Assembly (NCBI GenBank): GCA_902567765.1
Contig: CACFNI010000003.1
Span: 1 to 64,000 of the forward strand
Direction of reading: 5' to 3'
DNA: 64,000 nt
From: an uncultured Pelagibacteraceae bacterium
GTDB lineage: Bacteria; Pseudomonadota; Alphaproteobacteria; Pelagibacterales; Pelagibacteraceae
A program made the position numbers and the translations under genes. Under the pieces are notes generated by a model. The model was not told the DNA's origin, did not search any database, and saw only the letters and a program-made list of their open reading frames with translations. Each line of letters opens with the position of its first letter. Position 1 is the first letter of the stretch. This document shows positions 1 to 64,000 of the stretch, in pieces.

Positions 1-1050
1 TTTCTTTTTACCTTTTTTCTTTTTAGCTTTTTCTTTTTTCTTTTTCTTGTTTACTTTTTTCTTTTTCTTCTTTTTATTTTCTTTAGCTTTTTCTTGCTTA
101 GGTTCTTTTGGCTCAACTTTTGGCTCAGCTACCTCAGGTGTCTCTGGTTCTGCAACATCTTGCTCTATAGTAGTTTCTTCAGTGATACTTTGATCAGGTG
201 TTTCTAAATCTGAAACATCTTCTCCTCTTTCTTTTAATAATACAATTCTTTTTTCTTTATCAACTTTAATATTTTGTTTGATTAAAGTTTTAATCTCTTC
301 TTTATCTAAACCAGCTTCTTTAAGTTCTTTTCTTATTTTTTTTCTGATTGCTTTCTTTTCTTCTTTTGAAGCACCTTCCATTTTTGCTGTTCTAAGTGCC
401 TTCATTCTTTTTTTGAATTTTTTTAATTGACCTTGTGAAATTTGTTTTGCTTTTCCTGGTTTCTTTCCAGACGTCATACTTGCAAATGTATAAGGGTTAT
501 TAAGCATGGTGTTTCCAAACTTATTACCAACAAGTACGGCTCCAGGTCTTAATCCTAATGTATTATTTTTTCCTGGACCGATTAACAACGTATCTGTTCT
601 TTTATTTTTTCTAGAAACTATTGTTTGAAATTCTGTTCCTCTAGATCCTAGAGTTCCTTCAGGGACTTTTACAGTTAAACTATCTGGATCTTTTTTGCTT
701 ATTAATCCAGAAATTACTTTTAAACTTCCCTCTTTAACTGTTGCAACGATTTTTCCATCATTAGTTTTAGGATCATATATAAAAGTGTCCATTAAAACTT
801 CTGAGTCTGCACCAATTGTAAATGTTGATTGATCTAATAATAAAAGTTGTGTTCCTGATCCAGCGCCTGCATAAATAGTCTCATTTAAATAAATTTTATC
901 ACCCGCTTTTAGAGTTCTTGTTTCTGTTTTAACTGTTCCTGAAATAGCACCAACTATACCAACTAGTTGTTTTTCAATACTTAACTCTTGCGATTGCGAC
1001 GTATTCACTAAGAGAAAAAAGCTTGCTACAAATGCTAAAATTTTCTTCAT
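1..1050 (-). CDS. FecR-domain secreted protein with Lys-rich C-terminal tail (truncated at window edge)
   Basis: Open reading frame from ATG (complement of cat at 1048-1050) to window edge: MKKILAFVASFFLLVNTSQSQELSIEKQLVGIVGAISGTVKTETRTLKAGDKIYLNETIYAGAGSGTQLLLLDQSTFTIG...; FecR-like GD.I and LDQSTFTIG pattern; paralog of 22745-23320. Not in the ORF track because it is truncated. Confidence 0.8.
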   Translation of the reverse strand, partial: MKKILAFVASFFLLVNTSQSQELSIEKQLVGIVGAISGTVKTETRTLKAGDKIYLNETIYAGAGSGTQLLLLDQSTFTIGADSEVLMDTFIYDPKTNDGKIVATVKEGSLKVISGLISKKDPDSLTVKVPEGTLGSRGTEFQTIVSRKNKRTDTLLIGPGKNNTLGLRPGAVLVGNKFGNTMLNNPYTFASMTSGKKPGKAKQISQGQLKKFKKRMKALRTAKMEGASKEEKKAIRKKIRKELKEAGLDKEEIKTLIKQNIKVDKEKRIVLLKERGEDVSDLETPDQSITEETTIEQDVAEPETPEVAEPKVEPKEPKQEKAKENKKKKKKKVNKKKKKEKAKKKKGKKK

Positions 1051-1169
1051 AACTAAATTATCTAAAATTTATAGTATAAATTCAACATCTTTAAAGTTAA
1101 ATTTTGACCAAAATGGGTGCATTTTTTAAAGCTTTTTTCATAAATTTAATAAAAATTAAATATTTTCTA

Positions 1170-2897
1170 TTATTTGTTTAATTGAAACCCCTTGGTGAAA
1201 CTTAATGAGTAAGAATCAGCAATATAGTCATAATTCATTATATTGGCTTCAGATATTATTTTCTCATAAGCTAAGTTTATAAACAAATTTTTGTTTGGAT
1301 CTAAAATTGGTATAAAATCACCAAGGGCTTTAGTAACTGAAATATCCATAGTATTTGTATAATCAGATCTTATAATATTTGAGACCACGCTTGTATCTTG
1401 ATGAATATAATCATTAAAACTTAAGGCGTCCCCGATAGAAATATATGCCCAAGGAAATGCAAGGTTTAATCTTAAACTAAAATCATAGGTGTGAAAATCA
1501 TTAGATCCAACTTTTGCTTCTGAAATACTGTAACCTAGCCCTGTTGAAGTTGATGCTATATCATTAATCATATAATCATGTCCGATAGAAACACTGTGGC
1601 CTATCGCATTCGTTTCATCTGCAGTTGTGTCATTCATGTTTCTGTTGTTTTTCGAGTCTGACAAAGAGTAGCCGTAACTAAATGAATGTTGATCATCTTC
1701 ACCTGCGGAAAAAAATCCACCAATACCTACCATTGTTGCAAAATTATCAGCATCATCGCCATTATCAGTTTTACTTAAAGATAATGATGGGCTGATACTT
1801 TGATTTCCAATCGTTGTATCAAAAGCAAATGAAAGACTATAACTATCAAAATCATCTGTAGTATCAGTTACTTGCCTTGAATCTGCAAAACCAGCATTAA
1901 TCATAAAAGAAGATGCCTCTCCAACACGTCTTAGTGCAGTTACACCGATATTACTATTGTAAGTTCTGTCGTGCATTGCAGTGTTAAATGGAACAATTTC
2001 ATCTGAACTAACTTGCAATCTATTCTTTGAAACACTATTAACGTTGTTATTTTGTATAAAACCTGCGCCTAAGTCTGCAAAAAAGTTCCATAACTTAGGA
2101 GCTTTTCTAGCTTTCATTTGTTCTTCAATATCTGCAACGGCTAGTAAATCTTCAGGAGACAAATCTTCACTAGATTTAATTTCCTCAATAATAATCAATG
2201 CTTTGTCTGGAGCGTCTGCTTGTACTAAAACAGATAATAAATATAATTTTATTTCTACATTGTCAGGATAAATCATATTCAATCTCTCTAAAGTAGCGAT
2301 TGTTTGTTTAAAGTTTCCAGCCTTACCTTGTTGCCTTGCGTATTTTAAGTTTAAATCTAAATCGTTAGGGTTTTGTAAAATTTCTATGTAAGTTATATTT
2401 TTGTCAGCAGAACCGGGAATAATTTTTTCTTCTCCATCAATTATTATTGTTTTCGTAGAGGTGTCGGCTTGGGTTAATTTTACAGCCGAAGCTACTTTAA
2501 TTTTCTCTTCTACTTTTGGAACATCAACAATTTCTTCACTAACTATTTTTGGTTTAACTTTTTTAATCTCTTTTTCAACTGGTTTTACAATAACTAATTC
2601 ATTGTCTATAGTAAAATTTTCTTCAATTAAAAAATCGTAATTTTTTGAATTTTTATCGACAATAAAATTTTTATTTATAAATTTTTCTTCAAAAATATCC
2701 GAATTTAAGTTTGGTAATTCAAAAGGTAAGTTTCTAAAGTTTTCACTTTTAGCTCCAGCAGGAACTGTTCGTACTGTTTCTGAAAATAAAGATAATAATC
2801 CAATGGCGAATAAAACAGGGAGAATTGATTGTTTTTTAGACTTATTTTCTAAAAGATAGTTTATTTTTTTTTTTCCTTTTTTTCTTACTTTTTTCAT
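1170..2897 (-). CDS. TPR + outer-membrane beta-barrel protein
   Basis: N-terminal signal/TM, TPR-like ITYIEILQNPNDLDLNLKYARQQGKAGNFKQTIATLERLNMIYPDN, C-terminal alternating beta-strand barrel; paralog of 21427-22755. Confidence 0.75.
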   Translation of the reverse strand: MKKVRKKGKKKINYLLENKSKKQSILPVLFAIGLLSLFSETVRTVPAGAKSENFRNLPFELPNLNSDIFEEKFINKNFIVDKNSKNYDFLIEENFTIDNELVIVKPVEKEIKKVKPKIVSEEIVDVPKVEEKIKVASAVKLTQADTSTKTIIIDGEEKIIPGSADKNITYIEILQNPNDLDLNLKYARQQGKAGNFKQTIATLERLNMIYPDNVEIKLYLLSVLVQADAPDKALIIIEEIKSSEDLSPEDLLAVADIEEQMKARKAPKLWNFFADLGAGFIQNNNVNSVSKNRLQVSSDEIVPFNTAMHDRTYNSNIGVTALRRVGEASSFMINAGFADSRQVTDTTDDFDSYSLSFAFDTTIGNQSISPSLSLSKTDNGDDADNFATMVGIGGFFSAGEDDQHSFSYGYSLSDSKNNRNMNDTTADETNAIGHSVSIGHDYMINDIASTSTGLGYSISEAKVGSNDFHTYDFSLRLNLAFPWAYISIGDALSFNDYIHQDTSVVSNIIRSDYTNTMDISVTKALGDFIPILDPNKNLFINLAYEKIISEANIMNYDYIADSYSLSFTKGFQLNK

Positions 2898-2922
2898 AAA
2901 ATAAAACCATCAAATTTAATTT

Positions 2923-3345
2923 TTAAAAAGCTTCTCCCCAAGTTCCATTTTGGTCTAATGTTAATTGACTTTCTCCATCTGTTGCTTTAATGAGATAGCC
3001 CCCTGAACCACTCTCTATACACATATCCCAGCCAGTTTCTGGCGTAATTATTTGTCCACCAGAAAATAATTCACTATTAATCTCTTTAGAAGTAGCACCC
3101 TCTCCATTTTTTTCGTCTATAGTGCAAGCTGCACCTCCATCAAGAGTAAAAAAATATTCTCCGAAGCTTGATAGATAATCTGATTGTCCTAAAGATATCT
3201 GTTGCATCATATTTTTTGCGCTAGTTTGTTTAGTTCCATCCACATAACCATTGTAAGCAATAAGACCAACAGACGAAAGAACTCCGATAATTGCAATAAC
3301 TACTAAAAGCTCGATCAAACTAAAACCCGAGCTTTTAGTAATCAT
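2923..3345 (-). CDS. type IV pilin-like protein
   Basis: Prepilin N-terminus SSGFSLIELLVVIAIIGVLSSVGLIAY; two C-terminal-half Cys. Confidence 0.85.
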   Translation of the reverse strand: MITKSSGFSLIELLVVIAIIGVLSSVGLIAYNGYVDGTKQTSAKNMMQQISLGQSDYLSSFGEYFFTLDGGAACTIDEKNGEGATSKEINSELFSGGQIITPETGWDMCIESGSGGYLIKATDGESQLTLDQNGTWGEAF

Positions 3346-3375
3346 AAATTTTAAATTGCTCTTAAGATCCGATAA

Positions 3376-3825
3376 CTACTCTATAGAAACGTTGTTCGTC
3401 ATCATTTTATCTGAAGCACAATCTTCTTCAAAACAAGTTGTAACTTTTATCGAACTACCTGTTTGTACGATAGCTACTTGACCTTGTTCTGGAGTACCAG
3501 AAGTTATTATTGCATCTTTAGAAGAGTCGAATGAGTTTTTAAAATCTGACAATGCACTTGCAGCTGCATCAGCTGTGTTTGTATCAGCTTTCCTTGTACT
3601 ACAATCAAGATCGCCACCCATTGCATCTGCGTCAGGATCAATTGAACATTTTGCAGTTTCTGCTGCAATATATTTTACTGCTGATGCGTGATTTGATTTT
3701 GTTGCACTTTTATTTGCACCTTCAATGTAACCTTGGTAAGCAACTGTACCAACAGCGGCAAGAATACCAATAATTGCTACTACAACTAATAATTCTATAA
3801 GAGTAAATCCTTTATTATTTTTCAT
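3376..3825 (-). CDS. type IV pilin (probable major pilin)
   Basis: Prepilin N-terminus KNNKGFTLIELLVVVAIIGILAAVGTVAYQGYIEG; Cys pairs. Confidence 0.88.
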   Translation of the reverse strand: MKNNKGFTLIELLVVVAIIGILAAVGTVAYQGYIEGANKSATKSNHASAVKYIAAETAKCSIDPDADAMGGDLDCSTRKADTNTADAAASALSDFKNSFDSSKDAIITSGTPEQGQVAIVQTGSSIKVTTCFEEDCASDKMMTNNVSIE

Positions 3826-3936
3826 TTTTATCCCTTTTTAATATTTTTTTTTAAGTAATAGTCTATTTAATATAAAATAATATATTAAGTAAACACTAAA
3901 AAACTTACTAATATTCTTCAATATGATGAAGTATTG

Positions 3937-3947
3937 CCCATATTGGG
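3937..3947. promoter_or_regulatory. CCCA-N3-TGGG palindrome in divergent intergenic region
   Basis: CCCATATTGGG between the pilin gene (-) and the STAS gene (+). Confidence 0.3.
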
Positions 3948-3997
3948 TCTTAATTATTGATTTTAATAATAAATTTATGTGTTATCTATAAAGTCCA

Positions 3998-4297
3998 ATG
4001 TCATACAAGGTTACAGAAGAAGGTAATATAAGCACGGTTTTTCTTAATGGAGAAATCGATATGGATGTTACTGAAAAAGCTAAAGAAGTAATATTACCTA
4101 TAGTAGAGTCAGGAAAAGAAGTTCATTTGAATTTAAAAGATGTGTCGTATATGGACTCATCAGGAATATCAGTCTTAATTGAGAGTCATCAAAAAGCCCT
4201 AGAAAAAAATACTAAAGTGGTTGTTAAAGAAGTAAGTAAGTCTGTTTTAAAAGTTATTATGATGGCTAAACTTGAACAGATTTTAAACCTTGAATAA
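3998..4297 (+). CDS. STAS-domain anti-sigma factor antagonist
   Basis: SpoIIAA/RsbV-like: GEIDM...LNLKDVSYMDSSGISVLIESHQKA. Confidence 0.88.
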   Translation: MSYKVTEEGNISTVFLNGEIDMDVTEKAKEVILPIVESGKEVHLNLKDVSYMDSSGISVLIESHQKALEKNTKVVVKEVSKSVLKVIMMAKLEQILNLE

Positions 4298-4710
4298 TGA
4301 ATTTATCAGAATCAAAAGATTTTGCTGTAAGTACTGCAAGCTTAAAAGATGTAAGGGTCTTTTGTAGAGAAATTTTTGAAAAAATTAATTTACCTCAAGA
4401 ACAAAAAGATGAATTAGTTTTGGCTATAGCCGAAGCAGCACAAAATATAGTTAAACATGGCTATAAAGGAGTTGAAGAAACTAATGATAGAATGGAAATT
4501 AAAATTTCCTTAAAAGATAAAGATCTTGAAATAGGTTTTTTTGATAAAGGTAAAGCTGTTGTTCCTGAAAATGTAAAACATAGAAAACTCGATGATATAA
4601 AACCTGGTGGCTTAGGAACTTTTTTTATAAAACAAATAATGGATAACGCTGTATTCAAAAAAGATCAAGACGGATGGGTAAACCATCTTATATTAACCAA
4701 AAAGATTTAA
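4297..4710 (+). CDS. RsbW-like anti-sigma-type serine kinase (HATPase_c)
   Basis: ELVLAIAEAAQNIVKHGYKG (N-box) and KPGGLGTFFIKQIMD (G-box); TAATG overlap with the STAS gene. Confidence 0.87.
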   Translation: MNLSESKDFAVSTASLKDVRVFCREIFEKINLPQEQKDELVLAIAEAAQNIVKHGYKGVEETNDRMEIKISLKDKDLEIGFFDKGKAVVPENVKHRKLDDIKPGGLGTFFIKQIMDNAVFKKDQDGWVNHLILTKKI

Positions 4711-5948
4711 CCGATAATTGCACCAACGTTAAAGATTGGTGAATACATTGCTATCATTAATCCGCCTATCATCACTCCCATAAAAACAATCATGATTGGT
4801 TCAATTAAGCTAGACATATTTTCTACAGAGTTATCAAATTCTTCCTCATAATACATAGCAACAGATCCGAACATTTCATCTAATTGTCCGGTTTGTTCTC
4901 CAACAGAAATCAACTGGCTAAATGTAGGAGGAAACAAAGGTTCTTTCAAAAAAAGTTTTGTTAAAGTATCTCCAGAAAAGACTCCTTTCTTAACATTCTC
5001 AAGAGCTTCTGTAACAACAACATTGTTACTTACTGATTTTGCAATTTCTAAACTTTCTAATAAATTAACTCCAGCCGCACTAAGATTTCCTAAAATTAGT
5101 GAAATTCTTGCAAGAAGTGATTTTAAAATCATATCTCCAAATACTGGTAACTTTAAAACTTGTTTATGCCATTTATATCTTACAAGTGGATTTTTAGTTG
5201 TTAAATACCTAAAAATTAAAAAGCCACCGATCCCTCCAAATAATAATACCATTCCTCCTGTACCTCTTAAAAAATCACTCATAGACATAATCGTTGCTGT
5301 AGCTTTTGGAAGTTCAATGCCCATTCCATCATACATTTTAGCAAAAACTGGAACTACTTTAACTAACATAAAAGCACTTACTGTAATCGCGACTGTAAAC
5401 ATTATAGATGGATACATTAAAGCACCTTTAATTTTTTTTTTGATTTTTTCCTTTTTTTCTAATGACTCAACAATTTTTAATAAGAAAACGTCTAACTTAC
5501 CACTGGCCTCTCCCGCTTTTATAAGGTTACAATAAACATTATCAAAATATTGTGGATACTTTTCAAAACATTTTGATAACGTAACACCACCCTCTAAGCT
5601 TTTTCTTATATCTTCAATAATTTCTTTAATTCCGGGGTTTTCAAGCTGATCTCTTAACATGCCTAAAACCTCAAGTATAGGTAAACCAGCTTTTACCATC
5701 GTTGCAAATTGTTTTGAAAAAATAAGTATATCTTCTGTTTTAGCTTTTTTTTTGCCTCCAAAAAGTGAAAAGCTAGATTTTTTAACTTTATCTTTTGCTT
5801 CAGTCTTTTTTTTCTTACCCTTTATTAAGTTTGTAATTATTACTTTTTGCTCTTTTAACTTGTGGGATGCTTCGTCTTGATTAAGAGCTTCAATTTCACC
5901 CTCAACATATTTGCCTTCAGCAATACCTTTATATGTAAATAATTCCAT
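4707..5948 (-). CDS. pilC: type IV pilus inner-membrane platform protein PilC
   Basis: Two GspF-like repeats: FSKQFATMVKAGLPILEVL...GMLRDQL and FSQLISVGEQTGQLDEMF. Confidence 0.92.
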   Translation of the reverse strand: MELFTYKGIAEGKYVEGEIEALNQDEASHKLKEQKVIITNLIKGKKKKTEAKDKVKKSSFSLFGGKKKAKTEDILIFSKQFATMVKAGLPILEVLGMLRDQLENPGIKEIIEDIRKSLEGGVTLSKCFEKYPQYFDNVYCNLIKAGEASGKLDVFLLKIVESLEKKEKIKKKIKGALMYPSIMFTVAITVSAFMLVKVVPVFAKMYDGMGIELPKATATIMSMSDFLRGTGGMVLLFGGIGGFLIFRYLTTKNPLVRYKWHKQVLKLPVFGDMILKSLLARISLILGNLSAAGVNLLESLEIAKSVSNNVVVTEALENVKKGVFSGDTLTKLFLKEPLFPPTFSQLISVGEQTGQLDEMFGSVAMYYEEEFDNSVENMSSLIEPIMIVFMGVMIGGLMIAMYSPIFNVGAIIG

Positions 5949-5958
5949 TATTGATCAA

Positions 5959-7713
5959 TTATGAGGATAAAACTCGCTCATACTCTCTAAAATTAAGATC
6001 GCCATTTGCAATCATTCTTCTTCCCATATCTTGCATGGTTTGAAAACCCTCTTTTATAGCAATTTCTTTTAATTCAGGAGTGGTAGCTTGTCTAAGTATA
6101 GCTTCTTTAATTGGTTTGGTAACTACTAAAATTTCATAAATACCTTGACGTCCTTTATAACCAGAGTCTTTACACTTTGGACAGCCTTTTCCCTTAGATG
6201 CTTTTACTCTTGATGCTTTTTCTGGAGTAAAACCTAAGTCAGTTAAAACTTTTGGATTAACGTCTTCGTCTGGTACTCTGCAATCTTTACAGTTTCTTCG
6301 TGCAAGTCTTTGCGCAAGGACCATTTGGGTTGCAGCACTTATTAAATAATCTGGTGTTCCCATGTTTTGTAACCTGGTAATTGTACTTGGTGCATCATTA
6401 GTGTGCAGTGTGCTAAATACTAAGTGTCCAGTAAGTGCAGCTTTTAGCCCAATATCAACTGTTTCCTTATCCCTCATCTCACCCACTAATATTATTTCTG
6501 GGTCTTGACGAAGAAATGATCTCAGCGCGGCAGAAAAAGTTAGTCCTATATCATCTTTAATTTGGACTTGTCCTACTCCATCTAGTTCATACTCGACAGG
6601 ATCTTCTGCTGTTAAAATATTTAAATGTGGTTTGCTTACTTCTTTAAGAATACTATACAAAGTTGTTGACTTTCCTGAACCTGTTGGTCCTGTAACAAGT
6701 ATTAACCCTTGTGTACTATGAATTGCTTTTCTTAAGTTTTTTAAATCAGCATCTTCAAAATTTAGTTGTTCTAAAGTTATGTCTCCTGCGTCTTTATTTA
6801 AAACCCGCATTACAATTCTTTCATTGCTAGCAGTTGGCAAAATAGATAATCGTAAATCAACAACTTTACCATCTATTTTAAAATTAATTGCACCATCTTG
6901 TGGTAATCTTCTTTCAGCGATATCTAACTTACCCATAATTTTAAAACGAGTAACTACTGCGCCATAATTATCATGAAGGAACTTTCTGTACTGTTCTTGC
7001 TCTTGCAACATACCATCTAAACGATAACGAACTCTTGAAGAAAATCTATATGGTTCGATATGAATATCACTCACTCCTGACTTGATTGCATCAGCAACAA
7101 CGGCTGTACTAAATTTTATAACTTCTGATTCATTTTCTAGCGCTTCTATATCTTCTTCAGGTGGTTTTTCTAAAACTTCTCCTGCTTCCCCTAAATCAGA
7201 GTCAAAAGTTTTTGTTTTTTCTTTACTAACATTTTCTTTTCTAATTGACTGTGCAGTCACATCGCCCGACTCACTTAATAGTTTATCTATGAAATTAGAA
7301 ATTTGTGTAACCTTTGCAGCATGTAATTCTATATTTTTTTTTGTAATTGCTTTAAGATTTCTCATTAAACCAAGTTTTGAACTATCTGAAATTGCTATAT
7401 GTAAATTTTTTCCCTCTACTTTAAACGGAGCAACAAAATTCATTTTAATATAATTAGATGGTAGAACTGCTTTAATTTCATCAGTAATGTCACTTTTTGT
7501 AAGATCAACAACTTCTAAATTTTGTTCCTTAACTAAAACGTCTAAAATTTTATTTTCATCTGTTAGTTTTAATTCAAATACAGCATCAATCTGTGATGAA
7601 TTTTTTTCAGTACTTACCTTCTTTATATTTGCTAAATCTTTTCCTGAAATAATGTCATGGTCAATTAAGACATTAATTAAATTTATTTCACTTTCTCTAC
7701 TTATTTTAAGCAT
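5959..7713 (-). CDS. pilB: type IV pilus assembly ATPase PilB
   Basis: GspE family: GLILVTGPTGSGKSTTLYSIL, EIILVGEMRDKETVDIGLKAALTGHLVFSTLHTNDAPSTITRL, CKDC/CPKC zinc motif. Confidence 0.94.
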   Translation of the reverse strand: MLKISRESEINLINVLIDHDIISGKDLANIKKVSTEKNSSQIDAVFELKLTDENKILDVLVKEQNLEVVDLTKSDITDEIKAVLPSNYIKMNFVAPFKVEGKNLHIAISDSSKLGLMRNLKAITKKNIELHAAKVTQISNFIDKLLSESGDVTAQSIRKENVSKEKTKTFDSDLGEAGEVLEKPPEEDIEALENESEVIKFSTAVVADAIKSGVSDIHIEPYRFSSRVRYRLDGMLQEQEQYRKFLHDNYGAVVTRFKIMGKLDIAERRLPQDGAINFKIDGKVVDLRLSILPTASNERIVMRVLNKDAGDITLEQLNFEDADLKNLRKAIHSTQGLILVTGPTGSGKSTTLYSILKEVSKPHLNILTAEDPVEYELDGVGQVQIKDDIGLTFSAALRSFLRQDPEIILVGEMRDKETVDIGLKAALTGHLVFSTLHTNDAPSTITRLQNMGTPDYLISAATQMVLAQRLARRNCKDCRVPDEDVNPKVLTDLGFTPEKASRVKASKGKGCPKCKDSGYKGRQGIYEILVVTKPIKEAILRQATTPELKEIAIKEGFQTMQDMGRRMIANGDLNFREYERVLSS

Positions 7714-9284
7714 TATAAAATCCTTGGAGCGATAAACACTAAAAGTTCATTCATTCTATCGCTTTTTGTTGTTCCTTTAAACATTTTTCCTATAATAGGA
7801 AGTTTACTTACTCCAGGAACTTGTTCTGCTGCGTTTGAGATGTCATTTTTCTTAATTCCACCAATTACAACGATATCTCCATCAGCTATCAAGAGTTTTG
7901 TCGCGATTTCCATTTTGTTAATACCTACTGCCGCTGGGTCTGTCCTATCTGGGGTATCATTATTAACCTGAACCTCTAAAAGTACGTTACCATCACCAAT
8001 TATACTCGGAGTTACAGTTAATTTTAAAGCAGCGTCTTTAAATGTAGGTGCTGTATTATCTGTACCTGCAACAGGTATCTGAACACCTTGAGTGATAGAC
8101 GCAACCTGATTGTCTAACGTAAATAATTTAGGATTAGAAATAGTTTTTCCTAAACCTTCTTTTTCTAAGGCCTCTATTTGAAGTTTTAAAACAGCTGAAC
8201 CTGTTTTTTTAAGAACTCCTATACCGCTTGTCGCACCAATTGCATTGAAATTATATATACCGTCAGAACCAGCACTTCCTGCAGCACTAATACCAGCTGT
8301 ACCTGAAGAAATTTCTGCACCTGATCCAGATGCTGCTCCAACAGTTGTTCCTCCAACTGTACCGCCAATTCTTTCTGACTTTCTTGTATAAGCTCCACCA
8401 AGTTTATTTCCTAGTGCTCTTTCAAAAGTAGAAGTTGCTTCAACAATAAAAGCTTCAATTAATACTTGTTTAGTTCTAACATCAATTTCTCTTATAACTT
8501 TATCAACTACATCCAAGTCTTTTTCTTTTCCTCTTACAATAATAGATCTTGTAGTTTTTTCTTCTGTCACCTGTATTGGTGAATAAGTTGCACTCTCACC
8601 AACTGATGTAAATAATTCTGATATTGTAGCTTTAGCCTCAGCGGGCGTTATATAATAAAGTCTAAATATTTCTGAAACGATTGGTTCTACTGAATTTTCT
8701 AATTCAACTTTTTTTCTAACTGCTGAAGCTCTTGCAGATTTATAACTTTCTTGGGAGGTTAATGTAGCTGGGGAATGGACTCTTATAATATTACTAGCAA
8801 CATCAATATCAGCTGCAAAATTTTTCATATCTAATAAAGCATTAAAAGCTTTGTCCCAAGGCACACTTGATAGTTCTGCAGAAATTGCGCCAGCAACATC
8901 ATCGCCTACTAAGATGTTAACATCTCCTATTTTTGCCATTAAACCCATGGCCTCTTTGTAATCTAGATTTTGAAATTTGAATGATACGTCTTGCTTTAGT
9001 AGCGTATATTCATCTGGAATTAGTAAATAATTTTTTTCTTTAACAGATGAAATTTGTTTTCTTTTTTCTAATACTTTAATATCACCTTCAACTGGTGTTG
9101 GTCCCATTTTTGCACTTTTTTCAACTTCTATTTTTCCTAATTTTTTTACATCTTCTTTAATTAATGGTGTATCGTGTTTAAAGCCTTTATTCTTTTTGAT
9201 CTTAGACATTTGTTGTGCACATCCGCTCAAAACAAAAGATAAGAATATTAAAGAAATTATTATTTGAAATGACTTAAAATTCAT
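7713..9284 (-). CDS. pilQ: type IV pilus secretin (PilQ/MshL-like)
   Basis: Lipoprotein-like N-terminus FVLSGCAQ; secretin VLIEAFIVEATSTFERALG..., VPGVSKLPIIGKMFKG. Confidence 0.9.
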   Translation of the reverse strand: MNFKSFQIIISLIFLSFVLSGCAQQMSKIKKNKGFKHDTPLIKEDVKKLGKIEVEKSAKMGPTPVEGDIKVLEKRKQISSVKEKNYLLIPDEYTLLKQDVSFKFQNLDYKEAMGLMAKIGDVNILVGDDVAGAISAELSSVPWDKAFNALLDMKNFAADIDVASNIIRVHSPATLTSQESYKSARASAVRKKVELENSVEPIVSEIFRLYYITPAEAKATISELFTSVGESATYSPIQVTEEKTTRSIIVRGKEKDLDVVDKVIREIDVRTKQVLIEAFIVEATSTFERALGNKLGGAYTRKSERIGGTVGGTTVGAASGSGAEISSGTAGISAAGSAGSDGIYNFNAIGATSGIGVLKKTGSAVLKLQIEALEKEGLGKTISNPKLFTLDNQVASITQGVQIPVAGTDNTAPTFKDAALKLTVTPSIIGDGNVLLEVQVNNDTPDRTDPAAVGINKMEIATKLLIADGDIVVIGGIKKNDISNAAEQVPGVSKLPIIGKMFKGTTKSDRMNELLVFIAPRIL

Positions 9285-9796
9285 TAAAAAGGCTCCGAGG
9301 TTTCTTTGATTTGATTTTTAAAATTAATAACTAAAAACGAATTATCCCCTTTTTCAAAAATTGCTTGCTCAGCTTTAAGTGCAACTAATTTTATACCTGG
9401 GCTAAGTTCTTCATTCATCTGCAATGTAACTATTTCTCCAGTTGGGTTAATTAAAGATACATAGCTCTCATATTCACCATTCATTATTCCAACAAGTTTA
9501 AAATTATATAAACTCATTTGTGCTCTCTCTTCATCGCTGTTGGTAATTACAGATACGGTGCTTGCTCCTCCCAAAGATGCATCTCCAACAAATGGATCGT
9601 TTAATGGAAGAGGCTCCTCTTTGCCAATCTCCGAACTAATGTTTAATTGTTGATCTGCTTGTTTCTGTTTAACTTTTTTATTAATTTCTTTTGCTTTATC
9701 AATTATGTTTTGTTCAGTATCATGATTTTCAGCATGTAAACTGAAAATGCTAAATGAAGCTACAACGCTTAATATTAATAATTTTTTAAAACTCAT
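9284..9796 (-). CDS. PilP-like pilus assembly lipoprotein/periplasmic protein
   Basis: Position between PilO-like and secretin; DPFVGD... YNFKLVGIMNGEYESYVSLINPTGEIVTLQMNEEL resembles the PilP HR domain. Confidence 0.65.
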   Translation of the reverse strand: MSFKKLLILSVVASFSIFSLHAENHDTEQNIIDKAKEINKKVKQKQADQQLNISSEIGKEEPLPLNDPFVGDASLGGASTVSVITNSDEERAQMSLYNFKLVGIMNGEYESYVSLINPTGEIVTLQMNEELSPGIKLVALKAEQAIFEKGDNSFLVINFKNQIKETSEPF

Positions 9797-10496
9797 CAGC
9801 CAATCCTACTATAGTTAATACTCCATTAACTTTTATCGCACCGGTTGTATCTCCTTTTACCACTTTTATTGATTCCTTGTCAAAATTAAGCATCTTTTTA
9901 GACATAGAAAGCGATCTTTTAAACTTAATGTAGCCCAAGAAATTGCCAGTAATCTCAAAATTAACTGGAATTGAGTAATATGCCATGTTTCCAGCTGATT
10001 TCTTTTTACTTTTCTTTTTCTTCTTTTTCTTCTTCTTCTTTTTTTTCTTCTTTTTCTTCTTATCAGTTGTTTCTTCTAAAATATCAGATCTGTAGACAGC
10101 TTTTGGTGGTTTTTTCTCTATTTTTGAAATTACCAAGTCATTAATGCCCGCAAAGTAACTTAAGGTTTCGTATAATCCCTCAACTTCCGCTTTTGTATGA
10201 AATAAAGTTGAATACTCATCGTACCTCGGTTTTAATTTTTTAATTTTATTCTTTTTTGACTTAATTTGTTTTACGAATTTAGCAGTCTGCTCTTTTTTTT
10301 TATTCATATCTTCTATCTGCTTTTTCTTTTTTTCAACTATCGGATCTAAAATTGCATAATAAATAATTAAAAATATAATTATCGCCCCAACTGAGATACC
10401 AACTTTAATTAAAGTTTTTCTATCAGCTAGTTGAAGAACTTTTTCCTTTAAGTCCTGTAAGTTAATATTTTTGAGATCTATATTTTTTAAGTCCAT
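9786..10496 (-). CDS. PilO-like pilus assembly protein with poly-Lys tract
   Basis: Single TM then coiled coil, then C-terminal ferredoxin-like segment YYSIPVNFEITGNFLGYIKFKRSLS; position between PilMN and PilP. Confidence 0.75.
   Translation of the reverse strand: MDLKNIDLKNINLQDLKEKVLQLADRKTLIKVGISVGAIIIFLIIYYAILDPIVEKKKKQIEDMNKKKEQTAKFVKQIKSKKNKIKKLKPRYDEYSTLFHTKAEVEGLYETLSYFAGINDLVISKIEKKPPKAVYRSDILEETTDKKKKKKKKKKKKKKKKKSKKKSAGNMAYYSIPVNFEITGNFLGYIKFKRSLSMSKKMLNFDKESIKVVKGDTTGAIKVNGVLTIVGLADEF
10011..10061 (-). repeat. 17-codon poly-lysine tract (mixed AAA/AAG)
   Basis: Direct codon count on the minus strand: 17 consecutive Lys codons, then S and KKK. Confidence 0.95.
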
Positions 10497-10504
10497 ATTA
10501 AAAC

Positions 10505-12907
10505 CTATGTTTTGCTCTTACCTTTTGGATCAATTAATACAAAAACTCTAAATCCTTTCATTGTAATTCCACTCTTTGATCTTTTTGGAAGTTTCATCGA
10601 TGATAGTGATGCTTGCTTAATATATTTTTGACCACTTAAATTTTTTATAAATTTTAATATATCTTGATCACTTGCTGCTACACCTTGAATTGTAACCTTT
10701 GTTTTTCCATTATAATCAACTTTGTCAAATCTTACTCTTTTTGGAACACTTGCTGCAATTTGTGCCAATATTCTATAACTCAAATCTTTATTTGATTTAA
10801 GACTATTACTTAATTTTAAAGTTGTTTCAATTAAGCTTAATTCTTTGCCTATTGCTTTATTTTCCTTTTTTTTCAAAGCATGTGTTTTCTTTACCTTTTC
10901 ATAGTTAGCAAGTTTCTTATTATAAGAATGAATATTCCAAAAAGACAGTGCAAACATGATAAGATAAATTCCAACAACTCCACCAACAAATCCTTTAAAA
11001 GCAAAATTTGAGATTGCTTTCATTTTTTTCTGCTTGACCATGCCTTTTCTATTAGGAAGTAAATTTATGTTTTTAACCGCAGTTACAAACTTATAATAGC
11101 CAAAAACATCTAACTTCCTAAAAGCCAAACCAATTACAGTAGAAAGATATGATCGATTTTGTAAATTTACTGATTGATCAAGTTGTTGAGGTATTTTCAA
11201 TCCATCAATTGGATCAAAAGTTTTAAAACCAACATTAACTAAATTAGTTCTAAAGATTGATAAATAATCTTCAATATTTTCTAAATCAGAAACAACTTTT
11301 ATGTTTCTAATTCTTTTTTCATATTTTGTTTCAAAATCCTGTACAGCTTGTTTAACTTGTGTAACAAATCTTCTAACTAAGCCCTCTTTCTCTTCTTGAA
11401 CTTGTGATGATTTTAATATTTGTCTATCTTGTCCTCTTAAAAAAATATCAGTAATAATTGGATTATTATCATATAAGATCATTAGATAATTTTCATCTAA
11501 ACCAAATTCTAAAACAGCTGTTAAATTTGCATCCTCAGCTTTTTGAGAAATCTGATTAATTTGGTCTACTGCAGATTTTAATGCAAAACATTTTACGTCA
11601 ATTATAACTGGATTAAGTCCGCTTGATTTTATAATAGAAGTATAACTATTGATGTCAGATAGTTTTGACGCAACAAATAAAATATCCATAGTATTTTCTT
11701 TTTGATTTCTATTTATTACTTGATGAAATATTGAATAATCATCTAAATTATCAGTTAATTGAACAAGATTTTCCCAAAGAGAATTGGTTTCAATTGCCTT
11801 TTGCAATTCCTCATCCTTCATAAGAGGTGCTGTCACTACTCTTATGATTGCACTTGTAACAGGTATCGCAATTGCAGCATTTGGAGTTTTGATTTTCGAT
11901 TTTTGAAGGGCAATTGTCAATTCAGCTCCAAGTTTTTCAGAATTTTCCAAAACAACTGAATCTTCAGGCAGGTCTACTTTATGAATATAAAATTTTTCTA
12001 ATACCCATTGATTTGCTTTGTTAGAAGCAACTTGTGCTAATCTAATTTCTTTATTTGTTATTTCTACTCCAAGTATTTCTTCACCTTGTGCAGAAGATTT
12101 TCCCAATTTTGATTTAAAAAAATTGTCTAACTTGTTTTTAAAATTATTTGCCCCACCACTAGATGCTTTTGGCATTTTGAGACCACTTGCAAAAGATGGT
12201 TTTTTTAATTTTATATTTTTAAATTTATCTAATAAACTAGAAATAGATTTTTTACTTTCTGTAGATTCTTTATTATCGCTCACATTAATTTGTGGCTTTT
12301 GATTATTTTCGTTTTCAACTGAGCTTACAACTGGTTTTGGTGTTTCTGCTACAGGAGGTGTAATTGGTGCTGGGGGAGCTTCTGCCACCGGAGCAGAAGT
12401 TGCACTCGAGCTAGTCGCTGAAGTCTGGCCTGATAAATCTTGAGTTTCTTCTGTTTTTGAAGGTTCTTTTTCTTTATTTGCATGAACATCATCAAACCAT
12501 TTTTCTAAAATAGGAATTGCATCTTCTAAATTTTGTGTACCTGATGAAGAAATTTTTTGTTTTCCATCAATATAAAGCCTTCCAACCCAATTTTTTGATT
12601 TAAGCTCGCCCTTATATTTATCTTGTCTTACATATATATGTAATCTTCCATCTTTTTTATGAATTACCTCATGCTCTTTTTTCTCTTCCTGCTTTTTTTC
12701 TTCATTTTTGGGGGCTTCTGGAGTTTGAACTTCTTCATTTATTTCATTTGGAGTAGATTGGTCAACACTTATGTATGATTCACTTCCAGATTGTAATTCA
12801 TCATTACTTTTTGGATTTTGATTTACATCTTCCGATTGATTCTTCTGATTATCATCAGAACCTTGATCGTCAACCTTATCTATTTTATCTTTTTCGTCTT
12901 CACTCAT
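10505..12907 (-). CDS. PilM-PilN fusion protein with extra N-terminal region
   Basis: PilM-like GEEILGVEITNKEIRLAQVASNK...AIAIPVTSAIIRVV; PilN-like NINLLPNRKGMV...TM...LAQIAASVPKRVRFDKVDYNGKTKVTIQGVA, in one uninterrupted ORF. Confidence 0.82.
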   Translation of the reverse strand: MSEDEKDKIDKVDDQGSDDNQKNQSEDVNQNPKSNDELQSGSESYISVDQSTPNEINEEVQTPEAPKNEEKKQEEKKEHEVIHKKDGRLHIYVRQDKYKGELKSKNWVGRLYIDGKQKISSSGTQNLEDAIPILEKWFDDVHANKEKEPSKTEETQDLSGQTSATSSSATSAPVAEAPPAPITPPVAETPKPVVSSVENENNQKPQINVSDNKESTESKKSISSLLDKFKNIKLKKPSFASGLKMPKASSGGANNFKNKLDNFFKSKLGKSSAQGEEILGVEITNKEIRLAQVASNKANQWVLEKFYIHKVDLPEDSVVLENSEKLGAELTIALQKSKIKTPNAAIAIPVTSAIIRVVTAPLMKDEELQKAIETNSLWENLVQLTDNLDDYSIFHQVINRNQKENTMDILFVASKLSDINSYTSIIKSSGLNPVIIDVKCFALKSAVDQINQISQKAEDANLTAVLEFGLDENYLMILYDNNPIITDIFLRGQDRQILKSSQVQEEKEGLVRRFVTQVKQAVQDFETKYEKRIRNIKVVSDLENIEDYLSIFRTNLVNVGFKTFDPIDGLKIPQQLDQSVNLQNRSYLSTVIGLAFRKLDVFGYYKFVTAVKNINLLPNRKGMVKQKKMKAISNFAFKGFVGGVVGIYLIMFALSFWNIHSYNKKLANYEKVKKTHALKKKENKAIGKELSLIETTLKLSNSLKSNKDLSYRILAQIAASVPKRVRFDKVDYNGKTKVTIQGVAASDQDILKFIKNLSGQKYIKQASLSSMKLPKRSKSGITMKGFRVFVLIDPKGKSKT

Positions 12908-13113
12908 AAAAAATTAATTTATTCTCTAACACAATATTACGAATCTCTAACACAATTTAGATAAATGTCTAACACAAAATTAAAAGTTGTATGCTCATTT
13001 TAGGTCATATGCATAAAATATTAAGTAAAATCAACAATTATTAATTATTAAAATATTTTGGATAAGTTTATGAAAATAATTTTAAAATTTAATTTCTCTA
13101 ACACAAAAAATAA

Positions 13114-13156
13114 AAACTCTAACACAATGATAAAATTTACGTTTGTGTTAGAGTTT
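13114..13156. repeat. Inverted repeat, 14-bp perfect arms
   Basis: AAACTCTAACACAA (13114-13127) and TTGTGTTAGAGTTT (13143-13156), 15-nt spacer. Confidence 0.92.
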
Positions 13157-13213
13157 ATATGAAAAAAAAAAATTTTTAAAAGTCAATAAAATCAACAATT
13201 TTTGCGATTTCAA

Positions 13214-13224
13214 CCTAAAGTAGG
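13214..13224. promoter_or_regulatory. CCTA-N3-TAGG palindrome
   Basis: AACCTAAAGTAGGTA; near-identical to a site in the HTH gene promoter at 15254-15264. Confidence 0.6.
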
Positions 13225-13439
13225 TATTTTGTGTTAGAGTACGAAGTTTTTGTGTTAGAGAATAAAAATATTTTTAAAAAAATAAAATTCTACCTTCCAA
13301 TCATATAAAAAATTAATAAATTTTCGAAAAAAAGATAAAATTTAGGGTTGTATTTTGGAAAAAAGTTTAATTTTTTAAATTTTTATAAAATTTTCAACTA
13401 AATATAGAAAACTTATTAAAAATTTTTAATTTTTTTTAA

Positions 13440-14681
13440 TTATACGTTCTTTACTGAAAGCATTAATAAAAAACCAATAATAAAAAAAAGTGAAACAGAT
13501 AAGAAACCAATTCTTTGTGAATACAAGTAAGTTAAAGTTCCTACCATTAAAGGTCCCGCAAAAGCAGTAACTCTTCCAGAGAAACTAAACAAACCAAAAC
13601 CTTTTCCTAAATCTGTTTTAGATAATAGTTTTGTCATCATTACACGGCTTGCGCTTTGAATAGAGCCTATAAAAAAAGAAATTACCATTACATTGTAAAA
13701 AAATTCACTTTTTGTTTGTGCAATCATTGATCCATAAACAACTGTGCATGTTAATACAACAATACAAAATAAAATAATTGTTTTAGAAGAAAATTTATCA
13801 TTTAAGTATCCCCCGATTAAAACTCCAGCGAATGCAACAATGTTTCCTGCGATTGCAAGTTTTAATAAATCACTTGAATTAAAATTAAAAACTCCAGAAG
13901 CATAAACACCTCCACCTGCAATCAATACAATTAATGCATCAGAATAAATCATTCTTGCTAAAAGAAACTTTCCAACTGATGTAAATTTATTTTTCCAAAT
14001 TATTTCAATAATTTTCTTTGCTACTGGTGTTGTGTCATTATTTTCTTCATAAGATATTTTTTTTTTAAAATAACTCATCATTGGTAAAGAAAAAATAAAA
14101 AACCAAAACGCAACAATCAATGGAATGAATCTTATGTGTTCAAAATTATTTTTATCTAAGCCGAAAGGAATTGTTTTAGGTAAAATAAAAAAATATAAAA
14201 CTAATAAAAGTATTGGTATCGATCCAATGTAACCTAATGCAAATGCAAATCCAGATGTTTTTCCAATATTGTTTTCATCTGAACATTTTTTTAATAACGA
14301 ATTGTAAAATATTGTTCCAACTTCATAACAGTAGTTTGAAATAAAAAAAATAATTAAAGTAAATAAAATATAATTTGGGTTTGGTTTTGAAAACCAAAAC
14401 AAACAAGTTGTTAGAATACAAAGTAAAGTAAATATTTGTAAGAAATTTATTTTTCCTTTAGGTTTTTTGTCAGCTATCGCCCCAATGAACGGTCCTGTTA
14501 ACGCAATCATAATTCCACAAAGTCCTGCAGTCCATTGCCAGTACGCTGCACCCAGTTGTGCGTTACCAACAATTTGATTTGCAAAGTAAGTTGAAGTTAC
14601 AAATGTTATAATGATCATTGTATACGCAGAATTTGCTAAATCATACAGTCCATAAAAAAATTTACTCATTTTATTTATCAA
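13440..14681 (-). CDS. MFS transporter (UMF1/Atg22-like)
   Basis: About 12 TM; YGLYDLANSAYTMIIITFVTSTYF, GPFIGAIADKKPKGK. Confidence 0.8.
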   Translation of the reverse strand: MINKMSKFFYGLYDLANSAYTMIIITFVTSTYFANQIVGNAQLGAAYWQWTAGLCGIMIALTGPFIGAIADKKPKGKINFLQIFTLLCILTTCLFWFSKPNPNYILFTLIIFFISNYCYEVGTIFYNSLLKKCSDENNIGKTSGFAFALGYIGSIPILLLVLYFFILPKTIPFGLDKNNFEHIRFIPLIVAFWFFIFSLPMMSYFKKKISYEENNDTTPVAKKIIEIIWKNKFTSVGKFLLARMIYSDALIVLIAGGGVYASGVFNFNSSDLLKLAIAGNIVAFAGVLIGGYLNDKFSSKTIILFCIVVLTCTVVYGSMIAQTKSEFFYNVMVISFFIGSIQSASRVMMTKLLSKTDLGKGFGLFSFSGRVTAFAGPLMVGTLTYLYSQRIGFLSVSLFFIIGFLLMLSVKNV

Positions 14682-15216
14682 ACTCCAATAATGTTTTTAA
14701 TGTACCGCTCTTTTCCCACTTTTTTATCAATGAACTTAAATCTAATGTGGTTTGACTTACAAAGTCTTTATAAATAGTTTTATAAGCTGGTCCAAGTTTA
14801 ATCCCTCCATAAGTATTAAAAGTCAAAATTTCTTTTTTACTTAAAGAAATTACTTTTCTTCTTACTGTTTCTCTTGGAAGCTGTAATACTTCTGAAATAC
14901 TTGCAAAAGTTAATTTGTTAGTACTTATATTTTTTTTTTGCGTTATTCTTGTCATTTGTTCTTGTAGCTCAGCAAATGTTCTATTTCCTGATTTATTTAT
15001 TTCATAAAGGGAATGACTAACAACCACTTGGATTATTACGAAAGATTCATAGTCTACGTTTAATTTTTCACGTACTCTTGTATATAAAGAGAGAACGAAC
15101 ATCACCCAGTGATAGAAGCCCTTGGAAAATGGATGTTCCTGTTGCCTACTAGCTTTCTTTGCATCATCTAAAGAAATGACTTTGCTTTCACCTAATTTAG
15201 TTTTTTCATTACTCAT
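14671..15216 (-). CDS. HTH transcriptional regulator (start MSNEKTK chosen over the upstream ATG)
   Basis: Crp-like helix-turn-helix LTFASISEVLQLPRETVRRKVISLSKKEIL; 11-nt overlap with the downstream MFS gene suggests an operon. Confidence 0.72.
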   Translation of the reverse strand: MSNEKTKLGESKVISLDDAKKASRQQEHPFSKGFYHWVMFVLSLYTRVREKLNVDYESFVIIQVVVSHSLYEINKSGNRTFAELQEQMTRITQKKNISTNKLTFASISEVLQLPRETVRRKVISLSKKEILTFNTYGGIKLGPAYKTIYKDFVSQTTLDLSSLIKKWEKSGTLKTLLEFDK

Positions 15217-15232
15217 TATAGTTTTTATTCTC

Positions 15233-15264
15233 CCTATAGTAGGTAGAGTACAACCTAAAATAGG
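15233..15264. promoter_or_regulatory. Two CCTA-N3-TAGG palindromes 21 bp apart
   Basis: CCTATAGTAGG (15233-15243) and CCTAAAATAGG (15254-15264) in the divergent HTH/autotransporter intergenic region. Confidence 0.65.
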
Positions 15265-15318
15265 TACAATCAATCTTTTTCCCCATTATGAGTTTAATAA
15301 GCTATCATTAATAAAATT

Positions 15319-17643
15319 ATGAAGAAGTTATTATTTTTTGTTTTATTTTTTTTATCTATGAGCAATTTTGCTTGGGGAGGAGCTTGCGATGCCACATTAA
15401 GCTCTGACTCTACTAGCATGCTCAATTGTTCAAATGACGATGAGTTAACTGTTAACGAAGATGTTACTTTGTCAAGAACTGGTAATGTAGCAATCCATGG
15501 AGAGTCAAATGAAAATTTGAAAATAACAAATCACGGAACTATACAAAATAGTAAACATCATACAATTTTTCTTACATCGGGAGTTAGTCCTACTATTGAT
15601 AATAAAAGTACTGGTACAATTGAATCAGAAGGAGGATGTTGTACTATAAATTATAAAAATGTCAGTGGTACATTCACTGTTACTAATGCTGGAAGTATAA
15701 TTTCTAAAACCCACGGTACAATTGTTAATTGGGGAAGTAGTAGCGCAGAAACAAATATTATAAATTCAGGAACAATCAGAATGCGTGGAGTAAGTGTCAG
15801 TCAAAGTAATGTAAAAGCACTTTGTGCAATTTGTGCAGGAGGTTCATCTGGTACTGTAACCATTACAAACTCTGGAACAATTGAAACTATCGGAGATGAT
15901 AGACCAGCAATTTATACCAACGATGCAACTACAGCTACTATAACTAATTCAGGAACTATTTCTGGCCACGGAACTTCAAAAGATATTTTAATTGAAGACG
16001 ATGCATCAGGTACTGCTACAACTACAATCAACATCAATCGTGGAGCAACATGGAACAAAGGAATTGATTTAGGTAATACTAATTCGAAAATTGTATTAGG
16101 ATCAGATAATAATAGAGATGTAACAGTAACAATTTATAATCATGATAATTTAACAATAGAAAATAAGACAGGAACAAACGGTTTCACTTTAACAACAGAG
16201 GATTTAGATAGTGGTGGTTCTAGTAATGATGGAACCCTAACAATTTTGGGAGAAAATCTTGAAGTTGAAAAAAATAATCAAAAATATCGAGCAGAAAATA
16301 CTCTAACTAAGATGAGAGGTATATTTGGTGCAGCAAATTACTTAGGAGGACAGTGGCCAGATGAATGTACAACAGTTGATAGAAATGAAAATGATAACGA
16401 ACTTAAAAGAAAATGTAATAATAGATTTGTTAAATTATTTCATAGCTATCAAAAAAGAGATGGTGTGTATGATGGTGCATCTAGTGGAATACTTGGCATG
16501 TTAAGTCCAATAAAATGGAGAGGATATCCAATTGTCAGTAATTTTTTTGTTGGCTACTCTAATCAAGAAGGTGATTTCGATAATGGTGAGTTTTTAGGTG
16601 GAGATAATTTTATTTTAGGACTAAAAAACACTTATGAACACAAAGGAATAAGAGCTTCTTTTACTCCAATGATAGGAGTAAATGACTTAAATGTTAAAGA
16701 TTACGATACAGATAAGGTTGAAAAAAGAACCAATGACTTTCTTAGTGAGTTTGCTGCTATTAATGCGAAAATTAATAAAAAAATTGGAACAGGAGATGAA
16801 AATTATTTGAACATAAGTATTGAAAGTACTTATGGACTACAAAGATTTCCAGAATATTTATCGAAATTTACCGATGGGGATTTAAGCGTTGATGAAAGTA
16901 TTGAGCAATTATTAAGTGGAGGATTTCAAGTTTCATACACAGAGGGACTGCCAGGTAATTTCATTTTAAAACCTTATTTTGGAGCTACTTTAAATAGTAG
17001 TTTAAACGATGAGATAAAAATTACTGCAAGGAATGAAAATAGTAATGTAACAAGTTCTCAAGAAACCTGGTCAGGCTATCACGCGGGTGTTTCATTAACT
17101 AAAAAAGCTAAAGGTATAAACTTTGATTTAAATTTAATGTATGGCAACGAAGATGGCTTAATCAACCAAATTGCAGCTTTTTCAGTGACTAAATCACTTG
17201 GTATTTCAAAAGAAGAGCAAAGGTCAAGTAATAAAGATGAAAATTTAAAACTTGCGAACATTAAGATTGATGAAAATCTATTGGAATTCGGAAAGCTTAA
17301 AGAAATAAATGAACAACTAAAAAATCAAAATGCAAAATTGAAAGCTGAAAATGAGGCTCTTAAATTATTGTATACAAAAACTATTGAGGAAAACAAAACT
17401 AGTAAAAATCTGATTGTTGAACTTTTAAAGGAAAACGAAAAAATAAAACTAGAAAAAGAGATTTTTAAAAATAAACTTTTAGAAAACGAAAATAAAGAAT
17501 TAAAAAAGCAAATAGAAAATGTAGTTGATAATAGAGGGGTTAATAAATTTGCTTTATTATTATTCACTGTAATATTATTTTTACTTGCATATGGGATATC
17601 AGTTTTTATTGTTTCTATTTTTCAATATTCTTTTAAAAAATAA
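15319..17643 (+). CDS. Autotransporter-like protein with C-terminal coiled coil and TM helix
   Basis: Signal peptide; beta-helix-like repeats ITNSGTI...; barrel-like region; coiled coil LKEINEQLKNQNAKLKAENEALK...; TM FALLLFTVILFLLAYGISVFIVSIF. Confidence 0.75.
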   Translation: MKKLLFFVLFFLSMSNFAWGGACDATLSSDSTSMLNCSNDDELTVNEDVTLSRTGNVAIHGESNENLKITNHGTIQNSKHHTIFLTSGVSPTIDNKSTGTIESEGGCCTINYKNVSGTFTVTNAGSIISKTHGTIVNWGSSSAETNIINSGTIRMRGVSVSQSNVKALCAICAGGSSGTVTITNSGTIETIGDDRPAIYTNDATTATITNSGTISGHGTSKDILIEDDASGTATTTININRGATWNKGIDLGNTNSKIVLGSDNNRDVTVTIYNHDNLTIENKTGTNGFTLTTEDLDSGGSSNDGTLTILGENLEVEKNNQKYRAENTLTKMRGIFGAANYLGGQWPDECTTVDRNENDNELKRKCNNRFVKLFHSYQKRDGVYDGASSGILGMLSPIKWRGYPIVSNFFVGYSNQEGDFDNGEFLGGDNFILGLKNTYEHKGIRASFTPMIGVNDLNVKDYDTDKVEKRTNDFLSEFAAINAKINKKIGTGDENYLNISIESTYGLQRFPEYLSKFTDGDLSVDESIEQLLSGGFQVSYTEGLPGNFILKPYFGATLNSSLNDEIKITARNENSNVTSSQETWSGYHAGVSLTKKAKGINFDLNLMYGNEDGLINQIAAFSVTKSLGISKEEQRSSNKDENLKLANIKIDENLLEFGKLKEINEQLKNQNAKLKAENEALKLLYTKTIEENKTSKNLIVELLKENEKIKLEKEIFKNKLLENENKELKKQIENVVDNRGVNKFALLLFTVILFLLAYGISVFIVSIFQYSFKK

Positions 17644-17661
17644 ATTAGTTTTTATTAATTT

Positions 17662-19113
17662 ATGAAACTTTGGTTAAAAAAATATTTAATTAGAATTCTA
17701 ATTATAAATTTCTTCTCTTTGATTTATTTAATTCAAACTCCAGCTTTTGATCATGGTTTTTTTTCGGTTCAATCAATTTTTTATTCAGCTAATGTTTTCT
17801 TATTATATTTTTTTATTTTTCTTGAGGCAAAAACTTCTTTCTTTTCTATATATGGTTTGGACTTTAATTTTTATAAACTTCTTATAAATAATTTAAATAA
17901 TTTAAACTTTGAATATGTAATATATATTGCACATGAAAATATAAATATTTTTTATTTTTTATTTTTTTCTTTAGGTTCTATTATTTTTATAGAGAAAATA
18001 AATTATAATTTTGTATTAAAAAAAAATATCTTTAATACAAAAAAAATTATCGCCTCTTCTATTGTTGTTATTATTTTTATTTTAACTAATTTTAATCCAA
18101 GTCATACACATTTAACTCTTGTGGATAGATACAAACATCTAACCAATACGTGGACCTCGAATGATTTAATAGGCTATGGTGTAAAATACATTTCTCAATA
18201 TGTTGATAATAGTTTTTTTAGAAATGATAATTGGTTTAATACAGTTAAATATTCTTATCTTTATTTTGATAGTAACCCTTCAGGAAAAAGACAGCTTTCA
18301 CAGTTTGATACAAATTTAGAATTCAAAAGTTTTAAAAATTTTGGTGAAATTATAAATAAAAAAAAATACCATAACATTTATGTCATAATAAATGAATCTT
18401 ATCCTAATTTTAGAAATAAAAAACTTAAGAATAATTTATTTGAAAAAATAAAATTAGGTAATGATGATTTAATAATTCAGAATTTTAAAAAAAAATGGAA
18501 TAGGACTTTAACAACTCAAGGATCAGAAATGGAATTTTTCTGTAACAATGATGTGGATTTTGAAAAATATATTGTTAGTGAATTAAAAAATTTTATTGAA
18601 GACAATAATTGTTGGATAAATTCAATGAAAGATAAAAACTTAATATACATACATAGTTATGAAGAATATTTTTTTAATCGTATAAGATATAAAAGTTTTT
18701 TTGATAAAACTTTCTTCAAAAAGGAATTAAAAAAATTAAATTTTGAAATTTGTAATCAAAAGTATAGTGGAATATGTGATCATACAATCTTAAATAATAT
18801 GGATAAGATTGTTGAAGATAAAAAAAATAACTTTATTATTTTTTTAACTGTAAATAATCACGTTCCTGTAGAACCTGTTTATGATACTCCATATATAAAT
18901 TGTAACGAAAATTTTCCACTTAATTTAAGTGAACAGTTTTGTAAAATTTATAATAATCAAATGTTATTTAATGAGAGCATTTCTAATTTCTTAAATCGTA
19001 TGAATAAAAATGATTTATTAGTTTTATTTTCTGATACTCCACCTATGTTTGCAACTAAAAGAAGAATTCATTTTGAAGATTTAATTGATGTTTACTTTTT
19101 TTCCAAAAAATAA
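17662..19113 (+). CDS. Membrane-anchored sulfatase/phosphoethanolamine-transferase-like protein
   Basis: N-terminal TM helices then alkaline-phosphatase-superfamily-like IYVIINESYPNFRN, RTLTTQGSEMEFFC, NNFIIFLTVNNHVPVEP. Confidence 0.6.
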   Translation: MKLWLKKYLIRILIINFFSLIYLIQTPAFDHGFFSVQSIFYSANVFLLYFFIFLEAKTSFFSIYGLDFNFYKLLINNLNNLNFEYVIYIAHENINIFYFLFFSLGSIIFIEKINYNFVLKKNIFNTKKIIASSIVVIIFILTNFNPSHTHLTLVDRYKHLTNTWTSNDLIGYGVKYISQYVDNSFFRNDNWFNTVKYSYLYFDSNPSGKRQLSQFDTNLEFKSFKNFGEIINKKKYHNIYVIINESYPNFRNKKLKNNLFEKIKLGNDDLIIQNFKKKWNRTLTTQGSEMEFFCNNDVDFEKYIVSELKNFIEDNNCWINSMKDKNLIYIHSYEEYFFNRIRYKSFFDKTFFKKELKKLNFEICNQKYSGICDHTILNNMDKIVEDKKNNFIIFLTVNNHVPVEPVYDTPYINCNENFPLNLSEQFCKIYNNQMLFNESISNFLNRMNKNDLLVLFSDTPPMFATKRRIHFEDLIDVYFFSKK

Positions 19114-19134
19114 TTTTTAAACACCAATCAATTT

Positions 19135-20415
19135 TTACTTTCCATCAATAACTACTATTGTTAAATCATCTTTTTGAATTTTACCGGACTTAACAATATC
19201 TTCGATGATAACTTTTAACCTGTTATTGTTTGGCGTGGATTGATATTTTTTTATATAATTCTGAAAACCTTCAGAGCCTAACATTTCACCATTTGGATCT
19301 TTAATCTCTGTAATTCCATCTGTAAAAATATACATTGAGCTATCTGAAAAGGGTATTACGTTCTCTTTATAAGTAATCTTTGGCATAATGCCTAAAGGTG
19401 GCCCTGCTTCTTTATGATCAGAAAATTTTCTATCCTTTGAGTAAATAAGAGGAGGTTCGTGACCGGCATTTGAAATAAGTAATTCTTTTTTATTGCTGTC
19501 GTATATTCCAACCAGCATAGTTACAAACATGCCCCTTGCTGCAGTTTCACAAATTTCTTTATTTAATAAATTTAATAAATCTGAAGCTGAAAACATTGTT
19601 TTACTTAAACATCTATAGAGACTTGAGGCCTTTGACATTAAAAGTGATGACTTTATTCCTTTCCCAGATACATCTGCAACACCAAATCCATACTTGCCGT
19701 TTCCTAAATCAGAAAAATTATAAAAATCTCCAGATACTACCTTCGCAGGAATATTTATTCCAGCTATAGGAAAGGGATCTTCTTTATTTTTTGATAATAA
19801 AGTTTTTTGAATCTCTCCTACAATTTCTATTTCTTTTTGCATTCTATTTTTATCTATAAGTTCTTTAGCCATTCGTGCATTTCTGATAGCGAGTGCTGCT
19901 GGTGTTGCAAGAGTTTCCAAAAGTTTTCTATCGCTTTCTTCAAAAAGTTTATTTGTTGTTTTTTTATTTAGACAGTGAATTACGCCAATGCATTCATTGG
20001 CAGCAATTAGTGGAGCACATAATACAGAATATGTTGTAAAATTAGTTTTGTTGTCCAAGTCAAAATAAAATTCAGCAATTTCTCTTACATCTTTTCTTAC
20101 ATCTCCAACCCTAATACATTTTTTTTGCAAAACAGCTTTTCCCATCACTCCTTGTGTTAAAGGAATTTCATAATCTTCAAGGTAAGCTTGGTGTTTAGAT
20201 TGAATGCACTGAAAAACTTGTTTTTTTTCTTCGATTAAAAATATGTTTGCAGCTTGAGCATTTATTCTTTTTATTATTACCTCTAAAGAATTTTGTAAAG
20301 TTTCGTTAAGATCAAGAGAGGTTGCAAACTCCTGATTCATTTGAGTGATTATCTGTAAATCCTTAATACGCGAATCTTCTTTAATTGGCTCAGGTTTTTT
20401 CGATTTAAAAAACAT
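19135..20415 (-). CDS. GAF + SpoIIE/PP2C serine phosphatase (RsbU-like)
   Basis: GAF: LLCAPLIAANECIGVIHCLNK; SpoIIE: VVSGDFYNFSDLGNGKYGFGVADVSGKGIKSSLLMSK, SNAGHEPPLIY, MYIFTDGITEIKDPNGEMLGSE. Confidence 0.92.
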   Translation of the reverse strand: MFFKSKKPEPIKEDSRIKDLQIITQMNQEFATSLDLNETLQNSLEVIIKRINAQAANIFLIEEKKQVFQCIQSKHQAYLEDYEIPLTQGVMGKAVLQKKCIRVGDVRKDVREIAEFYFDLDNKTNFTTYSVLCAPLIAANECIGVIHCLNKKTTNKLFEESDRKLLETLATPAALAIRNARMAKELIDKNRMQKEIEIVGEIQKTLLSKNKEDPFPIAGINIPAKVVSGDFYNFSDLGNGKYGFGVADVSGKGIKSSLLMSKASSLYRCLSKTMFSASDLLNLLNKEICETAARGMFVTMLVGIYDSNKKELLISNAGHEPPLIYSKDRKFSDHKEAGPPLGIMPKITYKENVIPFSDSSMYIFTDGITEIKDPNGEMLGSEGFQNYIKKYQSTPNNNRLKVIIEDIVKSGKIQKDDLTIVVIDGK

Positions 20416-20578
20416 ATTTTATATTTTGCATTTTACATCTTTTTTGATAATTTTAACAATAATGGAAATTATAATATACGCGCCTAATTTTTATTTACAC
20501 ATTCAAGATGCGGTAGTATTTATACAATACTGTATAGATGGAGTTCTTGAAATTGCATCTCATATAAAAATATAATTT

Positions 20579-21346
20579 GTGCTTTACACACTAGCTTTTG
20601 TATTGGGCAGTATTTGGGGAAGTTTTTGTAATGTTTGTATTTATCGTCTTCCTCTAGAAAAAAATATCATAAAGGGTAGATCTTTTTGCACTTCATGTGA
20701 AAAGAAAATTAATTGGTATGATAATATCCCTCTTTTATCTTTTATACTCTTAAAAGGAAAATGCAGATGTGGTAAATCTAAAATAAGTTTACAATACTTT
20801 ATAGTAGAATTGCTTTCTGCAATAAGTTTTGTTTTAATTTATTATTTCTATGGAGTTTCAATCACAACTTTATTATTAATAATATTAACTATTTTTTTTA
20901 TAATAATTTTTTTTATTGATTTAAAACATTATATTATTCCAAATGAACTAACATTTCCTTTAATGTTTATTGGTTTTGTAAAATCTTTTGATCCTAATTT
21001 AAATCAATCTTTATTTCCAAACTATATTAATTCTTTAATAGGAGGATTGTTTGGTTATTCAATAATTTGGTTAATTATTTTTTTCTACAAAAATTTAAGA
21101 AAGAAAGAAGGCATGGGACTTGGTGATGCAAAATTAATTGCTGTTGTCGGCTTTTGGTTTGGATGGTTTAGCATACCTTTTACAATTTTTATTTCATCAT
21201 TGGTTGCGCTCATTTTTTCTGTTCCATCTCTATTAAAAAAAACTAGAGATATGTCTACGCAAATTCCTTTTGGACCTTTTATTATAATAGGCTGTCTTAT
21301 CTACGTTTATTTTGCAAATTATATTAAAAACTTCTTTTTATACTAG
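20579..21346 (+). CDS. pilD: prepilin peptidase PilD (GTG start)
   Basis: GSFCNVCIYRLP, CTSCEKKINWYDNIPLLSFILLKGKCRCGK, FIDLKHYIIPNE, GMGLGDAKL aspartyl protease motif. Confidence 0.93.
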   Translation: MLYTLAFVLGSIWGSFCNVCIYRLPLEKNIIKGRSFCTSCEKKINWYDNIPLLSFILLKGKCRCGKSKISLQYFIVELLSAISFVLIYYFYGVSITTLLLIILTIFFIIIFFIDLKHYIIPNELTFPLMFIGFVKSFDPNLNQSLFPNYINSLIGGLFGYSIIWLIIFFYKNLRKKEGMGLGDAKLIAVVGFWFGWFSIPFTIFISSLVALIFSVPSLLKKTRDMSTQIPFGPFIIIGCLIYVYFANYIKNFFLY

Positions 21347-21426
21347 ATAAAATTTTTTTAAAACAAATTAGATTTTTTTTGATATAAAAAAAATTCAATT
21401 TAAAAAATTTTTATTTAATTTAAAAT

Positions 21427-22755
21427 ATGAAAAGAGCTATTCTTAATGTAATTTTTATTTTCTTTTTTTTGACAGGAAATTTATTTTCATCCCAAATTAC
21501 ATATGAAGAAATTTTAGATAATCCATCAGACCTTCAGTTAAATTTAAATTATGCAAAGCAGCAACAAAATTCGGGCAACATTAAATTGACAATAGCAACT
21601 TTAGAAAGATTAAGTATGCTTTATCCTGAGAATCTGGATATTAAATTATATTTATTATCCATTTTGATTGAAATGGACTCATCTGTAAAAGTTGATCTCA
21701 TGGTAAGAACTTTGATGAATGATCCTAATACCACAGATGAAACTAAAAAAGTAATCGCAGGATTATTATCAAATACAAAAAAAGAAAAAAAAGAAAAACA
21801 AAAAAGCAAATGGTTTGCTTATCTAGATTTAAAATATTCACATACTGAAGAAGATAATATTAGTGGAGTAACAAAATCAAAAAAAAATTTACAAGAAAAC
21901 AATTTATTACCATACCCACAAATTGATAATAGATTAGTTGTAGAATATGACAAAACTTATACGAAAGCAGCTGCCTTAACACTAGGAAAAAACATTAATG
22001 ATACTTCATCAATGTTTTTAAATTTTGGTTTAGATTCAAATACAATTAATAAAAAAATTAAAGGTGACAGCGATGTTGTATCTTCCTCAGTAAGTTATTT
22101 TAAAATATTGGGAAACCACTACCTGTCACCATATTTTTATTGGAATCGACCTAATTATAGAAAACAAGAGGATTCCAATTCAAAAGGTGTAGGAATAAAC
22201 AATACTTTAATTATCAATGAAAAAAGTAATATTAATTACAGTCTAGGTTTTGCGAACACCTCTTATGATAATAACCTAACCTTTAGCACAGCAAATGAGA
22301 GTAATAGCGATGTATATTCAAGTTTTCTTAGATACAATTATAATGTTACAAATAAAATTCAATTAGGTGCAAAAATTATTTTAAATAGAACTGAGACTTT
22401 AAAAGAATTTGATAGCTTTGATACAAATGGTTTTAGTATTTTATATTCGCAAATATTACCATTTGGAACTTTGAAATTTAAAAATACATATCTTCAAAAT
22501 AATTATGATGATAAAGAGACGTTTATAAGTACATCCATAACAAGAAATGATGAAAGTTTAGTTACATCAATATCATTAGAGGGACAAATAAACCAAATCC
22601 TTCCAGTTTTGAAAACGCTAAATAAAGACAATAGTATTTTTTATTCTTTTAATTTAAAGCAGTCTGATGTAAGTTCAAATATAGCTAATCATGATATTTT
22701 AAGAAATTTTATTACTTTTGGACTAACTAAAAGGATTAATTTAAATGTACAGTAA
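21427..22755 (+). CDS. TPR + outer-membrane beta-barrel protein (paralog of 1170-2897)
   Basis: ITYEEILDNPSDLQLNLNYAKQQQNSGNIKLTIATLERLSMLYPENLDIKLYLLSIL closely matches the first copy. Confidence 0.75.
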   Translation: MKRAILNVIFIFFFLTGNLFSSQITYEEILDNPSDLQLNLNYAKQQQNSGNIKLTIATLERLSMLYPENLDIKLYLLSILIEMDSSVKVDLMVRTLMNDPNTTDETKKVIAGLLSNTKKEKKEKQKSKWFAYLDLKYSHTEEDNISGVTKSKKNLQENNLLPYPQIDNRLVVEYDKTYTKAAALTLGKNINDTSSMFLNFGLDSNTINKKIKGDSDVVSSSVSYFKILGNHYLSPYFYWNRPNYRKQEDSNSKGVGINNTLIINEKSNINYSLGFANTSYDNNLTFSTANESNSDVYSSFLRYNYNVTNKIQLGAKIILNRTETLKEFDSFDTNGFSILYSQILPFGTLKFKNTYLQNNYDDKETFISTSITRNDESLVTSISLEGQINQILPVLKTLNKDNSIFYSFNLKQSDVSSNIANHDILRNFITFGLTKRINLNVQ

Positions 22756-23320
22756 AAAAATAATTATTATATTAATTCTAATATTGTTGCCAAACTTTGC
22801 AAATGCAAATACATCAAATTTTATTGGTGTTGTAGGCGCAGCCATTGGGGAGATTAAAAATCAAAATAATGAAAACTTGGTTGATGGATCAAAAATATTT
22901 TTTGGAGATACAATTATCTCAAAAGAAAAGTCAAATGCGCAAATACTATTTCTTGACCAGACAGTTTTAACACTTGGTGAGGATACAGAGTTAACTATAG
23001 ATGAATTTATATATGATCCTAAAAGTCACGAAGGATCTTTCATTTCCAATGTTAAGTCTGGCACTGTTAAATTTATAACTGGACAAATAAGTAAACAAAA
23101 TCCTGACAATTTAGAAGTAAAAGTTCCATCAGGAGTATTAGGTGCTCGTGGTACAGAATTTATTGTTCTATCGGAAAATGAAAATAAAAGTACAGTTGTA
23201 TTATTGGGGCCAGGACCAGAAAATACTTTGGGAATGATACCTGGAAATCTAATACTTTCCGATGGGATAAACTCTATAAATATTACTAATCCTGGATATG
23301 AAGCAATGGTAACAAATTAA
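22745..23320 (+). CDS. FecR-domain protein
   Basis: DGSKIFFGDTIISKEKSNAQILFLDQTVLTLGEDTELTIDEFIYDP...VPSGVLGARGTEF; overlaps the end of the TPR-barrel gene. Confidence 0.85.
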   Translation: MYSKKIIIILILILLPNFANANTSNFIGVVGAAIGEIKNQNNENLVDGSKIFFGDTIISKEKSNAQILFLDQTVLTLGEDTELTIDEFIYDPKSHEGSFISNVKSGTVKFITGQISKQNPDNLEVKVPSGVLGARGTEFIVLSENENKSTVVLLGPGPENTLGMIPGNLILSDGINSINITNPGYEAMVTN

Positions 23321-24343
23321 ATGAAAAAAATACTATTTATATTCAAAACAATTTTTATAATTGAGTTAATGATTTCTTTTGGATTTGCCGAAATTTCAAC
23401 TCCTACACCTACAACTGCTCTTAATAAAATTGCGAGTTCTATGAGCCATTCAGCACAAAATGATCAACAAAATATTTTGGAAATAACTAATGCCACATCA
23501 AATTTACTAAATAGCTCTGAACTTACTGCAGGAATACAAGAGTCAGCTGAAAAATATGGATTAACAATTGACTCAGAAGCAGCAGCTATTTTGGCAGGTA
23601 TCGATACGTCTAGCAGTGAATCCATAGCTAAGGCACTTGCATCAATGGATGCTAATATAGGCTGGCTGGATGATGATTACGTTCAAACAATTGATCAGGA
23701 TACAATTATTTATGATTCAGAATTTCAAACTTTAACTAAAGTAACTGGGGGAGATTTAGAATATGCTTCTAGTAATGACGTTTTTGATCCAAATGTAGCA
23801 CAACAAGTAAGAGCTCAAGTTTATGTAAATTTTAAAAAGAGAACCATATTTGCTGAAGTAGATACAAAAGTAACTCGAACAGGTACTTCAGATGAAATTG
23901 AAATAGGTTGGAATACAGGAACTGCTTCATTTAGTTCATTACCTGTCGTGGCTACAGCAGATCAACGCCTTAGAAAGGATGGATTTTCTCACGATGTTCC
24001 TTTTGGAACCAACATTGATGCTTCAAGTACATTTAGTACTATGAAAAAAAGTACAACACAGCTTCAGGATGCTTGTGCTGTTTCAACTTGTGGGGATGGA
24101 GATTATTGGACTGTTAAACAAAATTTTATTGAGGAATTTAATAACGATACATCGGATACTAGTTCAGTGGGGTCAGTATACTTTTATGGTAAATTTACAA
24201 CTGCATCAGAAGGATCTGCAGGGTCTGGAACTTTAGTTTTAGAAGGTGGTCATACAGCAGACGGTGCTAACGAACAAACATTTGTAGAGTCTATTGAGAG
24301 ATATGAAGCAACTGCTACCTTGATTGGAAAAGCTGCGGAATAG
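23321..24343 (+). CDS. Secreted protein of unknown function
   Basis: Signal peptide; starts immediately after the FecR stop, likely the same operon; no family recognised. Confidence 0.65.
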   Translation: MKKILFIFKTIFIIELMISFGFAEISTPTPTTALNKIASSMSHSAQNDQQNILEITNATSNLLNSSELTAGIQESAEKYGLTIDSEAAAILAGIDTSSSESIAKALASMDANIGWLDDDYVQTIDQDTIIYDSEFQTLTKVTGGDLEYASSNDVFDPNVAQQVRAQVYVNFKKRTIFAEVDTKVTRTGTSDEIEIGWNTGTASFSSLPVVATADQRLRKDGFSHDVPFGTNIDASSTFSTMKKSTTQLQDACAVSTCGDGDYWTVKQNFIEEFNNDTSDTSSVGSVYFYGKFTTASEGSAGSGTLVLEGGHTADGANEQTFVESIERYEATATLIGKAAE

Positions 24344-24366
24344 TAATCTATTACAGTATATTAAAT

Positions 24367-24564
24367 ATGCTTTTATTTTTTTGTATATCTGTATCAGCAT
24401 TTAACTTTTTTATAATTGTCTATGCTTATTCACTAAATTTTTTTCCAAAAAAATGGAGAAAGAAAGTTAATCAAGATACTTTGGTTGGATTAGCACTGAT
24501 ATTTGTAACTATGACTACAATGTTTGCGTGGATTATTTATTTTTATTTTAAAATATTTAGTTAG
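24367..24564 (+). CDS. Small membrane protein (65 aa, 2 TM)
   Basis: Two hydrophobic segments flanking FFPKKWRKKVNQD; overlaps the convergent PilY1 stop by 4 nt. Confidence 0.45.
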   Translation: MLLFFCISVSAFNFFIIVYAYSLNFFPKKWRKKVNQDTLVGLALIFVTMTTMFAWIIYFYFKIFS

Positions 24565-27500
24565 AAACCGCTTTCTCTCCAACTACCTCTGTTTGCTTCA
24601 ACCTCTCCTGCTGCGGCTAAAACTGAATAAAGTGTCTCAGCATCTTCTTTAGGTCCCGCAACGTTGGCAAATAATTTATCTCCAAATATTACGAGCTCTG
24701 ATAAAATACCTTCTCTTACAAATTGACAATTTTTTCCGTTTGCAGCACCACCTCTAGTTAAAAGGTGTGAATTATTTGCTCCACATTCATCATCTACAAC
24801 ACAGATGATAGCATTACCAATATTGCACGGGTTAGCTCCTTGAGGTGGTTCGTAGATTGGAAAATAAACTTGGCCTTTAAATAAAGTTGGTGAAGCTGAT
24901 AATTTTCTAAATGTATTTGTGCTACCTTCGTTAGGTCCCTTATCATCCGGTGTATCTAAATGTACTACCCATGCTTGCTGTCCTGTTGTCGGTCCATCAT
25001 CGCAACTGATGTTACCAGTTGTGTTTTTACAGATGACAGCATCGTCAACACTTGGAGCATTATCGGCACCTGTATGTGCATCAAATAAAAACGTATCTTC
25101 AGTTTCTCTTGGTATGTGTACACTGTTTAAATGTTTAAAATAAGGATAATGTGGATCCTTAATACCATACAAAATATTATCCATTTTTTTCGAGCCACCA
25201 CCTATATCATTAAAGTTTCCAGTACCGCCAAATAACCAAAATTCTCTCGTTGTTTGTCCAATCCCTGCATCCATTGAAAAATAACTGTACCTTTTATTTT
25301 CTGTATCAGCATTTAATCTAAATAAAGTAGTTTGATCAAAAAGATCTGCATCATTTTTAGTAGAGCTTGTTAAATTTATTTTTGTTATCTTTCCTTCAAG
25401 GTCATTGAAGTAAACCATTGCGCCTCTCCAAGGAATGTTAAATGCTGTGTCTGGTGTTATAACTACGGCTGAAGAAGGTAAAGAGTTACCAATATCACTT
25501 CCATTTGGAGTGGTCGCCCCAGCAATAGAGGTTGCTGGTTTTGTAACCACGGTTGTAGTTGTTTCTACTTTTTCTCCGTCGTCATTTGTAGTTGAAGTTG
25601 TTACTTCTTCTGTTACAGCTGCATTAGTTTCAACTGTATCAATGATTGTTATTGGACCTCCATTAGATGTACTTCCAAAAATAGTACCAGGTTCAATACC
25701 ACTTTCATCATCTCTATCTAAATTTACTATAAATACTGCTGATCCAGCACATAAATTTGTAGCACCCATACCTGCTCCCATTACTGCAACATATTTATCA
25801 TTTTTCGAGTCGCTTCTGTTACCAATTTCTTCTGAAGGAATTCTAAATATTCTCGGAGCTGACCAAGTTTCCCCTAACTGACTATAATCATATTGCTCTG
25901 GAATATCGGCAGCTGCGGTACATGATGTTGCAACAGTAAATTGGTTTGTAGCTGCGGTCTCAAGTGGACTACCACCTGCATTATAAGTCTTCTCAGTTGG
26001 AAATTCTATTACTAAGTTGTCATTTACATATGATGCGCTTGTAAAATCTATTGTCACTAAAGTTCCAGCAACTCTTTCGGTAACTTTTAATGATGACTTG
26101 GGCACAGTTCCATCAGCATTTGCTTTAGGTTTTAAATCAGGAAATCTAAACTTTGTACCTTGAAAGCATGAGGCTGTTCCTAGTGCATCAGAATGAAATA
26201 AATTTGTTGTAGTTGCAACTTCATTGGTTTGACAAACTGCTATAGCATCTTGATTAGCACAATCTTGTATAAGATCAGGATCGTCTGAACTATCACAGTA
26301 AGATGCATGATCTGGATCAAGCGAGTCATCACCTCCATCTGCCGTAAAGGCTGTATCTAAATTTTCACCCGCTCTTTTTGCTTCTAAAGAATCTTGAATA
26401 CTGACCGAACCAGATGAATAAGGGTATGTAGTAATTTGACCTTCATGATCAGCCATATAAACAGTACTATTAATCGCATCATTAAAGACACTAAACATAT
26501 GTATAGGTCCTAAATTATCTTTTAAAATAGGATTGGTTACATCTAAAACAGAAAACCCTGCTCCACCTCTTCCATATGGAACAAATAAAATAGTATGCCA
26601 ACTTTTTTGATCCTCTAGTTCTCCCTCTTCATTAATTCCTTTAATAAAAACATCATGAACTACTGGAGAGCCATCCACACCAAAAATTGCATTCGTTCCA
26701 CCTTTAGAACCATCAATTTTTCCGCTAAGATCTGGATTAATTATTGAAGGAAGTAATCCAGCAATGAACGGCGGAATAAAACCCCACTCCTCTGCACCGG
26801 TTTCAGCATTAATAGCATGGAGTATTCCACTATTAGCACCTGCATAAATTACGTTTCTTCTTGTGGCATGTTGTTGTTGAAAACCTTGATAGTTATTAGT
26901 TGCTCTAAAATAAGCTTCTTCGTTTGCACCAGTAAACTGTGTGCTTGCATCAGGTGGACCCACTTCTATTAATTGTGAATGATAAATATCTCCAAGAACA
27001 TGGTCTCTTACTTCTGTAACATTACAATCCCCGTTATAATCAAAATAATCAGTTCCTTTCATGAAATTTATTAAACCTAGAAGATCATCAGAAGTTCCAT
27101 CATCACCTACATATCCTCTTGTTGCACAGTATGATGTTGCATTGTGGTAGTCAGTAATATTGTAACCAAATAATTCAAATAATTCAGTTATATCATCTGA
27201 ATTGTCAGTTTTAAAATTATCCCAATTACCAATGTAAGGTGATCCAGGTATTGCACTCCATAAATTTCTTGTATCAGCAGCGTCTGCTATTGAGGCTTGT
27301 TTCTTGATTTCAACCGATGCATCCCAATTTCCAGGAGCGTCTATATCGTGAATAACAGTTCCATCTGCATTTAAAGTTTTTCTTAATATTGTTCCTTGCC
27401 ATTCTCCAAATTGTTCATAAGCAAATTGTGCTTGATATAAAGAACCCCCTTCTTGAACAGTTGCTGTAATTGATGGAGCAGTAAATGATAATCGTTCAGC

Positions 27501-29426
27501 AAGTATCTGCCTAATTTTTGCAGTTAATTGAGTTTTTAATGACTCCGGTGTATCAGCAACTATTGTTGGTTCACAATCAGGGCTATTGGCATCACCACCT
27601 GGACATGATCCTGCAACAGCCATAGCATCGAAAATATCCATACCACGAGTATTAATTCCACCTCCATAAGCAACAAATAAAGTTTTAATTGGATTTTCTT
27701 TGTCCCTTAATGCTTCAATTCTAGGAATAGCGGAAGTATTATTTCTCATCATTCCGTCACCAATTACAATTACATAATTTAATTGGCACTCTGAGTCTTC
27801 ATCGTATGCTTCAAAATCGTTCAAAAAGTAATCATGAGCCATGATGGAATAAGCGTTGGCATCAGTGCCCCAAGCCAAACCTTGAGGAATAAGATTGTCT
27901 AGAATTCTTGTATAACCTTCTGCGCTTATTCCTACATTTAAACATGAGTCTCTATTACATTGTATTGATTGACCATTTGGATGAGAACCATTCCAACCAC
28001 CATAATATGTACAACCATCACGAAAATGACACCATCTTCCACCTCTAGCTCCTGTTCTTGGACCTCCAGTTTCTCCTGCATTCCAGTGTCCATAACCAAA
28101 ATGAGCTCCACTGGTTAATGTTGTGTCACTTATAATTGCACTCATTGCTTTTTTAACACCAACCCATCTAGATACATTTCCACCCCCCATTTGTAGTAAC
28201 CAAGCGGTGTCTCTATTATCTGCAGTAAATAAATTTTCATTGAAAACATCTATGGTACCTCTTGTTGTTCCAACTAAAATTCTATCTGATGTTACATGAA
28301 TACCAATTGGTTGATTAAATCTAACATTGTTAGCTGAAAGAGCTCCGGCAGCTTCAATATTTGCTCCATTATCTCGTCTTCCTCTGCCTGCTCTTGCTAA
28401 TATTGTATACGTTGTATTTGTATCAAGCCGAACTTTTTGAATTACATGTCTTCTTGATGAAGTTATATATAAAATATTATCATCATCAGGAGAAACATCG
28501 ATACCTATTACATCTGCTAATTGTGTATCTAAATTTCCACGATTTACTCTAGTATAAAGTCTAGTGACCGCATTGTTGGTAATTCGATAAGCTTCACCAT
28601 TTCTTTCCATGGTATACCCATATATATGAACTCGACCTAAATATAACATTGAGGCATCACTGTTGACTGCAATTCTCCAAGTAAGCCTACCAAGACGTGC
28701 AAATGAATTATTAAGATTACCTGTAAAAGTCTGTACACCGCTACTCGTGCCTGTATTTAAATTGAATGATACAAATGCTGAAGAATTGCCCACTCTACCA
28801 GTAACGAACAAAAAGTGTTCGTCTCCTATTTGTTGATAATCCAATCCTTGGATTGTCAGTCCAAGTTCCAAGTACATCTTGCAATCCTTTCCATCCTCAG
28901 AATATCCAACAATTGCTTGATCGTCTCTTAATTGACGATCATTAGATCTGAAAAAAAATATATCTGTATTTGCAATTACTCCATTATCGGTAGTTAATTC
29001 TTCTGCAAATCTTATATCAGCAGTGTGCCGTGCAACTGTATTTTTAGTTATGGCTCCACCATAACCCATTCCTGTAGATGATAGTTCGCATGAATCGGAT
29101 GCATTACCAGTGTATCTTCCAACATTATCGTTAAATTCCCTGTCTCTACTTCCGTCGGCTTTAAATTTTACTACTCCATTATTTCTAAACTGTGATGCAA
29201 GTATATCTCCATTTGAATCGAAAATTGCATTTGGAACATACTGAATAGCATCTCTATTGCTCATTCTTCGTCTCATACTTGCAGAACTATCAATTAAAAT
29301 TAAAATATTTGCAGGAACATCACCCTCTCCTGAACCAGGAGGAACTGGTTTTGCATTTACTTTTGCTACATGAGCAATTTCTAATATTATAAATATAAAT
29401 AAAAAATATTTTGCAAAAATTTTCAT
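24561..29426 (-). CDS. pilY1: PilY1-like pilus-tip protein (vWA + C-terminal beta-propeller)
   Basis: MIDAS NILILIDSSASM; C-terminal PilY1 pattern: YAGANSGILHAINAETGAEEWGFIPPFIAGLLPSI; adjacent to minor pilins. Confidence 0.87.
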   Translation of the reverse strand: MKIFAKYFLFIFIILEIAHVAKVNAKPVPPGSGEGDVPANILILIDSSASMRRRMSNRDAIQYVPNAIFDSNGDILASQFRNNGVVKFKADGSRDREFNDNVGRYTGNASDSCELSSTGMGYGGAITKNTVARHTADIRFAEELTTDNGVIANTDIFFFRSNDRQLRDDQAIVGYSEDGKDCKMYLELGLTIQGLDYQQIGDEHFLFVTGRVGNSSAFVSFNLNTGTSSGVQTFTGNLNNSFARLGRLTWRIAVNSDASMLYLGRVHIYGYTMERNGEAYRITNNAVTRLYTRVNRGNLDTQLADVIGIDVSPDDDNILYITSSRRHVIQKVRLDTNTTYTILARAGRGRRDNGANIEAAGALSANNVRFNQPIGIHVTSDRILVGTTRGTIDVFNENLFTADNRDTAWLLQMGGGNVSRWVGVKKAMSAIISDTTLTSGAHFGYGHWNAGETGGPRTGARGGRWCHFRDGCTYYGGWNGSHPNGQSIQCNRDSCLNVGISAEGYTRILDNLIPQGLAWGTDANAYSIMAHDYFLNDFEAYDEDSECQLNYVIVIGDGMMRNNTSAIPRIEALRDKENPIKTLFVAYGGGINTRGMDIFDAMAVAGSCPGGDANSPDCEPTIVADTPESLKTQLTAKIRQILAERLSFTAPSITATVQEGGSLYQAQFAYEQFGEWQGTILRKTLNADGTVIHDIDAPGNWDASVEIKKQASIADAADTRNLWSAIPGSPYIGNWDNFKTDNSDDITELFELFGYNITDYHNATSYCATRGYVGDDGTSDDLLGLINFMKGTDYFDYNGDCNVTEVRDHVLGDIYHSQLIEVGPPDASTQFTGANEEAYFRATNNYQGFQQQHATRRNVIYAGANSGILHAINAETGAEEWGFIPPFIAGLLPSIINPDLSGKIDGSKGGTNAIFGVDGSPVVHDVFIKGINEEGELEDQKSWHTILFVPYGRGGAGFSVLDVTNPILKDNLGPIHMFSVFNDAINSTVYMADHEGQITTYPYSSGSVSIQDSLEAKRAGENLDTAFTADGGDDSLDPDHASYCDSSDDPDLIQDCANQDAIAVCQTNEVATTTNLFHSDALGTASCFQGTKFRFPDLKPKANADGTVPKSSLKVTERVAGTLVTIDFTSASYVNDNLVIEFPTEKTYNAGGSPLETAATNQFTVATSCTAAADIPEQYDYSQLGETWSAPRIFRIPSEEIGNRSDSKNDKYVAVMGAGMGATNLCAGSAVFIVNLDRDDESGIEPGTIFGSTSNGGPITIIDTVETNAAVTEEVTTSTTNDDGEKVETTTTVVTKPATSIAGATTPNGSDIGNSLPSSAVVITPDTAFNIPWRGAMVYFNDLEGKITKINLTSSTKNDADLFDQTTLFRLNADTENKRYSYFSMDAGIGQTTREFWLFGGTGNFNDIGGGSKKMDNILYGIKDPHYPYFKHLNSVHIPRETEDTFLFDAHTGADNAPSVDDAVICKNTTGNISCDDGPTTGQQAWVVHLDTPDDKGPNEGSTNTFRKLSASPTLFKGQVYFPIYEPPQGANPCNIGNAIICVVDDECGANNSHLLTRGGAANGKNCQFVREGILSELVIFGDKLFANVAGPKEDAETLYSVLAAAGEVEANRGSWRESGF

Positions 29427-29429
29427 AAC

Positions 29430-29942
29430 TTAATTGACTGCTAAAATAACTTCCTCTCCTACTGTAAAATCTATCAATTCCTCAGTTGAAATATCAAGGG
29501 TTTCGATCGTTCCATTAAAATCTTTATTTTTCGCATAAAGTATTTTGTCTTGACCAACACTAATATCTTTATAGCCAAACCAATTTTTATTTTTAACATC
29601 TTGACTTAAATTACCATAAGTATTTTTAGCAAATTCATATATTTCGTTTTCTTTTACACCAACATCCATTGTTTCTACCCGAATGCCAACAACTTTTGAT
29701 TTGTAAACAAAAACGTTTATGTAAGTATTTTCTAAATTACTTTTGGGACAATAATCGGCTGTGTAACCTACGTACTGAACGGTAGCCCACTCATCAAAGT
29801 CTTCCTCTGAATATCCATCAATAATGAAAAAAGTATTTTGTGCTTTTGAAACAGAAGTGCCTGTTAATTTGAGTGCATCACATGCAAAAGAGTTGCTAGT
29901 GAATAAAATTAAAACAAATATCATGAGATAATTTTTATTCAT
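29430..29942 (-). CDS. Secreted protein of unknown function in minor-pilin operon
   Basis: Start MNKNYLMIFVLILFTSNSFACDALKL gives a signal peptide; placed between PilX-like and PilY1-like genes. Confidence 0.6.
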   Translation of the reverse strand: MNKNYLMIFVLILFTSNSFACDALKLTGTSVSKAQNTFFIIDGYSEEDFDEWATVQYVGYTADYCPKSNLENTYINVFVYKSKVVGIRVETMDVGVKENEIYEFAKNTYGNLSQDVKNKNWFGYKDISVGQDKILYAKNKDFNGTIETLDISTEELIDFTVGEEVILAVN

Positions 29943-30012
29943 AAATGTATTATAAAAATTTGGAGAAATTTTTAAAGTGAACTTTTTAAGAAATGTATCT
30001 ATTTTGGGCATA

Positions 30013-30825
30013 TTAATTTGACAATACAACTACAGTTTCCAATGCAACCAATATATCTGGATCTTCTCCATCGATTGCTGCCCAACCTTCTGCTGAAAAA
30101 CCTTCACCAATTGTATCAGAGTTTTTTGACTCACTTTTTGGCATCATGTAACCACAACCATAAATCTTATAGGCTGTTCCTGATGTCTGTGTGTTTGTGG
30201 TTGTTTTTTTTATACTCGATCCAGCACCTCTAAAATTGGCCGATCCAATGTTTACAATAAAGTACTCATACCTAAATCTATCCATATGGGCTTTCTCTTT
30301 ATTAATCGTTTCACTATCTGCTAACGTATCAAGCTGGACGTCAGCAAATACTGCTTGAATTAATGATCCAAAGTTTTTATTTATTTGGTGATGTGCAACT
30401 AAAAATCCAGCTCTATTTATATTTCTAAAACTTTCATAACACGGCGTAATTTGAGGTCCTGAAAGGTTTGAGGGAAGATCTCTTTTATCAACATATCTTG
30501 ACAAGCCTTGTTGTTGATTTGCAAGCATTTGGTCAGTCATTAAATCCCAATCTGCGCTTTCATCATCATCTAATCCTACAGGTTTTTCTGTAATTACAGT
30601 TTCTACAACAACCCAAGGTCCCATCATCTGATTTATAATAAATTTTTCTCCCTCAAGTAAAGCTGTTTCGGCTACATAAAACGTTTGTTGGTATTCATCA
30701 CTTGAATTATTACTTTGGTGATCTGTTGATGATATAACTATAAGTGATCCTCCCATTAACGACATAACAAGTAAAAGTAATAGAGAGAGAACTAACGCAA
30801 ATCCTTTTTCATTTTTACGTTTCAT
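30013..30825 (-). CDS. PilX-like minor pilin/assembly protein
   Basis: KRKNEKGFALVLSLLLLLVMSLMGGSLIVISS...; class typical of PilX. Confidence 0.78.
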   Translation of the reverse strand: MKRKNEKGFALVLSLLLLLVMSLMGGSLIVISSTDHQSNNSSDEYQQTFYVAETALLEGEKFIINQMMGPWVVVETVITEKPVGLDDDESADWDLMTDQMLANQQQGLSRYVDKRDLPSNLSGPQITPCYESFRNINRAGFLVAHHQINKNFGSLIQAVFADVQLDTLADSETINKEKAHMDRFRYEYFIVNIGSANFRGAGSSIKKTTTNTQTSGTAYKIYGCGYMMPKSESKNSDTIGEGFSAEGWAAIDGEDPDILVALETVVVLSN

Positions 30826-30827
30826 AA

Positions 30828-31748
30828 TTATATTCCACCTCCAATATTCCTGGTGTGAATGGTAACTACAACAGAGTCTCTTAATTTAGTATCTTCGAAA
30901 TTATGTCCTCTATCTCCTAGACCTTTTACATAACGTGGTTTATCTGCTGTTGCCTTAAATCTATAAAAATTACCTTTAGATCTAAAAGTTATTCTTAAAT
31001 CAACAGCTCTTATTTTATAAAGATTGTCCCTTGCAACTGCATCTTCTCCGGGACTTGGAAGTGGAGTGAGCACTCTCCCTTCGGCATCAAGTGGAATAAA
31101 CTCCATATCAACTATGTGATCACGAATTTTTTGTCCTATATAGCATTCTGGACAATCGTCTACCCAAATTCCAGATTCCGTTCCCATTGGTTGTAGCCAA
31201 CTTCGAACTGATTTATATGCAGCGTATCTTGATCCAGCATTATCAGTAAGTGGTGCCGCATAATATGTAATCTTATATCTTTTATAAGGCTGAGTTTCAT
31301 CGTTTTGATTAAAGTCATCGTAAACTATGTGTATCCTATCACAACATTTGCTTCCTGTATCAGGATGATTTTGTTCAGATATTCTTGAGTAAGTACCTCC
31401 TAAAGAACCTAAAGCATTTTCACCTTTCTCAATAATAAGAGGATCATGACTTTCTAAAATTGATGTGTTGCCACCTACAAATTCCAAATAACTTCTGTTA
31501 GGAAAATTAAGAGTGTTTGTGCCTAAAATATATTTAAAGCCTGCCATTCTTATGTCTCTCATCATCATTTCTATGATATCTCTTCCTGATCGACTAATTT
31601 TAGCTCTCTCTGTCACTTGACCGTAACTATTATTCACAACTGTATATGTTGTGTAAATTGCACCCATCATTATTGAGGAAATAACAACTCCTATGAGCAT
31701 CTCTATAAGAGTTAAACCTGCGATATTTTTTAATTTATTTTTTTTCAT
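30828..31748 (-). CDS. PilW-like minor pilin
   Basis: IAGLTLIEMLIGVVISSIMMGAIYTTY..., SGRDIIEMMMRDIRMAGF. Confidence 0.82.
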   Translation of the reverse strand: MKKNKLKNIAGLTLIEMLIGVVISSIMMGAIYTTYTVVNNSYGQVTERAKISRSGRDIIEMMMRDIRMAGFKYILGTNTLNFPNRSYLEFVGGNTSILESHDPLIIEKGENALGSLGGTYSRISEQNHPDTGSKCCDRIHIVYDDFNQNDETQPYKRYKITYYAAPLTDNAGSRYAAYKSVRSWLQPMGTESGIWVDDCPECYIGQKIRDHIVDMEFIPLDAEGRVLTPLPSPGEDAVARDNLYKIRAVDLRITFRSKGNFYRFKATADKPRYVKGLGDRGHNFEDTKLRDSVVVTIHTRNIGGGI

Positions 31749-32455
31749 TTTCTTGTGTTGTAATCTGCTTGAAAATATAAAAATTTTCTTTTCCTGCCGT
31801 CATTCATATTTACTTGAATTCTTCCTACGTACATTCCGTTGTCATTGATTGCAGCATCTGAGTAGGTTGGACAACTATCGTTCCATCTGCAAATTTTATA
31901 CACCTTCATTTTTTTTATATCTTTCTCCCCTCTACACTTTAAATAGCGACTTTCTCCGAATACTTGCTTCCATTTTTCTTCCTTATTTGATGGACCATCT
32001 TTGAACTGATTTCCATATATACTTGTTGGGGGACTAAAATCTTTACCTTGATTTCCTAAATTTCCTGCATCAGGATCTGTATCACCACCGACAGCAGCAG
32101 TTATTGTTCCAGATGATCCACATGCTCCTGAAAAAAATTCTGCCTGAGCTAAATGATCTGAAAATTTTCTTGCACTTTCCTTGATTTCTTCATTAACAGT
32201 TACTGTTCCATCAATGCTTATAGCTACTTTATCTACCATTGAATCTATACCGTAGATACTATCTCTATGTCCAATAACATCTTCAGCCATCATGCTTACC
32301 AAATAATTTGCTTTAGTTCTCTCACCAGAATTATCAATTGATTGTACGGAATAATTAACCATTTGAAGTATAGCTATAAAACCAATTCCAACAATTGCTG
32401 TTGAAACTAGACCTTCTAAAATTGTTAAACCTAAAATATTTTTCAATTTAGTCAT
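31745..32455 (-). CDS. PilV-like minor pilin
   Basis: ILGLTILEGLVSTAIVGIGFIAILQM; operon position. Confidence 0.75.
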   Translation of the reverse strand: MTKLKNILGLTILEGLVSTAIVGIGFIAILQMVNYSVQSIDNSGERTKANYLVSMMAEDVIGHRDSIYGIDSMVDKVAISIDGTVTVNEEIKESARKFSDHLAQAEFFSGACGSSGTITAAVGGDTDPDAGNLGNQGKDFSPPTSIYGNQFKDGPSNKEEKWKQVFGESRYLKCRGEKDIKKMKVYKICRWNDSCPTYSDAAINDNGMYVGRIQVNMNDGRKRKFLYFQADYNTRK

Positions 32456-32456
32456 A

Positions 32457-33179
32457 TTAATTTTGCAAAATCCATTCTAGCTGAGTACTGCTCCATTTAT
32501 CCATAGTTATTTCTCCAAATCTAGTCCAGTCTATAGAATACATTGTAGAATCATCTTTGTCATTTGGTTCTCCACTAACACTGAGTAAACATCTAGAATT
32601 TGTTGCTGTTCTCTTACAAACGAATAAGCTTTCATCTACAACTGCGCTATCTCCTGTTCCGCTAAGCAAATCACCAGCACCACTAAACCACCTGGCATTT
32701 TTTGAAAAACATACCCCTGCATTAGTGGACAAATTTGTAGTAATGCTATCAAATGTTACAGTCTGAACTTCGATTACTGTATCTACAGAGCCGTCTACGT
32801 CCCAGTAATCATCATTGTCGATATTACATCTCGAAGCTGAAGATGTATTCCATTCACTATCACCATTATTTATCTTTGTAGTCAATGTGTCTGTTTTCAT
32901 ACCTTTGGTTGTAAAAACTACATTATCATCATTTACTTCAATTAACACCTGTACAAAAGCAAATTGACCTCTCTGAACTTGTGCATTAATAGCCTCGAAT
33001 AACTTTTTTGCTCTTAGAACATCAGTCCTTACATCTCTACTCTGTTTCCAATTTGAAAAACTCGGATATGCTGCAGCAGATATTACTCCTATAATTGCAA
33101 GAACAACAATTAGCTCGAGTAAATTAAAACCTTTAATGTTCTTTTCCGGCACCAGCATCAATTTTCCCAGCTTTGACAA
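32457..33179 (-). CDS. FimU/GspH-like minor pilin
   Basis: IKGFNLLELIVVLAIIGVISAAAYPSFSNW; overlaps the 3' end of the PilT-like gene. Confidence 0.8.
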   Translation of the reverse strand: MSKLGKLMLVPEKNIKGFNLLELIVVLAIIGVISAAAYPSFSNWKQSRDVRTDVLRAKKLFEAINAQVQRGQFAFVQVLIEVNDDNVVFTTKGMKTDTLTTKINNGDSEWNTSSASRCNIDNDDYWDVDGSVDTVIEVQTVTFDSITTNLSTNAGVCFSKNARWFSGAGDLLSGTGDSAVVDESLFVCKRTATNSRCLLSVSGEPNDKDDSTMYSIDWTRFGEITMDKWSSTQLEWILQN

Positions 33180-34146
33180 GTTCCTCTAAGGATTTCGTCA
33201 TTGTTATCATTCCTTCTTTTACAGCAGTTTGCATGATGCTTGGGATCTGATGAATTTTAGATTCTCGGATTAAGTTTTGAATAGGAGCAGTACACTTCAT
33301 CACTTCAAAAGCACCACAACGACCTTGCCCGTCTTTTGTTTTTAGTAATCTTTGAGTTACAACCATTTTTAAAGATGTTGAGATTTGTGCACGTATCTGA
33401 GCTTGTTGCTCTGGTGGAAATACGTCAATAATTCTATTAATTGTACTTGGGGCACCACTGGTATGCAATGTTCCAAAAACTAAGTGACCTGTTTCTGCAG
33501 CTGTAAGTGCAAGTGAAACTGTTTCTAAATCTCTCATCTCACCAACTAGAATTACATCTGGATCTTCTCGAAGCGCAGCTTTTAAAGCACTTGCAAAACT
33601 TTGAGTTTGTTTTCCAACTTCTCTATGAGAGACAATACTTTTAATATCTTTGTGGATAAATTCTACAGGATCCTCAACAGTTATTATATTTGATGTTCTA
33701 GTTTTATTTATTTCATTCACAATTGCAGCAAGTGTTGTTGATTTACCTGAACCCGTAGGTCCAGTTACTAAAACTAAACCTTTATGCATATCAATAATAT
33801 CATATAGCACTGGTGGTAAATCAAACTGGTCCATAGTTGGTATTACACTTTCTACCCTTCTAAGAACAGCAGCAGGACCATGAATTGTTTTATAAAAATT
33901 TGCACGAAATCTTAGACCCGCAAGAGTTACTGATGAATCTAATTCGTGTGTATCTTGAAATCTTTTCATCTCTACTTCATTGCAATTTGTAGAAATTAAA
34001 TCTTGAAGATCTTGCTTTTTAACAAGGACCTCTTGTACTTTATGAATTTCGCCGGTTTGTCTGTAGGCAAGAGGCCATCCGCTCCTGATGTGAAAGTCAG
34101 ATATCTTTTTATTGTTTTTTGCTAATTCTTCTAATTTTTCAAACAT
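33133..34146 (-). CDS. pilT: PilT-like twitching/retraction ATPase
   Basis: LVLVTGPTGSGKSTTLAAIVNEIN, VILVGEMRDLETVSLALTAAETGHLVFGTLHTSGAPSTINRIIDVFPPEQQ. Confidence 0.9.
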   Translation of the reverse strand: MFEKLEELAKNNKKISDFHIRSGWPLAYRQTGEIHKVQEVLVKKQDLQDLISTNCNEVEMKRFQDTHELDSSVTLAGLRFRANFYKTIHGPAAVLRRVESVIPTMDQFDLPPVLYDIIDMHKGLVLVTGPTGSGKSTTLAAIVNEINKTRTSNIITVEDPVEFIHKDIKSIVSHREVGKQTQSFASALKAALREDPDVILVGEMRDLETVSLALTAAETGHLVFGTLHTSGAPSTINRIIDVFPPEQQAQIRAQISTSLKMVVTQRLLKTKDGQGRCGAFEVMKCTAPIQNLIRESKIHQIPSIMQTAVKEGMITMTKSLEELVKAGKIDAGAGKEH

Positions 34147-34261
34147 ATGAAATTTTTATATAATAATCATTAATTAACAATGAATAAACTTAAGAATAAA
34201 CCCAAAATAGTTAATAAATTAAAGATGTTTTTTTTAAATTTACGTTTTTGAGTTGAAAAAT

Positions 34262-35386
34262 TTAAGAAATCTGCTGTTTTCCGTATATTTTAGAGCTCAT
34301 CACAATACTAAGTCCAATCATTGTAGCAAGCATTGATGATCCACCGTAAGACATAATAGGTAATGGAGAGCCCACTATAGGAAGTAACCCTAAAACCATG
34401 CTCATATTTACAGTAATATAAATAAAAATTGCTGCAGCAAAACTAAAACAGTAAAGTTTTGCAAAATAACTTCTAGTAAAAGATCCTATTCTTAAAATTC
34501 TAAAAATCATTATTGCGTATAGTATTAAAAGAAATATGGATCCAGTAAAACCATGCTCTTCGGAAAATAGGGTAAAAATAAAATCTGTATGTTTTTCAGG
34601 TAAAAAATCTAAATAACTTTGTGTTCCTTTTAAAAAACCTTTTCCAGTTAAACCACCTGAGCCAATTGCAATTTTCGATTGGATTATTTGATAACCTGCA
34701 CCCAAAGGATCTTTATCAGGATTAAAAAAAGTTAATATTCTTAATTTTTGATAAGGTTCTAAAAATGAAATTACAAAGGGTAGTGATATTACAAAGAATA
34801 ATGAGGAGTATATAAAATACTTTATATTTAAACCTGCTAGCCATAAAACCACTAATCCACTTAAAGCAATTAAAATCGAAGTACCTAAATCTGGTTGACT
34901 CACAACGAGCACTATTGGAATTATTAAAATTGTTATAGGTAGTAAAAGATTTTTAAAACTATTTACATCACTAACGTTTGTTCTGTGATAATATCTTGCA
35001 AAACAAACGATAATTGCAATTTTCATTAATTCTGATGGCTGTAAATTAATAAAATATAAACTTATCCAACGTTGAGAGCCTGATGCGGTTATTCCATAAA
35101 AAGATGCCCAAATTAAAAAAGCTAAAACTATAAAGTAAAATAAATAACCTGTTGCATGCCAAAATTTAATATTAAAGAATGATAAGACCAACATCATAAA
35201 AAAGAAAACTAAAAATCTAATAGTATGACTTTTGCTATGGTATAGTATTTCACCTCCATCGGTTGAATACATTGAAAAACAACTAATTATCCCGATTGTC
35301 AAAACACATCCTAATAATATGAAATCAAAAGATCTTATTTTTTGAAAAAAAGTTAACTGATTGGAAATTGATCTTCTTTGGAACAT
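34262..35386 (-). CDS. rodA: rod-shape SEDS protein RodA
   Basis: SEDS motifs SQPDLGTSILIALSGL, GFLPEKHTDFIFTLFSEEHGF-like LDFLPEKHTDFIF; mre-mrd context. Confidence 0.93.
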   Translation of the reverse strand: MFQRRSISNQLTFFQKIRSFDFILLGCVLTIGIISCFSMYSTDGGEILYHSKSHTIRFLVFFFMMLVLSFFNIKFWHATGYLFYFIVLAFLIWASFYGITASGSQRWISLYFINLQPSELMKIAIIVCFARYYHRTNVSDVNSFKNLLLPITILIIPIVLVVSQPDLGTSILIALSGLVVLWLAGLNIKYFIYSSLFFVISLPFVISFLEPYQKLRILTFFNPDKDPLGAGYQIIQSKIAIGSGGLTGKGFLKGTQSYLDFLPEKHTDFIFTLFSEEHGFTGSIFLLILYAIMIFRILRIGSFTRSYFAKLYCFSFAAAIFIYITVNMSMVLGLLPIVGSPLPIMSYGGSSMLATMIGLSIVMSSKIYGKQQIS

Positions 35387-37363
35387 TTAAGATATTATTG
35401 AATTATTTTTAATTATTTTTTCTCTTTCTTCATGGCGATCGATTATCAACTTAAATAATTTTTTCGCCATAGGTGCTGCTGTAGTACTGCCCGATCCACC
35501 ATGTTCAACAATAATGCTAAGTGCATAACGTGGGTTTTTATAAGGACCAAAAGCAACATACAATGCATGATCTCTATCTTCATAAGGCATATCTTTTGCC
35601 TTAAGTTCTAGTTCTCTCTGTCTTTCTGTTATTTTTTTAACTTGAGCAGTTCCAGTTTTGCCAGCAAATTGATATTTTTTATCATCAAATCTTGATCCAT
35701 AGGAAGTTCCCATTACCTCGTTTGTTGAACCCCACATTGCTTCCAATACAAATTTTACATTTTCTGGATTTCTATAAAGAACCTCGTGTTCATTTTCTTG
35801 ATTATTTAAAAAATTTTGAGCTTTTATTATTGGAGAAATAGTTGTGTTCTCGTCCTCTATTTTTTTATCAGCCATTAATTTCATTTTATTTTTAATGACC
35901 TCAGCAGTATCTTGATTTTCTTGAACTCTAATTCTTGGATATATTTTGTAACCTCCATTTGCAAGCTGTGCAGTCATCAAACATAATTGTAAGGGTGTTG
36001 TCTGAATATATCCTTGTCCTATACCTGTAATTAATGTTTCACCTAAAACCCATCCTAAACCAAGATTATCCTTTTTCCATTTAGTGCTAGGAACTAGTCC
36101 TTTTTTCTCATCAATAAATGTTTCCCCAAAAACTTTTTCACCGAGACCAAACTTTAGAGCTGTCTTGTTAAGCCTATCAACTCCTAACTTTCTAGCAATC
36201 TCGTAAAAGTAAGTATCACAAGATTGTTTAAGTGCGTTTCTAAGGTTCATATATCCATGACCCTTTTTTTTCCAGCAGTGATAAGCTTGACCATACATTT
36301 CCATTTTCCCTGTACATCGAACTGTTAATTTAGGAGAAATAATGTCATTTTCTAATGCAGATAAAGCTACTATAGGTTTTATGGTGGAGCCTGGTGAATA
36401 CAATCCCGCAACCGTTTTATTTATTAAAGGCTTTAGAGGATTTCCTCTAATATCCTGCCAATCTTTTTGGCTTATTCCATATAAAAATAAATTTGGATTA
36501 AAAGACGGAGAAGAATGCATAGCTAATATATCGCCAGTGTAAATATCCATAACACTTATAGAGCCAGATTTGTCTGCAAGCAGTTCATTTGATAGCTTTT
36601 GAACCTCTGTATCAATTGTTAATCTGATATTTTTTCCCTTTTTGCCCTCTAAAAAATCTATTTGATTAATTCTTTTTCCATATGCATTAACCTCATACCT
36701 TTGTATTCCATTAGAGCCTATTAAATCATTTTCAAAAGCCTTTTCTAATCCAATTTTGCCAACTCTTAAACCTGGAACATGATTTTTTTTGATTATTTCA
36801 TTATTTGCTAAATCACTTTCACTTGCTTGAGCAACATATCCTAAAACATGAGTAAAATTTTCATTATGTGGATAGCTTCTAGCTACTGATAAAACTGGTT
36901 TGGCACCAACTAGTTCATGAAGGTAGAAATTTACTTTAGAAAATTGATCCCAACTTAAATTTTCAGAAACTACCAACGTTTCCCAAGGCTTTTGAGATCT
37001 TTTTTTTTTAATAATTCTAGCAAACTGTTTATCACTTAATTCTAGGATATCTTTTAATCTAACCATTAAATATTTAAAATCCTCAACTTGTTCTGGAACT
37101 ACGTGAAGTTGATATACTTTAAGATTTCCAGCAATAGTATTACCAAAAAAATCTTTAATTTCTCCACGCTCTGGTGGTAATTTCCATTCTCTTAAACGAT
37201 TTTTATCTGACAAAGTTAAATATTTTTTATTTTCATTTATTTGTAATGAAAATAATCTTGCTACAATTCCTGTAAATACAACTACTTTCGCAGCGGAAAA
37301 AATAAACATTCTTCTGTTTATAGTATTTAATTTTTTGAAACTTGTATCACTTCCACTAATCAT
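35387..37363 (-). CDS. mrdA: penicillin-binding protein 2
   Basis: Transpeptidase SPGSTIKP, SCDTYFYE, KTGTAQV. Confidence 0.93.
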   Translation of the reverse strand: MISGSDTSFKKLNTINRRMFIFSAAKVVVFTGIVARLFSLQINENKKYLTLSDKNRLREWKLPPERGEIKDFFGNTIAGNLKVYQLHVVPEQVEDFKYLMVRLKDILELSDKQFARIIKKKRSQKPWETLVVSENLSWDQFSKVNFYLHELVGAKPVLSVARSYPHNENFTHVLGYVAQASESDLANNEIIKKNHVPGLRVGKIGLEKAFENDLIGSNGIQRYEVNAYGKRINQIDFLEGKKGKNIRLTIDTEVQKLSNELLADKSGSISVMDIYTGDILAMHSSPSFNPNLFLYGISQKDWQDIRGNPLKPLINKTVAGLYSPGSTIKPIVALSALENDIISPKLTVRCTGKMEMYGQAYHCWKKKGHGYMNLRNALKQSCDTYFYEIARKLGVDRLNKTALKFGLGEKVFGETFIDEKKGLVPSTKWKKDNLGLGWVLGETLITGIGQGYIQTTPLQLCLMTAQLANGGYKIYPRIRVQENQDTAEVIKNKMKLMADKKIEDENTTISPIIKAQNFLNNQENEHEVLYRNPENVKFVLEAMWGSTNEVMGTSYGSRFDDKKYQFAGKTGTAQVKKITERQRELELKAKDMPYEDRDHALYVAFGPYKNPRYALSIIVEHGGSGSTTAAPMAKKLFKLIIDRHEEREKIIKNNSIIS

Positions 37364-37880
37364 TTTTTTCGCTTCCTCTTATTAATCTTTGATAAATTTC
37401 AAAGAGATTTGCAAAAATAATATATAAAAAAAATGTGAAGACTATATTCACTGCTATATCCAAGTAGTAAATTTTAAATTTAAAAAATAAAATTAACATT
37501 ATATAAGTCAATGAGTTGACAACTAAGATTGCAAATAAAAAAAATAGCCAGTCCTTTAATGTGCTGGGTCTTAATGTAATATTTCTCAAATAGGCTGCAA
37601 AGCCACACATAAAAAGATAAGCAAAACTGCTTATGCCTAATGGAAAACCAATAACTACATCATTTATGAGGCCTGCAAAAAATATTAATCCATAACCTAA
37701 ATTTTCTGGTTTTTTTAAGCTCCAATAAAAAATTAAAATAAAAGGAAAGTTAAATGAAAAATATGCTAAATTTAAATAATTAAAGTCAAATTCATTTAAA
37801 ACCGCCATATATAAAATTAAAATTGGCCCAAGTTCTAAAAGTTTATTTAAAATTTTTCCCTTTCCTAATTTAGACATCAA
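37356..37880 (-). CDS. mreD: rod-shape protein MreD
   Basis: Multi-TM protein in mreC-mreD-mrdA context. Confidence 0.78.
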   Translation of the reverse strand: MMSKLGKGKILNKLLELGPILILYMAVLNEFDFNYLNLAYFSFNFPFILIFYWSLKKPENLGYGLIFFAGLINDVVIGFPLGISSFAYLFMCGFAAYLRNITLRPSTLKDWLFFLFAILVVNSLTYIMLILFFKFKIYYLDIAVNIVFTFFLYIIFANLFEIYQRLIRGSEKND

Positions 37881-38710
37881 TCTTCCTCTTTTTTAAATTC
37901 TATTACTTTCACAAACTTAAGTTGAGAAAAGTCTGAAAAATAATCAACTTTTATTTTATTTGTAATTTTTCCAATTGGTATTCCTGATTTAAATAAAGCG
38001 CCTGACCCAGAAGTAAAAACTGAACTTCCTTCTTTAAGAAAAATTTCTTCTTTTGAATATTGAATAATACCATTATTTTTTCCTGTTCCTGAAAGTATTG
38101 ATTGATATCCTTCAGGTTCTATCGTTACAGGGATTTTGCTATTTAAGTCTGAAAGCAAAAGCACTCTTGATGTTGTAAAATTTACCTCAACCACTTTTCC
38201 GACTAGAAATTCTCCATCTAAAACGGCCATTCCTAGTTTTATATTATTTTTACTACCCTTGTTGATAATCATTGATCTAAGGAAGGGACTTTGTTTATCT
38301 ATTAAAACTTTTGCAATAATTTCATCAGATACAATTATATAATCATCAATAATTTTTTTTAATCTTTCATTTTCTGAAGTTATAAAGTTTGTATTTTCTA
38401 CTGTAGTTTTTAATTCTATGTTTTCTTTTTTAAGTTTTAAATATTCATCGTAGTATGTAAAATGATCTTGTATATTTATGTAAGTTTTTTTTATGTAGTT
38501 TTCGGGAACAGAAACAATAAATGAAGACCTATAAACAAGCTCATTAATTGAAATTTTAATATAATTTATTGCAGATAAATTAAATCTACCAAGAATTAAA
38601 AAAACTATTGATAAAATTATTAGAAAAATTAAAGAAAATCTTTGCTTGTTACCTCTTTGAATAAAAGCAGAGCGAATTGCAATTACGAAGTCGTCTCGGC
38701 TCGCTTCCAT
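37877..38710 (-). CDS. mreC: rod-shape protein MreC
   Basis: TM + coiled coil + LIDKQSPFLRSMIINKGSKNNIKLGMAVLDGEFLVGKVVEV. Confidence 0.92.
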   Translation of the reverse strand: MEASRDDFVIAIRSAFIQRGNKQRFSLIFLIILSIVFLILGRFNLSAINYIKISINELVYRSSFIVSVPENYIKKTYINIQDHFTYYDEYLKLKKENIELKTTVENTNFITSENERLKKIIDDYIIVSDEIIAKVLIDKQSPFLRSMIINKGSKNNIKLGMAVLDGEFLVGKVVEVNFTTSRVLLLSDLNSKIPVTIEPEGYQSILSGTGKNNGIIQYSKEEIFLKEGSSVFTSGSGALFKSGIPIGKITNKIKVDYFSDFSQLKFVKVIEFKKEED

Positions 38711-38716
38711 TTTATT

Positions 38717-39751
<1,035 letters not shown>

Positions 39752-41341
39752 TTAAATTCCTCTCACCTTTTGTTCATAATTTTGCTCTGTAGTTTGACCG
39801 GGAGCAGTTTTATCTCTTTTAATAATCATTTTGTTTAAAGCATTTATGTAAGCGTTAGCTGATGCAACTAATGTATCAGTATCTGCTGCTTGTCCAACTG
39901 TTGTTTTACCATTTTCCTCAATACGGACACTTACTGTGGCCTGAGCATCTGTTCCTTCTGTTACTGCATGAACTTGGTAGAGCTGAAGTTTAACATCATG
40001 AGGATATAATTTTTTAATGCACTTAAATATAGCATCAACTGGTCCATCTCCGCTTTCTGTAGCATCTTTTACATCGCCGTAAACATCTAAAATCATTTCT
40101 GCTCTTTGAGGTTCCCCTGTTCCAGCATAAACTTTTAACGACTTAAGGTTTATAGCGTTTACTTTATTATCGATAATTAAACTATCATCAACTAAAGCTA
40201 TAATGTCCTCATCATATACATGTTTCTTTTTATCAGCCAAAATTTTAAATTTTCCAAATGCGTTTTCTACAACATCATCAGTAACTTCTTTATAACCAAG
40301 GCTAGTAAGCTTATCTTTAAAAGCATGTCTTCCTGAATGTTTGCCCATCACCAGCGAGGTTTGTTTAACTCCTACACTTTCTGGTGTCATTATTTCATAC
40401 GTTTGTCTATTTTTTAACATACCATCTTGATGAATTCCTGACTCATGTGCAAAAGCATTTTTACCAACTATTGCTTTATTATATTGCACAGGAAAACCAG
40501 TAGCATTTGAAACAATTTTTGAAGCTTTGCTTAAAAGTGTTGTATTAATTCCAGTTTCATAAGGCATTAAGTCTGGTCTTGTTTTCATAGCCATAACCAC
40601 TTCCTCTAATGCTGCATTACCAGCTCTTTCTCCAATTCCGTTAATAGTACATTCAATTTGTCTCGCTCCAGCTTGTACACCTGCCAATGAATTAGCCACT
40701 GCTAACCCTAGGTCATTATGACAATGAGTTGATAATATAGCTTTATCTATGTTTGGAACTTTGTTTAACAATGTTTGAATTATTTTTGTAAACTCAGAAG
40801 GCACTGTATATCCGACTGTATCAGGAATATTTATAGTTTTTGCTCCACACTTGATGGCAAGTTCTACAGTTTTACACATATAATCCATATCAGTCCTTGT
40901 GCCATCTTCACATGACCATTCAACATCATCTGTAAATCTTCTTGCATAAGTTACATGTTCTTTTATTGCTTCATAAACCTCTTCAGGACTTTTATTTAGT
41001 TTATGTTTCATATGTAGTGGACTAGTAGATATAAAAGTATGTATCCTAAATCTTGGAGCATGCTTAAGTGCTTCGTAACATCTATCTATATCTTTTTTAG
41101 AATGTCTTGATAAACCTGCAGGAATAGATTTTTTTAAAATTTTACTTACTTCTGTTACGGCTTCAAAGTCTCCTGGTGAAGCTATTGGAAAACCAGCCTC
41201 AATTATATCAACTCCTAATTCGTCAAATACTCTAGCAATTTGAATTTTTTCTTCTAAACTCATTGACGCTCCGGGTGATTGTTCACCATCCCGCATCGTA
41301 GTATCAAATATATAAACTCTATTTTTGTCTGACATTTTCAA
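39752..41341 (-). CDS. leuA: 2-isopropylmalate synthase
   Basis: FDTTMRDGEQSPGASM, HCHNDLGLAVANSLAGVQAGARQIECTINGIGERAGN. Confidence 0.96.
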   Translation of the reverse strand: MKMSDKNRVYIFDTTMRDGEQSPGASMSLEEKIQIARVFDELGVDIIEAGFPIASPGDFEAVTEVSKILKKSIPAGLSRHSKKDIDRCYEALKHAPRFRIHTFISTSPLHMKHKLNKSPEEVYEAIKEHVTYARRFTDDVEWSCEDGTRTDMDYMCKTVELAIKCGAKTINIPDTVGYTVPSEFTKIIQTLLNKVPNIDKAILSTHCHNDLGLAVANSLAGVQAGARQIECTINGIGERAGNAALEEVVMAMKTRPDLMPYETGINTTLLSKASKIVSNATGFPVQYNKAIVGKNAFAHESGIHQDGMLKNRQTYEIMTPESVGVKQTSLVMGKHSGRHAFKDKLTSLGYKEVTDDVVENAFGKFKILADKKKHVYDEDIIALVDDSLIIDNKVNAINLKSLKVYAGTGEPQRAEMILDVYGDVKDATESGDGPVDAIFKCIKKLYPHDVKLQLYQVHAVTEGTDAQATVSVRIEENGKTTVGQAADTDTLVASANAYINALNKMIIKRDKTAPGQTTEQNYEQKVRGI

Positions 41342-41427
41342 ATTATTTACAGCAAAAGCAATATACTATCTCTCGCGCAGATTGCAAAATAAATTGAATA
41401 ATTAATAAAAAAAATTAATAGATTTCC

Positions 41428-42465
<1,038 letters not shown>

Positions 42466-43014
42466 TTATTTAAAAGTATCCGCTCCTCTAGTCATTGCTA
42501 CTGCTCCAGTTCTTGAGGCGCTTACAAGACCAAGTGATTTTAAATTTCTAGATAGTTTATCAATCTCTCTCCTTAAAGCTGTTACTTGAATAACAACAGA
42601 TTTATTTGTTTTATCTAATATAACCGCATTAAATTTTTTACAAGCATTAAAAGCTTTTTTAGCTTTTGTAGAATTTCCAACAAATTTTAATAATGCCATC
42701 TCTTTAAAAATTACATTCTTGTCTTCTCTTTTAAAATCGGCAACTTTATGAACTGGAATAAGCTTTTTTAATTGTAATTTTATTTGTTCTATAACTTGTG
42801 GGGTACCAGTTGTTACTATTGTAATTCTTGAAATATTCTTTTTATGATCTACCTCAGCAACAGCAAGGGATTCAATGTTGTAACCTCTTCCAGAAAATAA
42901 CCCAACAACTCTGGCTAAAACTCCTGCTTCATTATCTACCCACACAACGATTATATGGGTATCCATTTTGCCAAGCTTTCCTGGAATACTATAAGCTGAT
43001 TTAGGTTTTGCCAT
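42466..43014 (-). CDS. ilvH: acetolactate synthase small subunit
   Basis: ACT domain VDNEAGVLARVVGLFSGRGYNIESLAVA. Confidence 0.95.
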   Translation of the reverse strand: MAKPKSAYSIPGKLGKMDTHIIVVWVDNEAGVLARVVGLFSGRGYNIESLAVAEVDHKKNISRITIVTTGTPQVIEQIKLQLKKLIPVHKVADFKREDKNVIFKEMALLKFVGNSTKAKKAFNACKKFNAVILDKTNKSVVIQVTALRREIDKLSRNLKSLGLVSASRTGAVAMTRGADTFK

Positions 43015-44780
43015 TAAACTAACGTTTTGCCCTTTCTTGTTATTTTTTTTTCTTTCTGATCATTTGGTCCAAGTAGCATTTCGTTATGTGGTTTGCCAGA
43101 TGGTATCATTGGATAACAATTCTCAATTTTATCAACTCTGCAGTCAAAAATTACAGGTCTATCAGTATTAAGCATTTCAATAATTTTATCATCAAGTTCT
43201 TCAGGTGTGTTAGCTCTTATGCCAACACATCCATAAGCTTCTGCTAATTTAACAAAATCAGGAAGAGCAGCAGTATAGCTTTCGGAGTAATTCTTATCAT
43301 GTAAAAGTTCTTGCCACTGACGTACCATGCCCATGTATTCATTATTAAGAATAAAAATTTTTATCGGTAAACTATATTGAACAGCTGTTGACATTTCTTG
43401 CATAGTCATCAGAACCGACGCTTCACCCGCAATATCAACAACTAATTTGTTTGGATGAGCAACTTGAACTCCGATGGCTGCTGGCAAGCCATAACCCATA
43501 GTACCTAATCCACCAGATGTCATCCATCTGTTAGGTTTATTAAATTTATAATGCTGCGCTGCCCACATTTGATGTTGACCTACTTCAGTAGTTATATAAG
43601 TATCTTTGTCCTTAGTAAGTTCATATAACCTTTGAACGGCGTATTGTGGTTTTATCGTCTCTGAGCTATTTTCATAATTAAGAGAATTAACTGATCGCCA
43701 TTTTCCAATTTGTTCCCACCATTTAGAAATTTTTTGCTTGTTAGATTTCATAAAACTTGGTTTTGTTTTCTTAATTGTTTTTAACGTTGAACTTATTACG
43801 TCAGTCACATCGCCAATAATTGGTAAATCTACTTTTACATTTTTGTTTATTGAAGATGGATCAATGTCTATATGAACTTTTTTTGATTTAGGTGAAAATT
43901 CATCTAACTTTCCAGTAATTCTATCATCAAATCTTGCTCCTATATTAATCATTAAGTCACAATCATGCATTGCATTGTTAGCTTCATAAGTTCCATGCAT
44001 GCCTAACATTCCAACAAATTGATTATCATCAGCTGGAAATGCCCCAAGACCTTGTAAAGTAGAAGTAATAGGGAAACCTGTTGTAGACACTAATTCTCTT
44101 AAGAGCTCGCTCGCTTTTGGTCCTGAATTAATAACACCTCCACCTGTATAAAAAATAGGTTTGGATGCAACACTCATTAATTTTATTAATTTTTCAATTT
44201 CTGACTGTTTAAAATGATTTTGAACTTTACCATTTAATTTTTTTAATTTTTTAAAACTATTGTATTTTGTTTTTTGAAATTGGATATCTTTTGGAATATC
44301 AATTAATACAGGTCCTGGTCTTCCAGTTGTTGCAACTTCAAATGCTCTATGAATAATCTTTGCTAAATCTTTTACATCTTTGACTAACCAGTTATGTTTG
44401 GTGCATGGTCGAGTAATACCAGTTGTGTCGCATTCTTGAAAAGCATCAGTGCCTATCAAATGTGTCGGTACTTGTCCTGAAATACAAACAATTGGAATTG
44501 AATCCATGTATGCATCTGTCAGAGCTGTAACAATATTTGTTGCGCCAGGTCCTGACGTTACTAAAGCAACTCCAGGTTTGCCAGATGATCTAGCATAACC
44601 TTCGGCAGCATGACCAGCACCTTGTTCATGTCTAACCAAATAATGTTTAATCGAGGGGAAATTTTTTAATTCATCATAAATTGGTAAAACTGCTCCACCT
44701 GGGTAACCAAATAGAACATTAACATCATGATCTTCCAAACATTTAAATACTATTTCCGCCCCTGAATATAATTTTGACAT
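43014..44780 (-). CDS. ilvI: acetolactate synthase large subunit
   Basis: ThDP enzyme: FGYPGGAVLPIYDEL, RHEQGAGHAAEGYARSSGKPGV, ILNNEYMGMVRQWQELL. Confidence 0.95.
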   Translation of the reverse strand: MSKLYSGAEIVFKCLEDHDVNVLFGYPGGAVLPIYDELKNFPSIKHYLVRHEQGAGHAAEGYARSSGKPGVALVTSGPGATNIVTALTDAYMDSIPIVCISGQVPTHLIGTDAFQECDTTGITRPCTKHNWLVKDVKDLAKIIHRAFEVATTGRPGPVLIDIPKDIQFQKTKYNSFKKLKKLNGKVQNHFKQSEIEKLIKLMSVASKPIFYTGGGVINSGPKASELLRELVSTTGFPITSTLQGLGAFPADDNQFVGMLGMHGTYEANNAMHDCDLMINIGARFDDRITGKLDEFSPKSKKVHIDIDPSSINKNVKVDLPIIGDVTDVISSTLKTIKKTKPSFMKSNKQKISKWWEQIGKWRSVNSLNYENSSETIKPQYAVQRLYELTKDKDTYITTEVGQHQMWAAQHYKFNKPNRWMTSGGLGTMGYGLPAAIGVQVAHPNKLVVDIAGEASVLMTMQEMSTAVQYSLPIKIFILNNEYMGMVRQWQELLHDKNYSESYTAALPDFVKLAEAYGCVGIRANTPEELDDKIIEMLNTDRPVIFDCRVDKIENCYPMIPSGKPHNEMLLGPNDQKEKKITRKGKTLV

Positions 44781-44886
44781 CCGGTCAATCTACTTGAAAT
44801 TGTATTAATTGGTCAAGTTTAAGAAACAATTATTGTGATAAAATTTTTTTAATCTCTCTCAAAAGAGGCTCAAAATTGATCTCTAA

Positions 44887-45780
44887 TTATAACTCGACCA
44901 ATTTAGCTAGCAAAAAGCTTAAAAAAAATAGAAAAATTATTATGACACTCCACTTATTTTTTATAGCAAATATAACAGGGTCATCATCCATTTCTTTATT
45001 TTTTGATTTTATCCATACTAATCTGATCCATAAAAATAATAATGGTATAGCTAACCATATAAATAATGATGTTTGATATATTCTAGCAACAGTTTCACTG
45101 CCCAAATAAAAAGCAAGTGTTAATATCGATAAATATCCTGAAATTATTCCTACAGTATATAAATTTTTTTGATCTTTATATGTGTAATTTCTACCAGATA
45201 TTTTTAAATTTTCACTTTCACTATAATGAAGATTTAATTCTATGTATCTTTTAGCTAAAGCGAGTGAAAAAAAAATAAATATTGAAAAAGCGACTAACCA
45301 AAAAGATGGCATTATATTTACAACTGCTCCCCCTGAAAATAATCTTAATACATAAAAAATAACTAAAGTAATACAATCTAAATATTTAACTTTTTTAAAA
45401 AAAAGAGAGTAGATGGTAGATAATAAAAAATATCCAATTAAAAAAATTACAAACGTTTTATTTAAACTTAGCGAAAATATAAAACTAATTATTAAAGAAA
45501 AAGATGCTAAAAAAATTCCTTGTTTAATTGAAATTTCTTTAGAAGCAAAAGGTCTTTGTTTTTTTTTAGGATGTTGAGTATCATTCTTTATATCTAAAAT
45601 ATCATTAATTATATAAATAGAAGAAGCGCAAAAAGAAAAGGAGAGAAAAGCTAAACAAAGTAAAAAAATTAAATCTAAATCATAAAATTTATGAGCGGTA
45701 ATTAAAGGAATAAATAATAAAAGATTCTTTATCCAATGATGAACTCGAAATACTTTCAATAAAGTTTTAAAAACTTCCAT
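44887..45780 (-). CDS. UbiA-family prenyltransferase, decaprenyl-phosphate phosphoribosyltransferase-like
   Basis: RVHHWIKNLLLFIPL, SSIYIINDILDIKNDTQHPKKKQRPFASKEI (UbiA NDxxDxxxD variant). Confidence 0.75.
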   Translation of the reverse strand: MEVFKTLLKVFRVHHWIKNLLLFIPLITAHKFYDLDLIFLLCLAFLSFSFCASSIYIINDILDIKNDTQHPKKKQRPFASKEISIKQGIFLASFSLIISFIFSLSLNKTFVIFLIGYFLLSTIYSLFFKKVKYLDCITLVIFYVLRLFSGGAVVNIMPSFWLVAFSIFIFFSLALAKRYIELNLHYSESENLKISGRNYTYKDQKNLYTVGIISGYLSILTLAFYLGSETVARIYQTSLFIWLAIPLLFLWIRLVWIKSKNKEMDDDPVIFAIKNKWSVIIIFLFFLSFLLAKLVEL

Positions 45781-45799
45781 AGTATTTAAATATAATATA

Positions 45800-46705
45800 T
45801 TATTTTTTTAACAATGTTTGAAAATCTCTTGGTTCTATTTTTATCCATGAGCTCATTTTGCTTCTAGCCCATGTTTTCTGCCTTTTGGCATACTGTCTTG
45901 TTCTAATTAATATTAGCTCCTTAGTTTTTTCTAATTTTAAAGTTTTATCTAAAAATTTTCCAATTTCTTCTATTCCAATTATTTTACTGGCACTGTATTG
46001 ATTATGTAAATTTAATTTCCTATAATTTTTAACCTCATCAACAGCACCGGCGCGGATCATTTTGTTAATTCTTTTCTCAATTCTATTTATTAAGTTTTTT
46101 TTATCGATATTAATATAGAATTTTAAGAAACTATTTTCTCTAAAATATGGTTGGGTTTGTTTTATCCAATCGTAAAGAGATTTTTTAGTAAATGATTTAA
46201 CTTCATAAGCTCTTATAGATCTTTGGATATCATTAGGATCTATTTTTTTCTTTACTTTTTTATCAATTTTTAAAAGTTTATTGTAAAATTTTTTTTGACC
46301 ATATTCTTTTTGCATTGCTCTTATTTTATTTCTAAAGGTTATTGGAATTTTTGGTATTTTAACCAAACCTTTTTCCAAAGCGTTAAAGTAAAGCCCTGTG
46401 CCACCAACTAAGATTGGCACTTTTTTCAATTTTTTTATTTCGCGTATTTTTTTAATTGCTAATTTTAACCATTGGCCTGTTGAAAAACTACTTTTCACAC
46501 TCACTATTCCATAAAGGTGATGTTTTATTTTTTTTTGTCCTTTTTTGTTTGGTCTTGCAGTTAAAATCTTAAACTCTTTATATGCCTGCATACTATCGGC
46601 ATTTATTATTTCTCCATTATTTTTTTTAGCAAATTCAATCGCGAAATTTGTCTTACCTGATGCTGTGGGTCCAGAAATTAATATTATTTTGGACTTTATG
46701 TCCAT
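45800..46705 (-). CDS. miaA: tRNA dimethylallyltransferase
   Basis: ISGPTASGKTNFAIEFAKKNNGEIINADSMQAYKEFKILTARP, ILVGGTGLYFNAL. Confidence 0.95.
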   Translation of the reverse strand: MDIKSKIILISGPTASGKTNFAIEFAKKNNGEIINADSMQAYKEFKILTARPNKKGQKKIKHHLYGIVSVKSSFSTGQWLKLAIKKIREIKKLKKVPILVGGTGLYFNALEKGLVKIPKIPITFRNKIRAMQKEYGQKKFYNKLLKIDKKVKKKIDPNDIQRSIRAYEVKSFTKKSLYDWIKQTQPYFRENSFLKFYINIDKKNLINRIEKRINKMIRAGAVDEVKNYRKLNLHNQYSASKIIGIEEIGKFLDKTLKLEKTKELILIRTRQYAKRQKTWARSKMSSWIKIEPRDFQTLLKK

Positions 46706-48106
46706 TTAATCCAATTTGACACCAATGTATCGTCTTTGGTTTTGATTGTTATAAATCGCAATTAAAATTGTCTTCTCATTTGTCTTCATCGCCTGATTGA
46801 CTATTCTTTGCAATTCTTTTATTGACCTAATTTTTTTCTTTTGCGCTTCAACTATTATATTATTTATATTGAGATAATTTATAGGGCTGTCTACATCAAT
46901 ACCAGTAATTACCAATCCTGTAGTGCCTTTTGGTAATTTTCTTTGCAGTATATCTTCTTTATTCAACAGTCTGACAGTTATTTTTAATTCCTCTATTTTT
47001 GAGAGTTTTGGTCCTTCTGCTGGTTTTGCAGTTTGGAAATCTTCTGATGTCTCTAATCTTCCTAATTTAATATCCTTAATAATTTCTCTTTGGTTTCTCC
47101 AAATTTTAACTTTTACAACTTTGCCCACTTCTGTTTGTGCTACTATTTTTGGTAGCTCTCGCATCTCTTTTATTAAAGTCCCATTAAACTCTAAAATAAT
47201 ATCACCTGCTTTTATTCCAGCCTTATCTGATGGGCTGTTTTTAGCAACGCTAGCAACAAGTGCACCTCGAGGTTTATCTAATTTTTCTAGGTCTGCAATT
47301 TCTTGTGATACATCTTGAATTCTTACTCCAAGCCAACCTCTTTTTGTTTCTCCAAACTCAATTAACTGATTAATAACTATTTTCGCACTGTTCGAAGGAA
47401 TTGAAAAACCAATTCCAATAGATCCGGCTTGTCCTAATATTGCTGTATTAATTCCTATTACATTTCCATCCATATCAAAAAGAGGTCCGCCAGAGTTTCC
47501 TACATTTATAGACGCATCGGTCTGAATATAATCCTCATATCTTGATAAACCGATAGATCTGTTACGAGCAGATATAATACCTGAAGTAACTGTTCCACCT
47601 AATCCAAATGGATTTCCAATTGCTATAACCCAATCACCTATTCTTGCTTTGTCAGAGTCGCCGAATTTTACTGGTTTAAATTTTTCCTTAGACTGTATTT
47701 CGAGAACCGCAATATCTGATAATGGATCAGCACCTATGACTTTCGCTTTGTATTCTTGTTCTCCATTAACTCTAACTATAATATCTTCTGCTCCTTGGAT
47801 TACATGATTATTTGTAACAACAATACCTTTTGCATCAATAATGAAACCTGATCCAAGAGCGCTTGCTTTTCTTTCTTGTGGAGTTCCAAAGTCCTTAAAT
47901 AGGTCCTCAAATGGCGAACCGGGAGGAAATTGAAAAGGAAAAGGATTTGCGCTTGTAACGACTGTTTGTGTAGTTGAAATATTTACAACCGAAGGCATTA
48001 ATTTTTCTGCTAAATCTGCAAAAGATGCCGGGGCATCCTTGCTTAATGCAAAAACACTATAATTAATGAAAAAAATTGAGAGTAATATTAATTTTATTTT
48101 TTTCAT
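46706..48106 (-). CDS. DegP/DegQ-like periplasmic serine protease
   Basis: GSGFIIDAKGIVVTNNHVIQGA, DASINVGNSGGPLFDMDGNVIGINTAI; PDZ. Confidence 0.93.
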   Translation of the reverse strand: MKKIKLILLSIFFINYSVFALSKDAPASFADLAEKLMPSVVNISTTQTVVTSANPFPFQFPPGSPFEDLFKDFGTPQERKASALGSGFIIDAKGIVVTNNHVIQGAEDIIVRVNGEQEYKAKVIGADPLSDIAVLEIQSKEKFKPVKFGDSDKARIGDWVIAIGNPFGLGGTVTSGIISARNRSIGLSRYEDYIQTDASINVGNSGGPLFDMDGNVIGINTAILGQAGSIGIGFSIPSNSAKIVINQLIEFGETKRGWLGVRIQDVSQEIADLEKLDKPRGALVASVAKNSPSDKAGIKAGDIILEFNGTLIKEMRELPKIVAQTEVGKVVKVKIWRNQREIIKDIKLGRLETSEDFQTAKPAEGPKLSKIEELKITVRLLNKEDILQRKLPKGTTGLVITGIDVDSPINYLNINNIIVEAQKKKIRSIKELQRIVNQAMKTNEKTILIAIYNNQNQRRYIGVKLD

Positions 48107-48107
48107 A

Positions 48108-48293
48108 TTAGTTTTTAATATACCAAATAATTATAAATCCAATTAAAGCAAAAATTAATCCACCTGTTCTTAGTTGTGAGTCTTTAATCATTTCCAATTT
48201 CTTTAACATATTTTTCATTTTTGCTGGAAATATGGCATATAAAATTCCTTCAATAAAAAGAAAAAGTCCAAAAGCTATAATAAGCTCTTTCAT
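48108..48293 (-). CDS. DUF2065-like small membrane protein
   Basis: 61 aa with 2 TM, between hflC and degP. Confidence 0.7.
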   Translation of the reverse strand: MKELIIAFGLFLFIEGILYAIFPAKMKNMLKKLEMIKDSQLRTGGLIFALIGFIIIWYIKN

Positions 48294-48304
48294 TGATGAG
48301 TTAT

Positions 48305-49180
48305 TTATTGAGCTGTTTTCTTCTGCTCTATATTTCCAAAAAATTTAAAAAATTCACTATCTGGAGACAATATTAAAGAAGTATCACCACCTATTAATGC
48401 TTTTTCATATGCTTGCATTGCTCTATAAAAGGCAAAGAAATCTGGGTCTCTTCCGAAGGCAGTAGCAAAAATTTTATTTCTCAAGCCATCACCTTCACCT
48501 TTCATAATTTCAGAATTTTTATTTGCCTCAGCTAAGATTACTGCAACTTCTTTATCTGCAGTTGATGTTATTGTAACTGCCATTTCTGCACCTTTTGCTC
48601 TAAATTCTTTTGCTTCTCTTTCTCGCTCTGTCTGCATTCTTCTATATATTGCTTCACTGTTTGCAGGTGGTAAATCAGCTCTTTTAATTCTAACATCTAC
48701 AATTTTAATACCAAATTTCTCAGCTTCGTTATTTACGCCCTCTTGTATCAAAGACATCTGTTTTGTACGATCTTCTGATAATAAAGTTTGTAACCTTTGA
48801 GTTCCGAGAACATTTCTTATTCTTGAGTTTATAATTGTTGAAAGTCTTGATCTAGCAACTCTCTCATTTCCAACAGAAATATAAAACTTTAGAGGATCAA
48901 CAATTTGGAATCTTGCGAATGCATCTACAATTAATCTTTTTTGGTCAGAAGCAATTACTTCCTCTGGTGGAGTATCTAAGTTTAAAATTCTTTTATCTAA
49001 AAATACTACGTTTTGTATGAAAGGAATTTTGAAGTTTAAACCAGGTTTCAAAATAATTCTCTTTGGATCACCAAATTGAAGAACAATTGCTTGATTAATT
49101 TCTTTAACAATAAAAATAGAGAAAAAAGAAACTACTGCTATTACTAAAATGACCGGTAATATAAATTTTCCTGCTTTCAT
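48305..49180 (-). CDS. hflC: FtsH modulator HflC
   Basis: SPFH: NQAIVLQFGDPKRIILKPGLNFKIPFIQNVVFLDKRILNLDTPPEE. Confidence 0.95.
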   Translation of the reverse strand: MKAGKFILPVILVIAVVSFFSIFIVKEINQAIVLQFGDPKRIILKPGLNFKIPFIQNVVFLDKRILNLDTPPEEVIASDQKRLIVDAFARFQIVDPLKFYISVGNERVARSRLSTIINSRIRNVLGTQRLQTLLSEDRTKQMSLIQEGVNNEAEKFGIKIVDVRIKRADLPPANSEAIYRRMQTEREREAKEFRAKGAEMAVTITSTADKEVAVILAEANKNSEIMKGEGDGLRNKIFATAFGRDPDFFAFYRAMQAYEKALIGGDTSLILSPDSEFFKFFGNIEQKKTAQ

Positions 49181-50277
49181 TAGTTTACTTTCTTTTTTGT
49201 TAATTCAGGTAATGGCAAGTAAGGAACTACTCCTGAACCTGAATTTTTATCAATAATAACTTTGTCTATATCTGCAAGAACTTTTTCCATTGTTTCTAAG
49301 TACATTCTTTCTTGAGTAACTTCTTTTGCTTTGGCGTATTCATTATATATAGCTACAAATCTACTTGCTTCACCTTCTGCTCTTGCAACAACTTCTTTTT
49401 TATATGCCTCAGCAGCTTGCAAAATTTTTGCAGCTTCCCCTCTTGCTCTTGGAATTACATCATTTGCATAAGCTTCGGCTTCGTTTTTAGATCTTTCCAT
49501 ATCTGCTCTTGCAGCTTGTACATCTCTAAACGCATCAATAACTTGATCTGGCGGGTCGGCTTTTTGAGTTTGAACTTGAGTAATTTGAATACCACTATTG
49601 TACTCATCTAAAATATTTTGAATAATTTCTTGAGTATCTATCTCTATTTTTGATCTTCCTTCGGTTAAAATTGGCTGAATATCACTTCTTGCAATAACTT
49701 CTCTCATCGCAGTTTCTGCAGCAGCTTTTACGGTTCCTTGTGGATCTTGAATTTTAAATAAAAAATTTCCTGCATCTTTAATAACCCAAAAAACGGAGAA
49801 ATCTATGTTAACTATATTTTCATCTCCGGTTAACATTAAGCTTTCTTCTGGAACATCAGCAACACCACCAGATGTAAAACCGCTGTCTCTCTCTGATCTA
49901 AATCCAATATCCATTCTATTTACTTTTGTAACTTTAGGAGTTTGAACGCTCTCAATTGGAAAAGGTATATGATAATTTAGTCCAGGCTGGGTAGTCTTTA
50001 CAAATTTTCCAAATCTTAAAACAACACCCTGTTCATCTGGTAACACTCTATATAAGCCACTTGCAATCCAAATCAATGCAAGTATTACGGCTCCAACAAT
50101 TAATGTTTTTGCATTTCCAGAACCACCACCGGGTAAAATTTTATTTATACCGTCCTGAACTTTTCTAATTATTTCCTCGATATCTGGGGGTCTTGGACCT
50201 CTACCCGATCCATTGCCACCTCCTCCTGGAGGTGATCCCCAAGGACTTCCACCTCTACCTTTAAAGTCGTCAACCAT
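49180..50277 (-). CDS. hflK: FtsH modulator HflK
   Basis: Gly-rich N-terminus, GLYRVLPDEQGVVLRFGKFVKTTQPGLNYHIPFPIE. Confidence 0.95.
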   Translation of the reverse strand: MVDDFKGRGGSPWGSPPGGGGNGSGRGPRPPDIEEIIRKVQDGINKILPGGGSGNAKTLIVGAVILALIWIASGLYRVLPDEQGVVLRFGKFVKTTQPGLNYHIPFPIESVQTPKVTKVNRMDIGFRSERDSGFTSGGVADVPEESLMLTGDENIVNIDFSVFWVIKDAGNFLFKIQDPQGTVKAAAETAMREVIARSDIQPILTEGRSKIEIDTQEIIQNILDEYNSGIQITQVQTQKADPPDQVIDAFRDVQAARADMERSKNEAEAYANDVIPRARGEAAKILQAAEAYKKEVVARAEGEASRFVAIYNEYAKAKEVTQERMYLETMEKVLADIDKVIIDKNSGSGVVPYLPLPELTKKKVN

Positions 50278-50290
50278 GCCAATCTATATA

Positions 50291-51157
50291 ATGTCTTTAA
50301 TGAGAAAAACAAGCTATGATGCTGATATGCCAAAAGAAAAACCTGAATTAAGTGACGCAATGAGGAAAAAAATTCAAGGAAAAACCTTTGAAAAAAACCC
50401 TATTAAAGGAACAAAGTTTACTATCGCTATTTCTAGTGCAAAAGGAGGTGTTGGAAAATCAACTTTTGCTACAAACATGGCTTTAGCTTTATCAAAATCA
50501 GGTTGTAAAGTTGGTCTTTTAGATGCAGATATTTACGGACCATCTTTACCAAAATTATTTTCAATAAATGAAAAACCCAAAAGTGATAATCAAAATTTAA
50601 TTCCAGTTATGAAATACGGAATACAATGTATGTCCATAGGTTTTTTAACAGAAGAACAAACGCCAATGATTTGGCGTGGACCAATGGTTACAAGTGCAAT
50701 AAAAACATTTACCCAAAAAGTTGATTGGAAGGATTTAGATTTTATTATAGTTGATATGCCACCAGGTACTGGAGATACTCAGTTGACGTTTTCTCAAGAA
50801 ATTAAAATGGATGGGGTTATAATTGTTTCAACACCGCAAGAAATTGCACTGCAAGATGTAAAGAGAGGTATAAGAATGTTTGATAAGCTCGGTGTTAAAA
50901 TAATCGGTCTTGTAGATAATATGAGCTATTTCAAAGGTGATGATGGAAAAAAATATCCTATTTTTGGAGAGGGTGGAGTTCAAAAAACAGCAGAAGAGTT
51001 TAATAAAGAATTTCTAGGAGAGATACCTATTGATCCAGATGTCGGTAAACAAGGTGATTTAGGAAAACCAATAGTTGAAAGTAATCCAGAAAACGAAATA
51101 TCAAAAATTTATTTTAACTTAGCTAATAAAATTAAATCTGTTTTTTTTAACAATTAA
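50291..51157 (+). CDS. mrp: Mrp/ApbC Fe-S carrier ATPase
   Basis: ISSAKGGVGKSTFATNMALAL, DADIYGPSLPKL, VDMPPGTGDTQL; start taken at MSLMRK. Confidence 0.92.
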   Translation: MSLMRKTSYDADMPKEKPELSDAMRKKIQGKTFEKNPIKGTKFTIAISSAKGGVGKSTFATNMALALSKSGCKVGLLDADIYGPSLPKLFSINEKPKSDNQNLIPVMKYGIQCMSIGFLTEEQTPMIWRGPMVTSAIKTFTQKVDWKDLDFIIVDMPPGTGDTQLTFSQEIKMDGVIIVSTPQEIALQDVKRGIRMFDKLGVKIIGLVDNMSYFKGDDGKKYPIFGEGGVQKTAEEFNKEFLGEIPIDPDVGKQGDLGKPIVESNPENEISKIYFNLANKIKSVFFNN

Positions 51158-53271
51158 TTTAAATTTGAAATTTGAATATATATCCCATAATCAGGATCAT
51201 CTTTAAAAAAATCATAATGACTATCTACATCAAGATTTAAACTTTTAAATTTTCTGTTGTGGGATAACTCTGCTGAAGTATCTTTTAGTGACATAGAATA
51301 AAGTGATCTTTGAGAATTTTTATAATCTAAAGCAATAACAAAACTGTCATTCTTATTATCTTTAGCTTGATCTCTAGTATATTTGGTCATTAAAGTTAAA
51401 CCATTTTCTGATACAAAATCAAATCCAATACCACTTATAAAATTATGAGTAGAATTATTTATATTTTTAAGGGTAAATTCTTCTCCATTAGATCTGTAGG
51501 AGAATGTTTGTTGAGAAGATGGACTCATATCAGCATAATACTCAAAATCAAAATATGGAATAAAAGTACCGATTTTAAAGTCATAAGTATTATCTAAACT
51601 TGTTCCTAAAGAAGACGTAAAATTTCCAATATATTGATCATTAAATTCTAAATTTAATCCTTCGGCACCTGTCTCCTCATAAGCTCCTAGGTGTGTAATT
51701 CCATAATTGATTTTTAATTTAGGAGTAAAGTTTAATCGATTTTTTGAAAATGTATCTCTTAAACTTAAAGATCCATATAATTGTTCACCATATCTGTCAC
51801 CATCTGTTGAAGTAGAACCACTATTATTAATCAAATTAGAATTTAAAAAACTTAAACCTAATAAATGATCAACAAATCTTTGCTCTCCTCTTGGTCTACT
51901 TTCATAAAAGGTTAAACCAAATGAACTCATATCTAAAGCACTTCCTAAATCTCCTACATCAACATCATCAGCACCAAATCTTAATGCAATACCTCTCATA
52001 ATATCATCTTCACCTTTTTTATCTGCTCCAAGAGTAATTCCAGAAGTTTTAATATCTTTAAATGAAGAAGTAGCAGAGTCTCCTGTTCTCCCAATACTGA
52101 TGCTACCTTCACTCCAAAAAGACCACATTGAATTTTGATAGTTTGACTCATTAGAATTATCATTAGAAAAATAAAGAGGAATTAAGCTGCTTGAAAGAGC
52201 ATTAAGCATTTCATTATTAAACTGAAACTTAATATTTTGATTTGTTAAGTTTACTCTTCCACTATTTCGTCTAAGCCATTCCATACGATTTAATACAGGG
52301 TACGTCGTGTGCTGTATTAACTTTTTTGTTCCTTCAGATTGAGACTCAACAGATGCAACATCATCTTTATTTGCTGTCGGATCAATACATTTAACCACTC
52401 CAAAACCACACGTTAAATCATATTGAAAGACACCTCGAGCCGCACTATTTTTCCAATCCGCAACAATCATTTTAGAACCATCTGAACTAAAAGTAATAGC
52501 TCCTAGCTCTACAACGTCAGTCACAATGTGCTCTCCATCATAAGTTACATTTGCGGACAAATCGAATGGATTTGATAAACTAAATGCTAGAATAGTGTCT
52601 TCTTTATTTCCAGTTATAAACATTTTTGTTCCATCAGAGCTGAATTCTAATCCTTGTGCAAAATCTTCAATTGAATTCAAATCACTATTGTGACCTACAT
52701 ACTCTGTTACTAAAGTTGGATTTGATAAATCAAACGAACTTGCAAGTGAATATTCTTTGATTGAATGTTTTTCATTATTTCCGTCTTGATCAAAAATGAA
52801 AATCTTGCTGCCATCATTACTAAATGAAAATGACCTCATCTCCATTCCACCTCCAAAATCTTGTGGACTTCCAGCTACTAATGAACAATTAGAAATATCG
52901 TAAGCTGTGGTTAATGAATATTTGTCTATAGTCTCTGTGGTCGCTGTATCAAGTACAAATATTGCAGTTCCATCAGAATTAAATCTGAACATTAATGCAT
53001 CATTCTCACCTGTCAGGTCACATGTTTTTGATGAATACGTTGCTGAAGTAACAGTAAAAGGTGTTGTCAAATTATACATATAGATTTTATTTTGTACTGT
53101 GCCGGTGCTGTACATTTTAGTTCCATCAGGGTTAAATAAAACACCAGTTGGTTGCCTCTGTTCACCGGTACCCCAGTTTTTTTGTCCAACTAAAGAGGAG
53201 ACTGCCCCAAAAGCATTAATATTTATAAATAGGAAAATTATTATGAAAGCTATTTTCTTTATAATTTTCAT
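51154..53271 (-). CDS. Autotransporter with beta-propeller-like passenger
   Basis: Repeats GVLFNPDGTKMYSTG..., MFRFNSDGTAIFVLD, SFSNDGSKIFIFD, LEFSSDGTKMFITG, AITFSSDGSKMIVAD; then a linker and barrel-like C-terminus. Confidence 0.8.
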   Translation of the reverse strand: MKIIKKIAFIIIFLFININAFGAVSSLVGQKNWGTGEQRQPTGVLFNPDGTKMYSTGTVQNKIYMYNLTTPFTVTSATYSSKTCDLTGENDALMFRFNSDGTAIFVLDTATTETIDKYSLTTAYDISNCSLVAGSPQDFGGGMEMRSFSFSNDGSKIFIFDQDGNNEKHSIKEYSLASSFDLSNPTLVTEYVGHNSDLNSIEDFAQGLEFSSDGTKMFITGNKEDTILAFSLSNPFDLSANVTYDGEHIVTDVVELGAITFSSDGSKMIVADWKNSAARGVFQYDLTCGFGVVKCIDPTANKDDVASVESQSEGTKKLIQHTTYPVLNRMEWLRRNSGRVNLTNQNIKFQFNNEMLNALSSSLIPLYFSNDNSNESNYQNSMWSFWSEGSISIGRTGDSATSSFKDIKTSGITLGADKKGEDDIMRGIALRFGADDVDVGDLGSALDMSSFGLTFYESRPRGEQRFVDHLLGLSFLNSNLINNSGSTSTDGDRYGEQLYGSLSLRDTFSKNRLNFTPKLKINYGITHLGAYEETGAEGLNLEFNDQYIGNFTSSLGTSLDNTYDFKIGTFIPYFDFEYYADMSPSSQQTFSYRSNGEEFTLKNINNSTHNFISGIGFDFVSENGLTLMTKYTRDQAKDNKNDSFVIALDYKNSQRSLYSMSLKDTSAELSHNRKFKSLNLDVDSHYDFFKDDPDYGIYIQISNLN

Positions 53272-53296
53272 TTGTTGCTTTAGTTTTTTTTGGGGA

Positions 53297-54244
53297 CTAT
53301 ATCAATTTATCTTTTAGTTCCAAAGCTAACATAAGCTCATTCCACTCTCTTTTTGAAAGCCCTGATTGCTCAATATCTACTTTTTCGCCACTAATTAGCT
53401 TTTGAATGACTTTCTTACCTTTAGAGGAAACTTCCGTACCACCAACTCTATAATCCATAAATGCCTCATAAGTGATTGGAACCCATTTTTTTACTGTATC
53501 CAACATTGCATCAGCGTATGCTCTTATTTCATATTGTGCATGACTGTCTGCTCTTAGTCTTAAAAAATTCATTAAATTTAATAAATCAGTTTTCCAGTAC
53601 CATTGAGTATAAGTATTTAAAGTTAAATTCATTCTTGCAAGTTCTCTGGCTAATCCTTTTTTATTTTCATCAATAGTTGTTCCATCAAATCTTTGATTAA
53701 GCATCTCTTCATAATTTTTGTATGTACGTTCGGCATCATTCTTTAATAATTCCAAAACTTGTTTTGCTTGTTCTCCTTCAATTACTTCTCCTCTTCCCTG
53801 CCTGTTGCTTTGGGACTGTGCAGCTAAGTTTTCAGATGATGGTAAATAAAATTCTTTATCTAAAATTGAGTACCGAGCTGAATATTCATTAACATTTGCA
53901 GTTCTATGTCTTATCCATTGTCGTGCAATAAAAATAGGAAGCTTAACGTGATATTTGATTTCACACATTTCAAATGGAGTGCTGTGCCAATGACGCATTA
54001 AGTATTTTATAAGCCCACTATCTGTCGAAACTTTTTTTGTTCCTTTTCCATAAGAGACTCTTGCGGCTTGTACTATCGATGTATCGTCTCCCATATAATC
54101 TACAACCCTTATGAATCCATGATCAAGTATAGGAATTGCTTCATACAGAATCTTCTCTAATTCGGGAGCAGTAACTCTTTTTGTACTATTTGATTGTGAC
54201 TGTTGATCTTTTATTTCTTGAGCCTGTTCTTTTGTTAATTTCAT
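53297..54244 (-). CDS. thyX: flavin-dependent thymidylate synthase ThyX
   Basis: [15 protein letters not shown] signature; start at [11 protein letters not shown]. Confidence 0.95.
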
Positions 54245-54376
54245 GAATTTTAAAATTTTATTGTAAGTATTTATATTAATAGGATTCTTTTTCCAACAAA
54301 GAGAAAAAGTAATCTTATACAAATCATTACAACTTATAAGATACGATCGGGCTGGTGATTTTCTTTATAGATGAAA

Positions 54377-55351
54377 TTATTTAAATAATTTTAAGTTATT
54401 TTTATACCAATCTATAGTAACTTCTAAGGCCTTGCCTAGAGTCCATAAAGGTTTCCACCCAAGTTCTCTATTTATTTTACTATAATTTAATTTTTGCCTT
54501 TTTATCTCTATTCTAGTGGTGTTGTCTAAAATTTTGGGTTTTAAAGCATTATTTTTAATTTTTTGAACAATAAGTTTCACAAGTTGTAAAACTGTCAGAT
54601 TTTCTTTTGATCCTAAATTATAAATGTATAGTTTCTTTTTTTTTTTAAGCATTTCTTTCATTAATAAAACATAAGCTCTAGAAACATCATCAACGTATAT
54701 ATAATCCCTAATTAACTTTCCATTAGATCTCAAAACAGACTTTTTATTTTTTAATGATGATATAATCACATGCGGCACTAATCTATTCATGTTATAATCA
54801 CCTGGTCCATAAATATTTCCAGACCTAATAATTCCTACTCTCAAACCATAAGTTTTTACATAACTTTGACATACAAGATCAGATGCTGATTTAGATACAT
54901 CATAAGGAAAATCTCCCTTTAATTGATGATCTTCAAAATATTCTTTTTCTTTCAGTTCTCCATAAGCTTTATCAGAGGAGCTATATATGAAAACTATATT
55001 CTTATTTAAATTTCTTATAGCCTCCAAAATATTAATTGTTCCATCTATATTGCATTCGAAAGTTTCTATGGGACTTTTATAAGCATCAATTACTTGAGTC
55101 ACTGCGCCAAGATGGAAAACAGTTCCAATCTTTTTATTTTTCATTAACTTAAATAATGCTTTATATTTTTTAAAGTCTCCTCTAATGACCTTCAGGTTTT
55201 TGCTTTTTAATTTAAGGGTTGAAATTTTTTTTTTGTTACTGCTCCTATCTAACAAAAATACTTTATTTTTTTTATCTAATAATAATTGTTTAATTACGGA
55301 TCTACCTAATATTCCAAAACCCCCAGTGACTAGTATATTTTTTATATTCAT
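54377..55351 (-). CDS. NAD-dependent sugar epimerase/dehydratase, possibly CDP-glucose 4,6-dehydratase (RfbG)-like
   Basis: SDR extended GGFGILG; PIETFECNIDGTINILEAIR, SSDKAYGE, YDVSKSASD, RSGNIYGPGDYNMNRLVPHVI. Confidence 0.8.
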   Translation of the reverse strand: MNIKNILVTGGFGILGRSVIKQLLLDKKNKVFLLDRSSNKKKISTLKLKSKNLKVIRGDFKKYKALFKLMKNKKIGTVFHLGAVTQVIDAYKSPIETFECNIDGTINILEAIRNLNKNIVFIYSSSDKAYGELKEKEYFEDHQLKGDFPYDVSKSASDLVCQSYVKTYGLRVGIIRSGNIYGPGDYNMNRLVPHVIISSLKNKKSVLRSNGKLIRDYIYVDDVSRAYVLLMKEMLKKKKKLYIYNLGSKENLTVLQLVKLIVQKIKNNALKPKILDNTTRIEIKRQKLNYSKINRELGWKPLWTLGKALEVTIDWYKNNLKLFK

Positions 55352-56070
55352 TAAGAAAAATAACTTGTTAAAATTGCTTTGAAAATCATACTTCCATCTT
55401 TTAAAGCCCTAAGCTTTTTTCCTTCTTTAAATGATCTTGGATAATATTCAACTTTATATTCTTTGATTAAATGACTTAGTTTAGCGAATTTGCATAATAC
55501 CTCAAATTCAAAATCAAAACCATTAGTGCTGATTTTTAATTTATCGTATATTTCTCTCTTAAAAATCTTTGTAGCACAGGCCGAATCTGAAAGGTTTATC
55601 TTGTAAAGTAAATTTATTAGCTTTGTGAGAACAATCACACCATATAAGTTTTTTTTATATATAAATCTGTTATTTTCCCCAAATCTACTACCACATAAAA
55701 AATCAATTTTTTTGTCGCTTTCAATTATTTTGTGACCTTTTATTAAATCTTCAATTAAATATTCATCTAAATCAAAAATAATAATATATTTATTAGTAGA
55801 GCTAGATATCGCTTTCTTAATAGAACCGCCCTTTCCAAGATTCTTTTCATTATATATAAATTTTAAATTCTTATGTTGTTCTAGCTCTAATTTTTTTAAA
55901 ATTTCTGTTGTTCCATCATTAGAACAGTTATCACAAAAAATTACTTCATTTTTGAAAGGGAGGTTTTTTAAAGCTTCGAGGAAAGAACCAATTTTTTTCT
56001 CTAATAATGGTTTCTCATTATAATAACAACATACTATTGAGTATGAAATTTCATCCATTAAATTTATCAA
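55351..56070 (-). CDS. family 2 glycosyltransferase
   Basis: EVIFCDNCSNDGTTEIL, NLGKGGSIKKAI, IIIFDLDEYL. Confidence 0.88.
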   Translation of the reverse strand: MINLMDEISYSIVCCYYNEKPLLEKKIGSFLEALKNLPFKNEVIFCDNCSNDGTTEILKKLELEQHKNLKFIYNEKNLGKGGSIKKAISSSTNKYIIIFDLDEYLIEDLIKGHKIIESDKKIDFLCGSRFGENNRFIYKKNLYGVIVLTKLINLLYKINLSDSACATKIFKREIYDKLKISTNGFDFEFEVLCKFAKLSHLIKEYKVEYYPRSFKEGKKLRALKDGSMIFKAILTSYFS

Positions 56071-57262
56071 TAAATTTTAAAATTAAACTATGTATAGTTT
56101 TGATATTATTTATTTTTAACCCTTGATGACATCCAATTAAAATCCCATTCTTCATAATATAATCAGCATTTTTTAAAGAATTAATTTTATTTTTTTTTGA
56201 TATTAAATAGCTAAATCCAGGATGTCTTAAAATGTTCCCACTGAAAATCGGCCTTGTTTGAACTAAATTTTTTTCAAGATAAATCTGTAACTTTTTTCTG
56301 TTAAAGTACTTATTTTCTTTGATTATAATTGGGTAGGCTAAAAAGTTTGTTGATACATTTTTTAGTAATTTTGGAGTTATGAAAAATTTTTTAAACTTTT
56401 TAAAAAAATTTAAATGCATAAAAAAATACTTATTTCTTAAAGAAGAAAACTTTCTAAATTTCTTTAATTGCTCAAGACCAAAAGAGGCGCTTATTTCTGA
56501 GGGCTCAAAGTTATAACCAATATCTTGAAAAACAAATTTTTTATCATAATCATAACCTTTAAGTTTTATATTTAATCTTTTATTTATATTTTCAGAGTCT
56601 TTAATTAAAGACGAAGCTCTACCCCAGCTTCTTAAAATTTTTGCTTGTAAATAATATTTTTTGTCATTTGTTAAAAGGATTCCTCCATTACCTGCACAGC
56701 TAATGACATGTGAACCATAAAAACTTGTTATTGAAATATCGCTATATGAACCGGTCGTTTTTGTTCCTATTTTTGCACCCATTGTGTCTGCAGAGTCCTC
56801 TATAATTTTAAGTCTATGTTTTTTTGCAATTTTTTTAATTTCGCTCCAATTTGGAATGTTTCCAATTAAGTTTGGAATTAATAAAGCTTTAGTTTTTTTT
56901 GTTATTTTTTTTTCTAATAACTTTGTATCAATTTGTAGAGTTTCTACCTCAACATCCACGAATATAGGTTTTAAATTATTCAGAACTATTGAAGATACTG
57001 CAGTACCAAAATTTAATCCTGGTGTTATAACTTCGCTATTCTTTGGTAAGTTTAAAACTTTTAGCGCTAAAATTAGTGCCGAGGTTCCTGAGTTAACCAT
57101 TAACCCATACTTTTTAGAAAAAAATTTACAAATTTTCTTTTCAAATGAACCAACATTAAAACCCATTTGTGTTGTTTTTTTTAAAGTTTTTAGAACTGCA
57201 TTTATTTCTTCATTTCCATAGATATTCTTTCCATAAGAAATGAAATTTTTTTTTATACCCAT
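56051..57262 (-). CDS. DegT/DnrJ-family PLP enzyme with Lys-to-His active-site signature (RfbH/E1-like 3-dehydrase)
   Basis: MVNSGTSALILAL, EDSADTMGAKIG, SFYGSHVISCAGNGG where the PLP-Lys position reads His (codon about 56708-56710). Confidence 0.82.
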   Translation of the reverse strand: MGIKKNFISYGKNIYGNEEINAVLKTLKKTTQMGFNVGSFEKKICKFFSKKYGLMVNSGTSALILALKVLNLPKNSEVITPGLNFGTAVSSIVLNNLKPIFVDVEVETLQIDTKLLEKKITKKTKALLIPNLIGNIPNWSEIKKIAKKHRLKIIEDSADTMGAKIGTKTTGSYSDISITSFYGSHVISCAGNGGILLTNDKKYYLQAKILRSWGRASSLIKDSENINKRLNIKLKGYDYDKKFVFQDIGYNFEPSEISASFGLEQLKKFRKFSSLRNKYFFMHLNFFKKFKKFFITPKLLKNVSTNFLAYPIIIKENKYFNRKKLQIYLEKNLVQTRPIFSGNILRHPGFSYLISKKNKINSLKNADYIMKNGILIGCHQGLKINNIKTIHSLILKFIDKFNG

Positions 57263-57945
57263 GGCGCATTACCTTTCTTAAATAAATCATTTAAGAAATT
57301 TTTATCTCTTAGAGTATCAATAGGATGCCAAAAACCTTCATGTTTAAATGCCATAAGCTCTCCATCTTTTGATAAATTCTCTAATGGTTCTCTTTCAAAA
57401 ATACAGTCTTCTTTATCGTTTATATAATTAAAAACTTTTTTATTTAATACAAAAAATCCTCCGTTAATCCAACCTTCTGACAAGAAATCTTTTTCTTTAA
57501 ATTTTATTACTTTATCGTCTTTTAATGTTATGTGGCCAAATCTTGGTATGGGTCTTACTGCAGTTAAGGTTGCAATTTTGTTATTTTTTTTATGAAAAGA
57601 TAATAATTCATTAATGTTAACATTTGAAAGTCCATCCCCATATGTCATAAAAAAATTTTCATCATCATTTATAAATTCTTTAATTTTTTTAATTCTTGCT
57701 GCAGTTTGCGTATTTAAACCAGTATCAACAACTTGAATATTTTGCTCGTTTAAAAAATATTTCTCAATATTGTCTTTTTTATATCCTGCACAAATAACAA
57801 CTTTATCAAAATTAAATTTTCTAAAATGTTTTACAATATGTGAGATTATTGGATCTTCCCCAATTTTGATCATAGGTTTTGGAAGTTGATGAGTTTCTTC
57901 CGCCAATCTCGTCCCGAAACCTCCAGCTAATATAACAACTTTCAT
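57253..57945 (-). CDS. glucose-1-phosphate cytidylyltransferase-like nucleotidyltransferase
   Basis: VVILAGGFGTRLAEETHQLPKPMIKIGEDPIISHIVKHF. Confidence 0.85.
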   Translation of the reverse strand: MKVVILAGGFGTRLAEETHQLPKPMIKIGEDPIISHIVKHFRKFNFDKVVICAGYKKDNIEKYFLNEQNIQVVDTGLNTQTAARIKKIKEFINDDENFFMTYGDGLSNVNINELLSFHKKNNKIATLTAVRPIPRFGHITLKDDKVIKFKEKDFLSEGWINGGFFVLNKKVFNYINDKEDCIFEREPLENLSKDGELMAFKHEGFWHPIDTLRDKNFLNDLFKKGNAPWV

Positions 57946-57956
57946 TTAATTTTTAT

Positions 57957-59342
57957 TTACTTAACTTTTTGTTTTATTTTTGTATATAAAAAATTTAAGC
58001 CATATCCAAAAAAAATAGAAAAAAATATCTGATTTGTGACCATATATCTCCCTGTTCCTACCCAACCAAGTGCTGCAACAAAATATAAACAAATTAATAC
58101 AACGAAAAATGCAATTTTTTTTTCAAAAGAATTACCTTTTAGTAAAATTAAAATAAATCCTATTAAAGAAATAAGATAAATAAAAAATGAATAAATGATT
58201 TTATATTTTTGATATTTGTCAAAGTCTGGCAAGGACCAATATCTCTCAACAGTTTTATCATTTAAATATTCTGATTTTACTGCATCAACTGAAAATACAA
58301 GTGCCTGAAATGATTTCCAAATATGATATTTTGCGTAGAAAAAATAATTGTCCTTTAATAGATTTAAAAAATATCTATTTTTATACTTATAAACTTTTCT
58401 TACATCTTCGTAATTGTCCAAGTTAATATTATTTTCTTTTTTCCAATCATTTAAATCTATTTGTTTTTTTTTTTCAGCTTCTTCAGCGTTAATTTTCAAT
58501 TTATTAGATATAAGTTTTGTAGCTACATAGTGCCAATGTATTGTTAGTTGATGGAATGGCATCAGATAAAAAACTTTACTTTGCTTATAGTTAGAGTAAC
58601 CCACAAAAGATAAAATGATAAAATATCCAATGAAAATATATAAAGTAGGAACAAAAATTTTATTTTTGAGATAAATCAATAAATAAAAAAGTACAGGTAA
58701 TATTAGATAAATTGAAACATTTCTTTGCATATACATTACTCCAATAAACAATCCTAAAAAAAAATAGGAGTAATTTTTTCTTTTTTCCTGAAAAAAAAAT
58801 GAGAAAAATAATAAAAGCAAACTAAGGTATAATGATTCGGTCCAATAAGATGAATGATACTGAATTATATTTGGCTCTAGTGACAAAAATAAAATGATAA
58901 ATGCTACAGTAGACTTTGATTGTAACTTATTAACTATTTTTTTATAAAATAAAAACAAGCAAAAATAATAAAAAAGTGATTGTATTAATGGTATACCAAC
59001 TTTATAGTTTTTAAGTTTATAATCTCCATCTTCATTTTTTATTTCTTCATTTATTAAAATATAATAAATTGCAATTAATCTAGGATAAAGAAATGATCTA
59101 GTATATTCTGCTCCTGACTCCGTTATTGTTTTGCCACTTTTTATATCTGATTTAAATTTATGAGCATCCTTCCAATAAGCATTTATATCTGTTCTTAAAA
59201 TGTGATGGGTTTTTCCACCGTTGCTATTTATAAAATATTTATCAAATTTAATAGTATCATAAAAAGAATTGTAAATTGAATAAACTAATCCAATTATCAA
59301 AAAAAAATAAACTAGATTTTCAGATTTTATTTTATTTTCCAT
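57957..59342 (-). CDS. Multi-TM GT-C-like membrane protein
   Basis: About 10 TM with a large hydrophilic loop; glycan-cluster context. Confidence 0.55.
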   Translation of the reverse strand: MENKIKSENLVYFFLIIGLVYSIYNSFYDTIKFDKYFINSNGGKTHHILRTDINAYWKDAHKFKSDIKSGKTITESGAEYTRSFLYPRLIAIYYILINEEIKNEDGDYKLKNYKVGIPLIQSLFYYFCLFLFYKKIVNKLQSKSTVAFIILFLSLEPNIIQYHSSYWTESLYLSLLLLFFSFFFQEKRKNYSYFFLGLFIGVMYMQRNVSIYLILPVLFYLLIYLKNKIFVPTLYIFIGYFIILSFVGYSNYKQSKVFYLMPFHQLTIHWHYVATKLISNKLKINAEEAEKKKQIDLNDWKKENNINLDNYEDVRKVYKYKNRYFLNLLKDNYFFYAKYHIWKSFQALVFSVDAVKSEYLNDKTVERYWSLPDFDKYQKYKIIYSFFIYLISLIGFILILLKGNSFEKKIAFFVVLICLYFVAALGWVGTGRYMVTNQIFFSIFFGYGLNFLYTKIKQKVK

Positions 59343-59396
59343 TTTTAAAGAATTTTAAATTTATTAAACAATTGTTTAAATTTATCTAACTATGTA

Positions 59397-59402
59397 TATA
59401 AT
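59397..59402 (+). promoter_or_regulatory. Putative -10 box of tmRNA
   Basis: TATAAT just upstream of tmRNA with TTGTTT at 59372-59377 (spacer 17-19 nt depending on register). Confidence 0.4.
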
Positions 59403-59412
59403 AGTAATGTTG

Positions 59413-59667
59413 GGTTTCCAACTATGACGATAAACGAATTTCGTAATAACCATTACGGACGTGGGGGCAGTACCCACCACCTCCACCAATTAAAACTATT
59501 GGGGGTGAATTAGGATCGACGGATGTCTAAAAGTTATTCTTTCGTTCGGTATTGTTCCGCCGAAACGGGCTAAATTATAATTGCAAATGATAAATTTGCT
59601 CTTGCTGCTTAATTAATTTATTAATTAAGTAACGGGGTTTTGGGGCACCTGGCAACAGAACGCCCCT
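59413..59667 (+). ncRNA. ssrA: Permuted two-piece transfer-messenger RNA (alpha type)
   Basis: 3' acceptor piece first, ending CACCTCC-A-CCA (59478-59488); then spacer ATTAAAACTATT; then 5' coding piece GGGGGTGAATTAGGATCGACGG (59501-). Acceptor stem GGGGGUG/CACCUCC (7 bp), T-stem GTGGG/CCCAC, P2 pairing AATAAC (59445-59450)/GTTATT (59533-59538). Tag ORF GCA AAT GAT AAA TTT GCT CTT GCT GCT TAA (59583-59612) = ANDKFALAA*. 3' end GGCACCTGGCAACAGAACGCCCC. Confidence 0.93.
59644..59667 (+). repeat. 24-bp direct repeat, copy 1 (inside tmRNA 3' end)
   Basis: GGCACCTGGCAACAGAACGCCCCT, identical to 59857-59880. Confidence 0.97.
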
Positions 59668-59683
59668 TTTGATATGAATTAAT

Positions 59684-59857
59684 ATGAAAAATTTTAACAA
59701 TAATCAGAAAATTATATTGATAGGTATTATTGCTGTCTTTTTAATGTTTGTTGTTTATAACTTTTTTTTATCACCATTTGCTCAATGTGTGTCTGGGGCA
59801 GACAAATACATGGAAAAAGAAAAAGCAAAAGTTCTGTGTGGAAAGAAAGCACAATAG
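59684..59857 (+). CDS. 57-aa membrane protein between tmRNA 3'-end repeats
   Basis: Manual translation MKNFNNNQKIILIGIIAVFLMFVVYNFFLSPFAQCVSGADKYMEKEKAKVLCGKKAQ*; one TM, two Cys; absent from the ORF track. Confidence 0.6.
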   Translation: MKNFNNNQKIILIGIIAVFLMFVVYNFFLSPFAQCVSGADKYMEKEKAKVLCGKKAQ

Positions 59858-59880
59858 GCACCTGGCAACAGAACGCCCCT
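59857..59880 (+). repeat. 24-bp direct repeat, copy 2 (tmRNA 3'-end duplicate)
   Basis: GGCACCTGGCAACAGAACGCCCCT, 213 bp downstream of copy 1; begins on the last base of the small ORF stop and ends 7 nt before the next ATG. Confidence 0.97.
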
Positions 59881-59887
59881 ATAAAAA

Positions 59888-61192
59888 ATGAATTCATTTA
59901 AAACTATTTCTGGCTGGGGAGGATATCCTAAAACAAATTCAGAGGTCATATCACCTAGAAATATTGATGAATATAAAATAAATTTAAAAAAAACATTTAT
60001 TGCTAGGGGAAAAGGTCGTAGCTATGGAGATAGCGCTAATTATAAAACTGTCCTTCAAACAAGTTTTTTAGATAAAATTATCCACTTCGATAAAATAAAT
60101 GGTTTAATAACTTGCGAAGCAGGAATTACTATTAAGAAAATCTTAGAAAATATTGTTCCAACGGGATGGTTCATACCCGTTTCACCTGGTACAAGCTTTG
60201 CTACACTTGGAGGATCCATAGCTAGTGATGTGCATGGAAAAAATCATCATAGATCAGGTTCATTTGGAGAACATGTAAAAGATATTAAAATAATGTTGGG
60301 CAATGGAAATATTGAAAATATCTCTACTGAAAATAACTCTGATTTGTTTTACGCGACATGTGGAGGAATGGGATTGACCGGCGTTATTCTCTCAGCCACT
60401 ATAAAATTAATTTCAATAAAATCATCGCAAATAATTCAAACAGAACTAAAATCGAAATCATTAGAAGACACCTGTTCAATTTTTGAAGAAAATGATAAAG
60501 CTCAATATAGTGTTGCGTGGCTTGATTGCTTTGCAGAAGAAAAATCTATTGGCAAAGGCATAATAACATTAGGTGAACACAGTGAAAAAGGAAATTTAAA
60601 TTTTAATATTAAAAGAAAAGTTAATATATCTAAAAATTTCCCTTCATTTGTTTTAAATAAGTATTCTATATCAATATTTAATAAACTTTATTATGCATAT
60701 CATAAAAATAATAGAAAAAGATTGGTGCATTTATTTGATTATTTCTATCCATTAGATAAGATTAATAATTGGAATCGACTTTATGGAAAAAATGGTTTTA
60801 TTCAATATCAGTTTGTAATCCCAAATGATCAGATAGTTAAAAATCTTAAGCTTATATTTAAAAAAATTTCTGAATTTGGAATTAACCCTTTTTTAGGTGT
60901 ATTGAAAAAATTTGGAAAACAGAACGATAATTTATTATCATTCCCGATGTCAGGATATACATTAGCCATGGATATCAAAATAGATAAAAAATTATTTAAA
61001 AGTATTGAAGAGCTTGATAAGGTTGTGGCTAACTTAGGAGGAAGAATTTATTTAACAAAAGACTCTTTGATGAAAGAAGAAATATTTAAAAATAGTTATA
61101 CAAAATGGAAACAATTCGAAAAAATTAGAGAAAAATATGGTGCTATTAATAGATTTCGTTCTGATCAATCATTAAGACTAGGTTTAAAATGA
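59888..61192 (+). CDS. DprE1-like FAD-dependent decaprenylphosphoryl-ribose oxidase
   Basis: FAD-binding GKGRSYGDSANY, PVSPGTSFATLGGSIASDVHGKNHHRSGSFGEHV; C-terminal FLGVLKKFGKQNDNLLSFPMSGYTLAMDIKI. Confidence 0.87.
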   Translation: MNSFKTISGWGGYPKTNSEVISPRNIDEYKINLKKTFIARGKGRSYGDSANYKTVLQTSFLDKIIHFDKINGLITCEAGITIKKILENIVPTGWFIPVSPGTSFATLGGSIASDVHGKNHHRSGSFGEHVKDIKIMLGNGNIENISTENNSDLFYATCGGMGLTGVILSATIKLISIKSSQIIQTELKSKSLEDTCSIFEENDKAQYSVAWLDCFAEEKSIGKGIITLGEHSEKGNLNFNIKRKVNISKNFPSFVLNKYSISIFNKLYYAYHKNNRKRLVHLFDYFYPLDKINNWNRLYGKNGFIQYQFVIPNDQIVKNLKLIFKKISEFGINPFLGVLKKFGKQNDNLLSFPMSGYTLAMDIKIDKKLFKSIEELDKVVANLGGRIYLTKDSLMKEEIFKNSYTKWKQFEKIREKYGAINRFRSDQSLRLGLK

Positions 61193-61926
61193 AAAAGATA
61201 TTAATTTTAGGAGCAACCTCTGCAATTGCTGAAAGTTGTGCAAAAATATGGGCCAGAAAAGGTGCAAGTCTATTTTTAGTTGGAAGAAATGAGGAAAAAT
61301 TAAATAAATTAAATTCTGATTTGAAATTAAATGGATCCAAAGAAATTTTTTCTTATTTAATGAATTTAAACACAATTGAAGAGCATAAAAAAATGTTAGA
61401 CATAGCACAAAATAAACTTGGCGATTTAAATATAATACTAATTGCTTATGGAAATTTACCTAATCAGGAAAATTGTGAGGAAGATGTGTCATCTACTTTA
61501 GATGAAATAAAAACAAATGCAATTTCTACAATTGCTCTTTTAACTGAAATATCGAAAAGATTATCAAAGAAAAAATCTGGAACAATTGCAGTAATTACCT
61601 CTGTAGCTGGAGATAGAGGTAGGGCTAGTAATTATGTTTATGGTAGTGCAAAAGCAATGGTAAGTACTTTTTTATCTGGTCTTAGACAAAGACTTGATAA
61701 GAGCAATATTTCTGTCGTAGATATAAAACCAGGATTCATTGATACTCCAATGACAAAAAATTATAAAAAAAATTTCCTATGGTCGTCCCCAGAAAAAATT
61801 TCTCCTAAAATTGTAAAAGCAATTGATAATGGAGAAAGTGAAATTTATGTTCCATCTTTCTGGAAAATAATTATGTTGGTTATAAAGTATATACCAGGCT
61901 TTATTTATAAAAAAATTCGCTTGTGA
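61189..61926 (+). CDS. DprE2-like short-chain dehydrogenase
   Basis: LGATSAIAESCAKIWA, TSVAGDRGRASNYVYGSAKAMVSTFLSGLRQRL; overlaps the dprE1-like gene. Confidence 0.85.
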   Translation: MKKILILGATSAIAESCAKIWARKGASLFLVGRNEEKLNKLNSDLKLNGSKEIFSYLMNLNTIEEHKKMLDIAQNKLGDLNIILIAYGNLPNQENCEEDVSSTLDEIKTNAISTIALLTEISKRLSKKKSGTIAVITSVAGDRGRASNYVYGSAKAMVSTFLSGLRQRLDKSNISVVDIKPGFIDTPMTKNYKKNFLWSSPEKISPKIVKAIDNGESEIYVPSFWKIIMLVIKYIPGFIYKKIRL

Positions 61927-63401
61927 TGAATAAAAAAATATTTTTATTTTCACTTGCCTTTTCTATTCTTCTTCCAACAATCAAAATTTTTTACTTTTCC
62001 AATCAAAATGTTTACCTCTTTCAAGCTTACATTTTAAACAATCCTAACATTCTCCAAAATGATTGGCTTTCAACTACAAAGGATGGAAATTATATTTTTT
62101 CCCAGTTCACCTTTTTTTTGATGGAAATAAATGAATATTTACCAAAATTTATAAACAAAGTTTTTGAAGTACTTTTTTTTTATTTTTTATTAAAAATTAT
62201 TTTTAATAACGAAGAAAAAAATAATCTAATTTTAATCTCAATAATATTGATATTAAGTATTATTGCATATTATTTAGGTATAGGTTTTAGTGGAATTAAA
62301 AATCAACATATATTAGGAGAAGTATACCAACCAAGTATATTTAATGTATTTTTTGTTACCAGTATTTATTTTTTTTTAAGAAAAAATTTTTATTTATCTA
62401 TATTTTTTCTAGCAATACCTCCATTATTTCATCCATCAATAATACCTACGGCAATAGTTTTAGGTTTTATTTATACCTTATTAACAATTAGAAAAGATTT
62501 AAAAAAAACAGTATTTTTTTTATTGTTAGGAATTTTGTTAATTTCACCATCTATTTTTTTTGCTTTCAAAAGTCAATTAAGTACCCCAGAAGATTTAAAA
62601 AATGCTCACGATATACTTGCGAATTTTAGAGTTCCTCACCACTCTGATATTAGTTTTTTAGGAAAAAGAGATATAGTCAGTTTTTTAATTTTAATTTTTG
62701 GATCGTTATTGTGTAATGATAAAAATCTTAAATTAATATTAATTCTTGGGCTTATCTATATTTTAATCTCTCTTTTTCTAGTAAGTTTCTTGCAATCAAA
62801 TACGATTAAATTGATGTTTTTGCACAGAATTAATGTTGTATTAATTCCAATAGCTTATTTAATTTTAATAAAAGAAACTTATAAATTTTTAAATAATAAA
62901 ATAAACTTATCCATTAAAATTGAAAAATTTAAAAAATTATCATATTCATTTTTTTATTTTATAATTACAATTTTATTTTTAATAAGTTTAAATATAAATA
63001 TAAATAATAATAATAAATTTGTCGAAAAATCAAAATTGGTTGGAACTTTTACAAATAACAAAAATATTTGGTTAGTTCAGTCAATTAAATCTCTTAAACC
63101 GGATATAATTTCTCAGCTTAGATTAAATTTCTCTCAACCATTATTTGTAGATTTTAAAACCCATCCAAGCAATCCTAAAGATATAATTCAGTGGAAAAAA
63201 AGAATTGATCTTGTTGACTCTTTTTTTAATTCAAAATCAAGTAAAGAATTTAGTTATAACTTAAATGAGATTTTAAAAATAAGCAGAATTGACTTTATAC
63301 TTTTTTCTAAATCTCATATGAATATTATTAAATGTAAGAATCAAAAAAAGTTCGTAGATAATTATATTTTAGTAGATATAAATAATTGCGATTTTGAATG
63401 A
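61923..63401 (+). CDS. Multi-TM membrane protein (GT-C-like candidate)
   Basis: About 10 hydrophobic segments; 4-nt overlap with the dprE2-like gene. Confidence 0.55.
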   Translation: MMNKKIFLFSLAFSILLPTIKIFYFSNQNVYLFQAYILNNPNILQNDWLSTTKDGNYIFSQFTFFLMEINEYLPKFINKVFEVLFFYFLLKIIFNNEEKNNLILISIILILSIIAYYLGIGFSGIKNQHILGEVYQPSIFNVFFVTSIYFFLRKNFYLSIFFLAIPPLFHPSIIPTAIVLGFIYTLLTIRKDLKKTVFFLLLGILLISPSIFFAFKSQLSTPEDLKNAHDILANFRVPHHSDISFLGKRDIVSFLILIFGSLLCNDKNLKLILILGLIYILISLFLVSFLQSNTIKLMFLHRINVVLIPIAYLILIKETYKFLNNKINLSIKIEKFKKLSYSFFYFIITILFLISLNININNNNKFVEKSKLVGTFTNNKNIWLVQSIKSLKPDIISQLRLNFSQPLFVDFKTHPSNPKDIIQWKKRIDLVDSFFNSKSSKEFSYNLNEILKISRIDFILFSKSHMNIIKCKNQKKFVDNYILVDINNCDFE

Positions 63402-63403
63402 TT

Positions 63404-64000
63404 TTATTTGAAAAAATAATAAATTCTTTTAATAGAAATAGTTTTAATCATTTTTAAAGCTGTAATTGCAGATTGAAATAATGTTCCTGAAATTTTTGAC
63501 GTTCCTAATGACCTTGGATAATAACATACTGGAATCTCAATAATTCTAAATCCATTTTGAATAAATTCTATTGTATGTTCTGGTGCAAATGAAGCGTTAT
63601 TAGAATTTAAATTTTTTTCTATTTCTAAATAATCTTCTCTCCAAAAAGCTCTTAATGTACATCCAACATCAGTTAAAGAAACAGATCTATCAATCCATAA
63701 AATAGTAATTATTTTACCATATAAAATATTAAAAAATCTTTTTAAAATTCCCATGCTGGCTCCATATTGAATGTATGAAGGGTTTGTTCTAGTTCCAACT
63801 ACTAAGTCAGATTCTTTAAGTAATGTAATAAATTTTTCAACGTCAGAAGATCTAAATGTTCCATCTGCTTCAGATAAAACAATTATATCGGCGTCAGAGT
63901 TTTTTATTCCTTCCTTAATAGCATGACCATATCCAAGAAAATCTCCAGATACTAATTTTCCACCATTTTTCTCAACTAGAGCTTCTGTATCATCATCGCT
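63404..64000 (-). CDS. family 2 glycosyltransferase (N-terminus beyond window)
   Basis: Frame is open to the window edge: DDDTEALVEKNGGKLVSGDFLGYGHAIKEGIKNSDADIIVLSEADGTFRSSDVEKFITLLKESDLVVGTRTNPS...; the ORF-track start at 63754 is internal. Confidence 0.87.
   Translation of the reverse strand, partial: SDDDTEALVEKNGGKLVSGDFLGYGHAIKEGIKNSDADIIVLSEADGTFRSSDVEKFITLLKESDLVVGTRTNPSYIQYGASMGILKRFFNILYGKIITILWIDRSVSLTDVGCTLRAFWREDYLEIEKNLNSNNASFAPEHTIEFIQNGFRIIEIPVCYYPRSLGTSKISGTLFQSAITALKMIKTISIKRIYYFFK

Follow-up and report, generated by a model that had tools for sequence, protein, structure and literature searches.

A minimal integrase-free cassette at the 3' end of a permuted tmRNA gene in Pelagibacter, probably one of many mobilized in trans

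The window analyzed here, a stretch of 64,000 nucleotides from an uncultured Pelagibacteraceae bacterium (contig CACFNI010000003.1), carries a permuted tmRNA gene of the alphaproteobacterial type, followed by a short open reading frame (ORF) and a second copy of the last bases of the gene (Table 1). It was noted that approximately 5 kb of glycan genes (54377-59342) lie between thyX and the tmRNA gene, while thyX directly adjoins the tmRNA gene in several relatives (L166, L168, and L282). The repeated 24-bp sequence, GGCACCTGGCAACAGAACGCCCCT, was present twice on the + strand as identical copies 213 bp apart, just as the initial annotation had described. These were the only copies found in the 991-kb assembly when up to three mismatches were allowed, and a reversed control pattern returned none. 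The Rfam consensus of RF01849 terminates in '...GGUUCGGAGgcACCuGGCAACAGAAacCucCACU', and the first copy of the repeat (core copy 1) is therefore the conserved 3' end of the tmRNA coding piece, in agreement with the initial annotation. It differs from the tRNA-like acceptor end, which is encoded first in the permuted gene. As RNA, GGGGC-ACCTGGCAACAGAAC-GCCCC is predicted to fold stably into a stem-loop in which CTG and CAG pair as an inner helix (-13 kcal/mol, z -2.8), and symmetric stem-loops of RNA genes are typical targets of tyrosine integrases.

Table 1. Features of the tmRNA locus in the window and location of the conserved tyrosine recombinase considered in the text.
Feature	Position	Strand	Evidence
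Permuted tmRNA gene; acceptor piece first, coding piece (tag ANDKFALAA) last; 3' end is the putative attachment site	59371..59669	+	Rfam RF01849, 238.9 bits; ARAGORN tmRNA
Core copy 1, 3' terminus of the tmRNA coding piece (attL-like)	59644..59667	+	Rfam consensus; single copy in other Alphaproteobacteria
Body of the 213-bp arm-less cassette	59668..59856	+	Homologous G185 cassette, same locus, 72% identical; flanking genes 97-98%
57-aa ORF, stop codon ending on base 1 of core copy 2	59684..59857	+	G185 homologue; pN/pS about 0.5
Core copy 2 (attR-like), right end of the cassette	59857..59880	+	Sequence match
Right flank TATAAAAAATGAA, marking the right end of the array site	59880..59892	+	Identical to the flank after the last G185 core
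Conserved tyrosine recombinase	G000 contig C25:2646-3596 (L198 1456-2409); L177-L204		

The ORF between the two copies, which had been described as running its stop codon into copy 2, proved to be real, and its TAG stop overlaps core copy 2 by a single base, the G. Its 57-aa product has one likely N-terminal membrane helix and two cysteines, and no Pfam family was matched above cut-off. Comparison with a homologue in the genome G185 gave a pN of 0.30 against a pS of 0.62, so the ORF probably encodes a real protein, and this ratio suggests purifying selection. It was also observed that the tiny cassette proteins of the window, L052, L164, and L165 all have one membrane helix followed by two cysteines approximately 13-25 residues apart.

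G185 was the only close relative found at the window locus, and it possesses a homologous cassette of 211 bp with intact ends. The G185 contig ends before the left end of the array is reached, and the locus was assigned by the common downstream genes, the tmRNA junction lying outside the contig. Between G185 and the window genome (G000), the downstream dprE1-like and SDR genes are 96.8% and 98.1% identical in DNA compared to 72% for the 57-aa cassette, and the history of the cassette therefore differs from that of its flanks. In G185, an 1844-bp cassette with arm repeats (ACCGCAGTT) is located between the right core of the 57-aa homologue and the flank TATAAAAAATGAA, whereas in G000 the right core joins this flank directly, exactly without the 1844-bp cassette; the two genomes are a precise occupied/empty pair at this point. 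It was additionally noted that a 312-aa gene between the array and the dprE1-like gene is kept in G185 after the TATAAAAAATGAA flank and lost from G000, by an apparent deletion involving microhomology of approximately 10 bp (AAAAAATGAA) found at two start codons (window 59881-59892 compared with positions 2643-3690 of the reverse complement of L174).

We assessed the abundance of the core among 218 Pelagibacter genomes, comprising the window's own and those at least 85% complete, mostly single-cell or metagenome assemblies. No copy was found in 8 genomes, one copy in 105, and at least two in the other 105, with a maximum of six and none for the reversed control. Among 240 genomes sampled across the Alphaproteobacteria, more than one copy was found in Pelagibacter only, and single copies outside the genus, where read, were located at the apparent tmRNA end. 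Having more than one copy is thus a trait of Pelagibacter that arose from an old tmRNA sequence. Within an array, all copies share one strand; their spacing is typically 0.1-4.6 kb, and the cargo that separates them is unrelated. Cassette cores of the G028 clade carry GGCACCGGGTAACAG, and the same variant was found in the tmRNA of G001.

The reading of the repeat as a duplicated tmRNA end was correct for the window, but the extra copies in relatives also follow other genes. Cores were encountered directly 3' of the stop codon in several genes, namely rnhA, pnp, one encoding a homocysteine S-methyltransferase, and a pair of short conserved genes. At the rnhA site, 20 of the 24 readable relatives had no core and two had a degenerate copy, while a solo core insertion of approximately 30 bp was found between rnhA and the next gene in 2 of the 24. 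Just 3' of rnhA, L242 and L245 carry a different hairpin-like insertion of approximately 31 bp (AGCGCTCGCTTGGAAAGAGCACTGCTTATAG in L245) at the position of other strains' core, possibly the core of a second system. Core copies approximately 33 kb apart in several genomes were considered as prophage ends and rejected; in G442, where they were read, they belong to two separate anchor genes.

The 95 distinct cassettes that were extracted span 124-4556 bp with unrelated cargo, and they are not all independent, with homologous groups present. We scanned 89 cargo proteins against Pfam, PADLOC, and PHROGs, and the families listed included no integrase. The nucleases and restriction proteins included a Tsp45I-type restriction enzyme and its methyltransferase, DpnI, Mrr, MrcB-like, SRA, HNH, and GIY-YIG proteins, and other cargo included proteases and endonuclease/exonuclease/phosphatase proteins, together with many ORFs for secreted or lipoprotein-like products. 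Many cassettes of 200-450 bp contained one ORF ending at the core and recurred in different arrays. Core positions 11-17 (AACAGAA) were 97-100% conserved among the non-tmRNA copies, and the left bases varied with the left-hand element, so the crossover is likely in the middle or right half of the core.

A repeated arrangement was noted inside the larger cassettes. In 26 of the 82 cassettes of at least 300 bp, a word of 6-10 bp was repeated at exactly 11 bp, one helical turn apart, with its start at +44-47 or +56-59 relative to the left core (shuffled expectation 0.12; periods of 6-10 and 12-20 gave 0-1). A third exact copy of the word was found near the right core in 21 of these 26, with 17 at -78 to -81 and four at -90 to -94. 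There were at least 11 different arm words, constant within an element and differing between elements, including TGGCACA, GGGCACA, GATCACA, TGTACGGGAT, TTCGGAAT, ACTCGTC, GGCGTC, GTCGGC, GAGTCG, and TGGCGTCA. This geometry is the layout of an attP site with predicted arm-type integrase sites. All 55 ORFs of at least 75 aa in arm cassettes were on the minus strand, pointing to the anchor gene.

Cargo and cassette ends were found in differing combinations. The TGTACGGGAT cassettes of L025, L062, L079, and L166 have similar ends (83-94%) and different cargo, while L079 and L105 share an HNH protein (95%) and its 77-aa neighbor (100% identical) in cassettes with different arm words and chassis. 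A 76-aa cassette of an rnhA array (L069) was 93% identical to its counterpart in a tmRNA array (L144). As these matches show, cargo has evidently been exchanged between cassettes and between chromosomal sites. No circular cassette was seen, nor any event of excision or integration. Separately, it was observed that unrelated cargo proteins (L061, L095, L105, L118, L144, L160, L168) carry almost identical signal peptides (MKKLLAIVVLGLLLSGNAYA-like), as though mature domains were swapped by recombination within the DNA that encodes the signal peptide.

Phage-type integrases (E<1e-6) were detected in 16 of the 218 Pelagibacter genomes, and most arrays are in genomes without one. Near the arrays, a second tyrosine recombinase was within reach of a core in G282 only. 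The order there is thyX, tmRNA, core, TGGCGTCAtggTGGCGTCA, a 330-aa integrase, a 103-aa ORF, and the start of a primase-like protein, in a single instance located at a contig end with the right end missing. The arm repeats are just before the integrase, which begins 19 bp after TGGCGTCAtggTGGCGTCA, and the start of the final ORF resembles a putative primase of another SAR11 element. Integrases at other sites (L268, L270, L275, L276) also have period-11 repeats of other words at 14-23 bp before their start codons, and the repeats are thus linked to integrases. The integrase-less L131 can be aligned with the G282 element starting at the core and continuing through AAGTGTT, to the last base ahead of the integrase ATG, beyond which the two differ. 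L168 also has the left end of the G282 element, and the right-end ORFs of L131 and L168 are 96-97% identical with different middles. These matches are direct evidence of derivatives that lost the integrase and kept the ends, the state that defines hitchers relative to an autonomous element.

Among SAR11 elements at other sites, L283, L284, and L286 were seen to have a phage-type integrase together with an AAA/DUF5906 or putative primase gene, a phage-satellite-like content. We searched 2.9 million viral contigs and found no match to the 24-mer, a degenerate 19-mer, two right-end motifs, or the G282 arm motif; neither the G282 integrase nor the putative primase of L284 had a relative there. Among isolate phages, no pelagiphage carrying the core was found, and distant integrase homologues were detected in 20 Pelagibacter phages. 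Phage carriage of the core was rejected for the viral contigs and pelagiphages searched.

Taken together, it appears probable that the tmRNA 3' end is an attB site for cassettes that hitchhike, with tyrosine integrases moving them in trans, and that the window contains a minimal arm-less one. Under this explanation, small integrative elements would recombine with the tmRNA 3' end, each bringing its own last ~24 bp as the core. Each insertion would produce a core-element-core arrangement with the tmRNA left intact, and repeated insertions would build an array. The larger elements often appear to retain an attP-like layout in which the integrase was lost and other cargo took its place. The helpers acting in trans would be phage-type tyrosine integrases of rare satellite-like elements of the G282 type, with arm repeats just upstream of the integrase gene. 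The window cassette is flanked by a direct repeat of the tmRNA 3' end with the target gene restored, as in integrative elements, and carries neither a tyrosine integrase nor the arm repeats of an attP site; arm-dependent integration therefore cannot directly explain its movement. It would represent the smallest kind, a 213-bp cassette with one membrane-protein gene ending in the core, and such arm-less cassettes may spread by co-mobilization within an array or by homologous recombination.

The attL/attR-like interpretation had been offered in the initial annotation, and the comparisons it had proposed came out in its favor. Empty sites and different cargo between repeats were found among relatives, an integrase-bearing element adjoins the 24-mer in G282, and the G185 homologue of the 57-aa protein is between repeats in a different array arrangement. 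The combination of ORF and second repeat was not carried by all relatives. Of the three origins suggested there, a minimal non-autonomous cassette is the best fit. There is no support for a landing pad that would serve glycan-gene turnover, since no distal repeat bounds these genes in G000 or G185 and arrays are present in several relatives without adjacent glycan genes; a repeat-bounded glycan block was rejected for the same two genomes. The other suggestion, by which copy 2 is a degenerate scar of a larger excised or deleted island and the 57-aa ORF its residue, draws on the microhomology deletion of an array-adjacent gene in G000, so that decay does occur at the window locus. However, the intact ends of the 211-bp cassette in G185, the recurrence of many one-ORF cassettes of 200-450 bp ending at a core, and the apparent purifying selection on the ORF render this origin improbable. 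It is even harder to credit that the second repeat is a functional terminator hairpin duplicated, or copied along with genes, by ordinary homologous recombination without site-specific integration. The core is a stable hairpin followed by T and directly follows the stop codons of rnhA, pnp, and other genes, as a terminator might, but the arm geometry, the integrase-bearing relative, the precise insertions with one core per junction, and the solo ~30-bp insertions between convergent genes are all left unpredicted. Copy 2 in the window also has no GGGG stem arm and no T run, and would therefore be a poor terminator.

The main rival catalyst, mostly for arm-less cassettes, is a conserved 317-aa tyrosine recombinase, which could have built the arrays on arm-less cores in an integron- or Xer-like manner with phage-type integrases being incidental. 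The protein is present in every Pelagibacter genome checked, is the sole tyrosine recombinase in most of 28, array genomes included, and might use arm-less cassettes of the window's kind as substrates; its identity to the version in the sister genus is 53%, and its scores are far below the XerC/XerD cut-offs. Its action would leave unexplained the precisely placed, element-specific arm repeats and the match between L131 and G282, no core was reported near its gene, and a chromosome-dimer resolvase is the simpler reading of a conserved single-copy recombinase, so we regard this account as unlikely. The conserved recombinase, approximately 304-334 aa and usually the only one, was observed to adjoin a small methyltransferase-like (ATL/ogt) gene, and it may be the SAR11 chromosome-dimer resolvase.

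Mobilization of tmRNA-end cassettes in trans, the reading preferred here, was compared with known systems. Williams 2003, 'Traffic at the tmRNA gene', is said to describe elements integrated at ssrA, including one at the 3' end of a permuted cyanobacterial ssrA. The ssrA elements resemble the Pelagibacter cassettes in using the tmRNA 3' end as attB, restored by the core of the element, and in occurring as arrays; however, they are kilobase-scale, integrase-bearing islands or prophages, while the Pelagibacter cassettes are mostly 0.2-4.6 kb without an integrase. Integron cassettes and CALINs are similar as tandem, same-orientation cassettes of one or few genes between recombination sites, in arrays that lack the integrase. 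Integron attC sites measure 57-141 bp and have R/L boxes. They differ in that the Pelagibacter site is a 24-bp tmRNA end with attP-like arms, the arm-cassette ORFs face the anchor gene, and no integron integrase was found, the only candidate being the 317-aa recombinase at 31.9 bits against the TIGR02249 cut-off of 265. MITE-like hitchers and CIMEs, terms drawn in part from PMC11389934, keep recombination ends, lack a recombinase, and are moved in trans. Unlike these, Pelagibacter ends of different specificity have one core, one target, and exchanged cargo.

Within the open-paper literature, the nearest published pattern is the additive flexible genomic island fGI-2 of 'Ca. Methylopumilus', whose direct repeats are the last 20 bp of tRNA-Lys (PMC10872708). 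Both have RNA-gene-end repeats in varying number, a streamlined pelagic host, and variable content, in fGI-2 from 330 bp upward and of mostly unknown proteins (PMC10872708). The fGI-2 site is a tRNA, whereas the Pelagibacter site is the non-tRNA-like end of a permuted tmRNA, and the passages on fGI-2 make no mention of the arm repeats, integrase-bearing counterpart, or protein-gene-end copies seen in Pelagibacter (PMC10872708). Tycheposons of Prochlorococcus (cited in PMC10872708) are described as 4-200 kb with their own recombinase. They and marine virion-associated satellites are similarly tyrosine-integrase elements at RNA genes of streamlined marine bacteria, and the integrase element of G282, which is followed by a likely primase gene, is satellite-like. 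The Pelagibacter cassettes, at 0.12-4.6 kb and recombinase-less, fall outside the tycheposon definition of 4-200 kb with a tyrosine recombinase. No account of a Pelagibacter tmRNA cassette system was found in the open-paper literature. We consider it an even chance that an undescribed, Pelagibacter population-wide cassette system exists as an integron-like reservoir without an integron integrase, combining integrase-free cassettes with a tmRNA-end core, interchangeable arm 'addresses' that recruit different helper integrases, cargo (restriction systems included) swapped between chassis, and secondary arrays that began where the 3' ends of rnhA, pnp, and other genes had received a core.

SAR11 bacteria are among the most abundant organisms on Earth and have streamlined genomes. 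To our knowledge, few mobile elements have been described from them, and gene turnover at the strain level proceeds without a clear mechanism. The element-specific arms on one core would offer a natural data set for the evolution of integrase arm specificity and for the choice of helper by hitchers. A fixed-site cassette system in about half of the genomes, with restriction and secreted-protein genes, would supply a mechanism for gene turnover in SAR11.
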